From the NCBI RefSeq assembly GCF_000333955.1, contig NZ_CAPS01000120.1, forward strand, positions 1 through 64,000: a DNA stretch of 64,000 nucleotides. Reading direction: 5' to 3'. The number at the start of each line of letters is the position of its first letter. The stretch's first letter is position 1. Source of the stretch: Rhodococcus sp. AW25M09 (lineage in GTDB: Bacteria > Actinomycetota > Actinomycetes > Mycobacteriales > Mycobacteriaceae). The position numbers and the translations under genes are program-made. The notes under the pieces were generated by a model. The model made no database searches, was not told where the DNA came from, and worked only from the letters and a program-made list of their open reading frames with translations. Below, piece after piece: positions 1 to 64,000 of this stretch.

Positions 1-97
1 GGCGCACGAGGGGGTGAGGTCCTCCCGACGCCAATTCGCGCAACCATGGCCGAAATCCGCGCGCCAGGGTGATCTGTTGCGCGATAGCGTCGTGCTC

Positions 98-1036
98 ATG
101 ACAGATCTCGACACCCGTCCTGCCGTCGACTGGCTCGCCGCCGGCGCAGTCGTCGTCACGGTGATCTCGTGGGCCTCGGCCTTCGTGGCGATTCGCGGCG
201 TCGGCGAATCGTTCGGAGCCGGCCCGCTCGCGTTGGGCCGGTTGCTGATCGGATCGTGTGCGCTGGGGGCAATCGTCCTGGCCAGACAACACTGGGTGAA
301 GCCGAACCGCACCCAATGGCTGCAGATCATCAGCATCGGCGTCTTCTGGTTCGGCATATACAACGTCTCCCTCAATGCCGCCGAGCAACGAGTCGACGCC
401 GGAACGACGTCGATGATCATTCAGATCGGTCCGATCCTGGTCGCCCTGTTCGCAGGTCTGCTTCTCGGCGAGGGTTTCCCGAGGTGGCTGGTGATCGGCG
501 CGGGCATCGCGTTCTCGGGAGCAGTCATGGTCGGCGTCGTCACCGCAGTGACCACCACCTCGACCACCAAGACCGACGCCGACGTCCTCGGCATCGCACT
601 GTGCCTGGTATCAGCGGTGACCTACGCCGTCGGGGTTCTCAGCCAGAAGCCGGTGCTGCGCACGATCCCCGGACTGCAGGTCACGTGGATGGCATGCACC
701 ATCGGCGCGGTGTGCACGCTGCCCTTTGCACCGGCGTTGCTCGACGACCTCGAGGGTGCCTCGGCCGGTGCCACCGGCGGATTGATCTATCTGGGGCTGG
801 TGCCGACCGCCCTTGCGTTCAGTACCTGGGCCTATGCACTGACGAGAATGAACGCCGGCAAACTCGGCATCACCACGTACGCCGTGCCGCCGATCACCAT
901 CACGCTGGCCTGGCTGCTGCTGGGCGAGATCCCACACTACCTCGCCGTGGTCGGCGGAGTGATCTGCCTGGTGGGAGTCGGATTGTCCCGAAAGCGTCGA
1001 GATCCTCGAGCACCTCGACGTGTTACAGCGCCTTGA
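98..1036 (+). CDS. EamA/DMT-family transporter
   Basis: Inner-membrane carrier of the drug/metabolite transporter superfamily, with about ten hydrophobic helices arranged as two EamA repeats (roughly residues 10-150 and 160-300). Family members usually export amino acids, sugars or drugs; the substrate cannot be read here. The ATG at 98 is chosen because it opens a short polar N-terminus (MTDLDTRPAVDW) directly before the first helix, whereas the in-frame codon at 14 would add 28 non-membrane residues. The last 14 bases overlap the convergent photolyase gene. The gene is complete at 312 aa; whatever precedes it lies outside the window. Confidence 0.85.
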   Translation: MTDLDTRPAVDWLAAGAVVVTVISWASAFVAIRGVGESFGAGPLALGRLLIGSCALGAIVLARQHWVKPNRTQWLQIISIGVFWFGIYNVSLNAAEQRVDAGTTSMIIQIGPILVALFAGLLLGEGFPRWLVIGAGIAFSGAVMVGVVTAVTTTSTTKTDADVLGIALCLVSAVTYAVGVLSQKPVLRTIPGLQVTWMACTIGAVCTLPFAPALLDDLEGASAGATGGLIYLGLVPTALAFSTWAYALTRMNAGKLGITTYAVPPITITLAWLLLGEIPHYLAVVGGVICLVGVGLSRKRRDPRAPRRVTAP

Positions 1037-2351
1037 ATCGCGCTAAGGCCACTTCCCGCTCGTGCTTGTGGTCGACGATCGGCTCGACATACTCCTCGGG
1101 TCGCCCGAACTTCAACGTGTGCACGGCTTTTCCTTCTTCGCCGCGTAGCTCCGGCACCCAGCGGCGGACATAGTCGCCGGTGGGGTCGAACTTCTCGCCC
1201 TGGGTGATCGGGTTGAACACTCTGAAGTACGGCGAGGCGTCGGTGCCGGTGCCCGCCGTCCACTGCCAACCGTGCTGGTTGCTGGCCAGATCGCCGTCGA
1301 CGAGATTCGCCATGAAGTACCGCGCGCCCCGCCACCACGGCAGGTGCAGGTCCTTGACGAGGAACGACGCGACGATCATGCGCACTCGATTGTGCATCCA
1401 CTTCTCCGAGTTCAGCTGCCGCATACCGGCATCGACGATCGGAAAGCCGGTCTCTCCTTTGCACCACGCATCGAACAACTCGTCGGCGTGCTTGCCCGAG
1501 TCCAGTTCGATCTTGTCGAACTTCTCGACGTAGTTCTCTCGGGCACTGTCGGGGCGTTGAAAGAGGATGTCGCCGTAGAAATCTCGCCAGCAAATCTGCC
1601 TGCGGTACGACGCGGCACCCTCGCTACGCAACTTGCCCAGGTCGGCCAACATTGTCCGCGGGTGAATGGTGCCGTACTTCAGATGCACCGACATCCGGCT
1701 CGTCGAATCGAGATCGGGACGATTGCGCTCGTCGTCGTACGCCGATACCTGCTCGAGATAGTCCTTCCACTGCTTCGACGCAGCCTTCTCACCGGCCGCC
1801 GCGTCGGAAGCATCCTTCTCGGTGGGAATCTTCACCCGCCGAACGCCTTTGACCTCGTCCGGGTCGATCCACTCCGCCGTCTTCGCGGACGTATCGGCCG
1901 GCCCGCGCCAACCATGCTCCATCCACTGCCGTGAGTACGGGGTGAAGACCTTGTACGGCTCACCGTCGCTCTTGGTGATCCGGCCGGGAGCAACCGCATA
2001 CGGGGACCCGGTCTCGACCAGAGTCACCTTCTCGCCCACACGCGCGTCACGCTCGCGCCCATAGGGGCCGTAGTCCGCACTGATGTGTACTTCCTCGGTT
2101 CCGATCGCCTTCGCCACCTTGGGGACCACCGTCTCCGGGTCACCGCGTACCACCATCAGCCGGCCGTCGAGCTGCTCGTCGAGCGCCTCGAGCGAACGGA
2201 ACAGGAAGTCCCTGCGCGGCCCGCCGGAGGGCTTCAGCAAACGGTCGTCGAGCACGAAGAGCCCGAGCACCGGATCTCCGGACTCGGCCGCAGCGGTGAG
2301 CGTGGGCAGATCCCCCAGACGGAGATCACGGCGAAACCATACGAGCGACAT
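1023..2351 (-). CDS. phrB: Deoxyribodipyrimidine photo-lyase (CPD photolyase)
   Basis: Light-driven flavoenzyme that splits cyclobutane pyrimidine dimers in UV-damaged DNA. The start at 2351 gives MSLVWFRRDLRLGD, the classical N-terminus of the alpha/beta antenna domain. The C-terminal helical FAD domain shows SRMSVHLKYGTIHPR, FPIVDAGMRQL and WMHNRVRMIVASFLVKDL, and then GDLASNQHGWQWTAGTG, the region that binds FAD and carries tryptophans of the electron-transfer chain. In most class I enzymes this last motif reads ASNNGGWQW, so NQH is a small departure. The length of 442 aa is normal. It is convergent with the EamA gene, with a 14-base overlap at the 3' ends, and divergent from the 68-aa gene at 2491. 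Confidence 0.93.
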   Translation of the reverse strand: MSLVWFRRDLRLGDLPTLTAAAESGDPVLGLFVLDDRLLKPSGGPRRDFLFRSLEALDEQLDGRLMVVRGDPETVVPKVAKAIGTEEVHISADYGPYGRERDARVGEKVTLVETGSPYAVAPGRITKSDGEPYKVFTPYSRQWMEHGWRGPADTSAKTAEWIDPDEVKGVRRVKIPTEKDASDAAAGEKAASKQWKDYLEQVSAYDDERNRPDLDSTSRMSVHLKYGTIHPRTMLADLGKLRSEGAASYRRQICWRDFYGDILFQRPDSARENYVEKFDKIELDSGKHADELFDAWCKGETGFPIVDAGMRQLNSEKWMHNRVRMIVASFLVKDLHLPWWRGARYFMANLVDGDLASNQHGWQWTAGTGTDASPYFRVFNPITQGEKFDPTGDYVRRWVPELRGEEGKAVHTLKFGRPEEYVEPIVDHKHEREVALARFKAL

Positions 2352-2490
2352 ACATCCAGTGTTACCCACGGCCGCGTCCGGCAATCACCCGCGCAGTTCG
2401 GCGATTCTCAGAGAACCGCCAACGATGGCTCACCAAGGCCGCAACAACAGCCTCTAGCTTGGTGAATACCGACGAGCAAAGGAGAACATC

Positions 2491-2697
2491 ATGACCAGCA
2501 CACGCCCCTTCCCCGGTGCCCTCTCCCTCATCGACAGCACCTGCACCTTCGAGAAGTACTACGAGCAGCTCTACGCCAAGGCCCCTGCGCTCGCCTGGTC
2601 ACTCGATGCCGACACCGGTCGCCGCAGTGCCCTCGAGGAGTTCTTCGCCAAGACACCCGAGGAACGACGCACCACCGTCGACAGCTGGGTTGCCTGA
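2491..2697 (+). CDS. Small hypothetical protein, 68 aa
   Basis: No family recognised. The start is supported by a strong ribosome-binding site (AAAGGAGAA) seven to eight bases before the ATG. The protein is mildly acidic and soluble, with aromatic residues clustered at positions 20-36 ([17 protein letters not shown]) and a charged C-terminal helix ([14 protein letters not shown]). It has no signal peptide or membrane segment. It ends 47 bases before prrA and could be co-transcribed with it. The ribosome-binding site and coding-like third-position GC make it more likely real than chance. Confidence 0.6.
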
Positions 2698-2743
2698 ACC
2701 GCCACAATGGACTGGCGACGGACCCAGCCGCCACAATGAACAA

Positions 2744-3487
2744 GTGACCGAATCGTCGAGTTCCCCCGCCACCGTCCTCGTTGTCGATGACGACGCCGAC
2801 GTGCTGTCGTCGCTGCAACGCGGATTGCGGCTGTCCGGTTTCACCGTCATCACCGCATCCGACGGCGCGGAGGCACTCGGCGTGGTGTCCCGATCGACCC
2901 CCGACGCCATCGTGCTCGACATCAACATGCCGGTACTCGACGGTGCCAGCGTGGTGACCGCGTTGCGCGCCATGGGAAACGACATCCCGATCTGCGTGCT
3001 CAGTGCGCGCAGCTCGGTGGACGATCGCATCGCCGGACTCGAATCCGGAGCCGACGACTACCTCACCAAGCCGTTCGTGTTGGCCGAGCTGGTGGCCCGC
3101 ATTCGTGCCATGCTCCGCCGACGCGGTACCAGTGCGGTTGCGCCGGTGTTGGATTCGGGAGCATCGAATTCGGGAGCAGCGAACTCGGCCGTGGCCGTCG
3201 GAACCCTCGTGGTCGACATTCCCGGCTATCGAGTGCATCGCGGCGGAGTCGACATCGACCTGACCAAGCGAGAATTCGAGTTGCTGGCAATTCTGGCGCG
3301 AAACAAAGGCGTCGTACTGACGCGTGAGCGATTGCTCGAACTGGTATGGGGGTACGACTTCGTCGCCGATACCAATGTCGTCGACGTCTTCGTCGGCTAT
3401 CTACGCCGCAAACTCGAAAGCGACGGATCGCCGCGCATTCTGCACACCGTGCGCGGCGTCGGATTCGTCGTCAGGGAATCGGTATGA
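2744..3487 (+). CDS. prrA: Two-component response regulator PrrA
   Basis: OmpR/PhoB-class DNA-binding response regulator (247 aa). The receiver domain at residues 10-125 has the acidic pocket DDD15-17, phosphoacceptor D59 in [11 protein letters not shown], the switch Ser in VLSARSS and Lys in YLTKPF. The winged-helix domain fills the C-terminal 100 residues, with [10 protein letters not shown] and [14 protein letters not shown]. The sequence closely resembles mycobacterial PrrA as I remember it. The GTG at 2744 matches the usual N-terminal length. The stop overlaps the next start as ATGA, so prrB is translationally coupled. In mycobacteria PrrAB is linked to adaptation to hypoxia, nitrogen status and the intracellular state; the role here is inferred from homology. 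Confidence 0.92.
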
Positions 3488-4785
3488 GGTTCTCGCTGCG
3501 TGCCCGCGTCGCCGCCGCCACTGCCCTCGGTGCCACCCTCGTCGTTGCCGCCCTTGCGGTGGTCACCTCGGTCGCGATCTCCCGCAACAACGTCAATCAG
3601 CTCGACGAACGTCTCACCGCTGCGTCTCAAGTACTGATACCGACGTCGACGACCCTCGAGGCCTTCCTCGACCAGCTCTCCGGCGCGTTCGCCGTCACGA
3701 TTCGCAGCGGCGACATCGTTGTCGCGTCCACACCGACACGGCTGCCTGCGCTGGGCACCGGATCCGAGACCGTCGATGTCGACGGTCAGCGGTTCCGCGT
3801 GTACACCGCGGTATCGACCGCGGTCTCGTCCATCTCCATCTCGATCGGCGTGCCCGCCATCGAGGCGCAGCAGGTCACCGACGAGCAGCAGAGACAGGTG
3901 ATGCTGCTGGGGCTGGCCGCGATCGCAGTCTCCACGGGCCTGGGCTGGCTGTTCGGCGGCCGGGCCGTCAAACCGTTGGTGACGTTGACTCGGCAGGTCA
4001 GCGCGCAGCCGCCGACCGCTCCCCAGACGCGTACGGGAGTCACCGAGGCCGACGAGCTGGCTGTCGCGATCGGAGGCATGCTCACCAGGTTGAACGAGGC
4101 CCAGGATCGCACCAATGCCGCGCTCGACACCGCACGCGACTTCGCGGCCGTATCCGCCCACGAGCTTCGGACCCCACTGACGGCGATGCGCACCGACATC
4201 GAGGTTCTCAGAACCCTCGACCTCGAGCCCGCACAGCAACAGGAGATTCTCGGTGACCTCGAACGGACGCAGGGACGCGTCGAGACGACACTGACCGCCC
4301 TGGAGCGGCTGGCCTCGGGAGAGCTGTCCAGCGAGGGCGACCGGGTCGAGACCGACATCATCGACATCTGCGACGTCGCGGCCCAGGATGCGCAACGACT
4401 GCATCCCGGGCTCGACATCCACGTCGGATCCGACTCCGACTTCGAGATCACGATGCGCGCGCTACCGACCGGTCTGCGGCTGGCCGTGGACAACGTGATC
4501 GGCAATGCCGTTCGGCACGGCAACGCAACCTCGATCGTCATCACCGCCGAACGTGTCGACGAGACGGTGCGCGTGCTGATCGACGACAACGGATCGGGAG
4601 TTCCCCTCGACGAACGCGAGACGGTGTTTGGCCGCTTCGAGCGCGGTACGAGGGCAGCCAAAGGCGGCTCCGGGCTCGGCCTCGCGCTGGTTGCCCAGCA
4701 GGCCGAATTACACGATGGGCGCGCCTACTTCACCGACAGTCCGCTGGGCGGCGCGCGATTGGTGTTGGAGTTACAGGACCGCTGA
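3484..4785 (+). CDS. prrB: Sensor histidine kinase PrrB
   Basis: Membrane-bound partner kinase of PrrA (433 aa). There is a transmembrane helix at about residues 10-33, an extracytoplasmic sensor region of about 100 residues, a second helix near 138-157, a HAMP linker, then the dimerisation/phosphoacceptor box [15 protein letters not shown] with H226. The ATPase domain shows an N box ([11 protein letters not shown]), DDNGSGVP and the G2 box [10 protein letters not shown]. The ATG overlaps the prrA stop by four bases. An 8-base tandem duplication (4782-4797) contains the TGA stop. The arrangement is that of mycobacterial PrrAB. Confidence 0.92.
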
Positions 4786-4797
4786 AGCCCTGAAGCC
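4782..4797 (+). repeat. 8-bp tandem duplication spanning the prrB stop codon
   Basis: CTGAAGCC occurs twice head-to-tail at 4782-4789 and 4790-4797. The first copy contains the TGA stop of prrB (4783-4785) and the second supplies a second TGA eight bases on, in another frame. It is too short to carry weight alone but matches the longer stop-codon arrays at 47904, 52317 and 62957. Confidence 0.6.
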
Positions 4798-4855
4798 AGA
4801 CATTCTTTACTCGGAAGAAACCTGCAGGCAGTGCCGACACGAGGAACATGGAACC

Positions 4856-5896
4856 ATGCACTCGTCGTCGGATTTCACCGTCCCCACCATCGACATCGCG
4901 CCGTACGTTCTGGGTGACCGCGCCGCGCCTGTCGACGCAGCCGCTCGCCAGCGTGTTGCATCTGACGTCGATTATGCCTGCAGCACAGTTGGTTTCATGC
5001 AGATTGTCGGTCACGGCATCGCCGACGAGATCGTTGCCGGGCTCGCGTCGGCGATGGATTCGTTCTTCGGCCTCGACTCGGCGGAAAAGTCGACCTACAT
5101 CCGCCCGCCAGAACTCAATCGCGGATACACCGCTCCGAAAAGCGAAACGTTGAGCCTGAGTCTCGGGGTGGAATCGGCGTCGGGCATGAACGACTACTTC
5201 GAGGCGTTCAACGTCGGCACCGGCGAGCCGAACACCTGGCCCGACGCGGCCGGGTTCCGGGACGCCGTCGAACTGTATTTCACCGAGGCCGCACGCGTGG
5301 CACGGACGCTGACCGGAGTGTTCGCCGATGCTCTCGGGGTGTCACCGGACTTGTTCTCCCGCATCACCGATCGATCCCTGGACACCCTGCGCATGAACAA
5401 TTACGCGCTCGACCCAGGGACCGATGTACCCGAACTCGAGCTCACCGGAATGAGCGAGCACACCGACTACGGCTTGGTGACTGTGCTGTGGGCCGATCGA
5501 GTACCGGGCCTTCAGGTTCTCGGCACCGACCGGTCCTGGCACGACGTGCAGCCCGCCGAGGGAGCGATGCTGGTGAACCTGGGCGATCTGACGGCTCGAC
5601 TGACCAACGACCGCTGGATGTCCACTCTGCACAGGGTGCGGCCGCCGGTATCGGGCGGAACGATCCGGCGTCGGCGATCTGCTGCGTTCTTTCACGACGG
5701 CAACCTCGACGCGGTGGTCGCGCCGATGCCGTCGTGCATCGAACCAGGATCAGTCGCCCGCTACCGGCCGGTCACCGTGGCAGAGCACATCCACGCGAAG
5801 CTCGCAGGTTCCCGAGGCGGAACGGCCAATGCCTCGGCAACCCACGAAGCCGAGCGAGTACGAGGTGCGGTTACTTCGCGTCCAGCAAGTCGATGA
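4856..5896 (+). CDS. Isopenicillin N synthase-family 2-oxoglutarate/Fe(II) oxygenase
   Basis: Non-haem iron oxygenase of the DIOX_N/2OG-FeII family (346 aa). The double-stranded beta-helix has the iron triad H202-x-D204 (HTDYGLVT) and a distal His near 259 (STLHRV). The usual co-substrate RxS motif is represented by the Arg/Ser run in RRRRSAAFF. The N-terminal DIOX_N region begins TVPTIDIAPY, typical of the family. The substrate is unknown; similar bacterial enzymes hydroxylate or desaturate small metabolites, and no biosynthetic partner lies nearby. The ATG at 4856 fits the family N-terminus and follows GAGGAACA. Its 3' end overlaps the convergent FKBP gene by 26 bases. Confidence 0.85.
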   Translation: MHSSSDFTVPTIDIAPYVLGDRAAPVDAAARQRVASDVDYACSTVGFMQIVGHGIADEIVAGLASAMDSFFGLDSAEKSTYIRPPELNRGYTAPKSETLSLSLGVESASGMNDYFEAFNVGTGEPNTWPDAAGFRDAVELYFTEAARVARTLTGVFADALGVSPDLFSRITDRSLDTLRMNNYALDPGTDVPELELTGMSEHTDYGLVTVLWADRVPGLQVLGTDRSWHDVQPAEGAMLVNLGDLTARLTNDRWMSTLHRVRPPVSGGTIRRRRSAAFFHDGNLDAVVAPMPSCIEPGSVARYRPVTVAEHIHAKLAGSRGGTANASATHEAERVRGAVTSRPASR

Positions 5897-6230
5897 CGAA
5901 CACGAGGGTCTTACCGGAGAGGCGATGACCTGCACCGGCAGGGCCGTAGGCGAGCTCCGGCGGAATGGTGAGCTGACGACGGCCACCGACCTTCATTCCG
6001 GGGATGCCGTCCTGCCAACCCTGGATCAGTTGCTTCAGGGGGAACTGAATGGACTCGCCGCGGTTCCAGGACGAGTCGAACTCTTCGCCGGAGTCGAACT
6101 CGACGCCGACGTAGTGCACCTCGACGGTGGCACCTGGTACTGCTTCTGCGCCGTCACCCTCGACGAGGTCGACCGACACAAGATCCAAGGGTGCCGGTCC
6201 GGCCTGAAATTCGATTACTGGCTTCGTCAT
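5871..6230 (-). CDS. FKBP-type peptidyl-prolyl cis-trans isomerase
   Basis: Single-domain cytoplasmic FKBP fold (119 aa) that catalyses cis-trans rotation about prolyl bonds during protein folding. Recognisable elements are VEVHYVGVEFDSGEEFDSSW, PLKQLIQGWQDGIPGMKVGG, RRQLTIPPELAYG and the final LVFVIDLL strand. The start at 6230 follows GGAGA on the minus strand, and longer in-frame extensions are low-complexity. No signal peptide is seen, so it acts in the cytoplasm. It overlaps the oxygenase gene tail-to-tail. Confidence 0.92.
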   Translation of the reverse strand: MTKPVIEFQAGPAPLDLVSVDLVEGDGAEAVPGATVEVHYVGVEFDSGEEFDSSWNRGESIQFPLKQLIQGWQDGIPGMKVGGRRQLTIPPELAYGPAGAGHRLSGKTLVFVIDLLDAK

Positions 6231-6445
6231 TGAAGTCTCCTGCGGTTGATGCCGGCCCGTCGACGCCGACTGCGATGCTCTGGGCATATTCCTTTCCGAC
6301 TCTACGTCGTGACGGTCAGCCAATCGGAGCTGGCATCAACATCGTCTGGTATTCGCAGGTCAGAGTGCGGCCGGTCTCGCTCCCCCACAGCGGCTGCATA
6401 CGATGCAGGTACCTGTCTTCCGACGACGAAACCAGGAGTCACACC

Positions 6446-7246
6446 GTGAGCTCGACGATCCGTATCAGCCTGGCCCAGATCACCAGCGGCGAGAACCCAG
6501 CCGACAACCTCGAACTCATCGACACCCACGCACGTGCCGCTGCACACGCCGGCTCGGACCTCGTCGTGTTTCCGGAGGCGACGATGCGATGCTTCGGCGG
6601 CCCCATCCGCAAGGTCGCCCAACCCCTCGACGGCGAATGGGCACACGCGGTGCGTGAGATCGCGGCCACCAACGGCATCACCGTCGTCGCCGGGATGTTC
6701 ACACCGGCCGCCGACGACAGAGTGGCGAACACACTGCTCGTCACCGGTACCGGTATCGACGCGAGCTACGACAAGATTCACCTGTTCGACGCTTTCGGCT
6801 TTGCCGAATCCGACACCGTCGCACCGGGTTCGGACCCGCTCGTGGTAGGTATCGCCGGAGTCCAGGTGGGGTTTGCCACCTGCTACGACATTCGTTTCCC
6901 GGCACTGTTCCAGAAACTCGGTGATCTCGGTGCCGACGTCATCGTCGTCCCTGCTTCCTGGGGCGCGGGCGATGGCAAAGTGGAGCAGTGGACCCTGCTC
7001 GCGCGCGCACGCGCCCTGGATTCGACGACGTTCATCGCGGCGTGCGACCAGGCCGAACCCGTTGCCGCCGAGGGCAATGCCCCACGGGGCGTGGGACACA
7101 GTATCGTCAGCTCCCCCACCGGCGAGATCCTCGGCCAACTCGACTCGACGCCCGGCATGTTGACGATCGACATCGATACCGCACTGGTCGATGCGGTGCG
7201 CAAGAGTCTGCCAGTGCTGAAGAACCGCAAGCACTTCGACGCCTGA
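6446..7246 (+). CDS. Carbon-nitrogen hydrolase (nitrilase superfamily, Nit-like)
   Basis: Amidase-type member of the nitrilase superfamily (266 aa). The Glu-Lys-Cys catalytic triad is visible as E44 (VFPEATM), K110 (YDKIHLFD) and C146 (GFATCYDIRFP). The DKIHLFD and CYDIRFP motifs are those of Nit1/Nit2-type omega-amidases, which in other organisms remove damaged or deaminated metabolites such as deaminated glutathione. That role is known for the family and only inferred here. The GTG start at 6446 follows AGGAG at a normal distance. It is convergent with the lipoprotein gene. Confidence 0.88.
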   Translation: MSSTIRISLAQITSGENPADNLELIDTHARAAAHAGSDLVVFPEATMRCFGGPIRKVAQPLDGEWAHAVREIAATNGITVVAGMFTPAADDRVANTLLVTGTGIDASYDKIHLFDAFGFAESDTVAPGSDPLVVGIAGVQVGFATCYDIRFPALFQKLGDLGADVIVVPASWGAGDGKVEQWTLLARARALDSTTFIAACDQAEPVAAEGNAPRGVGHSIVSSPTGEILGQLDSTPGMLTIDIDTALVDAVRKSLPVLKNRKHFDA

Positions 7247-7266
7247 CGGTGCCGCGAAGGGTCCGG

Positions 7267-7764
7267 TCAGCCCGGAACGACCATGCGGTCGCCCAGATCC
7301 CTATCGAGAACGAGTACGTAGGTGCCGAGCCGCGCGTCGACGTCGCCGTCGCAGATCGCGTACAGATCTTGCACCACCGTCGTTCTGACCCAAACAGAGA
7401 CGATGTCGTCGTCCTCCACGTACGCCACCTCGAACGGCATGCACAAAGTCTGGAGGTGCAGTCCCAGGGATCGCGGGCCGTCCAGCTGGTCGTAGCTCGA
7501 AAAGGTGGACGGTTCCGAACTCGGTATGTTGCAGTCCGCGGTCAGCAACCGCTCGAATCCGGTTCTTTCGCTCTCGCCGGCGGCTCGACCCCACGTGCCT
7601 GTCGCATGTTCGCGATCCTTGGCAGCTGCACACGATACCGACGGACGCGGCTGGTCCGACGTCTCGTCGCCACTGTCCGTGCAACTCGCTGCCGACAGAA
7701 CGACAGCGATCGTCAAGGCCACGACCCTGGTCACCGAGCACCAGCTTTTCCCTCGGTCAACCAT
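7267..7764 (-). CDS. Putative lipoprotein, unknown function
   Basis: 165-aa protein with a basic N-terminus, a hydrophobic stretch at about residues 12-24 and a lipobox-like AASC at 25-28, so it is probably exported and lipidated on C28. The mature part has several cysteines (SCAAAK, TADCNIP, TLCMPF, AICDGD), an even number that could form disulfides outside the cell. No known domain is recognised. It lies between the convergent amidohydrolase and the gltA2 terminator and appears to be transcribed alone. Confidence 0.75.
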   Translation of the reverse strand: MVDRGKSWCSVTRVVALTIAVVLSAASCTDSGDETSDQPRPSVSCAAAKDREHATGTWGRAAGESERTGFERLLTADCNIPSSEPSTFSSYDQLDGPRSLGLHLQTLCMPFEVAYVEDDDIVSVWVRTTVVQDLYAICDGDVDARLGTYVLVLDRDLGDRMVVPG

Positions 7765-7856
7765 GGTGGAATGGTATCGGACGCCGAAATCGCAGTTATA
7801 CCTACAAAAGCTGCACTATCGCCCGCATAACTGCGAACTCGGGGCCGCAAAACGAC

Positions 7857-7891
7857 GACGCCGCCGGCTCCGAATGGGAGCCGGCGGCGTC
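7857..7891 (-). terminator. Intrinsic terminator after gltA2
   Basis: A perfect 15-bp stem (7857-7871 with 7877-7891) closes on the five-base loop GAATG and, read on the minus strand, is followed within a few bases by GTCGTTTTG. It starts 15 bases beyond the gltA2 stop codon, the expected place for its terminator. Confidence 0.85.
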
Positions 7892-7905
7892 GGGTACAGC
7901 AGGAT

Positions 7906-9204
7906 CTAGCGAGAGCTGACGTCCTGGTAGTCGCGCTCGGTGTATCCGGTGTAGATCTGGCGGGGACGGCCGATCTTGCCGGTCGTGTCCTCGTTCTGCT
8001 CACGCCAGTGCGCAATCCAGCCGGGGAGGCGGCCCATCGCGAACAACACGGTGAACATGCGCGGCGGGAAGCCCATCGCGCGGTAGATCAGACCGGTGTA
8101 GAAGTCCACGTTGGGGTAGAGCTTGCGCTCGACGAAGTAATCGTCGGTGAGCGCGGTCTCTTCGAGCTTGAGGGCGATCTCGAGCAGTTCGTCGCCGTTG
8201 CCCAGCTTGCCGAGGATCGTGTGCGCAGTTTCCTTGACCAGCGTCGCGCGCGGATCGAAGTTCTTGTACACCCGGTGCCCGAAGCCCATCAGCTTGACGC
8301 CGTCTTCTTTGTTCTTCACCCGACGCAGGAAGTCGGTGGCGTCGCCGCCATCGGCCTTGATCTTGTCGAGCATCTCGAGCACGGCCTGGTTGGCGCCGCC
8401 GTGCAGCGGGCCCCACAGCGCATTGATGCCGCCGGAGATCGAGGTGAACAGGTTCGCCTGCGAGGACCCGACGAGCCGGACCGTCGAGGTGGAGCAGTTC
8501 TGCTCGTGATCGGCATGCAGGACGAGCAGCATGTCGAGTGCCTTGACGATCTCGGGATCGACCTCGTATGGCTCGGCCGGAAAGCCGAACGTCAGGCGGA
8601 GGAAGTTCTCGACCAGGCTCTTCGAGTTGTCCGGGTACAGGAACGGCTGACCGACGGACTTCTTGTACGCGTACGCCGCGATGGTCGGCAATTTGGCCAG
8701 GAGGCGGATGGTCGAGAGTTCGACCTGCTCCGGGTCGTTGGGGTCCAGCGAATCCTGGTAGTACGCCGACAGAGCGTTCACCGCACTCGAGAGCACCGGC
8801 ATCGGGTGCGCATTACGCGGGAACCCGTCGAAGAACCGCTTGAGGTCCTCGTGCAGCAGCGTGTGCCTACGGATCTTGTCGGTGAACGTCTCGAGCTGAT
8901 CGGCGGACGGCAGCTCCCCGTAGATCAGCAGGTAGCTGACCTCGATGAACGACGACTTGCCCGCGAGCTGTTCGATCGGGTACCCGCGGTACCGCAGGAT
9001 GCCTGCGTCACCGTCGATGTAGGTGATGGCCGACTTGGTCGATGCGGTGTTGACGAACCCGCCGTCCAGCGTCGTGTAGCCAGTGGTGGCCAGCAACTTT
9101 CCCAGCTCGATGCCGTTGTTGCCCTCGGAGGCCTCGGCAATCGACATGGAGTATTCGCCACCGGGATAGGTGAGGGTGGCTTTGGCGTCATTCTCAGCGG
9201 GCAC
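7906..9204 (-). CDS. gltA2: Citrate synthase (main, GltA2 type)
   Basis: Condenses acetyl-CoA and oxaloacetate at the entry of the TCA cycle. At 432 aa it has the length of the hexameric, NADH-sensitive-type bacterial enzyme. Key motifs are the citrate synthase signature MGFGHRVYKNFDPRA with its catalytic His, GPLHGGANQ with the second active-site His, and GYTTLDGGF plus DGDAGILRYRGY near the N-terminus. The GTG at 9204 gives VPAENDAKATLTYPGG, the usual start of actinobacterial GltA2. A second enzyme, citA, lies 4 kb away, the same pairing as in mycobacteria. It is transcribed singly, ending at the strong terminator at 7857. Confidence 0.94.
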   Translation of the reverse strand: MPAENDAKATLTYPGGEYSMSIAEASEGNNGIELGKLLATTGYTTLDGGFVNTASTKSAITYIDGDAGILRYRGYPIEQLAGKSSFIEVSYLLIYGELPSADQLETFTDKIRRHTLLHEDLKRFFDGFPRNAHPMPVLSSAVNALSAYYQDSLDPNDPEQVELSTIRLLAKLPTIAAYAYKKSVGQPFLYPDNSKSLVENFLRLTFGFPAEPYEVDPEIVKALDMLLVLHADHEQNCSTSTVRLVGSSQANLFTSISGGINALWGPLHGGANQAVLEMLDKIKADGGDATDFLRRVKNKEDGVKLMGFGHRVYKNFDPRATLVKETAHTILGKLGNGDELLEIALKLEETALTDDYFVERKLYPNVDFYTGLIYRAMGFPPRMFTVLFAMGRLPGWIAHWREQNEDTTGKIGRPRQIYTGYTERDYQDVSSR

Positions 9205-9274
9205 GAATGGTCCCTCTCGAACTCGTGTAACGGACACGTACTTAAAACGGACAGTTCTTACGTCGATAGTGAAA

Positions 9275-10213
9275 CTAGCCTCTCGACGCCTCGGACGCCC
9301 AGGGAGGGTCGGCACCGGGTCGAGAAACCGTGATTGCCGCTGCCTTCGCAGCGAACGCAAGCGCTTGTTGCCAATCTTGCTTGCTCATCTCTTTCACCGC
9401 GTTCGATGTGATAATGCTCTCCTTCTGCAAAAAGCTCAGCAGAGCACCGTGCACCGTGTCACCAGCGCCGATCGTATCGACGACGTCGACGGCGACACCC
9501 GGCACCGAGGTCTCGCCCTCTGCAATGAAGACCGAGAGACCGTCGCCGCCACGGGTCATGACCACAGCGGTGACCCCTGCCGCGAGCCAGTCGTCGACGG
9601 TGGTGCCCTGTGTTCCGAGCCCCAACCAGTGCGCGTCGTCCTCGGACACCTTGAGAATGTCGATGCTGGGCAACCACGAACGGAAGCGGTCGCGAAATCC
9701 GTCGGCGGTGATATCGCCGCTGGTGCTGTCGATGGCGGCCGGACGGATGTTCGGGTCGAGCATCGTGAGCTTGCCCGCCGCCCGCGCCCGGTGCAGCAGG
9801 CCCGCGTACATCGACGCGCCCGGCTCGTAGAGCAGCGACAACGTGCCGAACGACAGCACGCTGATCTCGTCGGGCAGGTCTCCGGGATCGGCAACGAGGC
9901 GATCGGCGGTGCCGTCGGCGTAGAACGAGTACTCGGCGCTACCGTCCTCGGCGAGCGTGGTCATCGCCAATGTCGTCGGTTCGTCGCCGCGCTGCACCCA
10001 CGCGACATCCACGCCGGCATCCCGCAGACTCGCCAGGATCTGTTCGCCGAACGCATCGCGAGAGATGCGTGAGAGGTACGCCACGGGCGAACCCAATCGA
10101 CCGATCGAGATGGCGACGTTGAACGGTCCGCCGCCGAGTTTGGGCGAGAGCAACGGCCCCTCGTGCACCGGGACCAGGTCGACCAATGCCTCACCGCACA
10201 CCAGAATCGTCAC
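9275..10213 (-). CDS. PfkB-family carbohydrate kinase (fructokinase-like)
   Basis: Ribokinase-fold sugar kinase (312 aa). The N-terminal signature is CGEALVDLVP, followed by GGGPFNVAISIGRLG, the PfkB signature 1 region; DTIGAGDTVHGALL is signature 2 and carries the catalytic Asp and the anion hole. The closest general type is fructokinase, but substrate within PfkB cannot be fixed by eye. The GTG start overlaps the TGA of the epimerase gene as GTGA, so the two are coupled: epimerase and kinase probably act on the same sugar in sequence. It is the last gene of the pdxH-MFS-epimerase-kinase operon. Confidence 0.87.
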   Translation of the reverse strand: MTILVCGEALVDLVPVHEGPLLSPKLGGGPFNVAISIGRLGSPVAYLSRISRDAFGEQILASLRDAGVDVAWVQRGDEPTTLAMTTLAEDGSAEYSFYADGTADRLVADPGDLPDEISVLSFGTLSLLYEPGASMYAGLLHRARAAGKLTMLDPNIRPAAIDSTSGDITADGFRDRFRSWLPSIDILKVSEDDAHWLGLGTQGTTVDDWLAAGVTAVVMTRGGDGLSVFIAEGETSVPGVAVDVVDTIGAGDTVHGALLSFLQKESIITSNAVKEMSKQDWQQALAFAAKAAAITVSRPGADPPWASEASRG

Positions 10214-11139
10214 TTCTCGTACCTCATTCCCCAGGTACCCGACCAGGTTTGCCCCGGCTCGAGCACGATCAGATCGATCTCCGAGTTCAGCGCATCGGGC
10301 GGGCACGTCATCGGCTCGATTGCCAAGGCCCGCCCCCGATCGGGGTAGGCCTGATCGTTCGCGGGATCGGCAGTGAACACCTGCACCCAACCGAAGTTGC
10401 TGTCGGTCCACAACACGGTCGCGGCACCGTCGGGGCCGCGCAGAACATGGTTCGCCCGGCCGTCGACGTCGGGCAGCGACGCGCTGAACGGAGTATCGAG
10501 CTGCACCCCCTGCAGCGATCGCGCCTGCCTGAAGTCGTACTCGGTGTCGGCAGTCGGAACCGAAGTGCCGACGGGCAGATTGCGTACCGGGTCGAGCGGC
10601 AGCCGTGTGCCGGCCGAGAACTCGAGCGTGCACTCGTCCAGCGGCACATCTCCGACCCGGGCATAGGTGTGAAAACCCATACCGAAGGGCGCAGAGGTAT
10701 CGCCGGTGTTCGTCGCCGACGCGGTCACGGTGAGACCGTCCGCCGACAACTCGTGCACCACGGTCACCGTCAACGAGAACGGCCAGCCCGGATGCGTCCC
10801 GACGTCGGCGCTCTGTTCGACGCGACTGTCGGTGCGCTCGACCAGCGCCCATGCCACACGTCGGACGAATCCGTGGCTGGCGTTGTTCCGGGAGGGCTCG
10901 GTGATCTCCATCCGATGGTCGACGCCGCCGAAGGTGAACGTTCCGTCGGCCGTCCGGTTGGGCCACGGGGCCAATACCAGCCCCGCCGACAGCGGCGGCT
11001 TGGTGCCCGCCTCCCACGTCTCGGTGAGCGGAGCACCGTCGTATTCGAGGACCCGAAGGCCCGCTCCGACGGCCGAGATGTCGGCCCGATACTTGCCGCT
11101 GTTCAACGAGTAGGTCTGTGTGTCGGCCATGTCAGCCAT
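10210..11139 (-). CDS. Aldose 1-epimerase family protein
   Basis: Galactose mutarotase-like protein (about 309 aa) that interconverts alpha and beta anomers of sugars. Supporting motifs are LVLAPWPNRTADGTFTF at the substrate-binding Arg region, NASHGFVRRVAW with the conserved His, PFGMGFHTYARVG with the second His, and AIEPMTCPPDALN near the C-terminus with the conserved Glu. Two ATGs compete, at 11139 (overlapping the MFS stop) and at 11130 (just after it); the protein differs by three residues. It is coupled downstream to the PfkB kinase. Confidence 0.88.
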   Translation of the reverse strand: MADMADTQTYSLNSGKYRADISAVGAGLRVLEYDGAPLTETWEAGTKPPLSAGLVLAPWPNRTADGTFTFGGVDHRMEITEPSRNNASHGFVRRVAWALVERTDSRVEQSADVGTHPGWPFSLTVTVVHELSADGLTVTASATNTGDTSAPFGMGFHTYARVGDVPLDECTLEFSAGTRLPLDPVRNLPVGTSVPTADTEYDFRQARSLQGVQLDTPFSASLPDVDGRANHVLRGPDGAATVLWTDSNFGWVQVFTADPANDQAYPDRGRALAIEPMTCPPDALNSEIDLIVLEPGQTWSGTWGMRYEK

Positions 11140-12415
11140 TCTTCATCACGGCACCCACTCGGTACCGAATGAACGCCGGAAGTGCCAGGGCCGCGATCGA
11201 GACACCGATGACCACCAGCACTCCACCACCTGCTGCAGCGGCCGCTGTTCCGACCGACGCGGCCGCGGCGCCGTGCAACACGTCGCCGATTCGCGGACCA
11301 CCGGCAACGACGACGATGAAGACGCCTTGCAGACGGCCGCGCATCTCGTCGGTCGCCACCTGCTGCAGCATCGTGCTGCGGAAGGCCGCCGAAATCATGT
11401 CGGCTCCGCCGCCGAGGGCCAGGAACGCCAGCGCGAACCACAGGGCAAGAGCGGTGGCTCCGTCGGTGGCGGTGCCGACGGCGACGCCGAATCCGATCAT
11501 CGACGCACCCCACACCACGATGCAGATCAGGACCGCCAGGCCTTGCCTGCGCACTCGGGGCAGCCACCCGGAGAACACTCCACCCACCACCGCGCCCGCC
11601 GACATCGCCGCGAACAGCATGCCCAGCACCGGCCCGCCCGACGCAGGATCTCCGAAGCTCTCGTGTGCGATTTGAGGAAACAGCGCTCGGGGCATCCCGA
11701 ACACCATGGCGATGATGTCGACCACGAACGATGCCAGCAGCACCTTCTGCGTCGCGAGATAGGCGAAACCCTCGAACACGGACCGTAATCCGGCTCGCTG
11801 ACCCGACTTCGCCGGCGGAATCGCGGGTAACCGGATCACCGCCCACAGCGTCGCGAACAACGCGATGGTGTCGATCAGGTAGAGGGTCTCGAGCCCGATG
11901 TAGTAGATCAGAATTCCCGCGCTGAGCGGTCCGGCGATCGCGCCGAAGTTGAACACCGTCATGTTCAGCGAGTTCGCGGCGGGCAGCTGATCACCCGGCA
12001 GGATTCTGGGGAGGATCGCGCTGCGGGTCGGCTGATTCACCGCGAAGAACGCCTGCTGAACGGCCAACAACACCAGAACGACCCACACATTGTTCAGGCC
12101 CAGGAACGCCTGCAGCCAGAACAGCGCAGACGTTCCGATCAGGCCGCAGGTGGTGATCGTCAACAGGGTGCGTCGGTCCATCACATCGGCCAACGCGCCG
12201 CCCCACAGCCCGAACACGACGAGCGGCACCAGCGCGAACACACCGGTCAGGCCGACGTAGGCGGAGCTCAGGGTGATCTGGAAGACCTGTTGCGGCACAG
12301 CGACGATGGACAGCTGAGCGCCGATGACGGTGACGATGTTCGCCAGCCACAGCCGGCGATATGTCGGGGTCTTCAGCGGTGTCGTGTCGGCAAGAATGCC
12401 GCGCAACCCGCTCAC
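11132..12415 (-). CDS. MFS transporter (exporter-type, MFS_3)
   Basis: Major facilitator superfamily permease of 427 aa with about twelve helices. The loop 2-3 motif appears as GGALADVMDRRTLL, and a long central loop separates the two six-helix halves. The N-terminal YRRLWLANIVTVIGAQLSIV and the overall pattern are those of EntS/TetV-like exporters rather than sugar importers. The GTG at 12415 overlaps the pdxH stop as GTGA. Although it lies between pdxH and the epimerase/kinase pair, the exporter type means a link to sugar uptake should not be assumed. Confidence 0.88.
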   Translation of the reverse strand: MSGLRGILADTTPLKTPTYRRLWLANIVTVIGAQLSIVAVPQQVFQITLSSAYVGLTGVFALVPLVVFGLWGGALADVMDRRTLLTITTCGLIGTSALFWLQAFLGLNNVWVVLVLLAVQQAFFAVNQPTRSAILPRILPGDQLPAANSLNMTVFNFGAIAGPLSAGILIYYIGLETLYLIDTIALFATLWAVIRLPAIPPAKSGQRAGLRSVFEGFAYLATQKVLLASFVVDIIAMVFGMPRALFPQIAHESFGDPASGGPVLGMLFAAMSAGAVVGGVFSGWLPRVRRQGLAVLICIVVWGASMIGFGVAVGTATDGATALALWFALAFLALGGGADMISAAFRSTMLQQVATDEMRGRLQGVFIVVVAGGPRIGDVLHGAAAASVGTAAAAAGGGVLVVIGVSIAALALPAFIRYRVGAVMKNG

Positions 12416-13059
12416 GGCTGCAGACGCTCGATCACACCACTTGCCAACGTGATGCGGATTCGGTTGTGCATACGGCTCGTTCGACCCTGCCAGAACTCGA
12501 CCGTCTCGGGTTCGACGCGCAAGCCACCCCAGTTCGGCGGGACCGGCACCTCGATGCCGTCGAACGTCGCCGTGACCTCGGCCAGTCGCGCGGCCATATC
12601 CTCGCGCGAACCGATGGGGCGCGACTGCTCGGACGCCCACGCCCCCAACTGAGAACCGCGCGGCCTGGTGCGCCAATAGGTTTCGGTGGTCTCGTCGTCG
12701 ACCTCGACGACCGAGCCCCGAACGGTCAGCTGGCGGGCAAGTGCAATCCACGGGAAGGTGACCGACGCGTACGGCGTTGCAGCGAGCGCACGACCTTTGT
12801 CCGAGTCGTAATTGGTGTAGAACACCACACCGTCGACGTCGAGGCCCTTGCACAGCACAGTGCGGGTTGCCGGTTTTCCGGCCTGGTCGACGGTTCCCAA
12901 CACGATGGCATTGGGCTCGGGCAGATCTGCCGCTATCGCGTCGGCCAACCACTGCTGCGCCAGCGGGAACCACCCGCCGGCCAGAGCATCGACATCGAGG
13001 TCCTCGGGCTCGCCGTAATCCACCCGCATGTTCGCCAGGCGCTGTTCGTGTTCGGACAC
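12412..13059 (-). CDS. pdxH: Pyridoxamine 5'-phosphate oxidase
   Basis: FMN-dependent enzyme making pyridoxal 5'-phosphate from PNP/PMP, the last step of vitamin B6 salvage. Visible motifs are TRTVLCKGLD and FYTNYDSDKG for FMN/phosphate binding, RPRGSQLGAWASEQS in the dimer active site and the C-terminal RMHNRIRI. The GTG at 13059 gives VSEHEQRLANMRVDYG, matching the family N-terminus; the ATG at 13029 is an alternative ten residues shorter. Length is 215 aa. PLP made here serves SerC and DapC, both encoded in this window. It is the first gene of a four-gene overlapping operon and divergent from citA. Confidence 0.92.
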   Translation of the reverse strand: MSEHEQRLANMRVDYGEPEDLDVDALAGGWFPLAQQWLADAIAADLPEPNAIVLGTVDQAGKPATRTVLCKGLDVDGVVFYTNYDSDKGRALAATPYASVTFPWIALARQLTVRGSVVEVDDETTETYWRTRPRGSQLGAWASEQSRPIGSREDMAARLAEVTATFDGIEVPVPPNWGGLRVEPETVEFWQGRTSRMHNRIRITLASGVIERLQP

Positions 13060-13164
13060 AAGCCCAGACGCTACTCCCGCGTATATCCCGGCTATGGTTC
13101 TGGCACAGAACGCCCGGATGCGGCGCAGAACCGGGCGCAATCGCGACGAGGGAGTCCACAGGCC

Positions 13165-14283
13165 ATGGCTGTTCAACAAGTTCCCGAGGATTTCGTCTCC
13201 GGTCTCGAAGGTGTCGTCGCATTCACCTCCGACATCGCCGAACCCGACAAGGACGGCGGAGCGCTGCGATACCGCGGTGTCGACATCGAAGAACTCGTCG
13301 CACAGAACGTCACCTTCGGTGATGTCTGGGCCCTGCTGGTCGACGGAGCGTTCGGGCGTGGGCTGCCACCGGCCGAACCCTTCCCCCTGCCCATCCACAC
13401 CGGTGACGTCCGCGTCGACGTCCAAGCCGGCCTGGCGATGCTCGCTCCCATCTGGGGCTACCAACCGGTGCTGGACATCGACGACAGCACCGCACGCGAC
13501 AACCTCGCCCGCGCCTCGGTGATGGCATTGTCCTACGTCGCCCAGTCCGCCCGCGGCATCTACCAGCCCGCAGTACCGCAGACCCGCATCGATCAGGCCG
13601 CCACCGTCACCGAGCGATTCATGGTGCGATGGAAGGGCGAACCCGACCCCGCGCACGTCGCCGCCATCGACGCATATTGGGTCTCGGCCGCCGAGCACGG
13701 CATGAACGCCTCGACGTTCACCGCACGCGTCATCGCCTCCACCGGGGCCGACGTCGCTGCCTGCCTGTCCGGCGCCATCGGTGCGATGTCGGGTCCCTTG
13801 CACGGCGGTGCGCCCGCCCGTGTGCTGCCGATGATCGAACAAGTGGAACAGACCGGAGACGCCCGCGCGCTCGTGAAGGGCATCCTCGATCGCAAGGAAA
13901 AGCTCATGGGCTTCGGGCACCGCGTCTACCGCGCCGAGGACCCTCGGGCCCGCGTGCTGCGCGCCACCGCCAAGAGGCTGAATGCACCGCGCTACGAGGT
14001 CGCCGCTGCACTCGAACAAGCTGCACTGACCGAACTGCGTGAACGCCGGCCCGATCGCGCCATCGAAACCAACGTCGAATTCTGGGCTGCGGTGATTCTC
14101 GACTTCGCCGAGGTGCCGGCGCACATGATGCCTGCGATGTTCACCTGTGGCCGCACTGCCGGTTGGTGCGCGCACATCCTGGAACAGAAGCGTCTCGGCA
14201 AGCTCGTTCGCCCCGCCGCCCTCTACACCGGCCCCGAACCCCGCACCCCCGAGTCCGTCGAAGGCTGGGAACTGATCCGGTAG
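13165..14283 (+). CDS. citA: Citrate synthase 2 (CitA type)
   Basis: Second citrate synthase, 372 aa, of the shorter CitA branch. Motifs are GALRYRGVDIEELV, GAMSGPLHGGAPARV with one active-site His, and KLMGFGHRVYRAEDPRA with the other. The N-terminus MAVQQVPEDFVSGLEGVVAF matches mycobacterial CitA as I recall it. The start follows a GAGGGAGTCC stretch. In other bacteria this branch includes enzymes that also use propionyl-CoA (2-methylcitrate synthases), so its in vivo substrate is less certain than that of GltA2. A hairpin overlaps its stop codon. Confidence 0.92.
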   Translation: MAVQQVPEDFVSGLEGVVAFTSDIAEPDKDGGALRYRGVDIEELVAQNVTFGDVWALLVDGAFGRGLPPAEPFPLPIHTGDVRVDVQAGLAMLAPIWGYQPVLDIDDSTARDNLARASVMALSYVAQSARGIYQPAVPQTRIDQAATVTERFMVRWKGEPDPAHVAAIDAYWVSAAEHGMNASTFTARVIASTGADVAACLSGAIGAMSGPLHGGAPARVLPMIEQVEQTGDARALVKGILDRKEKLMGFGHRVYRAEDPRARVLRATAKRLNAPRYEVAAALEQAALTELRERRPDRAIETNVEFWAAVILDFAEVPAHMMPAMFTCGRTAGWCAHILEQKRLGKLVRPAALYTGPEPRTPESVEGWELIR

Positions 14284-14311
14284 TCGGAGGTGTCGTGGCA
14301 CCCGACTACCC
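14278..14311 (+). terminator. Hairpin overlapping the citA stop
   Basis: GGTAGTCG pairs with CGACTACC, extended inward by GGTG/CACC around a two-base bulge, with loop TCGTGG. The left arm includes the citA TAG stop. No U tract follows, so it may stabilise the mRNA 3' end or act as a weak terminator between citA and serC. Confidence 0.5.
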
Positions 14312-14316
14312 TGTGA

Positions 14317-15474
<1,158 letters not shown>

Positions 15475-15485
15475 TCGGCCAGCGG

Positions 15486-15562
15486 CCTTCGCAGGCGGGA
15501 GTGGAGCCTGCGGAACGACCCTTCGCAGGCGGGAGTGGAGCCTGCGGAACGACCCTTCGCAG
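15486..15562 (+). repeat. 34-bp tandem repeat (2.3 copies), dispersed family
   Basis: The unit starting CCTTCGCAGGCGGGAGTGG recurs with a 34-base period at 15486 and 15520, with a nine-base partial third copy at 15554. Each unit contains the hairpin GCAGGC-N9-GCCTGC. A 24-base core of this unit (from GGAGTGGAGCC to GGAACGACCC) reappears inverted in a second array at 21457-21524 that has the same 34-base period. It lies in the 172-base gap between serC and the rhomboid-like gene, which holds nothing else I can recognise. Confidence 0.85.
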
Positions 15563-15646
15563 CAAGCTCCCAGCCACAGCGCTCCCTTCGAGGCCTACAC
15601 TTGCATTCAAGTAAGCAGGCGTAACGACCTCGGAGGGAGCGCTCGC

Positions 15647-16321
15647 ATGTTCAGGCTCCTGGCCCTCGCGCTACGGATTCGCGTGACGCTCGCGTATTGC
15701 TTTCTCGCGACAGCAGGCGCCATCGCACTCGGCCAGATCGGCGCGCACGATCGCTGGCACGTACTCCACGCAGCGAGCACCAACCTGCACAATTTGACCG
15801 ACGGTCACCTTGCCACCCTTGTCACCAGTGTCTTCCTCACCGAGGGCCGCGTGAACTGGCTGTGGCTCGCCTCGGTCGCACTCTTGTTCGCCGTCGCCGA
15901 ATGGATCTCCGGTTGGCGTCGCTTCCTACTCACTTTCAGTGCCGGACACATCGGCGCAAGCGCCCTGGTTGCCGTCGGACTGTTCATCGGCATCCACGCC
16001 GACTGGCTGGCCGACTCCCTGGCGATGGCCGTGGACGTCGGTGTCAGCTACGCAGCAGCGGCAGTGGCCGGGTCGATGATCCGATATCTGTCGATGCCGT
16101 GGCGGGCGGGCTGGGCCGCGTTGTGGATCGGAGCCGTTGCCTTCGGCGCGATATCGGACCCGTCGTTCACCGCCGTCGGGCACGCGATTGCCCTGAGCAT
16201 CGGTTTGGGATTGGGCGCGACGTATCTTCGTAAAGATGCATCACCGTTGTCTCGCAAGGCAATCGACGCAACCTCCACCGATTCGATGCAACCGAGCCCA
16301 GAGCTGTCTACTCTCGTCTGA
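15647..16321 (+). CDS. Rhomboid-like integral membrane protein
   Basis: 224-aa polytopic membrane protein with about six hydrophobic helices and a polar C-terminal tail. The topology and the segment HLATLVTSVFLTEGRVNWLW, followed by a helix containing FSAGHIGASALVAVGLF, resemble the actinobacterial rhomboid-like family. The usual catalytic GxSG serine motif is not seen (GHIGAS instead), so proteolytic activity is doubtful. The start follows GGAGGGAG. It lies between serC and sepH on the same strand. Confidence 0.65.
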   Translation: MFRLLALALRIRVTLAYCFLATAGAIALGQIGAHDRWHVLHAASTNLHNLTDGHLATLVTSVFLTEGRVNWLWLASVALLFAVAEWISGWRRFLLTFSAGHIGASALVAVGLFIGIHADWLADSLAMAVDVGVSYAAAAVAGSMIRYLSMPWRAGWAALWIGAVAFGAISDPSFTAVGHAIALSIGLGLGATYLRKDASPLSRKAIDATSTDSMQPSPELSTLV

Positions 16322-16430
16322 GAGAAACGATCGTCGGCGACGAGATGCGTGTCGAATGCCCACCGAATACATCGGGTGAACTAGTGTCGAATTCGACGGT
16401 ATCGCGAGCCGGCGCGATGAGGAGGTCATA

Positions 16431-17327
16431 GTGCGAGACTTACGTGTGGTGGGTCTCGAGGCCGACGGAAAGTTCGTCGTGTGCGCAGATCCCAAGACCG
16501 GCGACAGATTCCGGCTTCCAGCCGACGACAAACTCCGTGCAGCCTCCCGCGGCGACATCGCTCGACTAGGACAGATTGAGATCGAAATGGACAGCTTGCT
16601 TCGGCCGAAGGAAATTCAGGCTCGAATTCGGAGCGGAGCGACCATCGAACAGGTCGCCGCCGACTCCGGAATGGCCGTCAGCCGTGTCGAGGTGTTCGCC
16701 CACCCCGTTCTGCTCGAACGCTCGCAGGCAGCGTCGATGGCTCAGGCCGGCCATCCACTCCGGCACGACGGACCCGCCGTGCAGACCCTGCTCGAGATCG
16801 TCACGCTCGCTTTCCGCGCTCGCGGTCACAGCCCCGACGACGCGGCGTGGGACGCCTGGCGCGACGAGGACAACAAGTGGGTCGCGCAGCTGAAGTGGCA
16901 AGCCGGGCGCACCACCAACAAGGCGCACTGGCAGTTCCTGCCCGACGGGCATGGTGGCACCATTTCGCCGCTCGACGACACGGCACACGAACTGATCGAC
17001 CCCGACTTCGGACGCCAACTACGCGGCCTGGCACCGGTGCGCGCTCTCGCGTCCGCGGAGGACTCCACCGAAGACGAGACCTCGCAGCAGAGCTTCGACG
17101 AGTACTACGGAACTACCGCCGACAGCGACATCGTCGCCGAGACCACCGAGGTCGAGGTCGACGACGCACCGACGGCCGAAGAACCTCGCGAGCCGGTGGC
17201 CCGGGAACCCAAGCCCGCGCCCAAGGCTGCGCCCGGTCACACCGGGGGCAAGGACAAGCGCGGCAAGCCGGCCATGCCGTCGTGGGAAGACGTCCTGCTC
17301 GGCGTCCGTAGCAGCGGTCACAACTGA
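16431..17327 (+). CDS. sepH: Cell division protein SepH
   Basis: 298-aa septation protein of the DUF3071 family. The N-terminal domain (about residues 1-205) begins VRDLRVVGLEADGKFVV and contains a helix-turn-helix-like core (EIQARIRSGATIEQVAADSG). The C-terminal third is acidic, low-complexity and disordered, ending in a basic KDKRGKPAMPSWEDVLLG motif. In Streptomyces and mycobacteria SepH binds FtsZ and stimulates its assembly and GTPase activity through this architecture. The GTG start follows GAGGAGG. It sits next to serC as in mycobacteria. Confidence 0.9.
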   Translation: MRDLRVVGLEADGKFVVCADPKTGDRFRLPADDKLRAASRGDIARLGQIEIEMDSLLRPKEIQARIRSGATIEQVAADSGMAVSRVEVFAHPVLLERSQAASMAQAGHPLRHDGPAVQTLLEIVTLAFRARGHSPDDAAWDAWRDEDNKWVAQLKWQAGRTTNKAHWQFLPDGHGGTISPLDDTAHELIDPDFGRQLRGLAPVRALASAEDSTEDETSQQSFDEYYGTTADSDIVAETTEVEVDDAPTAEEPREPVAREPKPAPKAAPGHTGGKDKRGKPAMPSWEDVLLGVRSSGHN

Positions 17328-17420
17328 ACGCTCCGGTGACCGATTTGCTGCTCGGTGACCAATGGCCGACGCTCACACCGTAGGCTTCCGACGGAGGTTA
17401 CGGAGAGAGAGGTGCCGGTA

Positions 17421-18173
17421 GTGGGGGCCAAAGTATCGACGATCTGGTACGTGGACGCACCGGATCCCATTTCTGTACTCCGAGAGGCACGTAGCTCGGA
17501 CTGGAATGCTGCGACTGCGCTCGTCGGTCGCCTTTACCCCCAGATGACGGCGGTGCCGCTCGGCCAGGGCCCGATCTCGACTTCGGCAGGCGTGGACGAC
17601 GATCACGTCTTCATCGGTTGCTACCCCGGGGTCACCGTGGTGTGCGGATCCAATCTCTCGATGCCCACGCCGTCGACGCTTTCCGAATCCTTCACTCGCC
17701 CTCTGGCATCCGAACACACCTATCTCGTCGCCTCGGATCCAGAACACGCCTGGGGCGCTTTCGCCTACTGGGAGCGCGGCGAGTTCCGACGATCGTTCAG
17801 CGCCACACCGGTGTACATCTACGAAGACGCCGGCCTACCCCTGGTGTGGGAACGGTCCTTCTGGGCCGGTGACCATCCGCTGATCTATCCCCCCGGAGTC
17901 ATGCCGGATCCGCAATCGCTTCCGTTCCACCCGCAGGAATTTGCCGAAGCTGCCAATGCCGAATGGCTCGGATTCCGCTACACCGGCGCTCCGCACGCGG
18001 ACGAGTTCGACCCGAGCACGCTGCCGGTATGCGGCTTCACGATGTACGTACCCGGGCAGGAGCCTGCGCCGGAGAGCCAGCAGAGCTCGAACGGGCACGA
18101 TTCGCAGCAGCTCGTGCCCGCGGCGGCCGAATCAGCACCGCGACCGAAGAAACGTTGGTTCTCGCGCAAGTAG
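17421..18173 (+). CDS. DUF6928 family protein
   Basis: 250-aa cytoplasmic protein beginning VGAKVSTIWYVDAPDPISVL, followed by DATEALV-like and RLYP segments that I associate with DUF6928; function unknown. The body is rich in aromatic residues (YLVASDPEHAWGAFAYWERG), and the last 45 residues are low-complexity, ending KKRWFSRK. GTG codons at 17412 and 17421 are possible starts; the second places the conserved GAK motif at the N-terminus. It follows sepH on the same strand with a 93-base gap containing an imperfect direct repeat of a CTCGGTGACC-like unit. Confidence 0.7.
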   Translation: MGAKVSTIWYVDAPDPISVLREARSSDWNAATALVGRLYPQMTAVPLGQGPISTSAGVDDDHVFIGCYPGVTVVCGSNLSMPTPSTLSESFTRPLASEHTYLVASDPEHAWGAFAYWERGEFRRSFSATPVYIYEDAGLPLVWERSFWAGDHPLIYPPGVMPDPQSLPFHPQEFAEAANAEWLGFRYTGAPHADEFDPSTLPVCGFTMYVPGQEPAPESQQSSNGHDSQQLVPAAAESAPRPKKRWFSRK

Positions 18174-18248
18174 AAAAGCCTCATCGCACCAGCCTTCATG
18201 AGAACGGGTGTTCGAAAGTGTGTCGGTGGGTCGCGATAGATTCTGTGC

Positions 18249-20036
18249 ATGCTTTCGGGGGACGGCGGATCAGGGGTGGACGGCATCGATACGGTGCCGC
18301 CTGTTCTCGAGGTGTCCGATCCCGAATTATCTGAACTGGTGCGTGCCGTGGAATTCGCCGCCGCGGGGTTGGCCGAACAAGCGTCGGTGGCGTGGTCGAA
18401 TGCCGACCGGCGTGCAGTCATTCAGCGGATGGAAAAGCTGACCCGGTCCCTGACTGCGCACTCGTACACCTGGCTCAATGAACTGATCGCCCAACACGGG
18501 CTCGATGTGTACCCCGGCTCGGTACCGTCCTCGGTGGCGTGGATGCTGCGGATCACCCCACGTGCAGCAGGGGCTCGGGTTCGTCTGGCTGCAGAGTTGG
18601 GCGATCGCACCGCGTTGTCGGGTGAGGTCCTCCCTGCCCTGCTGCCGAGAACAGCGGAGGCGCTGCGGGCAGGGTTGCTCGACGCCAAGCATGTGCAGAT
18701 GATCCGCGAGTTCTTTCGGCATCTGCCTTCGAGTGTCGACCCGCAGACGAGGGATCTGGCCGAGGAGCAATTGGTGGAACAGGCAGTGAAATTGCGGCCG
18801 GACGATTTCGCGCCCGTGGTGGCATCTCTGGACGCGATGGTGAACCCCGACGGCGATTACGACGAAGATGAAGACGACGGGAAGCCGCCGAAGCCACGCA
18901 AGCGCCGGGATGCGTACTTCTACCTCGGTGAGCAGGGTGCCGACGGGATGTCGGAAGGCAAATTCTGCGTCGACCCCGAACTACGGGCCTACCTCGAGGC
19001 TCTGTTCTCCAAGGCAGCGAAACCTGGAGTCAACAACCCCGCAGACCCGACATCGATCGTCCACGACGAGACCGACAGCGACGGCAAAGACGGGGAAGGT
19101 GACGGGGACGACAGCGGGAGCGGCAGAACCACTGCGCCGAAGCCCGAGCCCACTGCCCGTGATGCCGGGTCCAGTGATGCGGGCCTGTGGGATGAAACGG
19201 ACTGCAACGGTGAAGACGACTGCTGTCACTGCGGTGCCGACTGTGGTTGCCACACAGAGCCAGATGACTCCGGCAGGACCGTTGGCTCCGACGGTTCCGA
19301 CGGAAGTGCCGAACCAGACGACGATGCCGCGGATACGGCAGCACCGGACTCTGCGGTGCGGGATGCCGCTGCTACTCGGGATCTGTGCACCCAGAACGAA
19401 CGCCACCACGACGCCCTGAAACTGGCGTTGCGGCACACCCTGGCCTCCGGGACTCTCGGCACCCATCGCGGCCTGCCCGTCACCGCGATCGTCACCATGA
19501 GCCTGAAAGATCTGGAAGCCGGCTGCGGTTACGCCATGACCGCCACCGGATCACGCGTCTCCATCCGCGACGCCATCCGCATGGCTTCCCACGCCCATCA
19601 CTACCTGACGATCTTCGACGACGACGGCAGAGCTCTGTACTTGGGCCGCTCGAAACGTATCGCCTCCGCCGATCAACGCATCGTGCTCATCGCCCGAGAC
19701 CGCGGCTGCAGCTTCCCCTCCTGCACCCGCCCCGCCACCTGGTGCCAGGCCCACCACGTCACCGACTGGACCGACGGCGGCCTTACCGACATAGATTCCC
19801 TGACCTTCGGCTGCGACATGCACCACGCACTCGTCGGCGACGGACCCGGCAAGTGGGCGACCACCAAAACCACAGCCGGACATCGATATCCGGGCCGCAC
19901 CCTCTGGCACCCACCCACCGCAATGGACCCCAAACGCCGCGGGCTGATCAACCACGCACACCACCCAGAAGAGGTCCTCTACCCGCCCGACCAGCACGAA
20001 GACCCCGGCGACGAGGAACCACGACAACCCGCATGA
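18249..20036 (+). CDS. 13E12-type HNH endonuclease domain protein (DUF222)
   Basis: 595-aa protein with an N-terminal DUF222 region (about residues 15-250) and a C-terminal HNH domain (about 487-530) containing CSFPSCTRPATWCQAHH, a Trp-Asp stretch and a final His pair (DMHHALV). Such 13E12-family genes are multicopy in mycobacteria and rhodococci; nuclease activity is expected from the motif, biological role unknown. Between the two domains lies a roughly 150-residue acidic, Gly/Ser/Asp-rich insert with a cysteine cluster, DCCHCGADCGCH, at about 324-335. The ATG at 18249 is the first in frame. Confidence 0.85.
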   Translation: MLSGDGGSGVDGIDTVPPVLEVSDPELSELVRAVEFAAAGLAEQASVAWSNADRRAVIQRMEKLTRSLTAHSYTWLNELIAQHGLDVYPGSVPSSVAWMLRITPRAAGARVRLAAELGDRTALSGEVLPALLPRTAEALRAGLLDAKHVQMIREFFRHLPSSVDPQTRDLAEEQLVEQAVKLRPDDFAPVVASLDAMVNPDGDYDEDEDDGKPPKPRKRRDAYFYLGEQGADGMSEGKFCVDPELRAYLEALFSKAAKPGVNNPADPTSIVHDETDSDGKDGEGDGDDSGSGRTTAPKPEPTARDAGSSDAGLWDETDCNGEDDCCHCGADCGCHTEPDDSGRTVGSDGSDGSAEPDDDAADTAAPDSAVRDAAATRDLCTQNERHHDALKLALRHTLASGTLGTHRGLPVTAIVTMSLKDLEAGCGYAMTATGSRVSIRDAIRMASHAHHYLTIFDDDGRALYLGRSKRIASADQRIVLIARDRGCSFPSCTRPATWCQAHHVTDWTDGGLTDIDSLTFGCDMHHALVGDGPGKWATTKTTAGHRYPGRTLWHPPTAMDPKRRGLINHAHHPEEVLYPPDQHEDPGDEEPRQPA

Positions 20037-20079
20037 CGGCCCACACCAGCATCAGGGCACAGCCCTGTCTGCGGTCGAC

Positions 20080-20225
20080 CGTGCCTTAGGACTGGGCTGC
20101 GGCTCAGGACTGGACTGGGCTGCGGACTGGACTGGGCTGGGCTGCCGCTGGACTGCGGCTGAGGACTGGACTGGGCTTCGGCTGTAGCTGTCGCTGTAGC
20201 TGTAGCTGTAGCTGTAGCCGCGGAC
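20080..20225. repeat. Low-complexity degenerate repeats after the HNH gene
   Basis: GGACTGGACTGGGCTGCGG-like units recur with variations from 20088 to 20180, then CTGTAG repeats about five times (20181-20218, one copy CTGTCG). The arrays fill most of the 255-base gap between the HNH gene and the convergent DUF2537 gene. No coding sequence is convincing here: the open frames across it translate to simple Ala-Thr or Ser-Pro-Gln runs. Confidence 0.75.
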
Positions 20226-20292
20226 ACTCACGTCTGAAGTCGGGCATGTTCGGAAGCCGCCCGAACTGAAATGGCCGGAGGGAGAGTTACAG

Positions 20293-20592
20293 TCAGAAAG
20301 CCGACGCCGCCAGCGCCACGAAGCTCAGCAGGGCACCGGCACCCGCTCCGTATACGGCCCACCGCCACACCGGAACGACGAGCCACCGCACGACCGTCGG
20401 TGCTGCACCCGCCACGACGATAATGTTCAGACCGATCGCGAGCAGCGGATGAATTCTGGCCAGCTCGAGCCCGAACGCAGTCAGTGCCACTGCCGCAAGT
20501 GCCGCCGAGATCAAGGCGATCGGGATTCCGGTCCAGCGGACGCCCACGTCGGGACCGGCCAGGTCTCGATCGGCCGTGCCACGATCGTTCAT
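20293..20592 (-). CDS. DUF2537 small membrane protein
   Basis: 99-aa protein with a short polar N-terminus (MNDRGTADRDLAGPD) and three hydrophobic segments. Its position directly behind the SpoU-type methyltransferase matches the small transmembrane protein Rv0882 of M. tuberculosis, which I recall as DUF2537; function unknown. The ATG overlaps the methyltransferase stop as ATGA, so the two are co-translated. Confidence 0.7.
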   Translation of the reverse strand: MNDRGTADRDLAGPDVGVRWTGIPIALISAALAAVALTAFGLELARIHPLLAIGLNIIVVAGAAPTVVRWLVVPVWRWAVYGAGAGALLSFVALAASAF

Positions 20593-21392
20593 GTCAGGCG
20601 CACGCGTTCGTAGAAACCCATAGCGGCAGCCGTCGCCACGTTGAGGGAATCGGTACCCGGAGCCATCGGAATACGGGCGCGAATGTCGGTGGCGCGCATG
20701 GCGTGTTCGGTCAGCCCCGGGCCCTCCGCACCGAGCAGCAGCGCGACCTTCTCCCCCGTCATAGCCGATGCCAGCGACACGGCCGCCGGATTGGGAGTCA
20801 GTGAGATCAGCTGAAACCCATGCGCGCGAACGCGGTCGAGGCCACGCGGCCACTCGGGCACCTTCGCAAACGGCACGCGAAGCACATGCCCCATCGACAC
20901 TCGAACCGAACGTCGGTAGAGCGGATCGGCGCAGGCGGCACCGAACAGCACTGCATCGACCCCGAGACCGGCCGCATTGCGAAACATCGACCCCAGATTC
21001 TCGTGATCGTTGACGCCCTCGAGAATCGCCACCGTCTTCGCGCCGGCCAGGACATCGTCCAGATCGAGGGCGGGCGGCCTGTTCGCCGCAGCCAACACTC
21101 CACGGTTGAGATGAAAGCCGACCACCTCTGCCATCACCTCCGCCGACGTCCGATAGAACGGAACATCCGATCCGGCGAGGTCGTCGCGCAACGCATCGAG
21201 CCGCCGATCCACGCCGAGCAGACTGATCATCGGAAACCGCGAGGTCAGTAGGCGCTGCGCAACCAACACCCCCTCGGCGATCACCAATCCTTTGCCCTCC
21301 GGCAGATCGGGTCGCTTGTCCGAGGAGTTGAGGTCGCGAAAATCGTCCAGTCGGGGGTCGAAAGGATCGTCGACGTCGATTACATGCACCAC
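20589..21392 (-). CDS. SpoU-family (SPOUT) RNA 2'-O-methyltransferase
   Basis: 267-aa TrmH/SpoU-type enzyme transferring a methyl group from SAM to a ribose 2'-OH in tRNA or rRNA. The three SPOUT motifs are visible: GVNDHENLGSMFRNAAGLG with the catalytic Arg, LLLGAEGPGLTE, and IPMAPGTDSLNVATAAA, which form the trefoil-knot cofactor site. The N-terminal LSU_L7Ae-like substrate-binding part includes GKGLVIAEGVLVAQRLL. It corresponds by position to Rv0881; the exact RNA target cannot be told from sequence. A 34-bp repeat array lies upstream. Confidence 0.88.
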   Translation of the reverse strand: MVHVIDVDDPFDPRLDDFRDLNSSDKRPDLPEGKGLVIAEGVLVAQRLLTSRFPMISLLGVDRRLDALRDDLAGSDVPFYRTSAEVMAEVVGFHLNRGVLAAANRPPALDLDDVLAGAKTVAILEGVNDHENLGSMFRNAAGLGVDAVLFGAACADPLYRRSVRVSMGHVLRVPFAKVPEWPRGLDRVRAHGFQLISLTPNPAAVSLASAMTGEKVALLLGAEGPGLTEHAMRATDIRARIPMAPGTDSLNVATAAAMGFYERVRLT

Positions 21393-21456
21393 ATGACCAT
21401 CTTGTCACCCGACCGATTCGATCACCCCGTGGGCAAACCATACAGAGATGCGGCCG

Positions 21457-21524
21457 AAATCCCGGGTCGTTCCGCAGGCTCCACTCCTGTAAATCCCGGG
21501 TCGTTCCGCAGGCTCCACTCCTGT
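21457..21524 (-). repeat. 34-bp tandem repeat, second array of the dispersed family
   Basis: Two exact copies (21457-21490 and 21491-21524) of a 34-base unit beginning AAATCCCGGGTCGTTCCG. Read on the minus strand the unit contains the same 24-base core as the array at 15486. It occupies nearly half of the 150-base space between the divergent methyltransferase and Eis-like genes. Confidence 0.88.
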
Positions 21525-21542
21525 GTGTAAAAGTTATGAGTG

Positions 21543-22742
21543 ATGACTACCGACGAATCGATCACCATCCGCACGGCCTCCGACGACGAATGGGACGCCG
21601 TCGCGCTGCTCGACGCCCACGCGTTCGGTGAACACCAGAACGCCGAGGACCTCGCCGAGACGCAGATCCTGACCCAGTCCGAACATGTCTACTTGGCCTG
21701 GGACGGCGAGACTCCCGTCGGTGTGGCCATGCACTTCCCGATGTCGGTCACCGTTCCCGGTGGTGCGCAGGTCGAGGCGTCCGGAGTCTCCTGGGTATCG
21801 GTCGCCCCGACGCATCGCCGACGCGGCATCCTGCGATCGATGTTCACCCAGCAGCACCGCGCGCTGAACGACGCGGGCGCGCCGCTGTCACTGCTGACAG
21901 CCAGCGAGGCGACCATCTACGGACGTTTCGGGTACGGTCCGATCACCGAGGAGATCAGCGTCTCGGTCGACCGTCGATTCGCGCAGTTCCGCACCGACGC
22001 TCCCCCGGCGACCGGTGTCCGGCTGATCGAATCGGCCGAGGCAACCGAACTGCTGCCCGACATCTACCACCGCTGGCAGCAGCAGACCGCAGGTGCACAG
22101 CCCAAGCCACCGATCCGCTGGGAGCGGTTCTTCGCCGATCGCGAGAACCGACGCGGCGGGCTGACGGCCCTGTTCTTCATCGTTCATCCCGACGGGTACG
22201 TCGCTTATCGACGCGGGCAGAACCCGAGCCGGGTGGTGGTGCAGGAATTCATCGCCGTCACCGACGACGCATACGCCGCACTGTGGCAGATACTCGTCGG
22301 CGTGGATCTGGTCGACACCATCGAGGTCCGCCAGTCACGGGACGAAGCACTGCCGTTCCTGCTGACGAACAATCGGCTTCCGAAGGAGACCGCTCACCAC
22401 GACGCACTGTGGGCCCGCATCATGCATGTCGAAGCGGCGCTCGAAGCTCGCACCTACGCCCTCGACACCACACTGATCATCGCCGTGCGAGATCCCTTCC
22501 TCGACGCGGGTGGCACCTACTCGCTGACCGTCACCGACGGCAGAGCCACCTGCACCCGGGTGGAATCCGAACCGGATATCGAACTCGACATCGACGTGCT
22601 CGCCAGCATCTACTTCGGCACCCACCGCGCCAGATTGTTCGCCGCGGCCAACCGGCTCACCGCACGCAACGATGCGTCGCTGCATGCTTTCGACCTGACG
22701 TTCGGAACCCCGCGTCCGGCCGTCATGGGATGGGGTTTCTAG
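21543..22742 (+). CDS. eis: Eis-like GNAT N-acetyltransferase
   Basis: 399-aa protein with the tripartite Eis architecture: an N-terminal GNAT domain, a second GNAT-like domain, and a C-terminal sterol-carrier-like domain. Acetyl-CoA binding is indicated by VSWVSVAPTHRRRGILRSMF. The catalytic Tyr lies in SEATIYGRFGYGP, and the chain ends in Phe (GWGF), matching Eis, in which the C-terminal carboxylate acts as general base. Mycobacterial Eis acetylates aminoglycosides at several amines and also host proteins; whether this one confers resistance is unknown. An in-frame GTG lies just before the ATG at 21543. Confidence 0.85.
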   Translation: MTTDESITIRTASDDEWDAVALLDAHAFGEHQNAEDLAETQILTQSEHVYLAWDGETPVGVAMHFPMSVTVPGGAQVEASGVSWVSVAPTHRRRGILRSMFTQQHRALNDAGAPLSLLTASEATIYGRFGYGPITEEISVSVDRRFAQFRTDAPPATGVRLIESAEATELLPDIYHRWQQQTAGAQPKPPIRWERFFADRENRRGGLTALFFIVHPDGYVAYRRGQNPSRVVVQEFIAVTDDAYAALWQILVGVDLVDTIEVRQSRDEALPFLLTNNRLPKETAHHDALWARIMHVEAALEARTYALDTTLIIAVRDPFLDAGGTYSLTVTDGRATCTRVESEPDIELDIDVLASIYFGTHRARLFAAANRLTARNDASLHAFDLTFGTPRPAVMGWGF

Positions 22743-23395
22743 CGCATCGGTGTGGCCAGACCGTGGGTGAAGGCGAAATGCACGGCCTGAGCCCGGTCTC
22801 GTAATTGCGCCTTGGCGAACAGATGGTTGATGTGAGTCTTGACCGTCGCCTCGCTGACGAACATCTGCTGGGCGATCTCCCGGTTGGACAGTCCGGCGGC
22901 GATGGCGCGGAACACGTCCACCTCGCGTGGCGTCAGTCCCGCTGGGATCTGCTGCGTCCGAGGCGCTTCGACAACCTGGAGTAATCGTGCCTGCACCTGC
23001 GGGTTCAATACCGCCTGCCCGGCTGCGGCTGCTCGCAGCGCCGCCGCGATCTCGACCCGTCCTGCATCCTTGGTGAGATAGCCGCGCGCACCCGCACCGA
23101 GCGCGTCGAGGATGGAGCGCTCGTCGGAAAACGTCGTCAACACCACGACGGGTAGATCCGGGAAGAGTCCCTTCAAGATTCTTGTCGCCTCGATCCCGTC
23201 GGTGCCCGGCATCCGGAGATCCATCAGCACCACATCCAGACCCGCTGTCTGCATCGCCGTCTGCACTTCGGCCACGGCGGCAGCTCCGTCCGATGCAGTG
23301 GCGACAACGGTGATATCCGGGATCAGATCCAACATCGTGGCCAGCGCCTCGCGCACAGCCGTCTGGTCGTCGGCGATCACTATCCGAATGTTCAT
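22739..23395 (-). CDS. NarL/LuxR-family response regulator (RR1)
   Basis: 218-aa response regulator. The receiver domain has DD9-10, phosphoacceptor D59 (VVLMDLRMPGTDG), the conserved Thr in VVVLTTFSDE and Lys in GYLTKDAG. The C-terminal LuxR helix-turn-helix shows LTPREVDVFRAIAAGLSNREI and ATVKTHINHLFAKAQL. Its ATG overlaps the kinase stop as ATGA, so it is the cognate partner of the upstream kinase. Its 3' end abuts the Eis-like gene. This is the last gene of the leftward module in the 22.7-29 kb signalling cluster. Confidence 0.9.
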   Translation of the reverse strand: MNIRIVIADDQTAVREALATMLDLIPDITVVATASDGAAAVAEVQTAMQTAGLDVVLMDLRMPGTDGIEATRILKGLFPDLPVVVLTTFSDERSILDALGAGARGYLTKDAGRVEIAAALRAAAAGQAVLNPQVQARLLQVVEAPRTQQIPAGLTPREVDVFRAIAAGLSNREIAQQMFVSEATVKTHINHLFAKAQLRDRAQAVHFAFTHGLATPMR

Positions 23396-24531
23396 GCGCT
23401 CGCTTTCGTATCGGCTACGGCGGCGTTCGGTAGCGACATCGCGGCACGCACGATCCAACCTCGCCCGTCCGGACCGGCAGTGACCGACCCGCCGACGAGA
23501 GCGGCGCGTTCGCGCATTCCGACCAGGCCCATGCCGCTGCTGTCGATCGGGTCCGGTGGAGACGGGGCCGGGCCGTTCGCCACGCAGAGTTCCACGTCAC
23601 ACGCACCGAACCTCAGCACCACGGACACTGCAGCACCCGGCGCATGGTTGCGGGCATTGGTCAGCGCTTCCTGCGCGCACCGAACCAAGAACTGTGCCTG
23701 CGGGGTGTCGAGATCTCGGGCCGTGCCGTCGACCACGAAGCTCGCATCCTCGCCCACCAGAGCGCGCAACGTGGGCACGAGAGGCAATGCATCCTGACGC
23801 AAAGTCCGTACGGCTCGCCGGGTTTCGGTGAGTCCTTCCCGAACGAGGCTCTGCGCCTTGCCCACTGCCACTCTGGCATCCTCTGCACGGCCGGCGTCGA
23901 GCAACGCATCGGCCACTTCGAGTTGCATGTTGACCCCGGACAGTGAGTGCGCGAGGACGTCGTGGATATCTCGGGCGATGCGGGCTCGCTCGGCCAGGGC
24001 ATGCTCGCGCAGTTCGGCGTCGGTGGCCCGGCGCGCGTTGCGCAGCGCTTCGAGCCGACTGCGCCGTGAGTACCCGATCAGCACCGGCCAACCGGCGAAC
24101 AGTCCTGCAGCCCAGGGCCATCCATCGATGCCATTGCGCTCCGCGATCCAGAGTGCCGCTGCACACGCCACACTGAGCGAGATCGCGAAGGGAAACGACA
24201 CTGCAGGTTTGAATCGCCACCCTGCATGTCCCGCAACGAGGAACGGAAACAGCGTCGCGGCAGTCGTCCCGTCCACGGACAGAATCGCTGCGGACGCGAT
24301 CAGTGCGACACTCGCGCCTGCCAGGGATACGCGAGGACCGATCATCCGCCGTGGAAGCGACGAAGCCAGCAGCAGCACGCTGTTGACGACGAGCAGTGCG
24401 AGCACGAGCGGATCGTTCAGGTCCGAGGTGGCGAACGCTGCGACGGCCACCACGGCCGCGACATACGGCCGGCTCGACAGCCTGAGACCGTCGAGCGTGG
24501 GCAACCGTACGTCCGGAGGCGAGGACGTCAC
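23392..24531 (-). CDS. NarL-type sensor histidine kinase (HK1)
   Basis: 379-aa membrane kinase. The N-terminal half has about five or six hydrophobic helices, followed by a HisKA_3 box ARIARDIHDVLAHSLSGVNM with H190, and a HATPase region (QEALTNARNHAPG, DSSGMGLVGMRERAALVGG). The GTG at 24531 overlaps the stop of the membrane-protein gene as GTGA. The multi-helix sensor without an extracytoplasmic domain suggests sensing within or near the membrane, as in DesK-like kinases that monitor lipids or cell-wall drugs. Confidence 0.9.
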   Translation of the reverse strand: MTSSPPDVRLPTLDGLRLSSRPYVAAVVAVAAFATSDLNDPLVLALLVVNSVLLLASSLPRRMIGPRVSLAGASVALIASAAILSVDGTTAATLFPFLVAGHAGWRFKPAVSFPFAISLSVACAAALWIAERNGIDGWPWAAGLFAGWPVLIGYSRRSRLEALRNARRATDAELREHALAERARIARDIHDVLAHSLSGVNMQLEVADALLDAGRAEDARVAVGKAQSLVREGLTETRRAVRTLRQDALPLVPTLRALVGEDASFVVDGTARDLDTPQAQFLVRCAQEALTNARNHAPGAAVSVVLRFGACDVELCVANGPAPSPPDPIDSSGMGLVGMRERAALVGGSVTAGPDGRGWIVRAAMSLPNAAVADTKASA

Positions 24532-25082
24532 CGAATCTTCGTCCGTCCGCCGCGAACCCGATTGTGCATATCGGCCAGCGTAGGCGACGTCGTGTGGTTT
24601 CCGCCCTTGTCGGCGCGCCACACGATGGTGGCGTCCAGGTGCATGGCCCGGTAGAGGACGGCGACCGACTCGGCCAGGAAGCCGATGCCCACGGCGAGCA
24701 TCGTGGCCTGACCGGCAACCGACGCGGCCGTCGGATCGATAGCGCTCTCGACGGGAATCAGCAGGACCCGGACAGCAACGGCGGCGACCCACAGGGCGAC
24801 GGACGCGACGGAGTACCGCATCCAGGCCGTCCCGTCGCGCTCGGTGATTCTGACGGTGTGGGCGCGGATCACGCCGAAGGCGATGCCGACGACACAGCCG
24901 AGAAGCAGGAACTCGATGGCACCGGCCGACAGGTCCGTCGAGTTCAGCGATGCCAACCCGACGATGGCGAGAATCGTCGGCAGCAGCAGCATGCGCCGGG
25001 CTTCCATGAGCTGCCCGGTCATGCGCCGCACCAGCAGGTATCCGACCAGAAGGACTACGAGAGCAATCGTTGCGAGGTTCAT
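24528..25082 (-). CDS. Integral membrane protein, possibly CcdC/DUF1453-like
   Basis: 184-aa protein with five predicted hydrophobic segments (starting MNLATIALVVLLVGYLLVRR) and a basic cytoplasmic tail (NRVRGGRTKIR). The pattern of YLLVRRMTGQLMEARRMLLLP and the later VVGIAFGVIRAHTVRITERDG resembles the CcdC-like DUF1453 family; I am not certain. It is the first gene of the leftward module and is translationally coupled to HK1, so it may modulate or deliver the signal to that kinase. Confidence 0.65.
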   Translation of the reverse strand: MNLATIALVVLLVGYLLVRRMTGQLMEARRMLLLPTILAIVGLASLNSTDLSAGAIEFLLLGCVVGIAFGVIRAHTVRITERDGTAWMRYSVASVALWVAAVAVRVLLIPVESAIDPTAASVAGQATMLAVGIGFLAESVAVLYRAMHLDATIVWRADKGGNHTTSPTLADMHNRVRGGRTKIR

Positions 25083-25186
25083 GACGGCAACGCTACGAAG
25101 ATCGTGGTGGTGGCGAATCGACCCACGGGTGGAGATCGGGTGGAGAGCGGAGCCTGCCGGAGTGGCCGTTCCATACCGGAGCACAA

Positions 25187-25222
25187 CATGACTTTTGTCA
25201 TGGGTGGACCATGACGCTGTCA
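25187..25222 (+). promoter_or_regulatory. Two adjacent TGAC...GTCA palindromes in the divergent promoter
   Basis: CATGACTTTTGTCATG (25187-25202) is a perfect 16-base inverted repeat, and TGAC-GCT-GTCA (25212-25222) follows. Their centres are about 23 bases, roughly two helical turns, apart. Both lie in the 199-base space between the divergent membrane protein/HK1/RR1 module and the small-TM/ABC/HK2/RR2 operon, 60-95 bases before the latter's first start. Dyads of this kind suit NarL-type regulators; which of the two acts here is unknown. Confidence 0.6.
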
Positions 25223-25281
25223 CTTCAGGTGATGATGCGCTGCACTGTTTTCGGTGGCCTGGCCGCAGCAGACTCGTATTC

Positions 25282-25509
25282 ATGAAGCAACCAGACGAAG
25301 GAAACCTGTTCACCGACCTGATGGAGTTCGGGCCGGCTCCCACGATGGCGCGCGAGATCGTCGTCGCCGTCATCAGCCTCGGCATTGTCGCGGTGTTGTT
25401 CGCGATTGTCGGCCCGGAGCTGCCGGCATTCGTCGCACTCGGCGTCATCGTCGCCTTCATGGGCGGCCGATTCGTGATCGGCCTGCGGCAGTGGGAACAG
25501 CGCTCATGA
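25282..25509 (+). CDS. Small membrane protein preceding an ABC exporter
   Basis: 75-aa protein (MKQPDEGNLFTDLMEFGPAP...) with two hydrophobic helices after a 25-residue polar N-terminus and a short charged tail. No family recognised. Its stop overlaps the ABC ATPase start as ATGA, so it is made together with the exporter and could be an accessory subunit. Confidence 0.7.
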   Translation: MKQPDEGNLFTDLMEFGPAPTMAREIVVAVISLGIVAVLFAIVGPELPAFVALGVIVAFMGGRFVIGLRQWEQRS

Positions 25510-26456
25510 CCATCATCGATGTCAGCTCGATGACCCGACGCTACGGTTCGGGCAAGAACGCGTACGAGGCCGTCAAGGCTCTGGATCTGCAGATCGCCGA
25601 GGGTGAGCTGTTCGGACTGCTCGGCACCAACGGTGCGGGCAAGACCTCCACTCTCGAAGTGATACAGGGCCTTTCACGACCGAGCGAGGGCACGGTACGG
25701 ATCATGGGAATGGATCCGGTGGCAGATCGTCGCAAGGTCCGACCGTCTCTGGGCATCATGCTGCAGAAGGGCGGACTGCCGCAGGACCTGACGGCGGCCG
25801 AGAGCCTGCGGATGTGGGCCGGAACGTGCAGCAATCCACTGCCGGTCGCCGAGGTGCTCGGCCGCGTCGATCTGGCCGATCGCGCCGATGTCCGGGTGAA
25901 GTTCCTCTCGGGCGGAGAGCAGCGCAGGCTGGATCTGGCGTGCGCCATCATCAGTCGTCCGCGGGTACTGTTCCTCGACGAGCCAACTACCGGACTCGAC
26001 CCCGAAAGTCGCCGCAACACATGGCGATTGATTCAGGAACTGAAGAATTCCGGCGTGACCATCATGCTGACGACCCATTACTTGGACGAAGCCGAATCAC
26101 TGTGCGATCGCCTGGCGATCATGCACCGCGGCGCAGTCGTTCGCAGTGGCACCGTGGACGAGGTCGTCGCCGACCATCCGGCGAAGATCGAATTGAAGAC
26201 TCCCGGTACTGCTTTGCCGTCACTACCGGGTACATCGATCGACGTCACGGAAGACACCGTCTCGATCCAGACGGCCTCGGTACAGGAGACGTTGACCGCT
26301 CTGTTGCTGTGGGCTCGCGACAACAGGGTGACCCTGCACGGTCTCGACGCCCGAGCAGCGTCACTGGAGACCGTATTCCTCTCCATCGCAGACGAATTCG
26401 ACAATACCGATATCGAGAACACCGCTATCGAGAACACCGAGGTGATGAGCGCATGA
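25506..26456 (+). CDS. ABC transporter ATP-binding protein (exporter type)
   Basis: 316-aa ATPase of the DrrA/CcmA/NodI group. Walker A is GTNGAGKTST, the Q-loop lies near MLQKGGLPQDL, the signature is LSGGEQRRLDLACA, Walker B is VLFLDEPTTGLDPES, and the switch His is in LTTHYLDEAE. After residue 220 there is a C-terminal extension typical of drug/lipid exporters. It is coupled by ATGA overlaps both to the small membrane protein before it and to the permease after it. Together with HK2/RR2 this resembles operons that sense and pump out membrane-active compounds. Confidence 0.9.
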   Translation: MTIIDVSSMTRRYGSGKNAYEAVKALDLQIAEGELFGLLGTNGAGKTSTLEVIQGLSRPSEGTVRIMGMDPVADRRKVRPSLGIMLQKGGLPQDLTAAESLRMWAGTCSNPLPVAEVLGRVDLADRADVRVKFLSGGEQRRLDLACAIISRPRVLFLDEPTTGLDPESRRNTWRLIQELKNSGVTIMLTTHYLDEAESLCDRLAIMHRGAVVRSGTVDEVVADHPAKIELKTPGTALPSLPGTSIDVTEDTVSIQTASVQETLTALLLWARDNRVTLHGLDARAASLETVFLSIADEFDNTDIENTAIENTEVMSA

Positions 26457-27220
26457 GGACGATGACCGCCCTGTCGCGAGCAGAATTCACGCTGCTCGGA
26501 CGCAACCGAGTACTGCTGTTCAACGCGATCGTTCTTCCGCTCCTGCTACCGATCGCCCTACTGATCGTCGGCAAGTCCAACGAATTGACCGAGGTGGTCG
26601 TGGCGGGCGCGCTGGAACTCTTCGTACTGATTCTGCTGGTGTTCATGGTGTTCTACAACATGCTCTCGATCTACGCCACTCGCCGAGACGAGTTGGTGTT
26701 GAAACGACTTCGCACCGGAGAGAGCTCGGACGTCCAGATTCTGCTCGGCCCAGCGGTGCCCTCCCTGATACTGACCGTCATTCTCGGCCTGGTCGTCAGC
26801 GCAGTGGTACTGGCCTTCGGCGGGCCGGTTCCCATCAATGCCTTGCTCGTCGCCGTCGCACTTCTCGGTGGTGCTGCGTTGTTCGCAGCACTGGCGCTGA
26901 TCACCTCCGCATTCACTCGCAACGCCGAGGCCGCCCAGATCACCAGCCTGCCTGTCATCCTCGTCGCCATGGCCGGCTCGGCCATGCTGCGCGAGGTCCT
27001 TCCCGAGTCGTTCAGCCGGGTCGTCGAACTGACCCCGATGGCCGCTGTGTCGGACCTGTTGAACCTCGGCTGGTTCGGCACCACGACCCCCGGCGAGGCG
27101 TCGCTCGGCTTCGCCGCCACCTTCGCCGAGGCCACGATGCCGCTGGTGGTGATGCTGGCCTGGATCGTCGGCAGCTTGCTGATCGGCCGAACGCACTTTC
27201 GCTGGGAACCGCGATCCTGA
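26453..27220 (+). CDS. ABC-2 type permease
   Basis: 255-aa membrane subunit of the exporter, with six hydrophobic segments: one near residues 20-38, a pair at 48-75, then three between about 95 and 245. The pattern is that of ABC2_membrane proteins such as DrrB or YxlG. It ends with a basic tail after GRTHFRWEP. It overlaps the ATPase by ATGA and is followed 37 bases later by the HK2 gene on the same strand. The cargo is unknown. Confidence 0.88.
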   Translation: MRTMTALSRAEFTLLGRNRVLLFNAIVLPLLLPIALLIVGKSNELTEVVVAGALELFVLILLVFMVFYNMLSIYATRRDELVLKRLRTGESSDVQILLGPAVPSLILTVILGLVVSAVVLAFGGPVPINALLVAVALLGGAALFAALALITSAFTRNAEAAQITSLPVILVAMAGSAMLREVLPESFSRVVELTPMAAVSDLLNLGWFGTTTPGEASLGFAATFAEATMPLVVMLAWIVGSLLIGRTHFRWEPRS

Positions 27221-27257
27221 ATCCACCAGGACACCACCGTCTGCAAGGCTGGAGATC

Positions 27258-28388
27258 ATGAAGTTGTACGAGTACCTGAACCCGCTGCACGGCTGGAACG
27301 ACAGCAGTGACGTGGAGAAGGTGCGCGTCTACACCCGACAATCGCTGCTGTTCATCATCGTCGCGCTCGCCTTGTGGGCGGCCGTGATTCTGCTGCAGGA
27401 AGGCGACTACCTCTCGACGGTGGCCGTTGCCGGGTGCGCTGCAGCCGCCTTCGTCGTCGTGCAACGCACCCCTGGAGTCGGTGGTGAGTCGAGGGGGGGC
27501 CTGAGGAATCCCTTGTCGGTCATGGCTGTTACCGCTGCAGTCCTGGCGTTCGGTGGCGACGCCATGGCTTTCGTCTGGGCCGCCGTTCTCGTCGCCACTG
27601 CGGTGGGGACGCTGATTCCTTTGCGGTGGTCGCTCGCCGCGGTCGCGAGCGGCGCGGCGGTCGCCGTCGCTCTCGGAACCCCGGCTCTCCAAGCTGTGGT
27701 GCTCGGTCTGTTCGTGGTCTTCATGGCCGCGACCGTGCGACTGTCGGCCTGGCTGTTGCGTATCGTCACCGAGCTCGACGCCACCCGCGACGCCGCCGCT
27801 GCGCTGTCGGTCGCCGAGGAGAGATTGCGGTTCTCCCGAGATCTGCACGACGTCGTCGGACGCGCTCTGTCTGCCATCGCGGTCAAGAGCGAACTCGCCG
27901 CCACGCTGGCTCGCCGGGGCGACGACCGGGCGGCGGCCCAGATGGATGAGGTTCGCATCCTGGCCCAGGAATCGATGACCGACGCTCGGCAGCTGGTGCG
28001 CGGCTACCGATCGGTCGACGTGGCGTCGGAACTCGACGGGGCGCAGTCCCTCCTGTCCGCAGCGGGTATCTCCACCGAACTGGTCGGAGAGTCTGCGAAT
28101 CTCGACGAGCAGGCGGCCGAGGCCGCGGCCTGGGTGGTCCGCGAGGGAGTGACCAATATTCTCCGCCACTCCGCTGCCACCTACTGCCGGATCGAACTGA
28201 CCGACAACAGCATTCGGTTGACCAACGACCATCCAGTCGCATCGACCGGCCGCGAGGACGGGACGGGATTGAGCGGTCTGCGCGAACGGTTGGTGGCGGT
28301 CGGAGGCAGCTTGGATACAGTGAAGACCACCGAGGACTTCACTCTCACGGCGACATTGCCCAACCGGAACCCTAGGACCGCATCATGA
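27258..28388 (+). CDS. NarL-type sensor histidine kinase (HK2, DesK-like)
   Basis: 376-aa kinase. The first 170 residues hold about five or six helices; the HisKA_3 box is LRFSRDLHDVVGRALSAIAV with H197. The HATPase domain is compact (VVREGVTNILRHSAATYC, and DGTGLSGLRERLVAVGG). Unlike HK1 the H-box has VVGRALS instead of VLAHSLS, as in DesK. The gene follows the ABC permease and overlaps RR2 by ATGA. The arrangement exporter-DesK-DesR is common in Firmicutes and actinobacteria, where it usually controls its own exporter. Confidence 0.9.
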   Translation: MKLYEYLNPLHGWNDSSDVEKVRVYTRQSLLFIIVALALWAAVILLQEGDYLSTVAVAGCAAAAFVVVQRTPGVGGESRGGLRNPLSVMAVTAAVLAFGGDAMAFVWAAVLVATAVGTLIPLRWSLAAVASGAAVAVALGTPALQAVVLGLFVVFMAATVRLSAWLLRIVTELDATRDAAAALSVAEERLRFSRDLHDVVGRALSAIAVKSELAATLARRGDDRAAAQMDEVRILAQESMTDARQLVRGYRSVDVASELDGAQSLLSAAGISTELVGESANLDEQAAEAAAWVVREGVTNILRHSAATYCRIELTDNSIRLTNDHPVASTGREDGTGLSGLRERLVAVGGSLDTVKTTEDFTLTATLPNRNPRTAS

Positions 28389-28990
28389 TTCGAGTGCTCC
28401 TGGCCGACGACGAGAATCTGATTCGCACGGCGCTGGCGACCATGCTCGATCTCGAAGACGACATCGAGATCGTCGGCCAGGCCGATTCCGGCGAGGACGC
28501 AGTGACCGTGGCCGCCGCAGTCACACCCGACGTCGCCGTCCTGGACCTGCAGATGGGCGGAATCGACGGCATCGAGACGGCCCAGAAAATTGCCGAGACC
28601 CTGCCTACCTGCGCGTCGATCATCGTCACCAGTCACGGTCGACCGGGCTACCTGAAGAAGGCGCTCGAGGCCGGGGTAAGGGGATTTCTACCGAAGACCA
28701 CCTCGGCTGCCACCCTGGCCGAGGTGGTGCGCACCGTGCACGGCGGCGGGCGCTACGTCGACCCGACGCTGGCCGCGGAAGCCATCGGTGCCGGAGACTC
28801 TCCACTCACACCGCGCGAGGCCGATGTGCTCGAGTTCGCCGCCGACGGTGCGTCGATCGCGGAAATTGCCCAGCGCGCACATCTGTCGCCCGGTACCACC
28901 CGCAACTACCTGTCTGCGGCAGCCGCGAAACTCGGCGCAGCGAACCGGCACGAGGCCTGCGCACTCGCCCGCCGCCACGGGTGGATCTGA
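28385..28990 (+). CDS. NarL/DesR-family response regulator (RR2)
   Basis: 201-aa regulator. The receiver begins MIRVLLADDENLIRTALA with phosphoacceptor D54 in VAVLDLQMGG; the usual MPG after the Asp is MGG here. A conserved Lys lies in GFLPKTTS. The LuxR helix-turn-helix spans LTPREADVLEFAADGASIAEI to GTTRNYLSAAAAKLGAANRHE. It overlaps HK2 by ATGA and closes the rightward operon. The presumed target is the palindrome pair upstream of the operon. Confidence 0.9.
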   Translation: MIRVLLADDENLIRTALATMLDLEDDIEIVGQADSGEDAVTVAAAVTPDVAVLDLQMGGIDGIETAQKIAETLPTCASIIVTSHGRPGYLKKALEAGVRGFLPKTTSAATLAEVVRTVHGGGRYVDPTLAAEAIGAGDSPLTPREADVLEFAADGASIAEIAQRAHLSPGTTRNYLSAAAAKLGAANRHEACALARRHGWI

Positions 28991-28994
28991 CGTC

Positions 28995-30299
28995 TCACAC
29001 CTTGGCAGTGGCGGTCACGGTGTCGAGGGTCGGCAGCCGGCGGCCGGCGGTGCGCGGCACCAGGGTGATTCTCAAGTTGTTGTGCCGGAGCAGATACACG
29101 GCAGCGAAGAGTCCCGTCGACACGGAGATGACGCCACCGAAGACAAGCGGCGCACGCGGGTCGAGCACGTCGGCGAGCCAGCCCAGAACCGGGCTGCCCA
29201 GCGGAGTTCCGCCGAGGAAACACAGCATGTAAATGCCCATCACGCGCCCGCGCATGTCGGACGGCACCGACATCTGCAGAATGTTCATCGCCGACGTCGT
29301 GAATGTCAGGGTCAACGCTCCGGTGGGTATCAGCAGGAGTGCCACCAGGATGTAGTTGGGCATCAAGCCCACGAGCAGCTCGAAAAGCCCGAACGCAGTG
29401 ACGGCAGCGACGAACAGTCGCAATCGCGGTGCCGTGGCCCGTCGGGCAGCCATAGTCGCTCCCGCCAAGGTGCCGACGGCCAAGGTCGTCGAGAGCAAAC
29501 CGTAAGCATCGGCTCCACTGCCGAACGTGTTGCGCGCCAGTACCGACAGGCTCAGAGGAAAGTTGAGACCGAACGTCGAGACCATGAACACCGTCGCCAG
29601 CAGCACGCGCAGATCGCCCCGCCCCCAGACGTACCGAAAGCCCTCCTGCACCTGCCCTTTGGCTCGCGGTGCCGGTTCGACACGGAACAGCTGACCGACA
29701 TTCATCGCCAGGAGTGCACCGAACACGGCGGCGAAAGACACCGCGTTGATGAGGAACACCCAGCCGGTGCCGACGAGAGTGATGAGCACCCCGGAGACCG
29801 CAGGCCCGACGATCCGCGCCATGTTGAACGTCATGGAGTTGAGCGCGATCGCATTCGCGAGAGTTTCTTTCCCCACCATTTCGATGGTGAACGATTGCCG
29901 CACCGGCGCGTCGATGGCAGACGAGCAGCCCAGGATGAAGGCGATGACATAGACGTGCCACAGCTCGACCATCCCCCCGACGTCGAGCACGCCGAGCACC
30001 AGACCGCAGACGGCGGCGAAAACCTGGGTGATCATCAGGAGTTTGCGCTTGTCGTACCGGTCTGCCAGCACTCCACCCCAGACCGAGAGGAACAGCGTCG
30101 GACCGAATTGCAGCGCCATGACGATGCCGACGGCGAAGCCGTTGCCGCCGGACAGCGTCAGGACGAGCCAGTCCTGGGCGACGCGCTGCATCCACGTTCC
30201 GACCAGCGAGACGATCTGCCCCGACGCCCACAATCGATAGTTGCGAGTCTTCAGCGCAGCGAACATCGTCGAACCGGACGTACGGGAAGCAGGGGCCAC
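28995..30299 (-). CDS. MFS transporter (MFS_3 exporter)
   Basis: 434-aa major facilitator with about twelve helices. It shows VWGGVLADRYDKRKLLM in the loop 2-3 motif, RQSFTIEMVGKETLANAIALN, and a second half containing PSDMRGRVMGIYMLCF. The family (EntS-like, bacteriocin/drug exporters) points to efflux. GTG at 30299 is the chosen start; it leaves little room for a ribosome-binding site, and an ATG at 30266 (MFAALKTRNYRLWASGQIV) is the alternative. It follows the MarR gene by 24 bases and is probably repressed by it. Confidence 0.87.
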   Translation of the reverse strand: MAPASRTSGSTMFAALKTRNYRLWASGQIVSLVGTWMQRVAQDWLVLTLSGGNGFAVGIVMALQFGPTLFLSVWGGVLADRYDKRKLLMITQVFAAVCGLVLGVLDVGGMVELWHVYVIAFILGCSSAIDAPVRQSFTIEMVGKETLANAIALNSMTFNMARIVGPAVSGVLITLVGTGWVFLINAVSFAAVFGALLAMNVGQLFRVEPAPRAKGQVQEGFRYVWGRGDLRVLLATVFMVSTFGLNFPLSLSVLARNTFGSGADAYGLLSTTLAVGTLAGATMAARRATAPRLRLFVAAVTAFGLFELLVGLMPNYILVALLLIPTGALTLTFTTSAMNILQMSVPSDMRGRVMGIYMLCFLGGTPLGSPVLGWLADVLDPRAPLVFGGVISVSTGLFAAVYLLRHNNLRITLVPRTAGRRLPTLDTVTATAKV

Positions 30300-30323
30300 C
30301 GTTCAAATATTAAACCTAGGTAA

Positions 30324-30770
30324 CTACTCGGAGTCGTTCACCAGAGCCCCGATGATGGTCACCGCGTCGCGCAGGGTGTCGAGCTGATCGGGTTCGAGCC
30401 CTGCCAGCTGCGCGGTCATCCATGCTTCACGGGCGCTGGCCTCGTCTGCGATCAGTTCCTCGCCTGCGGGCGAGAGGGAAACGATCACCTGACGTCCGTC
30501 GGTGGGATGCGGCGTTCTCCCCACGAGGCCGAGCTCTGCCAGCGACGCGATCACCCGCGTCATCGACGGTGGCTGCACCCTCTCGCGCGCAGCCAGCGCA
30601 CCGGGTGTCATGGCTCCCTCCCGACTCAGCGTGGCCAGAGCCGACAGCTGAGTCAGCGACACCTGCGAGTCCACTCGTCTACCTCGAAGGTGCCGAGTCA
30701 GTCTCACCACCGCAAGCGAGAGATCACTTGCCAATTCACGATTGTCTTTAACATTATTTCCCGACGTCAC
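30324..30770 (-). CDS. MarR-family transcriptional regulator (Rv0880-like)
   Basis: 148-aa winged-helix regulator. Visible parts are the dimerisation helices at both ends, the recognition region [22 protein letters not shown], and the wing [22 protein letters not shown]. By sequence and surroundings it resembles M. tuberculosis Rv0880. It lies directly upstream of an MFS exporter on the same strand, the usual MarR-plus-pump pair. The AT-rich dyad at 30301-30315 (GTTCAAATATTAAAC) between the two genes could be an operator, but its symmetry is imperfect. Confidence 0.88.
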
Positions 30771-30804
30771 AGCGCAGAGGATACGCCTTGGTACCTACCG
30801 CGCG

Positions 30805-32256
30805 TCATGTAACCGCCTCGGTGATGGGTCCGACGGCGAAGTATGCAACGAAGAGCAGTGCAACGATCCACAGCAGGGGGTGAACCGATTTTGCCCGTCC
30901 GGACCCGACTGCGAGTACGACCCAGGTGATGAAACCGACGCCGATCCCGTTGGCGATGGAGTACGTGAACGGCATCACCACGATGGTCAGAAAGGCCGGC
31001 AGCGCGTAGTCGAAGCGCCGGAAATCGATGTCGAGCACCTGTCCGATCATCAGCGCACCCACCACGACCAGCGCTGGAGCGGCCGCTTCGATCGGAACGA
31101 CGGCCGTGAGCGGAGTGAAGAACATCGCAAGCAAGAACAGCAATCCGGTGACGACATTGGCGAGTCCAGTGCGGGCACCTTCGGCGATGCCTGACGCAGA
31201 CTCGACGAACACGGTGTTCGACGACGCCGACGCACCGCCGCCGACGATCGCTCCGGCACCCTCGACAACCAGAGCCTTACCGATGTTCGGCAATTTTCCG
31301 TCCTTGTCCAGTTCCGCCTCCTTGCCGAGGCCCGTCATCGTGCCCATCGCGTCGAAGAAATTCGCGAGCACCAGCGTGAACACCAGCAAGCTTGCGGCCA
31401 GTACGCCGATGCGTGTGAACGCTCCGAACAGATCGACATTGCCCACCAGAGACAGATCGGGAGACTGGATCAGTTCGCTCGGCAGCTGCGGGACCGACAG
31501 GTTCCACCCCTTCGGGTCGACGCCGTTGGACGGGCCGATGTCGGTGACGGCTTCGACGATCGCCGCGAACACCGTCGTGACCACGATGCCGATCAGCAGA
31601 CCGCCGCGCACCTTGCGCACCACCAGCACACCCATCAGCAACAACCCGAACACGAAGATCACCGTCGGCCACGACGCGATGGAACCGTCGATACCGAGCC
31701 CGACCGGAACCGTCGTGCCTGCGGCGTCGGGGATTCGGCGCACGAAGCCGGAGTCGACCAGTCCGATGAATGCGATGAACGCGCCGATGCCCGCGGCGAT
31801 CGCTGCCTTGAGCTCCGATGGGATCGCGTTGAACACCGCCGTGCGGAATCCGGTGACGGCCAGCAGCACGATGATGATGCCGTCGATGACCACCAGACCC
31901 ATTGCCTCGGGCCACGTCACCTGGGGTGCGATGGTCACGGCGAGCAGCGTGTTGATGCCCAGGCCCGCTGCGATACCGAACGGATAGTTGGCGACGATAC
32001 CGAAGGCGATGCTCATGAACCCGGCCACCAGGGCCGTCACGGCGGCAACCTGGGCGACCGGGAGGATGTTGCCCAGCACATCGGTCTTGGCCGCTGCATC
32101 ATCGGCGGAGAAGCTGCCCAGAATCAGGGGATTGAGAACCACGATGTAGGCCATCGCCACGAAGGTGACCACGCCGCCTCGAACCTCGGAGCCGACGGTC
32201 GAGCCACGCTCGGTGATCTTGAAGTAGTTGTCGAGTAGCCGCGACGACAATTGCAT
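30805..32256 (-). CDS. NCS2-family purine/xanthine permease
   Basis: 483-aa permease with twelve to fourteen hydrophobic segments, of the AzgA-like NCS2 branch that imports adenine, guanine or hypoxanthine with protons. The N-terminus MQLSSRLLDNYFKITERGST and the segment GIAAGLGINTLLA are typical, as is FFDAMGTMTGLG. The ATG at 32256 is the conserved start. Three 24-bp repeats with CCGATCGG dyads lie 45 bases upstream, in the gap shared with the divergent DUF2530 gene. Confidence 0.88.
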   Translation of the reverse strand: MQLSSRLLDNYFKITERGSTVGSEVRGGVVTFVAMAYIVVLNPLILGSFSADDAAAKTDVLGNILPVAQVAAVTALVAGFMSIAFGIVANYPFGIAAGLGINTLLAVTIAPQVTWPEAMGLVVIDGIIIVLLAVTGFRTAVFNAIPSELKAAIAAGIGAFIAFIGLVDSGFVRRIPDAAGTTVPVGLGIDGSIASWPTVIFVFGLLLMGVLVVRKVRGGLLIGIVVTTVFAAIVEAVTDIGPSNGVDPKGWNLSVPQLPSELIQSPDLSLVGNVDLFGAFTRIGVLAASLLVFTLVLANFFDAMGTMTGLGKEAELDKDGKLPNIGKALVVEGAGAIVGGGASASSNTVFVESASGIAEGARTGLANVVTGLLFLLAMFFTPLTAVVPIEAAAPALVVVGALMIGQVLDIDFRRFDYALPAFLTIVVMPFTYSIANGIGVGFITWVVLAVGSGRAKSVHPLLWIVALLFVAYFAVGPITEAVT

Positions 32257-32300
32257 GAGCGAACGATAAAGCACGCTGCCACACTTCGGTAACCGCACGG

Positions 32301-32377
32301 CGCAGCCGCCGATCGGCACAGCAGCGCAGCCGCCGATCGATACAGCAGCGCAGCCGCCGATCGGCACAGCAGCGCAG
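32301..32377. repeat. Three 24-bp repeats with CGATCG dyads between divergent genes
   Basis: Units start at 32301, 32325 and 32349, each beginning CGCAGCCGCCGATCG, with a five-base remnant at 32373. The first and third carry the perfect palindrome GCCGATCGGC; the second has GCCGATCGAT. They sit between the divergent NCS2 permease (start 32256) and DUF2530 (start 32412) genes, so they could be operator sites or simple slippage products. Confidence 0.75.
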
Positions 32378-32411
32378 TCTCTTGTCACTCCCGTGGCGTA
32401 GCTTGGGATTC

Positions 32412-32651
32412 GTGGCCGACCTCCCCCAGATTCCACGCAGCCTCACCGATCCGGTACCGGTGTTGGCGATCGGCATGCTCGGCTGGGTCGTCGCGCTGGT
32501 CGTGTTCACGGCCACCGGGGACCGGAGCGACGACGTCGTTGCCACGTGTTGGTCCGGGCTCGCAGTCGGTGCCGTGGGGTTCTCGATCTTCCTGGCGCAG
32601 AGAGCCGCGTCACGTCGCGGGAGCAAAACCGCCCAACGCGGTCTCGATTGA
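32412..32651 (+). CDS. DUF2530 small membrane protein
   Basis: 79-aa protein, VADLPQIPRSLTDPVPVLAI..., with two hydrophobic helices and a basic C-terminus. The pattern (P-rich start, RxLTDPxPVLxIG, then GWVVALVV) is that of the actinobacterial DUF2530 family of unknown function. GTG at 32412 is chosen because the family begins close to it; an earlier in-frame ATG at 32382 falls among the 24-bp repeats. Confidence 0.72.
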   Translation: MADLPQIPRSLTDPVPVLAIGMLGWVVALVVFTATGDRSDDVVATCWSGLAVGAVGFSIFLAQRAASRRGSKTAQRGLD

Positions 32652-32793
32652 GATCAGCATCACGTTAGCTCGATCACCACAACGCCTCTGACGTGGGCAA
32701 ACTAACCTCTCAGCCGCTTGAGTAACACAAAGTTAACGTGGACCATGGGTTATGTCAGTTAAGACAACCTTTTGATCCACGAAAGAACAGGCC

Positions 32794-32937
32794 ATGAAGC
32801 TCGTCGCTCAGTACCGCAACCGTCGCAACCACGTCCGCTCGCTCCGCGCTCTCTACGCACGCGCCAACGCTGTCTCCAGCCCGGCCATGCGCGACGAGCT
32901 GCTCGTCATCGCCCAGCGCTCGGATTTCTCGCGCTGA
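32794..32937 (+). CDS. 47-aa basic protein
   Basis: Short open frame starting MKLVAQYRNRRNHVRSLRAL, followed by YARANAVSSP and ending ELLVIAQRSDFSR. It is strongly basic at the N-terminus (six Arg/Lys in the first fifteen residues) and predicted to be helical throughout, with no membrane segment. A purine-rich GAAAGAACAGG lies before the ATG. The 3' end overlaps the convergent PAP2 gene by 32 bases. I recall similar short proteins at this kind of location in rhodococci but cannot name a family. The preceding 142 bases are AT-richer than the surroundings and likely hold its promoter. Confidence 0.55.
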   Translation: MKLVAQYRNRRNHVRSLRALYARANAVSSPAMRDELLVIAQRSDFSR

Positions 32938-33457
32938 TCGCTGTGACGGCGTAGATCCATCCCAGCCCCCACAGGGCACCGAACACCCACCCGGCCAGTA
33001 CGTCCGTGGTCCAATGCGCACCCAGGTAGATCCGAGAGAATCCGATCAGCAGGGACGCGACCACCGGTAGCGCAAGCAGTACCGGCCGATGCAGCCACGG
33101 ATGCGGCGATCGCAGCAGTACCGCGATCGCCACCGTGGCAAGCACCATCGACATCATCGCGTGGCCGGACGGAAACGAATGGCTCGCAATATCGACCAAC
33201 CGTTCCGGGATCGGTGGCCGCTCCCGCCCGAACGCGAATTTCAGCGCATTCATCAGACCCCACCCGGTCAGCATCGCGCCCGCGACGACGACGGCATCCG
33301 AACGCCGTCCCACTCGGAGCAGAGCCACCACGGCCACTGCCGACCACACGAACATCGACACCGTGTTCCCCACCGTGGTGATGACCCAGAACATCGTGGT
33401 CAGCCAGTCGATTCGATGCCCGACCATCCAGTCCAGCACCGCAGTGTCAAAGCCCAC
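32906..33457 (-). CDS. PAP2-family phosphatase
   Basis: 183-aa membrane phosphatase acting on lipid phosphates. The three PAP2 signature motifs are visible: KFAFGRERPPIP (KX6RP), SHSFPSGHAM (PSGH) and SRIYLGAHWTTDV (SRX5HX3D), so the catalytic His pair and Arg are intact. About five helices are present. In actinobacteria such enzymes dephosphorylate phosphatidate-type or polyprenyl phosphates. GTG at 33457 overlaps the end of the sacsin-like gene by eleven bases. Confidence 0.9.
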   Translation of the reverse strand: MGFDTAVLDWMVGHRIDWLTTMFWVITTVGNTVSMFVWSAVAVVALLRVGRRSDAVVVAGAMLTGWGLMNALKFAFGRERPPIPERLVDIASHSFPSGHAMMSMVLATVAIAVLLRSPHPWLHRPVLLALPVVASLLIGFSRIYLGAHWTTDVLAGWVFGALWGLGWIYAVTAISARNPSAGR

Positions 33458-43171: not shown

Positions 43172-45463
43172 ATGACCGACACGACTGCGCACCGACCCAC
43201 CGACACGCCCCCTGATCTGCCTCAGTGGATCGCAGCTCGCTCCGACGCCGAGCTGATCAGGGCCATGTCTCTGCGTCCGGATCTGACCGCGCCGCCGCCC
43301 GCCTCCCTGGCCGTTCTCGCCGGACGGGCCGAGCAGCGCCGGTCGATCCTGCACACCGCGGACACGCTCGACACGCTCGCGCTGACCGTCCTCGAGATCC
43401 TCGCCGTCGAAGAGGCCCACGAGCGCCCTGTCACCCGCGCCGCGCTGCTGGCCGTCGTCGCCAAACGTGCTCCGGCCAAGAGCGTCGACAAGGCGCTCGC
43501 TCAGCTCCGTGAGCGGTTGCTGGTGTGGGGCGATGCGTCCGGGTTCCGAATCAGCGCGACCGCGGCGGACGGCGTTCCGTGGCGTATCGGGCGTGCACTC
43601 GATCCGGTGGACACTCTCACCGAGTCGCACATCACCGCAGCCCTCGCCGCACTCGGCGACGGCGAACGCAATCTGCTCGACACTCTGGCTCGATCGTCGC
43701 CGACCGGCCGCACACGAGACGCAGCACCGGGCACTGCGCCGGACCGACCCGTCCAGAAGCTGCTCGCCGCTGGCCTGCTGATCTGGTTGGACGAGCAAAC
43801 CGTCGAGCTACCCGTCCAGGTGGGGCAGATTCTGCGCGGCGAGCCGATGTCCGATCCACGGTCGCTGGCCGAGCCCACACTCACCACCGGCACGCATTCT
43901 CTCGCCGACGTCGATGCCGCTGCCGCCGGCGAGGCACTCGAACTCGGTAGGCACTGTGTCCTGGTCATCGAGGCGCTGTCGAACTCACCTGCCCCGGCTC
44001 TCAAGGCCGGCGGTCTCGGCGTACGCGAGCTACGCAAGATCACCAAGGCCACCGGCCTCGACGACGACCGAGTCGGCATCCTCCTCGAACTACTGGCCGC
44101 GGCCCATCTCATCTCGAGCGGAACACCCGACCCGATACCCGCGTCCGACACCGGCGACGACTACTGGGCACCGACACCTGCGGTGGAGGCCTGGCTCACC
44201 GCAGCCCCGGCGGCTCGCTGGCACACGCTCGCGTCCGCCTGGCTCGAAGTGCCGAGGGCACCGTGGGTCATCGGGATGCGCGACCCCAACGGCAAACCCA
44301 TCGCCGCCCTGTCCGAGGAAGTTCGCTCGCCGGCCGCACCCCGGGACCGACGCATGGTCCTCGAACTGCTCGCCGAACTCGGTAGCGGGCACTCGGCACC
44401 GCCGGCAGACCTCGCCCGCGCCCTGGCGTGGCGTCGACCCCGATGGTCCGGACGCTTCGGCGTCACACCCGTCGGACACGTCGTCGCCGAAGCCACCGCG
44501 CTCGGCATGGTCGGCCGCGGGGCGATGTCGACCCCGGGTCGATCCCTGTTGCACGACGGCAATGCCGAGGCCGACATGCGCGCGGCGCTGCCCGAGCCGA
44601 TCGACTACGTCCTGGTTCAGGCCGACCTCACGCTGGTGGCACCCGGTCCACTCGAAACGGACCTGCACGATCGGATCGAACTCGTCGCCGACGTCGAATC
44701 CGCAGGCGCGGCAACGATGTACCGGATCAGCGACACGAGCCTGCGCCGCGCGCTCGATGTGGGATTGACGGCATCGGAGCTGCACTCCCTGTTCGCGACC
44801 CACTCGAGGACGCCGGTTCCGCAGGCCTTGACCTACCTGATCGACGACGTGGCACGTCGACACGGCCGGTTGCGGGCGGGTGTCGCCGCATCGTTCGTCC
44901 GCTGCGAGGATCCGGCCTTGCTGGCCGAGGTGATGGCGTCCCCTGCAGCCGAATCGTTGGCACTTCGAGCCCTGGCCCCGACCGTCGCGATCTCACAGGC
45001 CCCACTCGCCGAAGTGCTCACGGTTCTGGCCGGGGCGGGATTCGCGCCGGCAGGCGAGGACTCGTCCGGCACCATCGTCGATCTGCGCACGCGGGGGTCA
45101 CGGGTAGCGGCTCGGCGGCCACGCCAGACCTTCCGCACGCCGGCCGTCCCCACCGAGGAACAGCTGGGTTCGTTGGTGCGTGGGATGCGCGCGGCCGAAC
45201 GGGCAGCGGGAAGTGGCGGCGCAGTGGTGCGCACCGACGGCACTCGGGCCAGCAGCACCGCGACGATGACGTTGTTGCAGACCGCGGCCAAGGTCAAGCG
45301 CAGCGTCAGTATCGGCTACGTCGACGCCCAGGGCGTCGCGAGCCATCGCATCGTCGATCCGATCAGCATCGGCGGCGGCCAACTCGATGCGTTCGACCCC
45401 GCCACCGGAGGGGTTCGGCGGTTCACTCTGCATCGCATCACCTCGGTCGCTCTCGTCGAGTAG
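43172..45463 (+). CDS. Helicase-associated protein (XPB N-terminal/Helicase_C_3-like, Rv0862c type)
   Basis: 763-aa cytoplasmic protein without ATPase motifs. It is built of winged-helix-like segments ([35 protein letters not shown]) and ends in a WYL-like or XPB-associated segment ([20 protein letters not shown]) after [17 protein letters not shown]. The same gene sits upstream of the XPB helicase in mycobacteria (Rv0862c-Rv0861c), implying a joint role in DNA repair, inferred from neighbourhood. The gap to the helicase is 88 bases. Confidence 0.82.
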
Positions 45464-45551
45464 TCCGGGCTCACGTGCACGCACGCCCCTACCTGTGGAC
45501 AATGGAGAAGTTGCGCTCTTTCGGGCGCAGCAGAAGTCTCTAGGAGGAACC

Positions 45552-47207
45552 GTGACCGACGGCCCGCTGATCGTCCAGTCCGACAAAACGCTGTTGCTCG
45601 AGATCGATCACGAACTTGCGGGCGCAGCGCGGGCGGCCATCGCACCGTTCGCGGAGCTCGAACGCGCTCCCGAGCACGTCCACACCTATCGCATCACCCC
45701 GCTGGCCCTGTGGAACGCGCGTGCGGCCGGCCACGACGCCGAGCAGGTGGTCGACGCACTGGTGAATTTCTCCCGATACGCAGTGCCACAGCCGCTGCTG
45801 GTCGACATCGTCGACACCATGGCTCGATACGGCCGACTGCAGTTGGTCAAGAGCCCGGTCCACGGCCTGGTGCTCATCAGCCTGGACCGCGCCGTGCTCA
45901 CCGAGGTTATGCGGCACAAGAAGATCGCCCCGATGCTCGGCGCCATGGTCGACGAGGACACGGTCATCGTGCATCCGAGCGAACGCGGCCACGTCAAGCA
46001 GATGCTGCTCAAGATCGGCTGGCCCGCCGAAGACCTCGCCGGATACGTCGACGGCGAAGCGCACCCCATCGAACTCGATACCGAGGGCGGCAACTGGACA
46101 CTGCGCGACTACCAGGAGATGGCGGCGGATTCGTTCTGGGCGGGCGGCTCGGGCGTCGTCGTACTGCCCTGCGGCGCAGGCAAGACGATGGTCGGCGCAG
46201 CCGCAATGGCCAGAGCCAAGGCGACCACGCTGATTCTGGTCACCAATACGGTCGCAGGCAGACAGTGGAAGCGCGAGCTGATCGCACGTACCTCGCTCAC
46301 CGAGGAAGAAATCGGCGAGTATTCGGGAGAGCGCAAAGAGATTCGCCCTGTGACAATCGCCACGTATCAGGTGATCACGCGTCGGACCAAGGGTGAATAC
46401 AAGCACCTGGAACTGTTCGATTCCCGCGACTGGGGTCTGGTGATCTACGACGAGGTACACCTGCTCCCGGCTCCGGTGTTCCGCATGACGGCCGATCTGC
46501 AGTCGCGTCGTCGCCTCGGCTTGACGGCAACGCTCGTCCGCGAGGACGGCCGCGAGGGCGACGTGTTCTCGTTGATCGGCCCCAAGCGGTACGACGCCCC
46601 GTGGAAGGACATCGAAGCGCAGGGCTGGATCGCGCCGGCGGAGTGCATCGAGGTTCGCGTCACTCTCACCGACGCCGAGCGCATGTCGTACGCCGTCGCC
46701 GAACCCGAGGAGCGCTACAAACTGTGCTCGACGGCGCACACGAAGATCGCCGTCGTGAAATCGATCCTGGCGAAGCATCAGGGTGCTCCGACTCTGGTGA
46801 TCGGTGCGTATCTCGACCAGTTGAACGAACTCGGCGAGGCGCTGAACGCTCCGGTCATTCAGGGCTCGACCAAGAACAAGGAACGTGAAGTTCTTTTCGA
46901 CGCGTTCCGTAAGGGCGAGATCCAGACGCTCGTGGTGAGCAAGGTCGCGAACTTCTCGATCGACCTTCCGGAAGCGTCTGTGGCAGTGCAGGTGTCGGGA
47001 ACCTTCGGCTCCAGGCAGGAAGAGGCGCAGCGTCTGGGCCGACTGCTGCGACCGAAGCACGACGGCGGTCAGGCGCACTTCTACTCGGTGGTCTCGCGCG
47101 ACACCCTCGACGCCGAGTACGCCGCGCACCGCCAACGTTTCCTCGCCGAACAGGGTTACGCGTACCGCATCACCGACGCGGACGACTTGCTCGGCCCGGC
47201 GATCTGA
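45552..47207 (+). CDS. ercc3: DNA repair helicase XPB
   Basis: 551-aa SF2 3'-5' helicase, the bacterial counterpart of eukaryotic XPB. Order: N-terminal damage-recognition domain (LIVQSDKTLLLEID...), then helicase motifs I (LPCGAGKTMVG), II (IYDEVHLLP, a DEVH box), III (GLTATLVRED), the RED motif region, and V-VI in the second RecA lobe (VSKVANFSIDLPEASV, RQEEAQRLGRLLRPK). GTG at 45552 follows AGGAGG. It likely acts in nucleotide-excision-type repair; the exact bacterial role is still debated in the literature I know. Confidence 0.93.
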   Translation: MTDGPLIVQSDKTLLLEIDHELAGAARAAIAPFAELERAPEHVHTYRITPLALWNARAAGHDAEQVVDALVNFSRYAVPQPLLVDIVDTMARYGRLQLVKSPVHGLVLISLDRAVLTEVMRHKKIAPMLGAMVDEDTVIVHPSERGHVKQMLLKIGWPAEDLAGYVDGEAHPIELDTEGGNWTLRDYQEMAADSFWAGGSGVVVLPCGAGKTMVGAAAMARAKATTLILVTNTVAGRQWKRELIARTSLTEEEIGEYSGERKEIRPVTIATYQVITRRTKGEYKHLELFDSRDWGLVIYDEVHLLPAPVFRMTADLQSRRRLGLTATLVREDGREGDVFSLIGPKRYDAPWKDIEAQGWIAPAECIEVRVTLTDAERMSYAVAEPEERYKLCSTAHTKIAVVKSILAKHQGAPTLVIGAYLDQLNELGEALNAPVIQGSTKNKEREVLFDAFRKGEIQTLVVSKVANFSIDLPEASVAVQVSGTFGSRQEEAQRLGRLLRPKHDGGQAHFYSVVSRDTLDAEYAAHRQRFLAEQGYAYRITDADDLLGPAI

Positions 47208-47246
47208 GGCTTCGCGTCCGTATGCCGTCGTGCTAGGAATAGCGGT

Positions 47247-47915
47247 GTGCGCAAGTTCCAGTTCCCCGTAGACGTAGCCCATGCGAAGTCGGTCAACGAG
47301 ACGTACACCGAGCTTCGCCGGTTGCGTGTCTCTGCGGCCTTCACCGCGGTCTTCCTGATCGCGCTGGGGGCGTGGTTCATGTGGATCGCCACTGCGTGGT
47401 CGTACATCCTCGGTGCGGTGTTCTTCATCGGGGCAGCGACCTCGCTGTGGGTGATGCTGTGGACGCCGCGGAAGATGGGATCTATCGAATCACGATATGC
47501 CGCAGGTGATCTGGTGCCGACGGTGGTGGCCGAGAAGCTACCGGACGGAGCGCTGCTCCTGGCACTGGTCGACATCGCCAAGCCCGGGGTCGAGGAACCG
47601 TACTACGTGCTGATCACCCGCCCCGTACGGGCGCTTCCCGGCCACGCCATGGAGCGGGGCGCTCAGGTGCCCGCGGTGTCGATTCTCGCCGATCGTGGCA
47701 GAAATACGGGCGGGCGAACATGGCAGCTGGTCTCGGCGATGCCCATTGCCTGGGGCACCACCGACCCTGCGGTCCTCGCCCGCGCCACCGACGAGATCAC
47801 CGATGCCGAGTGGGCGCTGCTGCATGCCAACATCGGACTGTCGGAGAAAGTCCGCACGGCCAAGAACCAGCAGCTGCTCATCGATCCAGCAGATCTTCCC
47901 GACGATCTGCGCTGA
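47247..47915 (+). CDS. DUF3239 family membrane protein
   Basis: 222-aa protein with two adjacent helices (about residues 32-75) and a C-terminal cytoplasmic domain of 145 residues. The pattern is that of the DUF3239 proteins of Corynebacteriales, function unknown. GTG start at 47247. The C-terminus DDLR* begins a 17-base tandem array (47904-47971) that contains the stop codon. Confidence 0.72.
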   Translation: MRKFQFPVDVAHAKSVNETYTELRRLRVSAAFTAVFLIALGAWFMWIATAWSYILGAVFFIGAATSLWVMLWTPRKMGSIESRYAAGDLVPTVVAEKLPDGALLLALVDIAKPGVEEPYYVLITRPVRALPGHAMERGAQVPAVSILADRGRNTGGRTWQLVSAMPIAWGTTDPAVLARATDEITDAEWALLHANIGLSEKVRTAKNQQLLIDPADLPDDLR

Positions 47916-47971
47916 CTCGAGATCTGCACTGACTCGAGATCTGCACTGACTCACGATCTGCACGGACTCAC
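47904..47971. repeat. Four 17-bp tandem repeats bridging two convergent stop codons
   Basis: Units at 47904, 47921, 47938 and 47955 follow GATCTGCRCTGACTCGA, with the last two diverged at their ends. The first contains the TGA of the DUF3239 gene (47913-47915) and the last contains the TGA of the minus-strand luciferase-like gene (47968-47970). The whole space between the two genes is therefore repeat. Confidence 0.88.
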
Positions 47972-48954
47972 GCAAGTGCCGGGATGACCTCGCGCTCGAA
48001 GAGTTCGATGCCGGAGCGGTCGTAGGCGGCGTCGGGGAAGTAGAAGATTCCGTACGTCATTCCCTGCTCCTGCAGCGACGTCAGATTCTCGGCGATCTGT
48101 TCCGGGGTGCCGACTGCAGGCATACCGCGGTATGCCTGCAGGGCACCGGCGGCTTTGTCGGCACCCACGAGGTCGGTGAGCCGACTCTCGAGAGCGTGCA
48201 GCTTGTCCTCCACCTCGGCCTCGGTCGCGGCGACGACGACGTTGTAGTTCGCCGAGCGGACGATGGCATGGAAGTCGGTACCCACGGTCGAGCAATGTTC
48301 GCGTAGCAGAGCCGACTTCGCGGCGAAGCCGGCGTGGGTTCCATCGAAATTGGTGTAGTTCGCGTATTTCGCCGCGATCTTCAGCGTCACCTTCTCGCCG
48401 CCGCCTGCGATCCACAGCGGGATACCGCCCTCCTGCAGCGGCAGTGGCCGCACCACGGCACCGTCGATCCGGTAGTACTTGCCGTCCAGAAAGACTTCCC
48501 CGGCCGTCCAGGCCTGCTTGAAGATCTGCACACCCTCGTCGAGCCGGCCCAATCGTTCTCCGGCGGAGGGGAACCCGTAGCCGTAGGCCCGGAACTCGTG
48601 CTCGTGCCAGCCGCCGCCCACGCCCATCTCGACGCGACCGCCGGAAATGATGTCCACTGTGGCAGCAACTTTGGCGAGGTAGGCCGGGTTGCGGTACGCC
48701 ATCGCCGTGCACATCTGCCCGAGCCTGATGCGCGAGGTGGTAGCGGCCAGTGCCGACATCAGCGACCACGCCTCGTGCGTCGCTTCGTCGGTCGCGGTGG
48801 GAACGGTGTGAAAGTGGTCGTAGACCCACAGTGATTCCCATGGACCCGACTCGGCGGCGAGCGCGTGATCGCGCAGCACATTCCACTGCCGTGCGGGATC
48901 GATACCGACCAGATCCAGGCGCCAACCCTGTGGAACGAACAATCCGAATCGCAT
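47968..48954 (-). CDS. LLM-class F420-dependent oxidoreductase
   Basis: 328-aa luciferase-like TIM-barrel monooxygenase or dehydrogenase. Motifs include MRFGLFVPQGW, SLWVYDHFH, TSRIRLGQMCTAMAYRNPA (cofactor loop), SGGRVEMGVGGGWHEHEF and LWIAGGGEKVTLKIAAKYA. Features such as the WVYDHF and GVGGGWHEHE segments are typical of the F420-using branch common in mycolata. Substrate unknown. ATG at 48954 is preferred over the GTG three codons earlier. Divergent from dapC with a 61-base gap. Confidence 0.88.
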   Translation of the reverse strand: MRFGLFVPQGWRLDLVGIDPARQWNVLRDHALAAESGPWESLWVYDHFHTVPTATDEATHEAWSLMSALAATTSRIRLGQMCTAMAYRNPAYLAKVAATVDIISGGRVEMGVGGGWHEHEFRAYGYGFPSAGERLGRLDEGVQIFKQAWTAGEVFLDGKYYRIDGAVVRPLPLQEGGIPLWIAGGGEKVTLKIAAKYANYTNFDGTHAGFAAKSALLREHCSTVGTDFHAIVRSANYNVVVAATEAEVEDKLHALESRLTDLVGADKAAGALQAYRGMPAVGTPEQIAENLTSLQEQGMTYGIFYFPDAAYDRSGIELFEREVIPALA

Positions 48955-49015
48955 GACAGGCACAGTACCGATGCAGCGCGAACGACCGGTGGGCTCGGTG
49001 AACTACGCTGCAGGG

Positions 49016-50188
49016 ATGTCCGAGATGCTGCCCTCGCGCACGGTGGCGCGATTGCGCCCGTTCGCATCGACGATCTTCGCCGAGATGACCGCACTGGCCG
49101 TCGCCAAGAATGCCGTCAACCTCGGGCAGGGCTTTCCCGATACCGACGGGCCGCCCGCCATGCTCGAGGCCGCGCGCGAGGCCATCGCGAGCGGACTCAA
49201 CCAATACTCCCCCGGTCCTGGCATGCCGGTACTGCGCAACGCCATCGCCGCCGACCGTGAGCGGCGATTCGGGCTGAGCTACGACCCCGACTGTCAGGTA
49301 CTCGTCACCGTCGGTGCCACCGAGGCCATCTCGGCGACACTGCTGGGGTTGATCGAGTCGGGTGACGATGTGCTGCTGATCGAACCGTTCTACGACTCCT
49401 ATGCGGCCGCTATCGCTCTCGCCGGTGCCACGCGAACCGCGGTGCCCCTGGTTGCCGACGGCACTGGGTGGACCGTCGACACCGACGCACTCGAACGTGC
49501 CATCGGGCCGCGAACCCGCATGCTGATCGTCAACTCCCCGCACAATCCCACCGGTACGGTCTTCGACCGCGCCACCATGGCCCGGATCGCCGACATCGCC
49601 GTAACCCACGATCTGCTCGTGCTCACCGACGAGGTGTACGAGCATCTGACGTTCGACGGCGGGGTACACACTCCGATCGCGACACTGCCGGGCATGTTCG
49701 AGCGCACCGTCACCGTGTCGAGCGCCGCGAAGACCTTCAACGCCACCGGATGGAAGACGGGCTGGGCACTGGGCCCTGCCGAACTGATCGATGCCGTTCG
49801 TGCCGCCAAGCAGTTCATGACTTTTGTCGGCGGCACGCCCTTTCAACCGGCCGTTGCCTACGCACTCGAGCACGAACAGGCCTGGATCACCGCGATGCGG
49901 GACGGCCTGCAACGCAAGCGGGACACGCTCTCGGCTGCACTGTCCGCCGCCGGAGCGGACGTGAAGTACAGCGCGGGAACCTATTTCGTGTGTGCCGACA
50001 TCGCCCCGATCGGGCGCGGTGACGCCTACGAATTCTGCCGTTCTCTCCCGGATCTGGTGGGTGTCGCGGCAGTTCCGGTCACGGCGTTCGTCGACGAGCC
50101 GGCACCGTGGAAATCGCTGGTGCGCTTCGCTTTCTGCAAGCAGGACGAGGTCCTGGCCGATGCCGCCGAGAGGCTGCGGAAATTGTGA
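49016..50188 (+). CDS. dapC: N-succinyldiaminopimelate aminotransferase (DapC-like)
   Basis: 390-aa fold-type I PLP aminotransferase. It has VNLGQGFPDTDGPP, LNQYSPGPGMPVLRNAIA, NSPHNPTGTVF, ITDEVYEHLTF-like VLTDEVYEHLTF, and the PLP lysine in VSSAAKTFNATGWKTGW. Overall similarity to mycobacterial Rv0858c (DapC) is strong as I remember it. The enzyme supplies meso-diaminopimelate for lysine and peptidoglycan. ATG at 49016. Its stop overlaps the AraC regulator start as GTGA. Confidence 0.88.
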   Translation: MSEMLPSRTVARLRPFASTIFAEMTALAVAKNAVNLGQGFPDTDGPPAMLEAAREAIASGLNQYSPGPGMPVLRNAIAADRERRFGLSYDPDCQVLVTVGATEAISATLLGLIESGDDVLLIEPFYDSYAAAIALAGATRTAVPLVADGTGWTVDTDALERAIGPRTRMLIVNSPHNPTGTVFDRATMARIADIAVTHDLLVLTDEVYEHLTFDGGVHTPIATLPGMFERTVTVSSAAKTFNATGWKTGWALGPAELIDAVRAAKQFMTFVGGTPFQPAVAYALEHEQAWITAMRDGLQRKRDTLSAALSAAGADVKYSAGTYFVCADIAPIGRGDAYEFCRSLPDLVGVAAVPVTAFVDEPAPWKSLVRFAFCKQDEVLADAAERLRKL

Positions 50189-51204
50189 CTCCGCAGCCGA
50201 CCATTCCGGCGTATTTCATCAGACAGGCCGCCGACCTCGCGGCCAGCGGCGGGGTGGACCTGACCTACCCGTTGTCGATGGCCGGAATCGGAACCTCCAT
50301 CCTCGACGACCCCACGAAGCGTCTGACCACCAGGCAGGTCACCGCGTTCACCCAGGCGGTCTGGGCGATGACCGGCGACGAGCTGTTCGGTCTCGCCGCA
50401 GTACCGGTGCGGCGCGGCAGCTTTCGGGTGGTGTGCCAAACACTCATTCACACCGAGAACCTCTGGGCGGCTCTGATCCGGATGTCCGAGACCATGCGGG
50501 TGTTGATTCCGGTCCGGCCCATGACGCTGGACCGAACCGAGGAGTCCACGGTGTTGACGGTGCACGTCACTCCCACGACTCATCTGAGCGACGAAGCAAA
50601 CGAACTCGCCGAGCGGTTACTGACCGACTTCCTGTTGATTCTGCTGCACCGATTCGCGGCGTGGCTGATCGGGAACCGGGTCAAACTGCTGTCGGTGCAG
50701 CTGCCGTACGCGTTTCCCGGAGCCGAAGCAGGCAAGATGTACGACTCGATCTTCGGCACCCACGTCGAGTTCGGAACCGACCGCGCGACACTGGAATTCG
50801 ACAACGCCGTGATGCGGGCACCGATCGTGCAGACCGAGGAGACTCTGGCCGACTATCTCGCGGAGTCACCCAACCTGTTGTTCTCCTCCAGGGACTACGA
50901 CAGCACCGCATCGAGCCAGGTTCGACGGGCACTCGAAACCGGATTCAAAGGTGGCGCACCAGGAACCGATGACATCGCCGCGATGCTCAACATCAGCCCG
51001 CCGCACCTACGACGCGTCCTCCGTCAGGAGGGCACCTCGATCAACCAGCTGCGAGAAGAAGTGCTGCGCGATGCAGCGATATCCGGGCTCAGCCGCGGCG
51101 ACAGCGTCGACGACATTTCGACCCGCCTCGGCTTTTCCGAGCCCAGTGCGTTCCGCCGCGCTTTCAAACGCTGGACCGGCCAGACCCCCAGCGCTTACCG
51201 GTAG
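50185..51204 (+). CDS. AraC-family transcriptional regulator
   Basis: 339-aa regulator with an N-terminal Arabinose_bd-type (OruR/ArgR-like) domain of about 200 residues and a C-terminal HTH_18 domain: MLNISPPHLRRVLRQEGTS, DSVDDISTRLGFSEPSAFRR and AFKRWTGQTPSAYR. GTG at 50185 overlaps the dapC stop by GTGA, an unusual coupling of a biosynthetic gene to an AraC regulator. Its ligand and targets cannot be read. Confidence 0.86.
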   Translation: MTPQPTIPAYFIRQAADLAASGGVDLTYPLSMAGIGTSILDDPTKRLTTRQVTAFTQAVWAMTGDELFGLAAVPVRRGSFRVVCQTLIHTENLWAALIRMSETMRVLIPVRPMTLDRTEESTVLTVHVTPTTHLSDEANELAERLLTDFLLILLHRFAAWLIGNRVKLLSVQLPYAFPGAEAGKMYDSIFGTHVEFGTDRATLEFDNAVMRAPIVQTEETLADYLAESPNLLFSSRDYDSTASSQVRRALETGFKGGAPGTDDIAAMLNISPPHLRRVLRQEGTSINQLREEVLRDAAISGLSRGDSVDDISTRLGFSEPSAFRRAFKRWTGQTPSAYR

Positions 51205-51215
51205 CAGACCCTTCC

Positions 51216-51641
51216 TCAGCTGACGCAGAACTCGTTGCCCTCGGGATCAATCATGGTGATCCAGATGCTGCGGCCCTGGTCCCCCCTGTGCAGCACCGAC
51301 GCACCTCGTCCTTCCAGCTCCGCGACCACGGTCTCGCGCTCGTCGCCGACCCGGATGTCGAGATGCAACCGGTTCTTCACCGACTTGGGTTCGGCCACCG
51401 ATTGGAACAGCATTCTGGGGGAACCGGGCGATTCGGGATCGACGATGGCCGCACCGGCCCGCCACACGAGAACGCCCTCGAAGGTGGTGGTGTCCTCCTC
51501 ACGGGCATGCCCGGCGGCGACCATCTCACGAATGAAATCCTCGTTGGAGGGTTCGGGCTGCCAGCCCAGAGTTTGTGCCCACCACGCGGCCAGCGCATGC
51601 GGGTCGGCGCTGTCGATCACGACCTGAAATCGGTACCCCAT
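51216..51641 (-). CDS. VOC-family protein (glyoxalase/bleomycin-resistance fold)
   Basis: 141-aa protein with two beta-alpha-beta-beta-beta units. It opens MGYRFQVVIDSADPHALAAWWAQTLGW and ends with IWITMIDPEGNEFCVS, the pattern of the glyoxalase-like VOC group widespread in actinobacteria. Metal ligands are not clear, and activity is unknown. It is divergent from the AlkB-like gene, sharing a 58-base promoter region with an SOS-box match. Confidence 0.85.
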   Translation of the reverse strand: MGYRFQVVIDSADPHALAAWWAQTLGWQPEPSNEDFIREMVAAGHAREEDTTTFEGVLVWRAGAAIVDPESPGSPRMLFQSVAEPKSVKNRLHLDIRVGDERETVVAELEGRGASVLHRGDQGRSIWITMIDPEGNEFCVS

Positions 51642-51673
51642 GGGAAGACGATACCCCCGCGCACTGGAAATGG

Positions 51674-51687
51674 GAACACCTGTTCGA
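51674..51687 (+). promoter_or_regulatory. LexA (SOS) box upstream of the AlkB-like gene
   Basis: GAAC-ACCT-GTTCGA matches the actinobacterial LexA operator TCGAAC-N4-GTTCGA at all positions except the first two of the left arm (GG instead of TC). It lies 13 bases before the ATG at 51700, where LexA binding would block transcription. Confidence 0.68.
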
Positions 51688-51699
51688 TACAGTCGATTC

Positions 51700-52320
51700 A
51701 TGTCGCTCGCACTGCAAGGCTCGCTGTTCGGTGACGAGGACGGTGGCGTCGGGTCGTTGGAGTCCGTCACCCGCCGCGAACTGACCCGCGGCGCCTGGGT
51801 GGACGTGCGCCCCGGCTGGTTGTCCGATACCCACCTGTTCGATTCTCTGATCGACGCCGTCGACTGGCGCGCCGAGCGTAGGCAGATGTACGACCGCGTG
51901 GTCGACGTTCCACGCCTGGTTCGGTTCTACGCCGAGCGCGAGCGGTGGCCCGACGCGGCACTGTACGAGGCACGTGACGCGCTCGACGATCACTACCGCG
52001 CGGAACTCGGTGAGTCCTTCGCCACCGCCGGGCTCTGCTACTACCGCAACGGATCCGACAGCGTCGCCTGGCACGGCGACAACATCGGGCGCAGCGCAAT
52101 CGAGGACACCATGGTGGCGATCGTGTCGCTCGGTGCCACGCGACAACTCATGCTTCGGCCTCGCGGCGGGGGCACATCGCTGAAGTTCACGCTCGGGCAC
52201 GGCGACCTGGTGGTGATGGGTGGTTCATGCCAACGGACGTGGGAGCACGCCATTCCCAAGTCCACCCGCGCGACCGGCCCACGCATCAGCGTGCAGTTCC
52301 GACCGCGCGGCGTTCGCTGA
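51700..52320 (+). CDS. AlkB-like 2-oxoglutarate/Fe(II) DNA repair dioxygenase
   Basis: 206-aa AlkB-family protein. Iron ligands are H and D in SVAWHGDNIGR and a distal His in QRTWEHAIPK; the 2-oxoglutarate Arg pair is in GPRISVQFRPRG. The CYYRNGSDSVAWH-type core is that of AlkB-like demethylases that reverse N-alkyl damage in DNA or RNA. The promoter has an SOS box, consistent with damage induction. The stop codon lies in a 15-bp tandem array. Confidence 0.87.
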   Translation: MSLALQGSLFGDEDGGVGSLESVTRRELTRGAWVDVRPGWLSDTHLFDSLIDAVDWRAERRQMYDRVVDVPRLVRFYAERERWPDAALYEARDALDDHYRAELGESFATAGLCYYRNGSDSVAWHGDNIGRSAIEDTMVAIVSLGATRQLMLRPRGGGTSLKFTLGHGDLVVMGGSCQRTWEHAIPKSTRATGPRISVQFRPRGVR

Positions 52321-52361
52321 CTCCCGGCTCGTTGATACCCGGCTCGCTGACTCCCGGCTCG
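52317..52361. repeat. Three 15-bp tandem repeats spanning the alkB-like stop
   Basis: CTGACTCCCGGCTCG at 52317, TTGATACCCGGCTCG at 52332 and CTGACTCCCGGCTCG at 52347; the TGA of the AlkB-like gene (52318-52320) is inside the first unit. The 60-base gap to the convergent aroG gene is mostly this array. Confidence 0.85.
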
Positions 52362-52380
52362 CTCGCCGACCTACTGCCCG

Positions 52381-53472
52381 CTAACGCGCATCGCTGCTGC
52401 TGCGACGCTCCTCGACGGCGGCAGCCAGCACGGCCAATTGTGTTGCCGTAGTGTCCCAGTCGAGGCAGGCGTCGGTGATGGACTGCCCGTACACCAGATC
52501 GTCGCGGTGGCCGAGTTCGAGATCCTGACGGCCCGCCACCAGGAAACTCTCGAGCATCAGCCCGACGATGCCGTGTTCACCGGCTGCGACCCGGGCGGCC
52601 ACGTCGGTGACGACGTCGACCTGCTTGTTGTGGTCCTTGCGACTGTTGCCGTGGCTGGCGTCGATGATCACTCGCTCCGGGAGACCCGACTTACGCAGTC
52701 GCGCAACGGTGTCGGCAACCGATTCGGCATCGTAGTTCGGTCCGTCGACGCCGCCGCGAAGGATGACGTGGCAGTCCGGGTTTCCGACGGTGCGGATGAG
52801 CGCCGCCTGACCGTCGAGATCGGTTCCGGGGAACACGTGGCTCGCCGCGGCGGCGCGGGTGCCGTCGACCGCCACCTGGATGTCGCCCTCGGTGGAATTC
52901 TTGATTCCCACCGGCATCGACAGCGCGCTGCACAGCTGGCGATGGACCTGGCTCGCCGCGGTCCGGGCACCGATCGCGCCGTAGCTGACCAGGTCCGCGA
53001 TGTACTGCGGGGTGATCGGGTCGAGGAACTCGCACCCGACCGGCAGACCGAGCGCAGAGATGTCGAGCAACAGTTGACGTCCCACCCGCAGGCCGGCGTT
53101 GATGTCGAAGCTGCCGTCGAGGTGCGGGTCGTTGATCAAGCCCTTCCAGCCGAGGGTCGTACGGGGCTTCTCGAAGTAGACGCGCATGACGATGTGCAGT
53201 CGATCGCCCAGTTCGGACGCCGTGGCCGCCAGGCGTCGGGCGTAGTCGAGGGCAGCGTCGGTGTCGTGCACCGAACACGGGCCGACGACGACGATCAGTC
53301 GATCGTCACGGCCGTCGAGAACGTCGACGACACCGGCGCGGCCCGTGCGGACGGTGGCCGAGATCGCGTCGTCCACCGCATGTTCGCGGCGCAGCACCGA
53401 CGGCGACGCCAGCGGACTGATACTGATCGTTCGCTGATCGTCGAGAGATGGGGTGTCGAGAGAGACTGTCAT
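52381..53472 (-). CDS. aroG: 3-deoxy-7-phosphoheptulonate (DAHP) synthase, class I
   Basis: 363-aa enzyme condensing phosphoenolpyruvate and erythrose 4-phosphate, the first step of aromatic amino-acid synthesis. It is the class I (AroG/AroF/AroH) type, not the class II enzyme of M. tuberculosis. Motifs are VVVGPCSVHD, MRVYFEKPRTTLGWKG, CEFLDPITPQYIADL, GIKNSTEGDIQVAVDG, VIIDASHGNSRKDHNKQ and GIVGLMLESFLVAGRQD. The leader upstream encodes an aromatic-rich peptide with alternative hairpins, pointing to attenuation. ATG at 53472 follows AGGAAC. Confidence 0.93.
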   Translation of the reverse strand: MTVSLDTPSLDDQRTISISPLASPSVLRREHAVDDAISATVRTGRAGVVDVLDGRDDRLIVVVGPCSVHDTDAALDYARRLAATASELGDRLHIVMRVYFEKPRTTLGWKGLINDPHLDGSFDINAGLRVGRQLLLDISALGLPVGCEFLDPITPQYIADLVSYGAIGARTAASQVHRQLCSALSMPVGIKNSTEGDIQVAVDGTRAAAASHVFPGTDLDGQAALIRTVGNPDCHVILRGGVDGPNYDAESVADTVARLRKSGLPERVIIDASHGNSRKDHNKQVDVVTDVAARVAAGEHGIVGLMLESFLVAGRQDLELGHRDDLVYGQSITDACLDWDTTATQLAVLAAAVEERRSSSDAR

Positions 53473-53625
53473 GAGAGGGCGTTCCTGTTCTCAGGCCGGC
53501 TCCTCATGCTCCACGCGCACTTCGAGCCGGTCTGTATCCGGCTCGTGGGGTGGGGGTCAGCGCATGGCGTCGCTGGCTGACCCACCCGGGGCCGGCCTGC
53601 TAAACCAGAAATACGTGCGCTGCAT
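53473..53625 (-). promoter_or_regulatory. Attenuator leader of aroG
   Basis: On the minus strand the order is: peptide start (53625), YFWF codons (53602-53613), segment A GCAGGCCGGC (53600-53591), peptide stop (53557), segments B CGAGCCGG (53545-53538) and C CCGGCTCG (53530-53523), and segment D GAGCCGGCCTGA (53502-53491) just before the Shine-Dalgarno AGGAAC (53486-53481). B pairs with C (8 bp), C with D (7 bp), and A with D (9 bp), so the helices exclude one another. A ribosome stalled on the aromatic codons would cover A. This is the layout of aromatic attenuation. Confidence 0.75.
53557..53625 (-). CDS. aroG leader peptide, 22 aa with Tyr-Phe-Trp-Phe
   Basis: ATG at 53625 encodes MQRTYFWFSRPAPGG followed by SASDAMR and a TGA at 53559-53557. 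Tyr, Phe, Trp and Phe stand next to each other, all three end products of the pathway begun by aroG. In a 22-residue chance peptide of this GC content such a run is very unlikely. The ribosome-binding site is weak (TCCTTTT before the ATG), which is the main doubt. Confidence 0.72.
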   Translation of the reverse strand: MQRTYFWFSRPAPGGSASDAMR

Positions 53626-53686
53626 GAAAAGGACGCTAGCAGATGCACGGGTCGCGATTGCAATCCCTGTGCGCCATCCGGGTTCA

Positions 53687-53705
53687 GGCTAGGGTTGCCT
53701 ACCTA
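53687..53705 (+). promoter_or_regulatory. Candidate IdeR/DtxR iron box
   Basis: GGCTAGGGTTGCCTACCTA resembles the iron box TTAGGTTAGSCTAACCTAA, with the core TAGG-N4-CCTA intact, and stands 27 bases before the start of a siderophore-binding protein gene. Several positions deviate, so I treat it as tentative. Confidence 0.4.
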
Positions 53706-53731
53706 TGCCCGCCCCGGCGAAAGAGAACGAA

Positions 53732-54778
53732 GTGAAACGTCTGCTCCTGGCCGCAACGATCGCCACGGTCACCGCCCTGACCATCGCCGCATGTGGCGGG
53801 CCCGCCGAGCAGACGGCCACTCCCTCCACCGGCACGGCATCGGCCACCGACGATGCAGCCGTCGACGCACCGGGGCCGACCGGCATCCCCGACGGTATGG
53901 GCTCGGGAGCCGCCGACGGGGTGTTTCCCCGCACCGTCGGACATTTCGGCGGTTCGACCGATATCGCTGCCGAACCGACAAGGATCGTTGTCATCGCCAC
54001 CGGTCAGCTCGACGCGGCCCTGACACTGGGCGTCGTACCCACCGGTGTCGCCTACGGCAGCGGTGCCGAACTGGTTCCGGACTACATCACCTTCTCGTTT
54101 CCCCAGTACGCGGATCGGATGACGCAATTCGTCGACGTCGGCAACCGGCTCGATGTCGACATCGAAGCCATCGCCGCGACAGAACCCGACCTGATCCTGG
54201 CGAACGAGACCGGCTCGGAGGACATCTACTCGACGCTCTCGACCATCGCGCCGACCGTGCTCACCGAGGGCACCGGAGTGAACTGGAAGCAGGACTTCCT
54301 CCTTCTCGCCGACGCGCTCGGTCGGACCGAGCAAGCCCAGAGCTTCCTCGACACCTTCACCACCGATGCTGCGGCACTGGGTAATTCGGTCGCAGGCAGT
54401 GGTGGCGCACCCACGGTCTCGTTCGTGCGTTTCACCGCAGATCGTGCGCGCGTGTTCGGCATCGAGTCGTTCGCCGGATACGTCGCGTGGGACGCCGAGC
54501 TGGCTCGACCGGAAAGTCAGCAGTTCGACGCAACCTCACAGGACTTCAGCGAGGAAGAGATCCAGCTGGCCAACGCCGATTGGGTGTTCGTATCGAGCCA
54601 GGACGCCGGAGCCGATTCGAGCGCGGCGTCGTACACCACCAACCCACTGTGGACCGGAATGAGCGCGGCGACCGAGAATCACATCGTGCGAGTGGACGAC
54701 GACCCGTGGTATCTCAATGCGGGTCCGACGGCAGCAACCATCGTGCTCGGCGGCCTGAAGAACGCCCTGCAGGGCTGA
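53732..54778 (+). CDS. Iron-siderophore ABC transporter substrate-binding lipoprotein
   Basis: 348-aa lipoprotein with signal peptide and lipobox (TIAAC, Cys at about residue 21), then a Thr/Ala-rich linker and a FepB/FhuD-type periplasmic-binding fold: PTRIVVIATGQLDAALTLGV, LDVDIEAIAATEPDLIL, FLLLADALGRTEQAQ. It binds ferric siderophore outside the membrane for an ABC importer; no permease or ATPase gene is nearby, so it must work with components encoded elsewhere. GTG at 53732 is chosen because VKRLLLAATIATV begins a proper signal peptide. Confidence 0.86.
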   Translation: MKRLLLAATIATVTALTIAACGGPAEQTATPSTGTASATDDAAVDAPGPTGIPDGMGSGAADGVFPRTVGHFGGSTDIAAEPTRIVVIATGQLDAALTLGVVPTGVAYGSGAELVPDYITFSFPQYADRMTQFVDVGNRLDVDIEAIAATEPDLILANETGSEDIYSTLSTIAPTVLTEGTGVNWKQDFLLLADALGRTEQAQSFLDTFTTDAAALGNSVAGSGGAPTVSFVRFTADRARVFGIESFAGYVAWDAELARPESQQFDATSQDFSEEEIQLANADWVFVSSQDAGADSSAASYTTNPLWTGMSAATENHIVRVDDDPWYLNAGPTAATIVLGGLKNALQG

Positions 54779-54780
54779 CC

Positions 54781-54828
54781 CCATGTGAGCGGGATTTCGT
54801 AGCAGGCTACGAAGTTCCACGCACATGG
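54781..54828. repeat. Long imperfect palindrome after the siderophore-binding gene
   Basis: CCATGTG pairs with CACATGG at the outside and TTCGTAG with CTACGAA at the inside, around loop CAGG; the middle pairs imperfectly with G-U and two mismatched positions. It begins two bases after the stop codon, before the ohrR gene. It could act as a terminator but has no U tract; its size and form also suit a dispersed REP-like palindrome. Confidence 0.6.
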
Positions 54829-54837
54829 CCGAGGTAG

Positions 54838-54849
54838 GTTGCGCACAAC
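54838..54849 (+). promoter_or_regulatory. Inverted repeat before ohrR, possible OhrR operator
   Basis: GTTG-CGCA-CAAC stands 26 bases before the ohrR start. OhrR proteins bind short inverted repeats in their own promoter; the classical TACAATT-type site is not matched, so this is only a candidate. Confidence 0.3.
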
Positions 54850-54874
54850 TTAACCGTGCACTACTGTTCATCGG

Positions 54875-55333
54875 GTGAACAACGAACTCGCACTCGACCG
54901 TCAGGTGTGCTTCGCGCTGTACTCCGCTTCGCGGGCTACCACCGCGGTGTATCGCCCGATGCTCGACAAGCTCGGTGTCACCTACCCGCAATACCTCGTG
55001 TTGCTGGTGCTGTGGGAGCAGGACGGGCGCGGCGTCAAGGACATCTGCGCCGAGCTCGATCTCGATACCGGCACTCTCTCGCCGATGCTCAAGCGACTCG
55101 AAGGCCTCGGATTCATCGAGCGTCGACGCCTGAGCACCGACGAACGCCGCGTCGAAATCCACCTCACCGAGACCGGAAGCGCTCTGCGCTCGAGCGCACT
55201 GGACATCCCGCGCAAGCTGGCCGAAAAGACCGGCATGGGAGTCGACGAGCTGGTCGAACTCAAAAAGGCGCTCGACGCATTGACGAGCGCTTTGCATCAC
55301 ACCGATTCGAGCAGGACCGAAGGAGCATCATGA
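54875..55333 (+). CDS. ohrR: OhrR, organic-hydroperoxide-sensing MarR repressor
   Basis: 152-aa MarR-family regulator starting VNNELALDRQVCFALYSASR; C12 is in the position of the peroxide-sensing cysteine of OhrR (LxxQxCFALY). The winged helix includes DICAELDLDTGTLSPMLKRLEGLGF and RRLSTDERRVEIHLTETG. When the Cys is oxidised by organic peroxides the protein leaves DNA and ohr is expressed. Its stop overlaps the ohr start as ATGA. GTG start. Confidence 0.92.
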   Translation: MNNELALDRQVCFALYSASRATTAVYRPMLDKLGVTYPQYLVLLVLWEQDGRGVKDICAELDLDTGTLSPMLKRLEGLGFIERRRLSTDERRVEIHLTETGSALRSSALDIPRKLAEKTGMGVDELVELKKALDALTSALHHTDSSRTEGAS

Positions 55334-55755
55334 AGACCCTCTACACCGCCGAAGCTCTCGCCACCGGCGAGGGCCGCAACGGCCACACCCGCACTTCCGA
55401 TGGACGTGTCGATCTGGACCTCGCCATCCCGGAGGCCATGGGCGGCAGCGGCAACGGCTCCAACCCCGAGCAGCTCTTCGCCGCCGGGTACGCCGCATGC
55501 TTCCATTCCGCACTGCAGATGGTGGCGCGTCAGGACAAGGCCGACGTCACCGATTCGGCCGTCGGTGCTCGCGTCGCCATCGGCCCCAACGACGCAGGCG
55601 GATTCGAGCTCGCGGTCACCCTCGAGGTGACGTTGCCCCATCTCGACCGCGCGGACGCCCAGGCCCTGGCCGACAAGGCCCACCAGGTCTGCCCTTACTC
55701 CAACGCCACCCGCGGCAACATCGACGTCACTGTCACAGTCACCGAAGACGAGTAA
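55330..55755 (+). CDS. ohr: Organic hydroperoxide resistance protein Ohr
   Basis: 141-aa Ohr/OsmC thiol peroxidase that reduces organic hydroperoxides with lipoyl thiols. The two catalytic cysteines are in AAGYAACFHSALQ and AHQVCPYSNATRGN; the conserved Arg/Glu of the active site lie in the N-terminal region (GRNGHTRTSDG, NPEQLFAAGYAAC). Coupled to ohrR by ATGA, the usual arrangement. Confidence 0.94.
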   Translation: MKTLYTAEALATGEGRNGHTRTSDGRVDLDLAIPEAMGGSGNGSNPEQLFAAGYAACFHSALQMVARQDKADVTDSAVGARVAIGPNDAGGFELAVTLEVTLPHLDRADAQALADKAHQVCPYSNATRGNIDVTVTVTEDE

Positions 55756-55781
55756 GAGCGATGACATCGAAGGGAAAGACC

Positions 55782-56777
<996 letters not shown>

Positions 56778-56807
56778 ATCGGACCCGAACGGTTCCACCG
56801 CAGTCCA

Positions 56808-56840
56808 CACCCCGGTCGGGCATTCCGACCGGGGTGTTTC
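56808..56840 (+). terminator. Intrinsic terminator of the ohrR-ohr-oxidoreductase group
   Basis: CACCCCGGTCGG (56808-56819) and CCGACCGGGGTG (56825-56836) form a perfect 12-bp stem on loop GCATT, followed by TTT. Confidence 0.85.
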
Positions 56841-56866
56841 CATGCCCGAACGATTAGAGTCGGACG

Positions 56867-57796
56867 ATGCCCGCCGCTCCCCTGCCGTTGCGCGACGGCC
56901 TCGACCCCACTCGGGTGCGGATGCCCGACGTCGCAACCGGGACCACGGTACTCAAGTACCTGTGCACCCGCTTCCCGGCGGACGCGGCCAGGCTGAGGGA
57001 GAAGGTGGCCGGCGGCGAGATCGTCGACGCGGCAGGGGCACCCATCGATTCGGCGACGATCGCACGTCCGCGAGCGGACATCTATCTCTACCGCGATCCA
57101 CCGGTGGAGCCGACGGTGCCGTTCTCCCTCGACGTCCTCCATCGCGACGAAGACCTACTCGTCGTCGACAAGCCACACTTTCTGGCGACCACTCCACGCG
57201 GCGCATACGTCGCACGATCAGCGCTGGTTCTGCTCCGGCGACGGTTCGACCTGCCCGAGCTGAGTCCGGCGCACCGGCTCGACCGGCTCACCGCAGGCGT
57301 GCTCGTGTTCACAGTCAGGCGGCAGGCGCGCCGGCCGTACCAGGAACTGTTCGCCCAACGCGCGATCGTCAAGCAGTACGAGGCGATCGCACCGCTGGCG
57401 CAGGATCTCGACTTTCCGTTGACGGTACGCAGTCGAATCATCAAGGAGCGAGGCGTTCTTCAGGCCCGTGAGGTACCAGGTGAGCCCAACGCCGAGACGC
57501 TCGTCGAACTGGTCGACACCCTCGGCGCGTACGGCCGATATCGGTTGCGTCCGCGCACCGGCAAGACGCATCAGCTTCGGGTGCACCTGTGCTCGTTGGG
57601 GGTTCCGATCGTCGGGGACAACCTGTATCCGTCGTTCCGCGAGGTCGCCGACGACGACTACTCCGACCCGCTCCTCCTGCTGGCACGCTCGATCGAATTC
57701 GTCGATCCCCTCAGCGGCCTGCTTCGACGGTTCCAGAGCAACCGAAGTCTCGATGCACCGCTGCCGAACAGCGGGGCAGACACTTCCCTATCTTGA
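56867..57796 (+). CDS. RluA-family pseudouridine synthase
   Basis: 309-aa RNA pseudouridine synthase. The catalytic Asp is in the signature AHRLDRLTAGVLVFTV (RluA motif HRLDxxTSG). Flanking motifs LLVVDKPHFLATTP and GKTHQLRVHLCSLGVPIVGD fit the RluA/RluC/RluD fold. An N-terminal S4-like part (VLKYLCTRFPADAARLREKV) may bind RNA. The target uridine in rRNA or tRNA cannot be assigned. ATG at 56867. Confidence 0.9.
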   Translation: MPAAPLPLRDGLDPTRVRMPDVATGTTVLKYLCTRFPADAARLREKVAGGEIVDAAGAPIDSATIARPRADIYLYRDPPVEPTVPFSLDVLHRDEDLLVVDKPHFLATTPRGAYVARSALVLLRRRFDLPELSPAHRLDRLTAGVLVFTVRRQARRPYQELFAQRAIVKQYEAIAPLAQDLDFPLTVRSRIIKERGVLQAREVPGEPNAETLVELVDTLGAYGRYRLRPRTGKTHQLRVHLCSLGVPIVGDNLYPSFREVADDDYSDPLLLLARSIEFVDPLSGLLRRFQSNRSLDAPLPNSGADTSLS

Positions 57797-57827
57797 CAAA
57801 TCCGATTGCTGAAACTGCAATAGAAAC

Positions 57828-58412
57828 ATGATGGAATCGACACCGAGCCTGGACGAGGTGATCGCCGGCCTCGGCCCTCGCCTCCGGCTTATCAGGATGC
57901 AGAAGAACACCACCCTGGCCTCGCTGTCCGAGACCACGGGAATCTCGATCAGCACACTGTCGCGGCTCGAATCGGGTGACCGCAAACCGAGCCTCGAGCT
58001 CCTGTGGCCGATCGCGCGCGCTCACCAGATGGCGCTCGACGATCTGGTCACCGCCCCACCTGTTGCCGACCCTCGGGTGCGGACGACGGCCACTGTTCGC
58101 GAGAACGTGACGATACTTCCTCTGACCCTGCGTCCGGGCGGCCTCCAGGCCTACAAGCTTCTGGTCCGCCCCGAGGACTCGGAGCCTCGCCCCAGAGTGC
58201 ACGAAGGTTACGAGTGGCTCTACGTCCTCGACGGCACCCTGCGACTGATCCTGGGTGAGCACGACCTGACCATGAAGCCCGGTGAGGCGGCCGAATTCGA
58301 TACACGGGTGCCCCATTGGTTCGGTGCCGTCGGACAGCGTCCGGTCGAGGTTCTGAGCCTGTTCGGGCCTCAAGGCGAGCGGATGCACGTACGGGCGAAA
58401 CCGACGATATGA
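57828..58412 (+). CDS. XRE-family regulator with cupin domain
   Basis: 194-aa protein: N-terminal helix-turn-helix (residues about 15-70; LASLSETTGISISTLSRLES) and C-terminal cupin_2 barrel (about 115-185; PRVHEGYEWLYVLDGTLRLI, MKPGEAAEFDTRVPHWFG) with the His/Glu/His set for a metal. This architecture (PuuR-like) usually senses a small metabolite. Two ATGs adjoin at the start. It precedes the ANTAR gene on the same strand. Confidence 0.87.
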   Translation: MMESTPSLDEVIAGLGPRLRLIRMQKNTTLASLSETTGISISTLSRLESGDRKPSLELLWPIARAHQMALDDLVTAPPVADPRVRTTATVRENVTILPLTLRPGGLQAYKLLVRPEDSEPRPRVHEGYEWLYVLDGTLRLILGEHDLTMKPGEAAEFDTRVPHWFGAVGQRPVEVLSLFGPQGERMHVRAKPTI

Positions 58413-58503
58413 AATGTCAGGTCCGTATGAGACAGTGAAGCCCGCGCGACGCCGGAATTCGCTCCGGCCGATCCGTACCAACCACACCCTCCCGAGGAAC
58501 AAG

Positions 58504-58803
58504 ATGCCCGACAGACTGCCCGATTCACCTGCATCTCGCACCGACGTGGACATCGCGACCGGAGTGCTCATCGGCATCCGCGGCGGATCCGTCGCGGACG
58601 CCATCGAAGAGCTCTTCACCACCGCCAGGAATCACCGCGTCAGCCTGTTCGAGCTCTCCCGCACCCTCATCACCGTGGCGGAGGGCCGCGACATCGAGCG
58701 GTCTTCGACCTCCGATGCGGTCTACGCAGTGTGGGGCTCGGCGCTCGGCCGACGCGGCGCCGCGGCACCGTTGGGCTCGATCACCGATATCGCGACGGTC
58801 TGA
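58504..58803 (+). CDS. ANTAR-domain protein
   Basis: 99-aa protein consisting almost only of an ANTAR-type three-helix RNA-binding domain: VDIATGVLIGIRGGSVADAI is the typical first helix, followed by VSLFELSRTLITVAEG. ANTAR domains bind paired hexaloop hairpins in nascent RNA to prevent termination. No sensor domain is attached here. ATG at 58504 follows GAGGAACA. Confidence 0.75.
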   Translation: MPDRLPDSPASRTDVDIATGVLIGIRGGSVADAIEELFTTARNHRVSLFELSRTLITVAEGRDIERSSTSDAVYAVWGSALGRRGAAAPLGSITDIATV

Positions 58804-58814
58804 TCGAGAAAGAT

Positions 58815-59117
58815 CTAGTCGCGTACGGCCGGGTCGGTGCGTAGCTCGGGAAACCGGGCTGTCATCGCATCGATGTGTCGGTACATCTCGTAGAGCTCGG
58901 TCCGGAGAGTCGACGCCTCGGACTCGAGTGCTCGGGCACGGGATTCGGCGCGGTCGGCGCGCGCTCGAAATGCCTTGGACTGCGCAATCTCGATGGCCGT
59001 CGAGCACGTCTCGATATGCTCGGCCAGCCCTCTGGCGAACACTCTCGCCTGTTCGAGGTTGACGGCATAGTTGTCGTCCCTCGGCGCCGGTGACGGCCTG
59101 CCGTTCGCTGTGCCCAT
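58815..59117 (-). CDS. Small coiled-coil hypothetical protein, 100 aa
   Basis: No family recognised. Residues 20-75 are predicted to form a continuous amphipathic helix with heptad-like Leu/Ala spacing (ARADRAESRARALESEA). It has no membrane segment. Convergent with the ANTAR gene, eleven bases apart. The ATG at 59117 lies in a normal context. Confidence 0.6.
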   Translation of the reverse strand: MGTANGRPSPAPRDDNYAVNLEQARVFARGLAEHIETCSTAIEIAQSKAFRARADRAESRARALESEASTLRTELYEMYRHIDAMTARFPELRTDPAVRD

Positions 59118-59201
59118 GAAGAGAAGCCGTCCTCGGTCGTCGGCCAGAATTTCTTCAGCGACTCTACGCCCGGTGCCGAGCTGTTCGTTCCCGAACCGGC
59201 A

Positions 59202-59777
59202 TCAGCCGAAGACGAGGGCCAGGACGACCGACGCCGATGTCGCAGCGATGGCGAGGACGATCGTCGCCGCGATCGCGCGCTGCCGTACCGAGCGATAGCT
59301 CGAACCGCCGCGGGAACCGTCGAGGTCGTCGTCGTCCCAATCGACACCGGAGTCGTAGAAGTCGTCGGAATTCAGTCCGTCCTCGTCGAAGTACACGACG
59401 TCACGCGGGGGCATCCAGTGCTGCCCATTGGCCTCGACAGCGGCTTCGAGACGCTCGAGCCGGTTCCGAGCACGGGCGGGATACCAGTCGGAGGGGGCAT
59501 GGATCGGCAGTGCTCGCGCCAGTGCCAACGGTGACCGGCACTGCTTTTCCAAGGCAGCGAACGCAGCGGAGGCCGTCGGATCGTCGTCGGACTTGTCGGT
59601 GAGGAACCACGCTGCACCGGCCGCCGGCCGATCGCCGAGCACCAGATAGGTGTACGCGAGCAATTCGAGGATGCCGGGCGAGGCCGGATTGCGAACGAGG
59701 GCGGAGATGAGCCGATCTCGAGCAGCGATGCTGTCCCCACGCGCCAGATCCTCTTGCGCTCGATCGATCACGTCCAC
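59202..59777 (-). CDS. DUF6584-like TPR-type protein with C-terminal membrane anchor
   Basis: 191-aa protein. Residues 1-75 form tetratricopeptide-like helices (VDVIDRAQEDLARGDSIAAR, ILELLAYTYLVLGDRPAAGA) as in DUF6584. The C-terminus is acidic (DDFYDSGVDWDDDDLDG) then hydrophobic (AATIVLAIAATSASVVLALV), a tail anchor. GTG at 59777 matches the family start. Function unknown. Confidence 0.72.
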   Translation of the reverse strand: MDVIDRAQEDLARGDSIAARDRLISALVRNPASPGILELLAYTYLVLGDRPAAGAAWFLTDKSDDDPTASAAFAALEKQCRSPLALARALPIHAPSDWYPARARNRLERLEAAVEANGQHWMPPRDVVYFDEDGLNSDDFYDSGVDWDDDDLDGSRGGSSYRSVRQRAIAATIVLAIAATSASVVLALVFG

Positions 59778-59833
59778 GCGTCGACCATAGCGCTCGGCGA
59801 GCGCTTCGTCACCGGACCCGACATGGGCTGACA

Positions 59834-59877
59834 ACGACGAAGGCCCCTGCCGAACAATCGGCAGGGGCCTTCGTCGT
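59834..59877 (-). terminator. Terminator of the tRNA cluster
   Basis: A perfect 20-bp stem (59834-59853 with 59858-59877) closes on loop ACAA, with GCCCCTGCCGA/TCGGCAGGGGC at its core. It lies just beyond the last of three minus-strand tRNA genes. Confidence 0.85.
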
Positions 59878-59917
59878 GCATTTCGATCCAAAATCCGTAC
59901 TCGAGCAAAGCAATGGT

Positions 59918-59991
59918 GGCCAGAGTCGGGATCGAACCGACGACCTTCCGCTTTTCAGGCGGACGCTCGTACCAACTGAGCTACCTGGCCG
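59918..59991 (-). tRNA. tRNA-Phe (GAA)
   Basis: Cloverleaf reads GGCCAGG acceptor, GCTC/GAGC D-stem, TCCGC-CTGAAAA-GCGGA anticodon arm (anticodon GAA), GTCGG-TTCGATC-CCGAC T-arm and TCTGGCC acceptor, discriminator A. CCA is encoded at 59917-59915. Confidence 0.96.
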
Positions 59992-60046
59992 GGCGGCACC
60001 GGTACTACAATGCCATCGCAATGTCGGTGATTTCTCACCGATGTTG

Positions 60047-60120
60047 CGACCCTGACGGGACTCGAACCCGCGACCTCCGCCGTGACAGGGCGGCGCGCTA
60101 ACCAACTGCGCCACAGGGCC
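60047..60120 (-). tRNA. tRNA-Asp (GTC)
   Basis: GGCCCTG acceptor, GCGC D-stem, CCGCC-CTGTCAC-GGCGG anticodon arm (anticodon GTC), GCGGG-TTCGAGT-CCCGT T-arm, CAGGGTC acceptor and discriminator G. No encoded CCA. Confidence 0.96.
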
Positions 60121-60244
60121 TTGCTGTTGTTGCCGCGCTATTTCTAGCGCAGTAACTCTCCGAACTGCAAATCCGTATCTCACGAGAAGCGAGACGCGGA
60201 CTGCTCTACTGCCGATCGGGTTGTCAAACCGATCTTTTCCTACG

Positions 60245-60317
60245 TACCCCCTACGGGATTCGAACCCGCGCTACCGCCTTGAAAGGGCGGCGTCCTAGGC
60301 CGCTAGACGAAGGGGGC
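60245..60317 (-). tRNA. tRNA-Glu (TTC)
   Basis: GCCCCCT acceptor, GTCT D-stem, CCGCC-CTTTCAA-GGCGG anticodon arm (anticodon TTC), GCGGG-TTCGAAT-CCCGT T-arm, AGGGGGT acceptor with a G-U closing pair, discriminator A. No encoded CCA. First gene of the Glu-Asp-Phe cluster. Confidence 0.96.
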
Positions 60318-60396
60318 CCGCCGAACTGCTTCGACGTTACCCTCAACGGCGTTCCGTTGGGAGCTGGGATAGCTTAGGACACTTTCGCAGCAAATC

Positions 60397-61065
60397 TCAA
60401 ACCGGCAGGTCAGAGACGGTTTTCGCGTAGTTCTCACCGAACTGGTCCCACCCGTGCGCCTTGAACTCGGCGAGCCAACGGTCCGACGCCATGGCCAACA
60501 GAACCACCTCTACGGACTCCTCGAACCGCTCGCGCAGGTCTGCGTTGTCGGCGACCAGATCCGACATGTAGCGCTGACCCGCCATCGACGCCGCGAGCAC
60601 TCGTACGAACTTGGCTGCGTCGAACTCCGACTTGAGGTCCCCCATTGCCAGGGCGCGCTCGGCCTGTTGGTGACCTTGGGCCCCCCATACGCGACCGCCG
60701 CCCGAGTGAACCTCCGCATAGAACTCGGGCTCGACTATCAGCCGGAATTCGGCGCGCACGATCACGTCGTTCTGAAAGTTCTGCGCAATGTCGTCCACGA
60801 TCCCTCGGATGACATAGAAAGGATGCGCAGTGGTGTCGGCCCATTTCTCCATGATGGCGACATACCGGTCCAAACCAGCACTGAGAACCGCTCGGGCCAG
60901 ATCTTCCTTCGATTGGAAATGGAAATACATCGCACCTTTGGTGGCGTTCGAGCCCTCCAAGATGGTGTTGACGGACGCCGCCGCGTATCCACGCTTGGCG
61001 AACTCCGCCGCCGCCGCCTCGACGATGGCCGCCCGGGTCCGCCGTGCTCGCTCTTGTTGTGCCAT
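60397..61065 (-). CDS. TetR-family regulator, gamma-butyrolactone-receptor-like
   Basis: 222-aa regulator. The N-terminal TetR helix-turn-helix reads RTRAAIVEAAAAEFAKRGYAA and SNATKGAMYFHFQSKEDLA. The combination GAMYFHFQSKEDLARAV and the general form of the ligand domain, including RAEFRLIVEPEF, recall the ArpA/ScbR autoregulator receptors of Streptomyces and GblR of Rhodococcus. No AfsA-type butyrolactone synthase or pathway gene is nearby. The upstream dyad at 61110-61128 may be its operator. Confidence 0.75.
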   Translation of the reverse strand: MAQQERARRTRAAIVEAAAAEFAKRGYAAASVNTILEGSNATKGAMYFHFQSKEDLARAVLSAGLDRYVAIMEKWADTTAHPFYVIRGIVDDIAQNFQNDVIVRAEFRLIVEPEFYAEVHSGGGRVWGAQGHQQAERALAMGDLKSEFDAAKFVRVLAASMAGQRYMSDLVADNADLRERFEESVEVVLLAMASDRWLAEFKAHGWDQFGENYAKTVSDLPV

Positions 61066-61109
61066 TTACTCCGTGCCTCCGAGCCCAAGCGCCCTGCATA
61101 TCCACAGGT

Positions 61110-61128
61110 AGTACAGATAGAGAGTACT
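61110..61128. promoter_or_regulatory. AGTAC-N9-GTACT dyad upstream of the TetR gene
   Basis: AGTAC (61110-61114) and GTACT (61124-61128) form an inverted repeat 45-63 bases before the TetR start on the minus strand, where autoregulation by TetR proteins usually occurs. Confidence 0.45.
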
Positions 61129-61221
61129 TCACCCGAACGACAAGCGAGTCGACTCACCTGCGGTTCGCTTCGATCCACTCTGCCGACCTTAAATTTGCTT
61201 AGGCAACAGAAACAAGCCGGA

Positions 61222-61273
61222 TGGTATGATTTTCGCGGCTCGAGTGCGCTGCAGGGGGGTGCGCACTCGAGCC
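61222..61273 (+). ncRNA. Orphan hairpin with promoter-like sequence, possible small RNA
   Basis: GGCTCGAGTGCGC (61237-61249) pairs perfectly with GCGCACTCGAGCC (61261-61273) around an 11-base G-rich loop, then ACTTTTC. TGGTATGAT (61222-61230) directly before it is an extended -10 element placed so that transcription would begin at or near the hairpin. No adjacent gene ends here, so it is not a terminator for anything visible. Confidence 0.35.
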
Positions 61274-61658
61274 ACTTTTCACTCGGCAACTCCTCACCGA
61301 AGATTTGCCACGCGTCGAACCACTGCTCACAGTTCCCCAATTCAAAGCTGGAACCACACACAAAGCCCGATTCACACTCCCCGATCGAGCGACCGACGCC
61401 TCACCCCTACCGTCTCGGGCCTACGACTCGGTTTCAGTTGAAAGTCGAATTACATTTGGCCGTAACACATCTCGAGCCATGGGTGCCCACGAGCGCACGT
61501 TAGCGCACGAAAGCTAGTGCAGATCAGCGGTTTACATCGCCTCGAGCGCAGATTCCACCGAAATACATTGTTGGATAATAGATATCGAACAAGACCGGTT
61601 GGTAACATTTTCGATACTTTCCTCACGTCGCGACACACGCACCGACACACCCACCTAC

Positions 61659-61674
61659 TGTGAGCTGCATCACA
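61659..61674 (+). promoter_or_regulatory. CRP/GlxR site upstream of the lipase gene
   Basis: TGTGA-GCTGCA-TCACA is an exact match to the CRP consensus, 35 bases before the ATG at 61710. With the site before rpf it is the second perfect match in the window. Confidence 0.72.
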
Positions 61675-61709
61675 CAATCGGTTCTGCCTATCGGAGACGA
61701 GTGAGCGCC

Positions 61710-62963
61710 ATGAAGGTACCGGTTCGCGTATTCCGTTCCATGACAGCATTGTTCGCAGTGTCGATCATCACGCTGTCGAGCGCAGCCACCGCACCGGCGG
61801 ACCCCATCGGGAATTTCGTGGCACCCGTCGCCGATCCCGCCTTGTATATGCCCACCCCACTGGGCGAACCCTGGTTCGACCCACCCGCAGGCTACGAGCA
61901 GCAACCCCCCGGGTCGGTGCTGGCAACCCGAAAGGTGAACGTCGGTCCACTGTTCACACCGGTCACCTCGACCCAGATCCTGTTTCGCACCAACGATTCC
62001 AAGGATCGGCCGGTCGCGGGCGTCACCACCGCCATCGTGCCCACGGCCCCCTGGACGGGCCCCGGAAGCCGGCCGGTGGTCGCGTACAACATGGCCATCG
62101 ATTCACTCGGAAACACCTGCGCTCCGTCGTGGACCCTCCCACGCGGTATAGCTCCGGAGATCGTCCCGGTGCAGTCGTTCCTGGCGAAGAACTATGCCGT
62201 CGTAGTCACCGATCATCAGGGGCCGCGGCAGGGATATGCAGCAGGACCGATGGCAGGGCACGCCATCCTGGACGCACTGCGCGCCATGGTTCGCCTGCCC
62301 GAGTTGGGCCTGCCGGCGCAGTCTCCGATCGCTGCGACCGGATATTCCGGGGGTGCGATTGCATCCGGATGGGCTGCGCAGCTGGCTCCCACCTACGCAC
62401 CGGAGGTCAACCTCGTCGGCGTGGCGTTCGGCGGAGCCCCCACCGACTACCGGATTCTCCTGAGTTCGCTCAACGGAACGGTGGGCTCCACCCTGTTCCT
62501 GTCCGCCACGCTCGGAGTCGCCAGGGAGTACCCCGAGATGTTCTCGCTGATGAATGCCAACGGCCTGCGCCTGGCCACCATCGCCAAGGACATGTGCATC
62601 TACCTCACCGCGCCGGGTGGCCTCGTCGCTCCCATTCCCGCACAGGCACTGTCGGACATTCCGAACGTCGATCGGACGCCGATCGCCGAACAGATCATCG
62701 CCTCGACCCGGATGGGAGGAGACCGGACACCGACAGCGCCCGTATTCATCTACCACGGACAACAGGAATTCTGGATCCCCAAGGAAGGGCCCGAGAACCT
62801 GTACGACGAGTGGTGCGCCAACGGTGCGAGCGTCCGATTGGAGGAATACGTGGGCGAACACCTCGTCGTCGCATTCACCGGCATGCCCGGTGCGTACTCC
62901 TGGATCGACGACCGACTGGCCGGCATCCCCGCACCGAGCGGATGCAGCAGCTTCGGACGCTGA
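61710..62963 (+). CDS. Secreted lipase (LIP family)
   Basis: 417-aa exported alpha/beta hydrolase of the secretory lipase family. The signal peptide ends near ATAPADP (residue about 31). The nucleophile is in GYSGGAIASGW (GxSxG), an oxyanion/Asp region follows in PVFIYHGQQEFWIP, and the catalytic His is in EYVGEHLVVAF. Mycolata carry several such enzymes that hydrolyse extracellular triglycerides and esters. ATG at 61710 is preferred; an in-frame GTG at 61701 lies nearer the GGAG motif. The stop codon is within a 20-bp tandem duplication. Confidence 0.87.
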   Translation: MKVPVRVFRSMTALFAVSIITLSSAATAPADPIGNFVAPVADPALYMPTPLGEPWFDPPAGYEQQPPGSVLATRKVNVGPLFTPVTSTQILFRTNDSKDRPVAGVTTAIVPTAPWTGPGSRPVVAYNMAIDSLGNTCAPSWTLPRGIAPEIVPVQSFLAKNYAVVVTDHQGPRQGYAAGPMAGHAILDALRAMVRLPELGLPAQSPIAATGYSGGAIASGWAAQLAPTYAPEVNLVGVAFGGAPTDYRILLSSLNGTVGSTLFLSATLGVAREYPEMFSLMNANGLRLATIAKDMCIYLTAPGGLVAPIPAQALSDIPNVDRTPIAEQIIASTRMGGDRTPTAPVFIYHGQQEFWIPKEGPENLYDEWCANGASVRLEEYVGEHLVVAFTGMPGAYSWIDDRLAGIPAPSGCSSFGR

Positions 62964-62996
62964 CCCGTCGGAACTGACGCTGACCCGTCCGAACTA
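62957..62996 (+). repeat. 20-bp tandem duplication spanning the lipase stop
   Basis: ACGCTGACCCGTCGGAACTG (62957-62976) and ACGCTGACCCGTCCGAACTA (62977-62996) are adjacent copies with two differences. The first contains the lipase TGA (62961-62963). Confidence 0.85.
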
Positions 62997-63051
62997 CTGC
63001 CGGGGGTACTTGCCCGTCAGTGCCGCGCGGCCCGTTACACTTTCGAGCCGC

Positions 63052-63124
63052 GCCCCTATAGCTCAGTTGGTAGAGCTACGGACTTTTAATCCGCAGGTCG
63101 TAGGTTCGAGTCCTACTGGGGGCA
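63052..63124 (+). tRNA. tRNA-Lys (TTT)
   Basis: GCCCCTA acceptor, GCTC D-stem, CGGA-CTTTTAA-TCCG anticodon arm (anticodon TTT), GTAGG-TTCGAGT-CCTAC T-arm, TGGGGGC acceptor, discriminator A, and encoded CCA at 63125-63127. Confidence 0.96.
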
Positions 63125-63385
63125 CCACACACACTCGGGTAACGGTGATCACACCTGCTCGGAACGTACTACTCGGGCGTAACGATGGGCAGGTACGAAG
63201 CGACGTACAAGGGGCTGCCGCGATCACGGACGCCGACCGACGAATCGACGCACTGGCGCTTCCCGTCGATCGACATCGAACATCACGATCGCCGGAACAG
63301 CAAGTGAACAGGCACGACACGGTTCACACCGAACTTACGGTGCCGTAAGCTGGACCGGTCGTACGCAATCTATGGAGGCGATCTA
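63125..63385 (+). other. Intergenic region before the desaturase gene
   Basis: 261 bases after tRNA-Lys. The only clear element is the CTTACGG-TG-CCGTAAG palindrome at 63334 and the GGAGG ribosome-binding site at 63374. The rest shows no convincing reading frame. Confidence 0.6.
63334..63349. promoter_or_regulatory. Palindromic operator before the desaturase gene
   Basis: CTTACGG (63334-63340) and CCGTAAG (63343-63349) form a perfect 7-bp dyad around TG, 36 bases before the desA start. In mycobacteria desA1 and desA2 are controlled by the TetR-type regulator MadR through a palindrome in this position; I infer a similar acyl-CoA-responsive operator here. Confidence 0.6.
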
Positions 63386-64000
63386 ATGGCGAGGGATCTG
63401 ACACAGCTCGAGCTTCTGCAGGAGCTGGTGCCCACTGCCGAGGACAACGTGAACCGTCACATCACCATGGCGCGGGAGTGGCATCCACACGATTACGTGC
63501 CGTGGGACGAAGGCCGCAACTTCGCCGCTCTCGGTGGCCAGGACTACGACCCCGAGCAGTCCAAGCTCTCCGACGTCGCCCAGGCCGCGATGATCACCAA
63601 CCTGCTCACCGAGGACAACCTGCCCTCCTACCACCGTGAGATCGCCGAGAACTTCTCCCGCGACGGCGCGTGGGGAACCTGGGTCGGCCGCTGGACCGCC
63701 GAGGAAAACCGGCACGGCATCGTCATGCGCGACTACCTCGTCGTCACCCGCGGCGTCGATCCCGTGGCTCTCGAAGAAGCCCGCATGATCCACATGACCA
63801 ACGGGTTCGCCTCGCCCGCCGGTTCGCAGACAGGCCTGCTCCACTCGGTCGCGTACGTGACGTTCCAGGAGCTCGCCACCCGCGTCTCGCACCGCAACAC
63901 CGGCAAGGTCTGCGACGATCCCATCGCCGACCGCATGCTCCAACGCATCGCCGCCGACGAGAACCTGCACATGATCTTCTACCGCAACATCACCGGCGCA
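63386..64000 (+). CDS. desA1: Acyl-[ACP] desaturase (DesA1-like), truncated by window end
   Basis: Soluble di-iron desaturase that puts a double bond into acyl-ACP chains, needed for mycolic or unsaturated fatty acids. The first 205 residues are present, MARDLTQLELLQELVPTAED..., with iron-ligand motifs WTAEENRHGIVM (EENRHG) and AADENLHMIFYR (DENLH). ALGGQDYDPEQSKLSDVAQ and TEDNLPSYHREIAENF match mycobacterial DesA1 closely. ATG at 63386 follows GGAGG. The C-terminal third lies beyond the window. Confidence 0.92.
   Translation, partial: MARDLTQLELLQELVPTAEDNVNRHITMAREWHPHDYVPWDEGRNFAALGGQDYDPEQSKLSDVAQAAMITNLLTEDNLPSYHREIAENFSRDGAWGTWVGRWTAEENRHGIVMRDYLVVTRGVDPVALEEARMIHMTNGFASPAGSQTGLLHSVAYVTFQELATRVSHRNTGKVCDDPIADRMLQRIAADENLHMIFYRNITGA

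Follow-up and report, generated by a model that had tools for sequence, protein, structure and literature searches.

The class I DAHP synthase gene aroG of Rhodococcus sp. AW25M09 is preceded by a short leader ORF with four consecutive aromatic codons, Tyr-Phe-Trp-Phe (YFWF), and this aromatic leader is real and under selection. Judging from sequence comparison, it probably acts as a ribosome-sensing attenuator, which would turn aroG on when charging with Tyr, Phe or Trp is short. DAHP synthase sets the flux towards all aromatic amino acids and many natural products. Comparison backs the ORF with its run and frame, the link to aroG, a probable start beside a -10 box, and two helices, P0 and GGGUGG:CCACCC (P1); our inferences concern ribosome stalling, the direction in which expression responds, and the output. 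P0 and P1 have bases in common and are thus mutually exclusive, both coevolve, and this rival pair is absent from the preliminary description of the locus. Features are collected in the table below, and "the window" denotes the whole analysed stretch of 64,000 nucleotides.

A frame of 22 codons containing the YFWF codons directly before aroG, as described earlier, is indeed present; 84 nt separate the end of the leader ORF from the aroG ATG at 53472 on the reverse strand. In 19 long ORFs of the window, aromatic codons make up 6.3% of all codons, such that four consecutive ones are expected at about 1.6e-5 per codon position. Chance frequencies aside, the real test is conservation, and the leader model matches in 37 of 37 genomes of the same genus (see below). 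No NCBIfam or Pfam model matched the leader peptide, and no Rfam family reached its gathering score in the leader region or in 11 related loci; a relaxed Rfam scan of the leader region returned just two unrelated families (E 1.8 and 1.9). Elsewhere in the window, 63704-63771 (-) matches the Rfam ASdes family, named a TB sRNA, with 70 bits, and 42014-42214 (+) matches a c-di-AMP riboswitch with 57.4 bits.

Features of the aroG leader region, in order of window coordinates
Feature	Coordinates	Strand	Description	Basis
aroG	52381..53472	(-)	class I (aroFGH type) DAHP synthase, 363 aa	PF00793, TIGR00034
Shine-Dalgarno site of aroG	53483..53486	(-)	AGGA	sequence
Segment e (D)	53492..53502	(-)	GAGCCGGCCTG	three core columns identical in 68/68 aligned leaders (alignment A1)
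Segment d (C)	53523..53530	(-)	CCGGCTCG; 3' arm of B:C, alternatively pairs with D	C:D in relatives
Segment c (B)	53538..53545	(-)	CGAGCCGG; 5' arm of B:C	core pairs kept
P1 3' arm	53548..53553	(-)	CCACCC, just past the leader stop codon	coevolution and state folding
Leader ORF	53557..53625	(-)	22 codons, MQRTYFWFSRPAPGGSASDAMR then stop	sequence; conserved model match
P0 3' arm (segment b)	53575..53583	(-)	GGGTCAGCC	coevolution and fold of cut RNA
P1 5' arm	53581..53586	(-)	GGGTGG	pairs with CCACCC, permutation p 0.0046
P0 5' arm	53589..53597	(-)	GGCCGGCCC; includes segment a, CCGGCCC, 53595-53589, overlapping segment A	a:b coevolution
Aromatic run	53602..53613	(-)	TAT TTC TGG TTT, Tyr-Phe-Trp-Phe, presumed sensor	sequence; codon choice in 107 loci
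-10 box	53633..53638	(-)	TAGCGT, 7 nt before the leader start codon	sequence; TANNNT in relatives
Possible -35 element	53658..53663	(-)	TTGCAA, 19-nt spacer, tentative	by eye

Close relatives have retained the aromatic codons rather than lost them. R1, a covariance model built from 39 sequences and spanning the leader up to and including the B:C hairpin, gave a single match per genome in all 37 same-genus genomes and matches in 163 of 401 genomes of the family. For 108 R1 matches the position was compared with that of aroG; every one shares the strand of the gene and precedes its aligned start by 48-102 nt. Across the class, R1 matched 6 of 296 genomes, of which five belong to the family of the window. 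In a first set of 110 loci, for which the best 80 of 591 related loci were kept, the 29 same-genus loci (L082-L110) all carry the run in a short ORF before aroG. The same holds for all Rhodococcus, Nocardia, Antrihabitans, Amycolatopsis and Pseudonocardia loci named (L002-L011, L030), where the leaders of Antrihabitans and Pseudonocardia read YWF rather than YFWF. L051, without a leader by pattern, was dropped from the leader set, and L204 and others were omitted from alignments A1 to A3 for redundancy or fit.

A set of 107 loci was collected by codon pattern, with some loci present twice, and hence describes conservation rather than testing it; it comprises 103 YFWF and 4 YWF leaders. Tyr is encoded by TAT in 105 of the 107 and the final Phe by TTT in 102, compared with 23 of 145 Tyr codons and 21 of 229 Phe codons in the 19 long ORFs of the window. 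The aromatic codons of the leader are thus mostly the rare, A/U-ended ones. The leader stop lies in an identical CGCTGA context in 106 of the 107 loci, the peptide tail PAPGGS is kept together with the run, and indels within the ORF in alignment A2 are mostly multiples of three.

Transcription probably starts at or beside the leader ATG, upstream of 53602 and not downstream of it, as the spacing of the -10 box suggests. In 106 of the 107 pattern-collected loci, some of them counted twice, the leader start is preceded by a TANNNT box at a distance of 6-8 nt, which in 92 is exactly 7 nt; this argues for a leaderless ORF. A consensus scan of the region found no sigma-70-type promoter. For the 57 leaders of the terminator type introduced below, starts were picked using the promoter as a criterion, so that their 57/57 carries no evidential weight. 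A divergent ORF, 53705-54778 (+), begins 79 bp from the leader; its start resembles a lipoprotein signal (LTIAACGG), and its promoter and that of the leader would have the intergenic region in common.

The preliminary description proposed four pairing segments, A to D. Segment A is GCAGGCCGGC (53600-53591); B and C were taken as the 8-bp pair given in the table because C then pairs with D too. All of these segments and pairings are present in the window: the 8-bp B:C, A:D as CAGGCCGGC:GCCGGCCTG (9 bp), and C:D as CCGGCTC:GAGCCGG (7 bp). D was placed next to the Shine-Dalgarno site, and does end 5 nt upstream of AGGA. In relatives, the seven core pairs of B:C are kept in 38-39 of 39 aligned sequences, with no covariation. 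Complete pairing is possible for C:D in 56 of 65 relatives and for A:D in 44 of the 65, while at least 6 of 7 pairs of each can form in 62 of 65. Segments c, d and e were found by sequence patterns, that for D fixing four of its seven positions; their conservation and pairing counts are therefore partly fixed by the search, and for this reason the conservation of D is taken from alignment A1. At position 2 of D the window has A, as do 12 of the 65 sequences by implication of the counts; this base leaves C:D intact and disrupts A:D. In other members of the genus the base is G.

Coevolution was assessed by permutation of matched against mismatched partners among 24 YFWF representatives less than 86% identical, a test that ignores phylogeny. 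By this test, none of B:C, C:D and A:D coevolves. The suggested alignment of relatives thus upheld the aromatic run and yielded no compensatory signal for the suggested helices: the pairings can form, and B:C is nearly invariant, yet they are neither the sole alternatives nor the best supported ones. For P0 (a:b), by contrast with these, none of 5000 permutations was as good as the observed partners, and P1, whose 5' arm draws on the loop and one arm of P0, reached p 0.0046. Further support comes from the extension of P1 into B:C, CCGGCCCCGGGUGG with CCACCCCGAGCCGG (p 0.0054), and from UGGUU:AACCA within P0 (p 0.013); the base of P0, the inner part of P1 and pairing of the aromatic codons with the Shine-Dalgarno region revealed no coevolution in the 24 representatives. 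RNAalifold predicted 19 pairs for the YFWF type, none with changes on both sides; alignment A1 misplaces CCACCC between clades, and column counts were therefore replaced by the segment-based tests. One a:b pair of P0 is C.A in the window.

In ribosome-free RNA cut at the end of B:C, P0 is dominant in all six loci folded: the codons that follow the start are paired to those preceding the stop, as GGCCGGCCC is to GGGYCGGUC. Such self-folding of the leader ORF can explain its near-invariant synonymous positions. In full-length ribosome-free RNA, P0 is weak (a:b 0.30); L159, L204 and L205 were left out of this folding and of results derived from it. Ribosome states were folded with the ribosome as an unpaired footprint in 65 relatives (L100 left out). 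The mean probability of P1 is 0.09 with a ribosome at the stop codon versus 0.80-0.83 with one stalled in the run, and P1 is gained by the stalled over the finished ribosome in 57 of the 65. It is already at 0.60 in the full-length ribosome-free RNA, and only in 21 of 65 does stalling add more than 0.5 to this value. Toggling of B:C, considered as a general switch, was rejected: the hairpin persists across most folded states and drops by more than 0.5 in just 16 of the 65 relatives and in 3 of the 24 representatives, the window not being among them. In RNA ending just after the hairpin, B:C averages 0.88-0.99 and on average never toggles.

The proposed mechanism reads as follows. Transcription would begin at or beside the leader ATG, and a ribosome would load directly on the leaderless ORF and read Tyr-Phe-Trp-Phe. 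Before or without translation, the nascent leader could fold on itself as P0, excluding P1. With all three charged tRNAs ample, the ribosome would reach the stop codon, where its footprint over CCACCC means that P1 could not form. If any of the three were short, the ribosome would stall in the run and leave GGGUGG and CCACCC free; P1 would form and aroG would be expressed. In the best case, the helix would be extended to CCGGCCCCGGGUGG : CCACCCC-GAGCCGG, across the 5' arm of B:C. The earlier suggestion of a single switch that reads Tyr, Phe and Trp charging together is well supported at the sequence level: the run is conserved, the leader adjoins aroG, and it is akin to Corynebacterium aroR.

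Related leaders with another layout, here called the terminator type, occupy the same position in sister genera. YWRF leaders were found in Mycobacterium, Dietzia, Tsukamurella, Williamsia, Kribbella and Catellatospora loci and a YWRY leader in a Streptomyces, while the 11 genomes of a genus that is presumably Corynebacterium (g3) show an FYF leader in eight cases, a QYY leader in one and none by eye in two; these last two, L218 and L220, have class I aroG without a recognisable leader by eye. Terminator-type leaders have in common a segment a, in most cases GGCTCCGG, that directly follows the run, and its complement, segment 3, in most cases CCGGAGCC, located past the stop codon. Downstream of segment 3 comes a hairpin that is usually followed by a U-tract. 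L017, L051, L218 and L220 were left out of the segment comparison. The same permutation test, again ignoring phylogeny, was applied to 34 terminator-type representatives: for each of a:b, a:3, 3:5 and the terminator stem, 0 of 5000 permutations did as well, and pairing of the run with the leader end gave p 0.004. In this type, 12 of 19 predicted pairs show changes on both sides. The peptides of these sister leaders differ, and yet the helices persist. In L041, L027 and other loci, segment 3 has two partners, a and a segment 5 past the terminator. The a:3 helix adjoins the terminator without overlap, and in the two loci whose states were folded the terminator forms in every state tried.

A covariance model of the terminator type (R2) matched 151 of the 401 family genomes at E up to 1e-4. 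R1 matches 12 genera and R2 14; the two sets are disjoint, and their union is exactly the 26 of 31 genera with class I aroG. Added up, R1 and R2 account for 314 genomes versus 323 with class I aroG, a comparison of sums and not genome by genome. Across the class, R2 matched 47 of 296 genomes. Among the 32 of these 47 matches whose DNA was inspected, 18 adjoin class I aroG, 10 are weaker and lie before other genes, and the four weakest (L253-L256, E 2.6e-4 to 9.3e-4) are taken as chance. The ten (L243-L252, nine of family f18 and one of f21) place a terminator-type leader before genes other than class I aroG: the whole downstream protein of L243 tested as a partial type I DAHP synthase fused to chorismate mutase, the downstream stretch of L246 as chorismate mutase, and the rest were judged by eye; in several, a PHP-domain polymerase-like gene then follows, again by eye. 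The terminator-type leader seems to follow the pathway rather than a single gene family. Many proteobacterial class I aroG genes also have upstream short ORFs with long aromatic runs, e.g., FYFYFFWYLRPLADREG or FYFWYYGFPMPLAEEG, and conserved tails of their own (L022, L029, L032, L055, L058, L059, L064, L069 and others).

The sensor being shared, the question of output divides two readings. A scan at the window leader found no terminator. At least six T within the 10 nt after B:C occur in one of 65 YFWF relatives (L100 left out), and a stretch of at least six T in ten anywhere between B and D in 7 of 65. In the one relative, L130 (257-424), seven of the 10 nt after B:C are T, and another YFWF leader, L204 (358-540), has six T after another hairpin; both are possible intermediates between the YFWF and terminator types. 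According to passages of a review, mycobacterial terminators predominantly are devoid of U-tails and Rho-dependent termination is dominant, and the same review cites titles in conflict over the requirement for a U-tract. We lean towards relief of transcription termination at B:C, by a terminator devoid of a U-tract or by Rho in the leader, because a true terminator occupies this site in the sister leaders and C. glutamicum aroR-aroF is reported to respond at the transcript level; a transcriptional output is in our view the likelier candidate, ahead of a translational one.

Translational attenuation, the scheme of the preliminary description, would use the same sensor with access to the aroG ribosome-binding site as output: after read-through of the leader, A:D would form by the Shine-Dalgarno site, and a ribosome stalled on the run would cover A and free D. 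We consider this scheme rather unlikely, although several observations speak for it. D is conserved in A1 and lies about 31 nt from aroG (sd 3.7), complete A:D and C:D are frequent in the counts given above, and 64 of 65 relatives have no U-tract right after B:C. The spacing from D to the start codon, however, does not discriminate between the outputs, as that from the hairpin to D is equally constant (sd 3.7 versus 3.5). In the window, Shine-Dalgarno accessibility rises from 0.10 in naked RNA to 0.52 with a Tyr stall, and in the naked full-length fold A:D is prolonged by aromatic codons pairing with the Shine-Dalgarno region; a ribosome at the stop codon, however, already gives 0.40. Across 57 relatives (8 of 65 without GGA near the start were dropped), just the Tyr stall is significant (0.34 naked to 0.46, p 0.0017), with 0.41 for the first Phe (p 0.067), 0.35 for Trp and 0.36 for the second Phe, and no stall is significant in 23 representatives. 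In the 34 terminator-type representatives, the aromatic run and the Shine-Dalgarno region gave p 0.045. Aromatic codons as an evolved anti-Shine-Dalgarno strand were nevertheless rejected: the duplex is no better than with shuffled Shine-Dalgarno regions (median fraction 0.495, just 2 of 24 at or below 0.05; 9 of 66 sequences without GGA near the start dropped), and 32 of 43 other Shine-Dalgarno regions of the window pair with the aromatic codons equally well or better. Translation attenuation is cited for M. smegmatis cysteine genes in a passage of PMC13236596. Against the A:D scheme count the A:D pairing, which shows no coevolution, and the A at position 2 of D, which breaks it. Neither B:C nor the Shine-Dalgarno site changes much across most predicted states, and masking of the Shine-Dalgarno site as output is weakly supported.

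It is improbable that the short ORF instead encodes a trans-acting peptide, as is reported for peTrpL of Sinorhizobium meliloti, with the aroG link reflecting co-expression only. Part of PMC7298713 reports such a trans-acting leader peptide, and the PAPGGS tail is kept along with the run; this tail is, however, encoded by the coevolving P0 arms, so that the RNA can explain its conservation, which furthermore extends through synonymous positions, and the peptides of the sister leaders differ though their helices persist. A most improbable reading, in which the palindromes are sites for a DNA-binding regulator and the short ORF is incidental, could appeal to the nearly invariant palindrome B:C and to an IclR-type repressor, LtbR, which a passage of PMC11802643 reports at C. 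glutamicum trp and aro promoters, but it is at odds with the conserved start, frame, stop and run, with corresponding helices altered on both sides in the sisters, and with the position of B:C some 90-115 bp downstream of the -10 box.

Returning to the attenuator, the earlier remark that such devices are known for aromatic genes is borne out by C. glutamicum, where the kind has been described. Its aroR-aroF attenuator was reportedly the subject of Neshat et al. in 2014. Both it and the window leader are aromatic-run leader ORFs directly before a DAHP synthase gene, and in both types segment a, a feature defined from relatives, pairs locally or with segment 3 past the stop codon; most leaders of genus g3 have GGCTCCGG as segment a and CCGGAGCC as segment 3, like other terminator-type leaders. 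In contrast, the window leader has an added Trp, other helix sequences (CCGGCCC) and no U-tract terminator; because this hairpin is absent, we regard it as a variant of the aroR-aroF type rather than a plain member. Classical trp, phe and his leader attenuators (Rfam Trp_leader and kin) combine end-product codons, a leader hairpin and a rival helix, and the window leader would work alike, though no Rfam family matches its region at gathering score. Leaderless polycysteine ORFs of mycobacteria, short ORFs said to be amino-acid-responsive attenuators (Canestrari et al. 2020), by title have the leaderless short ORF in common, while cysteine is sensed there.

Passages of PMC11802643, PMC4046766 and PMC3890552 describe a short Phe-Tyr-Phe leader ORF before the DAHP synthase gene of C. 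glutamicum and its control by ribosome stalling; according to the first, aroR acts at the transcription level under Phe limitation, and Tyr is without effect. The M. tuberculosis ilvB1 leader, as given in part of PMC13236596, has a run of regulatory codons, LVVI, and folds into either a terminator or an antiterminator, each excluding the other. It is likewise an actinobacterial leader ORF with several regulatory codons, but for branched-chain amino acids and with a Rho-independent terminator. Seliverstov 2005 (PMC1262725), in the section concerned, reports no conserved RNA structures upstream of the operons for phenylalanine and tyrosine in those Actinobacteria that it covers, and the word Rhodococcus is absent from its text. 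In a reannotation of S. lividans, the portion on leader peptides gives eight, those for aromatic amino acids being for Trp only. Searches of the open-licence PubMed Central literature brought up no recognisable description of a Rhodococcus or Nocardia aroG leader, and only C. glutamicum aroR as a described case; the earlier statement that a single YFWF leader is not known to be described in this genus fits this outcome.

Elsewhere in this genome lie a class II DAHP synthase gene, two trpE-like genes and a prephenate dehydratase gene. A pattern scan of the stretches around them turned up no aromatic leader like that of aroG in the roughly 500 nt preceding their matched parts; three aromatic runs farther off or downstream were judged incidental. 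Since none precedes the other four, the aroG leader may be the only aromatic leader among these genes. On a wider scale, we tentatively suggest as a possibility that an aromatic-leader RNA is an old companion of DAHP synthase in Actinobacteria, and that the Rhodococcus/Nocardia/Amycolatopsis branch kept the sensor and swapped the output, the U-tract terminator being lost in favour of a U-less or Rho-dependent terminator or of control at translation start. If true, the branch would amount to a natural experiment in how a ribosome sensor for three amino acids exchanges its output. In each of the 26 gene-bearing genera of the sampled family, class I aroG comes with a related leader. The leader would be a control point in Rhodococcus and Amycolatopsis, and would offer a way to study the integration of three amino acids by one leader and the evolution of attenuator outputs.
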